In this document: piece by piece, positions 1 through 10,408 of the stretch | How positions within the stretch are numbered: the first letter of the stretch is position 1 | Layout of the letters: every line of letters begins with the position of its first letter | NCBI GenBank assembly: GCA_937930275.1 | Contig: CALGLM010000444.1 | Coordinates: 1-10,408 of the forward strand | DNA: 10,408 bases | Origin: an uncultured Ignavibacteria bacterium | Lineage (GTDB): Bacteria > Bacteroidota > Ignavibacteria > Ignavibacteriales > Melioribacteraceae | Direction of reading: 5' to 3' | Made by a program: the position numbers and the translations under genes | The notes under the pieces: model-generated | Seen by the model: the letters and a program-made list of their open reading frames with translations, nothing else | The model's database searches: none | What the model was told of the DNA's origin: nothing

Positions 1-43
1 AAATTAATAACAACAATGTTACACTAAGTATTACTTTTTTCAT
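1..43 (-). CDS. Partial gene: N-terminus of an exported protein (runs off left edge)
   Basis: An ATG at 43-41 on the minus strand opens a frame that stays open to the window edge. It reads MKKVILSVTLLLLI, two lysines followed by a hydrophobic run, which is the n- and h-region of a Sec signal peptide or a first membrane segment. A GAGG Shine-Dalgarno at 51-48 sits four bases upstream and supports the start. It follows the PAS histidine kinase gene on the same strand after a 147-base gap, so it may be the operon's last gene or have its own promoter. Only 14 codons are visible, so no family can be named. The export signal is seen; the function is unknown. Confidence 0.6.
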   Translation of the reverse strand, partial: MKKVILSVTLLLLI

Positions 44-47
44 ATTT

Positions 48-51
48 CCTC
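48..51 (-). promoter_or_regulatory. Ribosome binding site of the left-edge partial gene
   Basis: On the minus strand GAGG lies four bases before the ATG at 43-41. This site is the main reason to accept the short truncated frame as a real gene start. Confidence 0.5.
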
Positions 52-190
52 AATAAAAAAAATTAATTATTTTGTTAAGTTAAACTAATTTAAACACCTT
101 TAAAAGGATAAAATTTAGTAGTAACAACAGATCAACTAAAGGGTTTTATGAAATGGCTTACCGGTTTCCACAGATCTTGGTTAAAGATAT

Positions 191-1402
191 TTAAGCATTA
201 AATTGAAGTGTAAAAACAGTTCCGTTCCCTATTTTACTATTAACTACAAGTTGCCCTCTGTTTTTTTCAACTAACTCTTTCACTAATATTAAACCCAATC
301 CTGTTCCTTCTTCTCTTTCGGTACCTAAAGTAGTAAAGCTGCTTTCAATATTAAATACTTTATCAATCTGCTCCATGCTCATTCCTATACCCGTATCTTT
401 AACGGTAATAGTTAAATTGTGATTTTGTTTTATTGCGGCAACTTCAATTTTGCCTTTACGGGGTGTAAATTTTATAGCATTACTAATTAAATTTCGCAAG
501 GCTGTTAATAACATATTTCTATCGGCAAAAAATGTCATTTTTTCGCTGCAGTTAAATACCAGCTCAATTTCTTTGTTAAATGCTAAAATAATGTACATTT
601 CATGCAATAAATCAAATAAACCTTTAATGCTAAATAATTCCGGTGTGTATTGCATATTGCCGGTTTGCAAACGAGACCAATTTAATAAATTTTCTAACAA
701 CTCAAATAAATTTTTTGCCGATTTTTTTATAGAGAGCAAGGAATCCGAAATTTCTTCCGGGGATAATTCCTTAAATTCGTTGAACATCCAATCACTGTAC
801 GAAATTATTGCACCTAAAGGATTTTTCAAATCATGCGCCATAATTGAAAAAAACTTGTCTTTACTTGCATTAAGCTGAGTTAAATTATGGTTTATAACAT
901 TTAATTCTTCAGACTTTTCCTTAAGCTGTTCAAAAGCTTCTCGTAGTTTATCCTCAATTTTTTTTCTTTCTTCAATTTCAAAAAAAGCCTTATTTTTCAT
1001 TTCTCGGTAATTATCAATCTGCTTCTTTTCATCAGAAATATCAATAATTGAAAAAACGGCACAAATGTTTCCTTCATCCGCAATTTTAATTCCCATCACG
1101 GAAGTATGCTGAGTTCTATATTCTCCGTTTGGCAGCTTTATAGGTACAATATACTTATTAAGCTGTGAAGAGAAAAATTCCGGTGGTCCCCCTTTTAATA
1201 TTCCCTTAATTCTTTCTCTAAAAATATAATTATCTAAATTGGGAAAAGACGAAAACAAATTTTTGTTTTCAACGTCACTTTTTTTAATTCCGGAAAACTC
1301 TTGTAAGTGTTTATTCCAAAATACGATATTAAATTCTTTATTAACAACAAACACTCCGATATTTACATGATCATATAACTTAAAACACTCTTTCGTTTCC
1401 AT
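191..1402 (-). CDS. Soluble PAS-domain sensor histidine kinase
   Basis: This predicted cytoplasmic sensor kinase (403 aa from the ATG at 1402) should autophosphorylate on His and pass phosphate to a receiver. Domains in order: one PAS domain at about residues 9-125, a charged coiled-coil linker at about 126-180, a HisKA domain with H-box 'AHDLKNPL' (His190), and a HATPase_c domain with N-box 'NLISNAIKF' (Asn308), G1 'DTGIGM' (336-341) and G2 'GTGLGL' (366-371). No membrane segment, signal peptide or receiver is present. It is the fourth gene of a minus-strand operon and starts four bases after the CheC-like gene stops, so the single-domain receiver two genes upstream is the likely partner (inference). 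A GTG at 1414, overlapping the CheC gene by eight bases, is an alternative start adding four residues. I prefer the ATG, which has a weak GAGTGAG upstream. The PAS ligand cannot be read from sequence. Confidence 0.93.
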   Translation of the reverse strand: METKECFKLYDHVNIGVFVVNKEFNIVFWNKHLQEFSGIKKSDVENKNLFSSFPNLDNYIFRERIKGILKGGPPEFFSSQLNKYIVPIKLPNGEYRTQHTSVMGIKIADEGNICAVFSIIDISDEKKQIDNYREMKNKAFFEIEERKKIEDKLREAFEQLKEKSEELNVINHNLTQLNASKDKFFSIMAHDLKNPLGAIISYSDWMFNEFKELSPEEISDSLLSIKKSAKNLFELLENLLNWSRLQTGNMQYTPELFSIKGLFDLLHEMYIILAFNKEIELVFNCSEKMTFFADRNMLLTALRNLISNAIKFTPRKGKIEVAAIKQNHNLTITVKDTGIGMSMEQIDKVFNIESSFTTLGTEREEGTGLGLILVKELVEKNRGQLVVNSKIGNGTVFTLQFNA

Positions 1403-1406
1403 GTCT

Positions 1407-2006
1407 TTACTCACTCAACAATCTGTTTAATTCAGATTTTAGACTTTCAAAATAGAACAATTCAAGCAGAACAATTATATCTCCCTCAATATCAGCACTT
1501 TCTACTACAAAATGAGTTTCGCCAAAAAGGACTATTTTGTCTTCTGAAGTGGGGTCAATAAAAAGGTTTTCAAATATATCTTCCGAATATACAGGAATTG
1601 AATAATTAAAATCTTCTTTAATAATATTGGAAATCGTTCCCATAACTCCGTTTAGCAGCATATTAGCAACTTCATTTAAAGTACCTGCCCGTAAACCGTC
1701 TAATTCATCGCTATACGGTTCTTCGCCTGTTAAAATTGAAACTAAATTGTTCCCGCTTTCCGATGGAAAAACAATTTCGGCAATTCCGTTAAACGAACCC
1801 TCAAATTGTAGTTTTACCGCATAATATGTGGTCGATTTACCCGGCTTTAACTTTTTCACCAAATCAATAGGTCTTTCAACAATAATTTTTGGAATGGATA
1901 ATTTTATGGGAGAACTAATCAATTCGTTTAATAACTTGGCAGCTTTCCCAACCCCTATATTTATCAATTCTGTAAACAGATCTAATTGTTCGTTATTTAA
2001 TAGCAC
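1407..2006 (-). CDS. cheC: CheC-family CheY-P phosphatase
   Basis: This 199-aa protein matches the CheC/CheX/FliY family, which hydrolyses the phospho-aspartate of CheY-like receivers. The family signature (S/D)-x3-E-x2-N-x22-P occurs twice, as in two-site CheC proteins. The first copy is exact: Asp9, Glu13, Asn16, Pro39, with 'NIGVGKAAKLLNEL' between. The second has Glu112, Asn115 and Pro138 at the right spacing but Gly108 in place of Ser/Asp; the Glu/Asn pair is the catalytic part. The GTG start at 2006 is chosen because GAGGA (2016-2012) lies five bases upstream and the N-terminus then matches CheC homologues. A TTG at 2018, directly after the receiver's stop codon, would add four residues but has no ribosome site. 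It sits between a single-domain receiver and a histidine kinase. No CheA, CheW, CheD or chemoreceptor is in the window, so a role outside classical chemotaxis is possible. Confidence 0.88.
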   Translation of the reverse strand: MLLNNEQLDLFTELINIGVGKAAKLLNELISSPIKLSIPKIIVERPIDLVKKLKPGKSTTYYAVKLQFEGSFNGIAEIVFPSESGNNLVSILTGEEPYSDELDGLRAGTLNEVANMLLNGVMGTISNIIKEDFNYSIPVYSEDIFENLFIDPTSEDKIVLFGETHFVVESADIEGDIIVLLELFYFESLKSELNRLLSE

Positions 2007-2011
2007 AGTAA

Positions 2012-2016
2012 TCCTC
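2012..2016 (-). promoter_or_regulatory. Ribosome binding site deciding the CheC start
   Basis: GAGGA on the minus strand lies five bases before the GTG at 2006-2004. This favours the GTG over the upstream TTG at 2018-2016, which abuts the previous stop codon. The site lies just after the upstream receiver gene's stop, so the two genes are probably translationally coupled. Confidence 0.55.
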
Positions 2017-2018
2017 AA

Positions 2019-2375
2019 TTATAAATTTAATACTTTTTTTACCGTTTCAATTAAATCTTCCGCCTTAGGAGGTTTATTCAAAAACGCTTTCGCTCCTTTT
2101 TCAATACAATAATTCATGGTAGTTTCTTGTATATCCGCAGATAATACTACAACGGGAATGTTCATTTTATCATCAAACATTTTTTCTAATACTTCTTTTC
2201 CGGTAACATTTGGCATAAGTAAATCAAGTAAAATCAAATCAAACTTGTTTTCCTTTAATATTTCTAATGCTTCGGCACCGTCTTTTGCTTCAGTCATTTC
2301 AAATTTAAAATCAGACAAAATGGTCGTTAACCTTTTACGAATAAACTGAGAGTCATCACAAATTAAAATTTTCAT
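2019..2375 (-). CDS. Single-domain CheY-like response regulator
   Basis: At 118 aa this is one receiver domain and nothing else. The acidic pair Asp7/Asp8 ('ILICDDS'), phospho-acceptor Asp51 ('DLILLDLLMPNVTG'), switch Ser79 and invariant Lys101 ('NKPP') are all present, so it should be phosphorylatable with Mg2+. With no DNA-binding or enzymatic output domain it must act by protein contact, like CheY or a phosphorelay carrier. AGGGG at 2388-2384 gives an eight-base spacer to the ATG and overlaps the end of the YhcH-family gene (five-base gap). The next gene, a CheC phosphatase, starts within 12 bases of its stop, and a histidine kinase follows. Kinase, carrier and phosphatase in one operon imply a closed phosphorylation cycle (inference). 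The target of the phosphorylated protein is not visible. Confidence 0.93.
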   Translation of the reverse strand: MKILICDDSQFIRKRLTTILSDFKFEMTEAKDGAEALEILKENKFDLILLDLLMPNVTGKEVLEKMFDDKMNIPVVVLSADIQETTMNYCIEKGAKAFLNKPPKAEDLIETVKKVLNL

Positions 2376-2380
2376 TAAAA

Positions 2381-2830
2381 TTACCCCTGTTTTATTTTAA
2401 AAACAATTTTTTTCACTAATTTATCATCCTCGTTGTCTATAATTTGCGGCATATGTCCTTCGTATGTAAATAAAATTGCAAAATTACTTTGGTTAAGACT
2501 TATAAAATCCAATGCCCCTTCAAGTTCTCCGTAATCCTTGTCTTCATAAAAAACAATATCTTTGCAACTATTAAACGGAGCGTATCCAATTTTCTCGTTC
2601 CCTTTAATAACCATCTGAATATCAATATGTTTTTTGTGATATTCAATAAAAGAATCATCAATATTTTTTGTTTGATAATTACTAACAATTGCAAAAACCG
2701 AAGGACTTATATCAATCTTTCCGGCTTCCAAACTTATTAAATCCGATGCAAGTAAGAACTCTTGAACATCTGAAAAATTTTCATTTAAATTAATATATTT
2801 TTCAAAATTACTAATTGTATCAACTATCAT
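2381..2830 (-). CDS. YhcH/YjgK/YiaL (EbgC-like) family cupin-fold protein
   Basis: This 149-aa cytoplasmic protein has the usual length and motifs of the YhcH/YjgK/YiaL family (formerly DUF386), a cupin-fold group that includes EbgC, the small subunit of evolved beta-galactosidase, and E. coli YhcH of the sialic-acid operon. Visible family motifs are 'EYHKKHIDIQMV' (Glu63, His65, His68, Asp70, Gln72) followed by 'KGNEKIGY', then 'YEGHMPQI' with His126, then 'KKIVFKI' at the C-terminus. The Glu/His/His set matches the family's predicted metal-binding pocket. Members are thought to act on sugars or sugar acids, but precise reactions are mostly unsettled. It is the first gene of the minus-strand signalling operon, ending five bases before the receiver starts. 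It is divergent from the secreted amylase-like gene. I see no clear ribosome site before the ATG. The family call is confident; the substrate is unknown. Confidence 0.88.
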   Translation of the reverse strand: MIVDTISNFEKYINLNENFSDVQEFLLASDLISLEAGKIDISPSVFAIVSNYQTKNIDDSFIEYHKKHIDIQMVIKGNEKIGYAPFNSCKDIVFYEDKDYGELEGALDFISLNQSNFAILFTYEGHMPQIIDNEDDKLVKKIVFKIKQG

Positions 2831-2860
2831 TATACGTTAAAGTGTTAATTTCCAATATTT

Positions 2861-2890
2861 TAAATATAACTAAAAAAACAAACAAATCAA
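2861..2890 (-). promoter_or_regulatory. Possible Bacteroidota-type promoter for the minus-strand operon
   Basis: On the minus strand TTG (2890-2888) and TATATTTA (2868-2861) are 19 bases apart, near the Bacteroidota -33 (TTG) and -7 (TAnnTTTG) pattern. The second box departs from consensus at its last base. In DNA this AT-rich such matches are easily found by chance. Confidence 0.2.
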
Positions 2891-3001
2891 TAACTTAAAA
2901 ACTTTTAAAATCTAAAAATTTGGATATTTCGCTTAACTTACTTAATTTGGGAGCTAAATTGGATAAGTGTGCACTTTTTTGGACGGAGTACGTTTAGAAT
3001 A

Positions 3002-6000
3002 ATGAAATATAAATTAGTCGTATTGTTTCTTTTTGTTGTTGGTTTTGTAAATGCCCAAAATTCGTTGAACGAACAAAACAGTTTTGGTCAATCGGATGTT
3101 TTACTTCAAGGTTATTATTGGAATTGCACTCCGGGCGGTGTATGGTGGGATACTTTAACAAACAATTCTGCCGAATTAGCCTCGGCATTATTTAAGGGTG
3201 TTTTACTCCCTTCCCCCTCTAAAGGTACTGCCGGAAAGTTTTCAATGGGTTACGATATTTACGACCACTACGACTTAGGAGACTTTTATCAACAAGGAAC
3301 AACCGAAACCCGTTTTGGCAGCAAACAAGAATTGTTAAAATTAAGTGAAAAGTTAAAAGCTTTTAATTTAGATATTTACAGTGACGTAATTTTAGGTTAC
3401 GTTACAGGCGGCGAGCTTCCACAAAAATATGAATGTGCACCAAACGGTATTGTTGATTCGTCAAATTTAATTTTTAACTATCCTAACGGTTCAGGGCGGT
3501 TCAAAAAAGACGCAACATTTTTTTACCCTAATTCGGGTTATTGTGAGCCTGACTTATTTAAAAGACGAATTAATAAAATTGCCGATAGAAAACCGGAATG
3601 GTTTGCATTTAATCGATTATTTGTACAGGATAGTTTAATTGAATACGGAAAATTTTTGCAAAACGAATTAAATTTATCCGGCTTTAGATTATTTCAATCC
3701 AATTTTCTTGATATTAAATTTTTAGAATCTTGGTTAACAGTTTTTAATAAATTAAATATAAAATCGATTTTAGATTTTACCGGAGATAAAACATCCCTAA
3801 GCATTTTTACTGCCGATAAAGATTTAATTAATAATTCAAATATATTAATTTTTGATTATGAGCTAAGAAATGCGCTTTTTGAATTATGCAACACCAAAAA
3901 CGGAGGATATGATTTATCGAAACTTGATGAAATAGGGCTAATTAACAAAGGCATTAACTCCGAAAAAGTACTCCACTTTGTTGAAACAACCGAATTTGAT
4001 AAAACCAACTACGAAAATATAAATGAAAGTAGTTTTGGGAATATAATACGCAATAAAAAATATGCATATACTTATATTTTATTTGCCGAAGGAACTCCTT
4101 CTATTTTTTATCGCGATTATTTTTATACTGATTTAAAAGATTATATAAATAAATTAATATTGGCAAGATCAAAATATATAAAAGGGAAAACGTATAATAG
4201 ATTTGATATAAATGCGTTTTTTATTAGAGACGATAAAAAACAGAAACAATCGTTATTATCAAAAGATATTTATATTTTACATAGAAGCGAAAAAGAAGAC
4301 GGAAGCGGAGCTTATTTAATTATTAACGATAGCCCGACTAATGCTTATCAAATCCTTTCCGATACCGAACTACCTGTAGGTTATAAATTAAAAAATATTA
4401 CCGGTGGTAACTCGTATGCAGAAGTTATAAAGGAAAGCGCCGGAAGTATAAAAAACAAAATTCGATTTGTTGTATCTCCGGCAACGGCCGTTATTTTTGT
4501 AACCGATACATACGTTCAATTAAACAATCCTCCGGCAATTCAAAAAATTGACGATATAGTTACTTACACAGATACAAAATTTGAATATCAAATAAGTTAT
4601 AGTGATGCAAACAAAGACGAACTTAGTTTTGATTTAAAACAAGCCCCAAATTGGTTAAACCTTGATAACAACGGATTATTAAGCGGTACTCCCGGATTTT
4701 TTGATATCGGGAATAATCAAGTAATAATAAGTTTAAAAGATACATGGGGATTTGCAGTAAGTGATACGTTTAATATTAGCGTTACGAGAAACTCATCACC
4801 GGTTATCGGAAATTTACCCGATAAATTTTGTTTAGTTGCCGAAAGATTTAATACAAGCGTAAAAGCATTTGATAGCGAAGGAGATTCGTTATATTTTTAC
4901 CTAAAACAAGCTCCGAATTGGTTAAGTATTGGCGAGTATTCCGGAATTTTGAGCGGAACTCCCGGAATTAAAGACACCGGGTTATACCAAATAAATGTTT
5001 ACGTTAAAGATAGCAGAGGCGGCGAAGATAGTACTACATTTAAACTTAATGTAAAAATTGACCCAAATACACCTATAAACACATATTCAAAACCCTATAT
5101 TGACGGTATTGTTGAAGCTACCGATAATGATTGGCGAGATGATTGGCTACTTTATAATGATGAAGAAGAAGACGGCGTACAAGATAATAAACCTTCACCG
5201 GATAATGATATTTTTTCGCTTTATGCAACTTGGGATAGCGATAGTTTGTACTTAGGCACCGAGTATGTTTTAGAAAAAGATAAATCATTTATTATTTATT
5301 TGGATGCAGGATTTACCGAAGGAATAAAAGATTTCAGCACATCCGGAGGTTATTTAGGCGATTACCCGTTTAATATTCAGTTCCCCGATAGCTTGAATAT
5401 CGATTATTTCATTATCCAAAATAATGTTGAAAATTATAATATTTTTGAATGTTTTGAAGAAAAAACAACAAGTTTTAAAAGTAAAATTAACGGCATTATA
5501 AAAAAATCAAATTCAAGTGCCGAGTTTTCCATAGCTTGGGATGATATTTACGGAATGGGAGCGGGAATAATTCCTCAAAATACAGAAATTAATGCGGTTG
5601 CCGTAATTATCGGCAACAGAAATACAAGTCCTATTGATACCGCACCGGATAACGAGGATGTTACCGGTTCTATGAAACCATGCTTTATAAACGAATTTGT
5701 TAAAATTTCACCGGATCAAAACGGTGACGGAATAGCTGATCCTACAACAATTATTTACGCTAAAAAATTTGTTCCGTTTACAACAGGTAGTGAAAATTTA
5801 AAACTCTATCAAAATTATCCCAATCCTTTTAATTCAACTACTACTATATTTTTTGAAGTCAAATATCCTGCTTCTGTCCAATTAAAAGTATATGATGTAC
5901 TCGGTAGAGAAGTATATGAAATTGTTAACAGATATTTGAGCGCAGGGAACTATAAATTTGAATTTGATGCTTCCAATCTCCCTTCCGGAACATATTTTTA

Positions 6001-6055
6001 TAGATTGAAGGGGGGAGGATTTGTTGACGTAAAAAAAATGATTTTAATAAAATAA
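3002..6055 (+). CDS. Secreted GH13 alpha-amylase-like protein with altered catalytic site, T9SS sorting domain
   Basis: This 1017-aa exported protein starts at ATG 3002 with a clean signal peptide ('MKYKLVVLFLFVVGFVNA', cleavage after Ala18). Domains: GH13 barrel about 24-400 ('LLQGYYW', 'WWDTL', 'MGYDIYDHYDLGDF', 'TRFGSKQEL'), beta-domain to about 503, two He_PIG-like Ig modules (510-595 and 599-686, each with 'LKQAPNWL' and 'LSGTPG'), a DOMON/carbohydrate-binding-like module about 697-925, and a T9SS type A sorting domain 934-1017. The catalytic regions are altered: region II 'GFRLFQSNF' has Phe231 where the nucleophile Asp belongs; the acid/base position appears to be Asp258 rather than Glu; region IV 'FVETTE' has Glu331 in place of the His-Asp end; region I lost Asn-His ('DVILGY'). 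The frame is intact, so it is a probable pseudo-enzyme that binds glycans rather than a pseudogene. GGAG at 2985-2988 is 13 bases from the ATG. A GTG at 2969 would only prepend 11 residues. Confidence 0.9.
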   Translation: MKYKLVVLFLFVVGFVNAQNSLNEQNSFGQSDVLLQGYYWNCTPGGVWWDTLTNNSAELASALFKGVLLPSPSKGTAGKFSMGYDIYDHYDLGDFYQQGTTETRFGSKQELLKLSEKLKAFNLDIYSDVILGYVTGGELPQKYECAPNGIVDSSNLIFNYPNGSGRFKKDATFFYPNSGYCEPDLFKRRINKIADRKPEWFAFNRLFVQDSLIEYGKFLQNELNLSGFRLFQSNFLDIKFLESWLTVFNKLNIKSILDFTGDKTSLSIFTADKDLINNSNILIFDYELRNALFELCNTKNGGYDLSKLDEIGLINKGINSEKVLHFVETTEFDKTNYENINESSFGNIIRNKKYAYTYILFAEGTPSIFYRDYFYTDLKDYINKLILARSKYIKGKTYNRFDINAFFIRDDKKQKQSLLSKDIYILHRSEKEDGSGAYLIINDSPTNAYQILSDTELPVGYKLKNITGGNSYAEVIKESAGSIKNKIRFVVSPATAVIFVTDTYVQLNNPPAIQKIDDIVTYTDTKFEYQISYSDANKDELSFDLKQAPNWLNLDNNGLLSGTPGFFDIGNNQVIISLKDTWGFAVSDTFNISVTRNSSPVIGNLPDKFCLVAERFNTSVKAFDSEGDSLYFYLKQAPNWLSIGEYSGILSGTPGIKDTGLYQINVYVKDSRGGEDSTTFKLNVKIDPNTPINTYSKPYIDGIVEATDNDWRDDWLLYNDEEEDGVQDNKPSPDNDIFSLYATWDSDSLYLGTEYVLEKDKSFIIYLDAGFTEGIKDFSTSGGYLGDYPFNIQFPDSLNIDYFIIQNNVENYNIFECFEEKTTSFKSKINGIIKKSNSSAEFSIAWDDIYGMGAGIIPQNTEINAVAVIIGNRNTSPIDTAPDNEDVTGSMKPCFINEFVKISPDQNGDGIADPTTIIYAKKFVPFTTGSENLKLYQNYPNPFNSTTTIFFEVKYPASVQLKVYDVLGREVYEIVNRYLSAGNYKFEFDASNLPSGTYFYRLKGGGFVDVKKMILIK

Positions 6056-6185
6056 ATAATTTGTGTTTTTTAATTGTTAAACATTTGCATTTTATACTAA
6101 ACCGTAGTTTTATTACTATTTGTGAATATTTTTTATTTTTTTTATTATAAACCGACAGTACATTTTGATTTAAATAAATTGATTC

Positions 6186-6210
6186 CTATTTTAATTATTT
6201 CTAAAAATAG
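6186..6210. repeat. AT-rich inverted repeat upstream of the hybrid kinase
   Basis: CTATTTT (6186-6192) and AAAATAG (6204-6210) are perfect inverted arms around an 11-base centre, ending 35 bases before the kinase ATG. It could be an operator or an mRNA leader hairpin, but the sequence is so AT-rich that chance is a fair explanation. The rest of the 190-base gap (6056-6245) shows no gene and no convincing terminator. Confidence 0.25.
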
Positions 6211-6245
6211 TTATATTCTATAGGTAAATATAAATATAAAAAATT

Positions 6246-8993
6246 ATGACTTTTATCGTCAATCCGTTAAACGAAAATTCTATTGAAAGAGATAAGAAAC
6301 AGAGCACAAAAAATCTTTTTTCAGATAAAGTAGATTTTGCTTTTGATTTAGCAAAAGTAGCATGGTGGGAAATGGAACTCCCCTCAGGCAAAGTTACATT
6401 CAATAGAAACAAAACCGATTTTTTAGGATTTGAGCATAAAGACTTTAAACATTTTAATGATTTTACAGGCTTGATTCACCCCGAAGATCTTGATAGGGTT
6501 ATGCAAAGCATGCATAATTTGATATCCGGTAAAACAGAACATTATAAAGTTGAATATAGAATAAGAGATGCAAACACAAACTACAAGTGGTTTTTTGATA
6601 TAGGCAGCGTTATTGAAAAAGATCCGGAATTAAATAACATTAAAGTTGCCGGATTTGCCTTGGATATAAGCGAAAAGAAAGATATTTTATCGGAAATTGA
6701 TAATCATAAAATAAGGATTAACGCCTTAATGGAAGCTTTACCCGATTGGGTATTTGTTTCTACCAAAGAAGGAGTTTATACACAATTTTGGGCAAAAGAG
6801 CTTACCGATTTATTAGTACAACCTTCAGAATTTATCGGAAAACACTATTCCGAAATTTTGCCCAAATATTTATGTGATGATGTTCAATTAGCTATTGCTA
6901 AAGTTTTTGAAACAGGAGAAATGCAAACAATTGAATATTCTTTGAATATTAACGGTAAAATCGAGCATTATGAAAGCCGACTTGTTAGATGCGGAGAAGA
7001 AGAATTATTAAGTGTTGTAAGAAACATTACCGAAAGAAAAAAAATTTACGAACAATTACTAAAAAGCAAATTAGACTACGAGGAGTTATATAATTTAGCA
7101 AGTTTAATGAGTAACACCATCACGGACATGCTATGGGCTAAAGATTTAAACAAAAAATATATTTTTGCAAACAGCGCAATATGCCATAATTTACTCGGCG
7201 AACCAAATGAAAACGAAGTTTTGGGAAAAGACGATTTATTTTTTGCTATAAGAGAAAGAGAGAGTCAACCAAATAACCCGTTTTGGCACACATTTGGAGA
7301 GCTGTGTAAAGATAGCGATGAAATTACGATAAAAGAAAATAAGCCGATGACATTTCTGGAACACGGGTATGTTAAAGGCAAATATATTTACTTAGATGTT
7401 AGAAAAGCCCCTTTATATGATAAAAACGGAAATTTAATAGGCGTTGTAGGTTCAGGACGTGATATAACAGAGCAAATAAAAACCAACGATACGTTAAAAA
7501 CTTTGTACCGTGCATTTGAACAAAGTCAAATTTCAATTTTAATAACCGATAAAAACGCTAATATTGAATATGTTAATCCCGCTTTTTGTAAAATTTCAGG
7601 ATATTTAAGCAATGAGATAATTGGTAAAAATCCCAGAATATTAAAATCGGGACATACTCCTGATGAGGATTATAGGCAAATTTGGGAAAAGTTAAACAAA
7701 GGAGAAGATTGGAGCGGAATATTCCTGAATAAAAAGAAAAACGGAGATTTATTTTGGGAATCGGCAACTATTTCGCCCGTTAAAGACGATAACGGCAAAA
7801 CAACTCACTTTGTAGCGGTTAAAGAAGATATTACCGAAAAGAAAAAAATGGAATCTAATTTAGTTGCAGCCCTAAAACAGGCAGAGGATTCCAACCGTCT
7901 TAAATCATTTTTTCTTGCAAATATAAATCACGAATTACGAACACCGCTTAACGGTATTTTAGGTTTTGCAAAAATTTTAACAGAACAACTTAAAAACGAA
8001 GAACATCTGGCTATGTCCTTTGATATTTTGGAAAGTGCAAAAAGACTAAGTACTACTTTAAACCTTATAATTGATATTGCAAATATTGAAGCAGAAAACA
8101 CTAATATTCAATTTGAATTATTGGAAATTACCGGTATTTTAAGAGAATGTTTTGATAATTATAAAGGTTCTGCATTACAAAAAAAACTTAACTACCATTT
8201 GGAAATCAAACAAAAACCGATTTATTCTTATTTGGATAAAAATTATTTTATTCAAATTATCAGTAATTTAATTGATAACGCAATTAAGTTTACCGAAAAA
8301 GGGGAAATTGAAATTGAATGCGGTTTAGAAAAGAGAAATAACATGTTATATGTTAAAGTTAAAGATACGGGAATCGGTATTCCTAAAGATAAGATAGAAC
8401 TAATTTGGTTAGCTTTTAGACAAGTAAGCGAAGGACTAAGCAGGGCGTATGAAGGTACCGGTTTAGGTTTAACAATAGTAAAAAAAGCCGTAGAATTAAT
8501 GCGGGGGAAAGTTATTGTTACAAGTGAATTAAATGAAGGGAGTGAATTTTCGGTTTATTTCCCCGTCTCGGATACAAACAAATCAGAAAGCATGCAACCG
8601 GCGGGTAAACAAATAAAAAAAGAGGATAGACTTTTGCAAATATTGTATGTTGAAGATGATGAAATTAATCAAAGTGTTGTTAGAATGTTCTTAAAAAACA
8701 AATATATTGTTGAAACTTCAGCAGACGCTTTAACTGCATTGGAAATGACCAAAGCCAAAAAATACGATATAATATTGATGGATATTAACTTAGGACCGGG
8801 GATGAACGGTGCCGAATTAACCAGAATAATTAAACAAAATCCGATATACAAAGATACACCCGTAGTTGCAGTTACTGCTTATACACAAGAATCAGAAAAA
8901 CGGTCGTTTTTTGAAAAAGGATGTACTCATTATCTTCCTAAACCCTTCTTAAAAAATGATTTGGTTTTTTTGCTTGAAAATTTAAATAATTAG
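6246..8993 (+). CDS. Soluble hybrid histidine kinase: four PAS, HisKA, HATPase, receiver
   Basis: This 915-aa predicted cytoplasmic hybrid kinase has PAS domains at about residues 28-145, 155-265, 283-412 and 415-533. Each ends in a 'DITE/DISE'-type motif ('NITERKK', 'RDITEQ', 'EDITEKKK'). The fourth is a classic PAS with 'YVNPAFCKISGY'. HisKA follows with 'NHELRTPLNG' (His562), then HATPase_c with 'NLIDNAIKFT' (Asn678), 'DTGIGIP' (707-713) and 'GTGLGL' (737-742), then a receiver at about 797-912 with Glu803/Asp804/Asp805, phospho-acceptor Asp846, Thr877 and Lys899 ('LPKP'). All catalytic residues are present, so it should autophosphorylate and relay to its own receiver. No membrane segment, Hpt or DNA-binding domain is seen, so a separate Hpt protein and regulator must lie elsewhere. 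The signal is unknown. The hemerythrin genes downstream hint at oxygen or redox, by context only. Confidence 0.93.
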   Translation: MTFIVNPLNENSIERDKKQSTKNLFSDKVDFAFDLAKVAWWEMELPSGKVTFNRNKTDFLGFEHKDFKHFNDFTGLIHPEDLDRVMQSMHNLISGKTEHYKVEYRIRDANTNYKWFFDIGSVIEKDPELNNIKVAGFALDISEKKDILSEIDNHKIRINALMEALPDWVFVSTKEGVYTQFWAKELTDLLVQPSEFIGKHYSEILPKYLCDDVQLAIAKVFETGEMQTIEYSLNINGKIEHYESRLVRCGEEELLSVVRNITERKKIYEQLLKSKLDYEELYNLASLMSNTITDMLWAKDLNKKYIFANSAICHNLLGEPNENEVLGKDDLFFAIRERESQPNNPFWHTFGELCKDSDEITIKENKPMTFLEHGYVKGKYIYLDVRKAPLYDKNGNLIGVVGSGRDITEQIKTNDTLKTLYRAFEQSQISILITDKNANIEYVNPAFCKISGYLSNEIIGKNPRILKSGHTPDEDYRQIWEKLNKGEDWSGIFLNKKKNGDLFWESATISPVKDDNGKTTHFVAVKEDITEKKKMESNLVAALKQAEDSNRLKSFFLANINHELRTPLNGILGFAKILTEQLKNEEHLAMSFDILESAKRLSTTLNLIIDIANIEAENTNIQFELLEITGILRECFDNYKGSALQKKLNYHLEIKQKPIYSYLDKNYFIQIISNLIDNAIKFTEKGEIEIECGLEKRNNMLYVKVKDTGIGIPKDKIELIWLAFRQVSEGLSRAYEGTGLGLTIVKKAVELMRGKVIVTSELNEGSEFSVYFPVSDTNKSESMQPAGKQIKKEDRLLQILYVEDDEINQSVVRMFLKNKYIVETSADALTALEMTKAKKYDIILMDINLGPGMNGAELTRIIKQNPIYKDTPVVAVTAYTQESEKRSFFEKGCTHYLPKPFLKNDLVFLLENLNN

Positions 8994-8999
8994 TAGTTT

Positions 9000-9024
9000 T
9001 ACTATAAATAATAGTATTTTTTTT
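9000..9024 (+). terminator. Possible weak intrinsic terminator after the hybrid kinase
   Basis: TACTAT (9000-9005) and ATAGTA (9011-9016) can pair around a five-base loop and are followed at once by eight Ts (9017-9024), seven bases after the kinase stop codon. The stem has only one G-C pair, so it would be a weak terminator. If real, it would partly separate the kinase from the SdpI/hemerythrin genes. Confidence 0.3.
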
Positions 9025-9046
9025 ACGATAATAACCATTAAATATA

Positions 9047-9376
9047 ATGCTGTATGTTATTTTAAGTTTCATTTTAATAGGTTTGTTTATTTTGTTTATG
9101 TCAATTCCGCTTATTTACTTTAATATTCCGTTTGGTCATTGGTACGGTATTAGGTTTACGGAAACACTAAGCAACAAAACATTATGGGAAAAGGCAAATA
9201 AATTTGCGGGAAGGTTACTTTTTAATTTAAGTTTAAGTATTATTTTTATTTCTGTCATATTAAGCATTTTTGTTAAAGCTGATATTTTTGCTTATATAAT
9301 GGGCATTTACATTTATTTTTGTGCAATTTTCTTTTATAAAAAAACAAATAGTTTTATTAAAAAAAACAACAATTAA
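9047..9376 (+). CDS. SdpI-like small integral membrane protein
   Basis: This 109-aa protein has three predicted membrane segments at about residues 3-25, 58-76 and 79-97. The loop after the first carries the SdpI-family signature: 'GHWYGIRFTETLSNKTLWE' then 'ANKFAGRLLF', matching the usual GxRTP.T..s...W..aN...G pattern, with Phe-Thr where Thr-Pro is usual. In Bacillus subtilis SdpI is the membrane immunity protein against the SdpC toxin and also a signalling receptor. Shorter homologues lacking the N-terminal part, as here, are widespread and mostly uncharacterised. No SdpC-like toxin or SdpR-type repressor is in view. The gene ends 12 bases before the first hemerythrin gene, so co-transcription is likely. 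No clear ribosome site precedes the ATG. The membrane protein call is firm, the family probable, the role unknown. Confidence 0.72.
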   Translation: MLYVILSFILIGLFILFMSIPLIYFNIPFGHWYGIRFTETLSNKTLWEKANKFAGRLLFNLSLSIIFISVILSIFVKADIFAYIMGIYIYFCAIFFYKKTNSFIKKNNN

Positions 9377-9378
9377 AC

Positions 9379-9383
9379 GGAGG
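9379..9383 (+). promoter_or_regulatory. Strong ribosome binding site of the first hemerythrin
   Basis: A full GGAGG sits five bases before the ATG at 9389 in the 12-base gap after the SdpI-like gene. It is the best Shine-Dalgarno in the window and suggests high translation of the hemerythrin relative to its neighbours. Confidence 0.7.
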
Positions 9384-9388
9384 TCAAA

Positions 9389-9796
9389 ATGCCTTTAGTA
9401 AACTGGACTGATAAGTTAAGTTTGGGGATTACCGAAATTGATAATCAACATAAAAAATGGATAGCCATTATAAATGATTTAAATGACGCTATGCGCGCCG
9501 GTAAATCAAAAGAGGTTTTAGGCGAAGTATTTAAAAGATTGATTGATTACACTGAATATCACTTTAAAGCGGAAGAAACTTATTTTGAAAAATTTGGCTA
9601 TCCCGAAAAAACTTCGCATAAAATGGAACACCAGAAAATGGTTAATGAAGTTAACGGTTATTATAACGATTTTAAAGCAGGTAAAATGACCGTATCTATA
9701 AATTTAATGCAACTGCTTAGTAATTGGTTATTAGACCATATCCAGAAAAAAGATAAAAATTACGCACCGTTTTTAATCGAAAAAGGTATTAAATAG
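9389..9796 (+). CDS. Bacteriohemerythrin (first of tandem pair)
   Basis: This 135-aa single-domain cytoplasmic protein should form the four-helix bundle of hemerythrin and bind O2 at a non-haem di-iron centre. All seven ligands are present at canonical spacing: His21 ('DNQHK'), His58 and Glu62 ('YHFKAEE'), His77 and His81 ('HKMEH'), His117 and Asp122 ('DHIQKKD'). The length is typical of stand-alone bacteriohemerythrins. Bacterial members have been linked to O2 delivery, O2 sensing, protection of iron enzymes and motility; which applies here cannot be read from sequence. The gene has a strong GGAGG site and lies between the SdpI-like gene (12-base gap) and a paralogue (8-base gap), in an apparent operon. 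It differs from the paralogue at residues that may shape the pocket, for example Trp24 versus Leu24 and Ala61 versus Phe61. Confidence 0.95.
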   Translation: MPLVNWTDKLSLGITEIDNQHKKWIAIINDLNDAMRAGKSKEVLGEVFKRLIDYTEYHFKAEETYFEKFGYPEKTSHKMEHQKMVNEVNGYYNDFKAGKMTVSINLMQLLSNWLLDHIQKKDKNYAPFLIEKGIK

Positions 9797-9800
9797 GAGA
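9795..9800 (+). promoter_or_regulatory. Ribosome binding site of the second hemerythrin
   Basis: AGGAGA overlaps the TAG stop of the first hemerythrin (9794-9796) and lies four bases before the ATG at 9805, which suggests translational coupling of the two paralogues. Confidence 0.6.
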
Positions 9801-9804
9801 AAAT

Positions 9805-10212
9805 ATGCCGCTTATTAATTGGGGTCCAAAATACAGTGTGGGAATATCGTCAATTGATACACAACACAAAAAACTTGTAGATATAATTAACGATTTAAAT
9901 GATGCAATGCGAAACGGTAAATCTAAAGAAGTTTTAAATACTACTTTAACTTCGCTAATAGATTATACAAAAGTTCACTTTAAATTTGAAGAGGACTTGT
10001 TTAATAAATACGGATACGCCGAAAAACTATCGCATAAAATGCTTCATGATAAGCTTACCAGACAAGTGTTGGATTTTTATGATAACTACCAAAAAGGTAA
10101 AGCAACGGTTTCAATAGAGCTAATGAACTTTTTAAGCGATTGGTTATTAAAACACATTGTTGCAGAAGATAAAAAATATACCGATTTTTTAACCCAAAAG
10201 GGTGTTAAATAG
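9805..10212 (+). CDS. Bacteriohemerythrin (second of tandem pair)
   Basis: This 135-aa protein aligns without gaps to the preceding hemerythrin; by hand count 79 of 135 residues are identical (about 58%). The di-iron ligands are complete: His21 ('DTQHK'), His58 and Glu62 ('VHFKFEE'), His77 and His81 ('HKMLH'), His117 and Asp122 ('KHIVAED'). It is thus a functional-looking O2- or redox-active di-iron protein rather than a decayed copy. The shared length, start 'MPL.NW' and end 'KG.K' point to a local tandem duplication followed by divergence. It begins eight bases after the first copy stops, with its own ribosome site, and is the last gene of the cluster. I see no clear terminator hairpin after its stop codon; the 140 bases to position 10353 are AT-rich and show no gene. 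Confidence 0.95.
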   Translation: MPLINWGPKYSVGISSIDTQHKKLVDIINDLNDAMRNGKSKEVLNTTLTSLIDYTKVHFKFEEDLFNKYGYAEKLSHKMLHDKLTRQVLDFYDNYQKGKATVSIELMNFLSDWLLKHIVAEDKKYTDFLTQKGVK

Positions 10213-10353
10213 ATTTAGGTTTTACGGATAATTATTTTTATTGTTTCATCAAGATCTTTCACAAATTAAACAAAGATTTAGATAATTACCGCTTTAATTC
10301 TATTTAACTAAATAAGTAATACAAAAAAAATTAAAGATTTCACTTTATTATTA

Positions 10354-10368
10354 GGGGCTGTACCAAAA
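10354..10368. mobile_element. Possible insertion-sequence terminal inverted repeat
   Basis: GGGGCTGTACCAAAA resembles the GGG(G)CTGTCyCAAAA-type ends of several insertion-sequence families. It is a sudden GC-richer patch in a very AT-rich spacer. No transposase or second end is inside the window, so this could be the outer end of an element that continues rightward, a MITE or solo remnant, or chance. The resemblance is from memory and not searched. Confidence 0.35.
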
Positions 10369-10390
10369 CAATGATTAATGTAAAAACGAA

Positions 10391-10408
10391 CTCACCCCTA
10401 ACCCCTCT
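10391..10408. repeat. C-rich intergenic repeat motif at right edge
   Basis: CTCACCCCTAACCCCTCT is markedly C-rich on this strand against the AT-rich background. It resembles the left arm of 'CACCCCTAACCCCTCTCC' palindromic intergenic elements common in many bacterial genomes. The expected partner arm (GAGAGGGG...) would lie beyond the edge, so the palindrome cannot be confirmed here. Confidence 0.4.

Follow-up and report, generated by a model that had tools for sequence, protein, structure and literature searches.

The window, by which we mean the whole 10,408-nucleotide stretch of DNA that was analysed, carries a gene for a 1,017-residue protein, here called the pseudo-amylase, whose closest relatives in the PDB are alpha-amylases. 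The genes upstream of it are on the minus strand and encode a DUF386 protein, a response regulator, a CheX-like protein and a PAS histidine kinase; those downstream are on the plus strand and encode a PAS hybrid kinase, an SdpI-like protein and two hemerythrins. No sugar-uptake gene was recognised in the window. Because the gaps flanking the pseudo-amylase gene measure about 170 and 190 bases and its upstream neighbour is divergent, the gene may stand alone. Between bases 2780 and 6260, promoter-like sites occur at chance level (17 versus 17.9), and the terminator-like sites (7, versus 1.8 in shuffles) all fall inside the open reading frame, with none in the downstream gap. Searches against Rfam at gathering scores and for tRNAs gave no match. 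The reading frame as listed opens with GTG 2969; residues are numbered from ATG 3002. The gene and its domains are:

3002..6055, plus strand: pseudo-amylase gene, 1,017 aa (ATG at 3002, stop codon at 6053-6055)
3002..3058, plus strand: signal peptide, about aa 1-19 (MKYKLVVLFLFVVGFVNAQ), assigned by eye from the sequence
3089..4201, plus strand: GH13-type (beta/alpha)8 barrel, aa 30-400
3440-3616, plus strand: domain B inside the barrel, about aa 147-205
4202..4501, plus strand: GH13 domain C, aa about 401-500, from the secondary structure of the model and PDB matches covering aa 28-503
4514..5071, plus strand: two He_PIG Ig-like domains (PF05345), aa about 505-690, outer limits approximate
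5069..5785, plus strand: C-terminal beta-sandwich, aa 690-928, CBM74-like by predicted fold
5816..6043, plus strand: T9SS type A C-terminal sorting domain, aa 939-1014 (PF18962, TIGR04183)

In the structure model, the GH13 fold is predicted to be retained, with the (beta/alpha)8 barrel and domains B and C. PF05345 matches the reading frame in two stretches with 70.9 bits (cut-off 24), and the tail scores 44.4 bits against PF18962 (cut-off 27) and 47.8 bits against TIGR04183 (cut-off 23), which exceeds the curated cut-off for type A cargo of the type IX system. At E up to 10, the GH13 part gave no PF00128 hit, in a program whose filters discard most weak matches, and NCBIfam NF006970 gives 226 bits for the window protein against a cut-off of 516. 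PF00128 is a weak discriminator here: some intact relatives, among them P0010 and P0014, are also without it in precomputed lists, and P0008, which shares the substitutions described below, passes it with 29.7 bits (cut-off 22). The initial annotation, made from the DNA letters, had described an intact, exported, multi-domain frame and had quoted several GH13 framework motifs; signal peptide, barrel, Ig domains, beta-sandwich and T9SS tail are indeed present, and every quoted motif is found in the reading frame.

The catalytic positions were read from an alignment of 109 rows, comprising the window protein, 64 relatives, 38 locus ORFs and 6 outgroup rows, of which 8 duplicate other rows in the barrel columns. 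Of 63 locus ORFs matched, the 20 weakest were left unused and 5 of the top 43 were dropped as copies; from P0065-P0105, only the 6 outgroup rows were taken. According to an excerpt of PMC11239784, the GH13 triad consists of an Asp on strand beta4, a Glu on beta5 and an Asp on beta7. In place of this canonical Asp/Glu/Asp, the window protein has F231, D258 and E331, which fall in the columns of the nucleophile, the acid/base and the stabiliser, and a HMMER alignment to the solved amylase 3bc9 keeps the same register in regions II, III and IV. The same F/D/E combination occurs in 9 of 9 rows formed by the window protein and eight related clusters of at least 52% identity, whereas all 100 other rows have D/E/D. 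The changed positions are:

3398..3400, plus strand: Y133, region I His position (His in 100/100 other rows)
3692..3694, plus strand: F231, nucleophile position (Phe in 9/9 clade rows, Asp in 100/100 others)
3701..3703, plus strand: N234, region II Lys position (Asn in 9/9 clade rows, Lys in 97/100 others)
3773..3775, plus strand: D258, acid/base position (Asp in 9/9 clade rows, Glu in 100/100 others)
3986..3994, plus strand: T329-T330-E331, replacing the region IV Asn-His-Asp (T330-E331 at 3989-3994)

At the stabiliser position 331, all nine clade rows have Glu and all 100 others Asp. The initial annotation had placed the nucleophile replacement at Phe231 (codon 3692-3694), that of the acid/base Glu at Asp258 (3773-3775) and that of the region IV His-Asp at Thr-Glu, with Glu331 at 3992-3994; all three are exact, and the alignment columns confirm them. 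Its further claim that region I had lost its Asn-His stands for the His, since position 133 is Tyr in 8 clade rows, Trp in 1 and His in all 100 others. It does not stand for the Asn, which is present in only 58 of the 100 other rows (and in 1 of the 9 clade rows) and is thus not constant in the family. His330 of region IV is likewise gone in all nine clade rows and kept in all 100 others. Arg229, two residues ahead of the nucleophile position, is kept in the nine clade rows and throughout the 109, as is Tyr84. Judged by alignment and strand positions, the window protein has no carboxylate at 231 or at 232. With the nucleophile and the region I and IV histidines gone, hydrolysis by the retaining GH13 mechanism is very unlikely. 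Homology to an enzyme family, combined with a loss of catalytic residues common to a conserved clade, makes the protein a probable GH13 pseudoenzyme. Separately, P0005 has Asn for Asp128 of region I, which the other 108 rows keep.

The first search gave 105 proteins, which include the eight clusters (P0001-P0008). They range from 52 to 100% identity, hold 22 member sequences from several sources, are full length and share GFR[LI]F, Asp at 258 and Glu at 331; these are the homologues with the same substitutions that the initial annotation had proposed to look for, and no close homologue has the normal triad, which would have counted against a pseudo-amylase. The same three replacements in eight separate clusters are more than chance. 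From 39% identity down (P0009-P0064), the catalytic residues are normal, and between dead and intact forms identity does not exceed about 40%. A clade-profile search yielded no further member among the candidates scored, and a barrel-only search covering forms of ~275-875 aa at E up to 1e-60 gave 2 matches, P0049 and P0064, both D/E/D. The three protein searches scored only the roughly 8,000 candidates sharing most words, and further clade members may exist. Clade members were absent from 391 genomes of one class (that of G001, drawn from a larger group) and from overlapping sets of 79 and 80 genomes (families of G364 and G141) and 164 genomes (order of G141), the best match in these sets having 40% identity. 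A pattern search of genome contigs gave 4 loci of 35-37% identity, all with intact triads, and viral contigs gave no match.

In a tree built from the barrel columns after removal of the catalytic positions, all nine F/D/E rows form one clade (SH-aLRT 100). P0001, which is 2 residues off the window protein, was omitted from a more careful 38-row tree, where the clade of 8 has support of 100/100. The clade is nested in the intact family, within enclosing groups of 31 rows (99/92) and 35 rows (100/99) in the 38-row tree, an exact placement weakened by the unusual composition of the clade rows. Its stem is long, at 1.94 in the barrel tree without catalytic columns and 1.7 in the 38-row tree. These trees indicate that the dead form has a single origin from an intact amylase of the Ignavibacteria type. 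The dead form is old, not a recent decay.

Rates of change were estimated per partition at protein level with LG+G4 on a fixed tree of 48 proteins, again without P0001. On the stem, change per site in the barrel is 1.83 for the catalytic half (aa 206-400) and 0.86 for aa 30-205; elsewhere it is 1.29 for the C-terminal module, 1.18 for domain C, 0.37 for the Ig domains and 0.22 for the T9SS tail. Within the clade, the summed change is 1.81 for the GH13 part (2.28 for its catalytic half), 2.68 for the Ig domains, 2.61 for the module and 1.26 for the tail. The initial annotation's suggestion that the altered protein is maintained by selection agrees at protein level with the uniform triad, the open frames and a barrel that changes more slowly than the Ig domains and the module within the clade. 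Divided by the change in the intact family, that in the clade comes to 0.240 for GH13 and 0.311 for its catalytic half, above the values for the Ig domains (0.176), the module (0.170) and the tail (0.077); relative to active-enzyme rates, the barrel is thus partly relaxed.

Invariance within the clade was counted over its 8 distinct rows, again without P0001. Invariant positions make up 56% of the 118 cleft-side loop positions and 53% of the 59 in domain B, against 28% of the 193 in the rest of the barrel; the figures are 38% in domain C, 24% in the Ig domains, 37% in the module and 49% in the tail. The difference between cleft loops and the rest of the barrel has a circular-shift P of about 0.002, for a loop set drawn by hand from the secondary structure of the model and including stretches with pLDDT under 50 (aa 42-46, 75-82 and 97-102). 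The cleft loops are likewise the best-conserved part of the barrel in the intact family (mean entropy 0.78 versus 1.14), and the pattern in the clade is therefore inherited at least in part. The cleft seems to have stayed constrained, by a constraint that need not be new. The intact family conserves 137 barrel sites; at 30 of them, the conserved residue is lost in all nine clade rows, and these losses are not enriched in the cleft (15/60 versus 15/77 outside; Fisher P 0.53). Twelve of the 30 have gone to a single new invariant residue, including D231F, K234N, E258D, F286Y, T325H, D331E and G339N. The new residues fixed in all nine rows are F231, N234, D258, Y286, H325, E331, N339, K192 and K197. 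The barrel residue Tyr376, found in 76 of 76 intact rows, is absent in all nine.

The C-terminal module (aa 690-928), which is without a Pfam model, is predicted to have a CBM74 fold: the nearest fold is the CBM74 of Ruminococcus bromii Sas6, followed by CBM9. The matched part of Sas6 differs in having ~320 residues as opposed to 239, and a profile of 30 modules gave no sequence match to Sas6 at E up to 10. One position that has changed in the module is:

5180..5182, plus strand: Q727 (Trp in 96/96 other rows with a residue there)

In the rows outside the clade, which include other C-terminal architectures where the module alignment is less sure, aromatic residues occupy positions 727 (Trp, 96/96), 807 (77/87) and 875 (87/87). 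In a subset of 76 rows, every one has Trp727, and the 72 with a residue at 807 and 875 are all aromatic at these positions. All three are absent in 9 of 9 clade rows; the ligand may therefore not be starch, and their loss argues against simple retention of starch binding. In the intact enzymes, the module may represent an undescribed starch-binding module. Searched as a family of 30 (5069-5785 of the window and 29 homologous locus segments), it gave no convincing Pfam match in any member, the best E being 0.08.

We propose, with a probability of roughly 60%, that the gene encodes an exported GH13-fold pseudoenzyme that arose once from an intact amylase and was turned into a non-hydrolytic surface binding protein, an interpretation that rests on the sorting tail, the stalk and the conserved cleft. 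The analysis shows an intact frame, one and the same triad replacement throughout the clade, a single origin and a cleft side that has stayed constrained; that the protein lacks hydrolytic activity, lies at the surface and binds in its cleft is inferred, as is what it binds. Its ancestor would have been an intact amylase of the Ignavibacteria type that already had this domain architecture. Change would have come in a burst, most strongly in the catalytic half, before the dead form settled as a non-hydrolytic binding protein. The type IX system would export the dead protein and sort it to the cell surface, where the former active-site cleft, together with domain B, would form a conserved site holding its ligand uncut. 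The binding barrel would be carried on a stalk of the two Ig domains and the CBM-like module. The ligand would probably be a carbohydrate, not necessarily starch; glycan binding, which the initial annotation had suggested beside surface tethering and sensing, is plausible. Several findings weigh against the proposal: the partial relaxation of the barrel, a cleft conservation that is inherited at least in part, losses that are not enriched in the cleft, the missing module aromatics and the lack of a sugar-uptake gene in the window.

A more far-reaching version, which we put forward tentatively as a possibility, holds that the whole protein was retooled: cleft and module would have been rebuilt for a new ligand, so that the protein would now act as a surface receptor whose ligand is not alpha-glucan, or new chemistry would have arisen at D258/E331/H325. 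It is suggested by the new residues fixed in 9 of 9 rows together with the lost module aromatics. A more conservative alternative would be a starch tether, in which alpha-glucan bound by the cleft and the CBM74-like module is held for active amylases. SusE/SusF and the Sas proteins hold starch at the surface in this way. The loss in all nine clade rows of the aromatics at 727, 807 and 875 and of Tyr376 in the barrel, and that of His133, His330 and Lys234 in the cleft, speak against such a role, which we regard as unlikely, if a serious contender.

The protein could also still be an enzyme with a rearranged mechanism, with D258 and E331 serving as a pair of carboxylates, or with a nearby residue acting as nucleophile, as has been put forward for BmaN1 (GH13_45). 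As described in excerpts of PMC5347038, BmaN1 has Lys for the nucleophile, His for the stabiliser and an Asp one position downstream, and is reported to be active; its group resembles the present clade in being bacterial GH13 with non-canonical catalytic residues. All clade rows keep D258 and E331, and position 232 is Glu in four of the nine (P0005-P0008). This Glu is unspecific, as it also occurs in 6 of the 100 intact rows; the other five clade rows, the window protein and four relatives, have Gln, all nine have Phe at the nucleophile position, and none of the nine retains the histidines of regions I and IV. According to the same excerpts, BmaN1 differs in that its acid/base is still Glu and its nucleophile position is followed by a strictly conserved Asp, where the window protein has D258 and Q232. 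A BmaN1-like shifted nucleophile is thus ruled out for the window protein by Q232; with Glu at 232 in four relatives, this escape is not fully closed for them. Overall, we consider a rearranged enzyme improbable.

Somewhat less probable still would be a regulatory partner, a dead paralogue that pairs with an active amylase in the manner of ISA2 and ISA1. Excerpts of PMC12510319 describe ISA2 as noncatalytic and thus provide a precedent, and genomes of the same class do contain intact members of the family. No dead-form genome was present among those searched, however, and the dead form was thus not observed side by side with an active member; dead and intact forms are at most about 40% identical. 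Sequencing error or recent decay, finally, is ruled out, with virtually no probability left to it, by the same three changes in full-length members of the eight other clusters down to 52% identity.

Compared with known systems, the proposed binding protein stands closest to the intact T9SS GH13 amylases of the Ignavibacteria type (such as P0009 and L015), with which it has domain order, length and ancestry in common; P0009-P0048 are 35-39% identical to it. Unlike the window protein, these amylases have D/E/D, His133, His330, nearly always Lys234, and the module aromatics. Among GH13 relatives described as non-enzymatic in an excerpt of PMC11239784 are rBAT and 4F2hc (GH13_34/_35); these are subunits of amino acid transporters, whereas the window protein is bacterial and has a T9SS tail and a CBM-like domain. 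ISA2, according to PMC12510319, is likewise an old noncatalytic GH13 paralogue in which the nucleophile and other catalytic residues vary, but it is a plant partner of a debranching enzyme. Passages of PMC5347038 mention a second small group near BmaN1 in which all three catalytic residues are replaced without obvious regularity, in contrast to the uniform F/D/E in 9 of 9 rows here. Some GH13_48 proteins are without one or more catalytic residues (PMC11239784), and sandfly amylases without typical triads are mentioned in PMC8063059. Dead GH13 proteins are thus already known; what sets the present clade apart is the uniformity of the replacements, the T9SS architecture and the clean contrast with intact relatives. 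Among the matches listed from the open-licence PMC literature, no paper on the F/D/E clade was found.

The clade offers a clean bacterial case of a multi-domain glycoside hydrolase that would have lost its enzymatic function on a single branch of the tree and been maintained since. Its replacements are uniform, and it can be compared with many intact relatives that have this architecture. If its ligand has changed, it would illustrate a route from polysaccharide enzymes to surface receptors. The clade member P0004, which is without the canonical catalytic residues, bears the source name 'alpha-amylase'; such genes can therefore inflate counts of starch degraders.

Two further observations concern the neighbouring genes. 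On the minus strand, 191-2375 holds a cassette of response regulator, CheX-like protein and PAS histidine kinase. CheX matches were found in 17 of the 391 genomes searched, and in all 4 CheX loci fetched (L043, L044, L045 and L046) the same three signalling genes stand together, so the cassette looks like a conserved signalling unit. At 9389-10212, the two tandem hemerythrin-like genes are 59% identical and are probably the result of a duplication.
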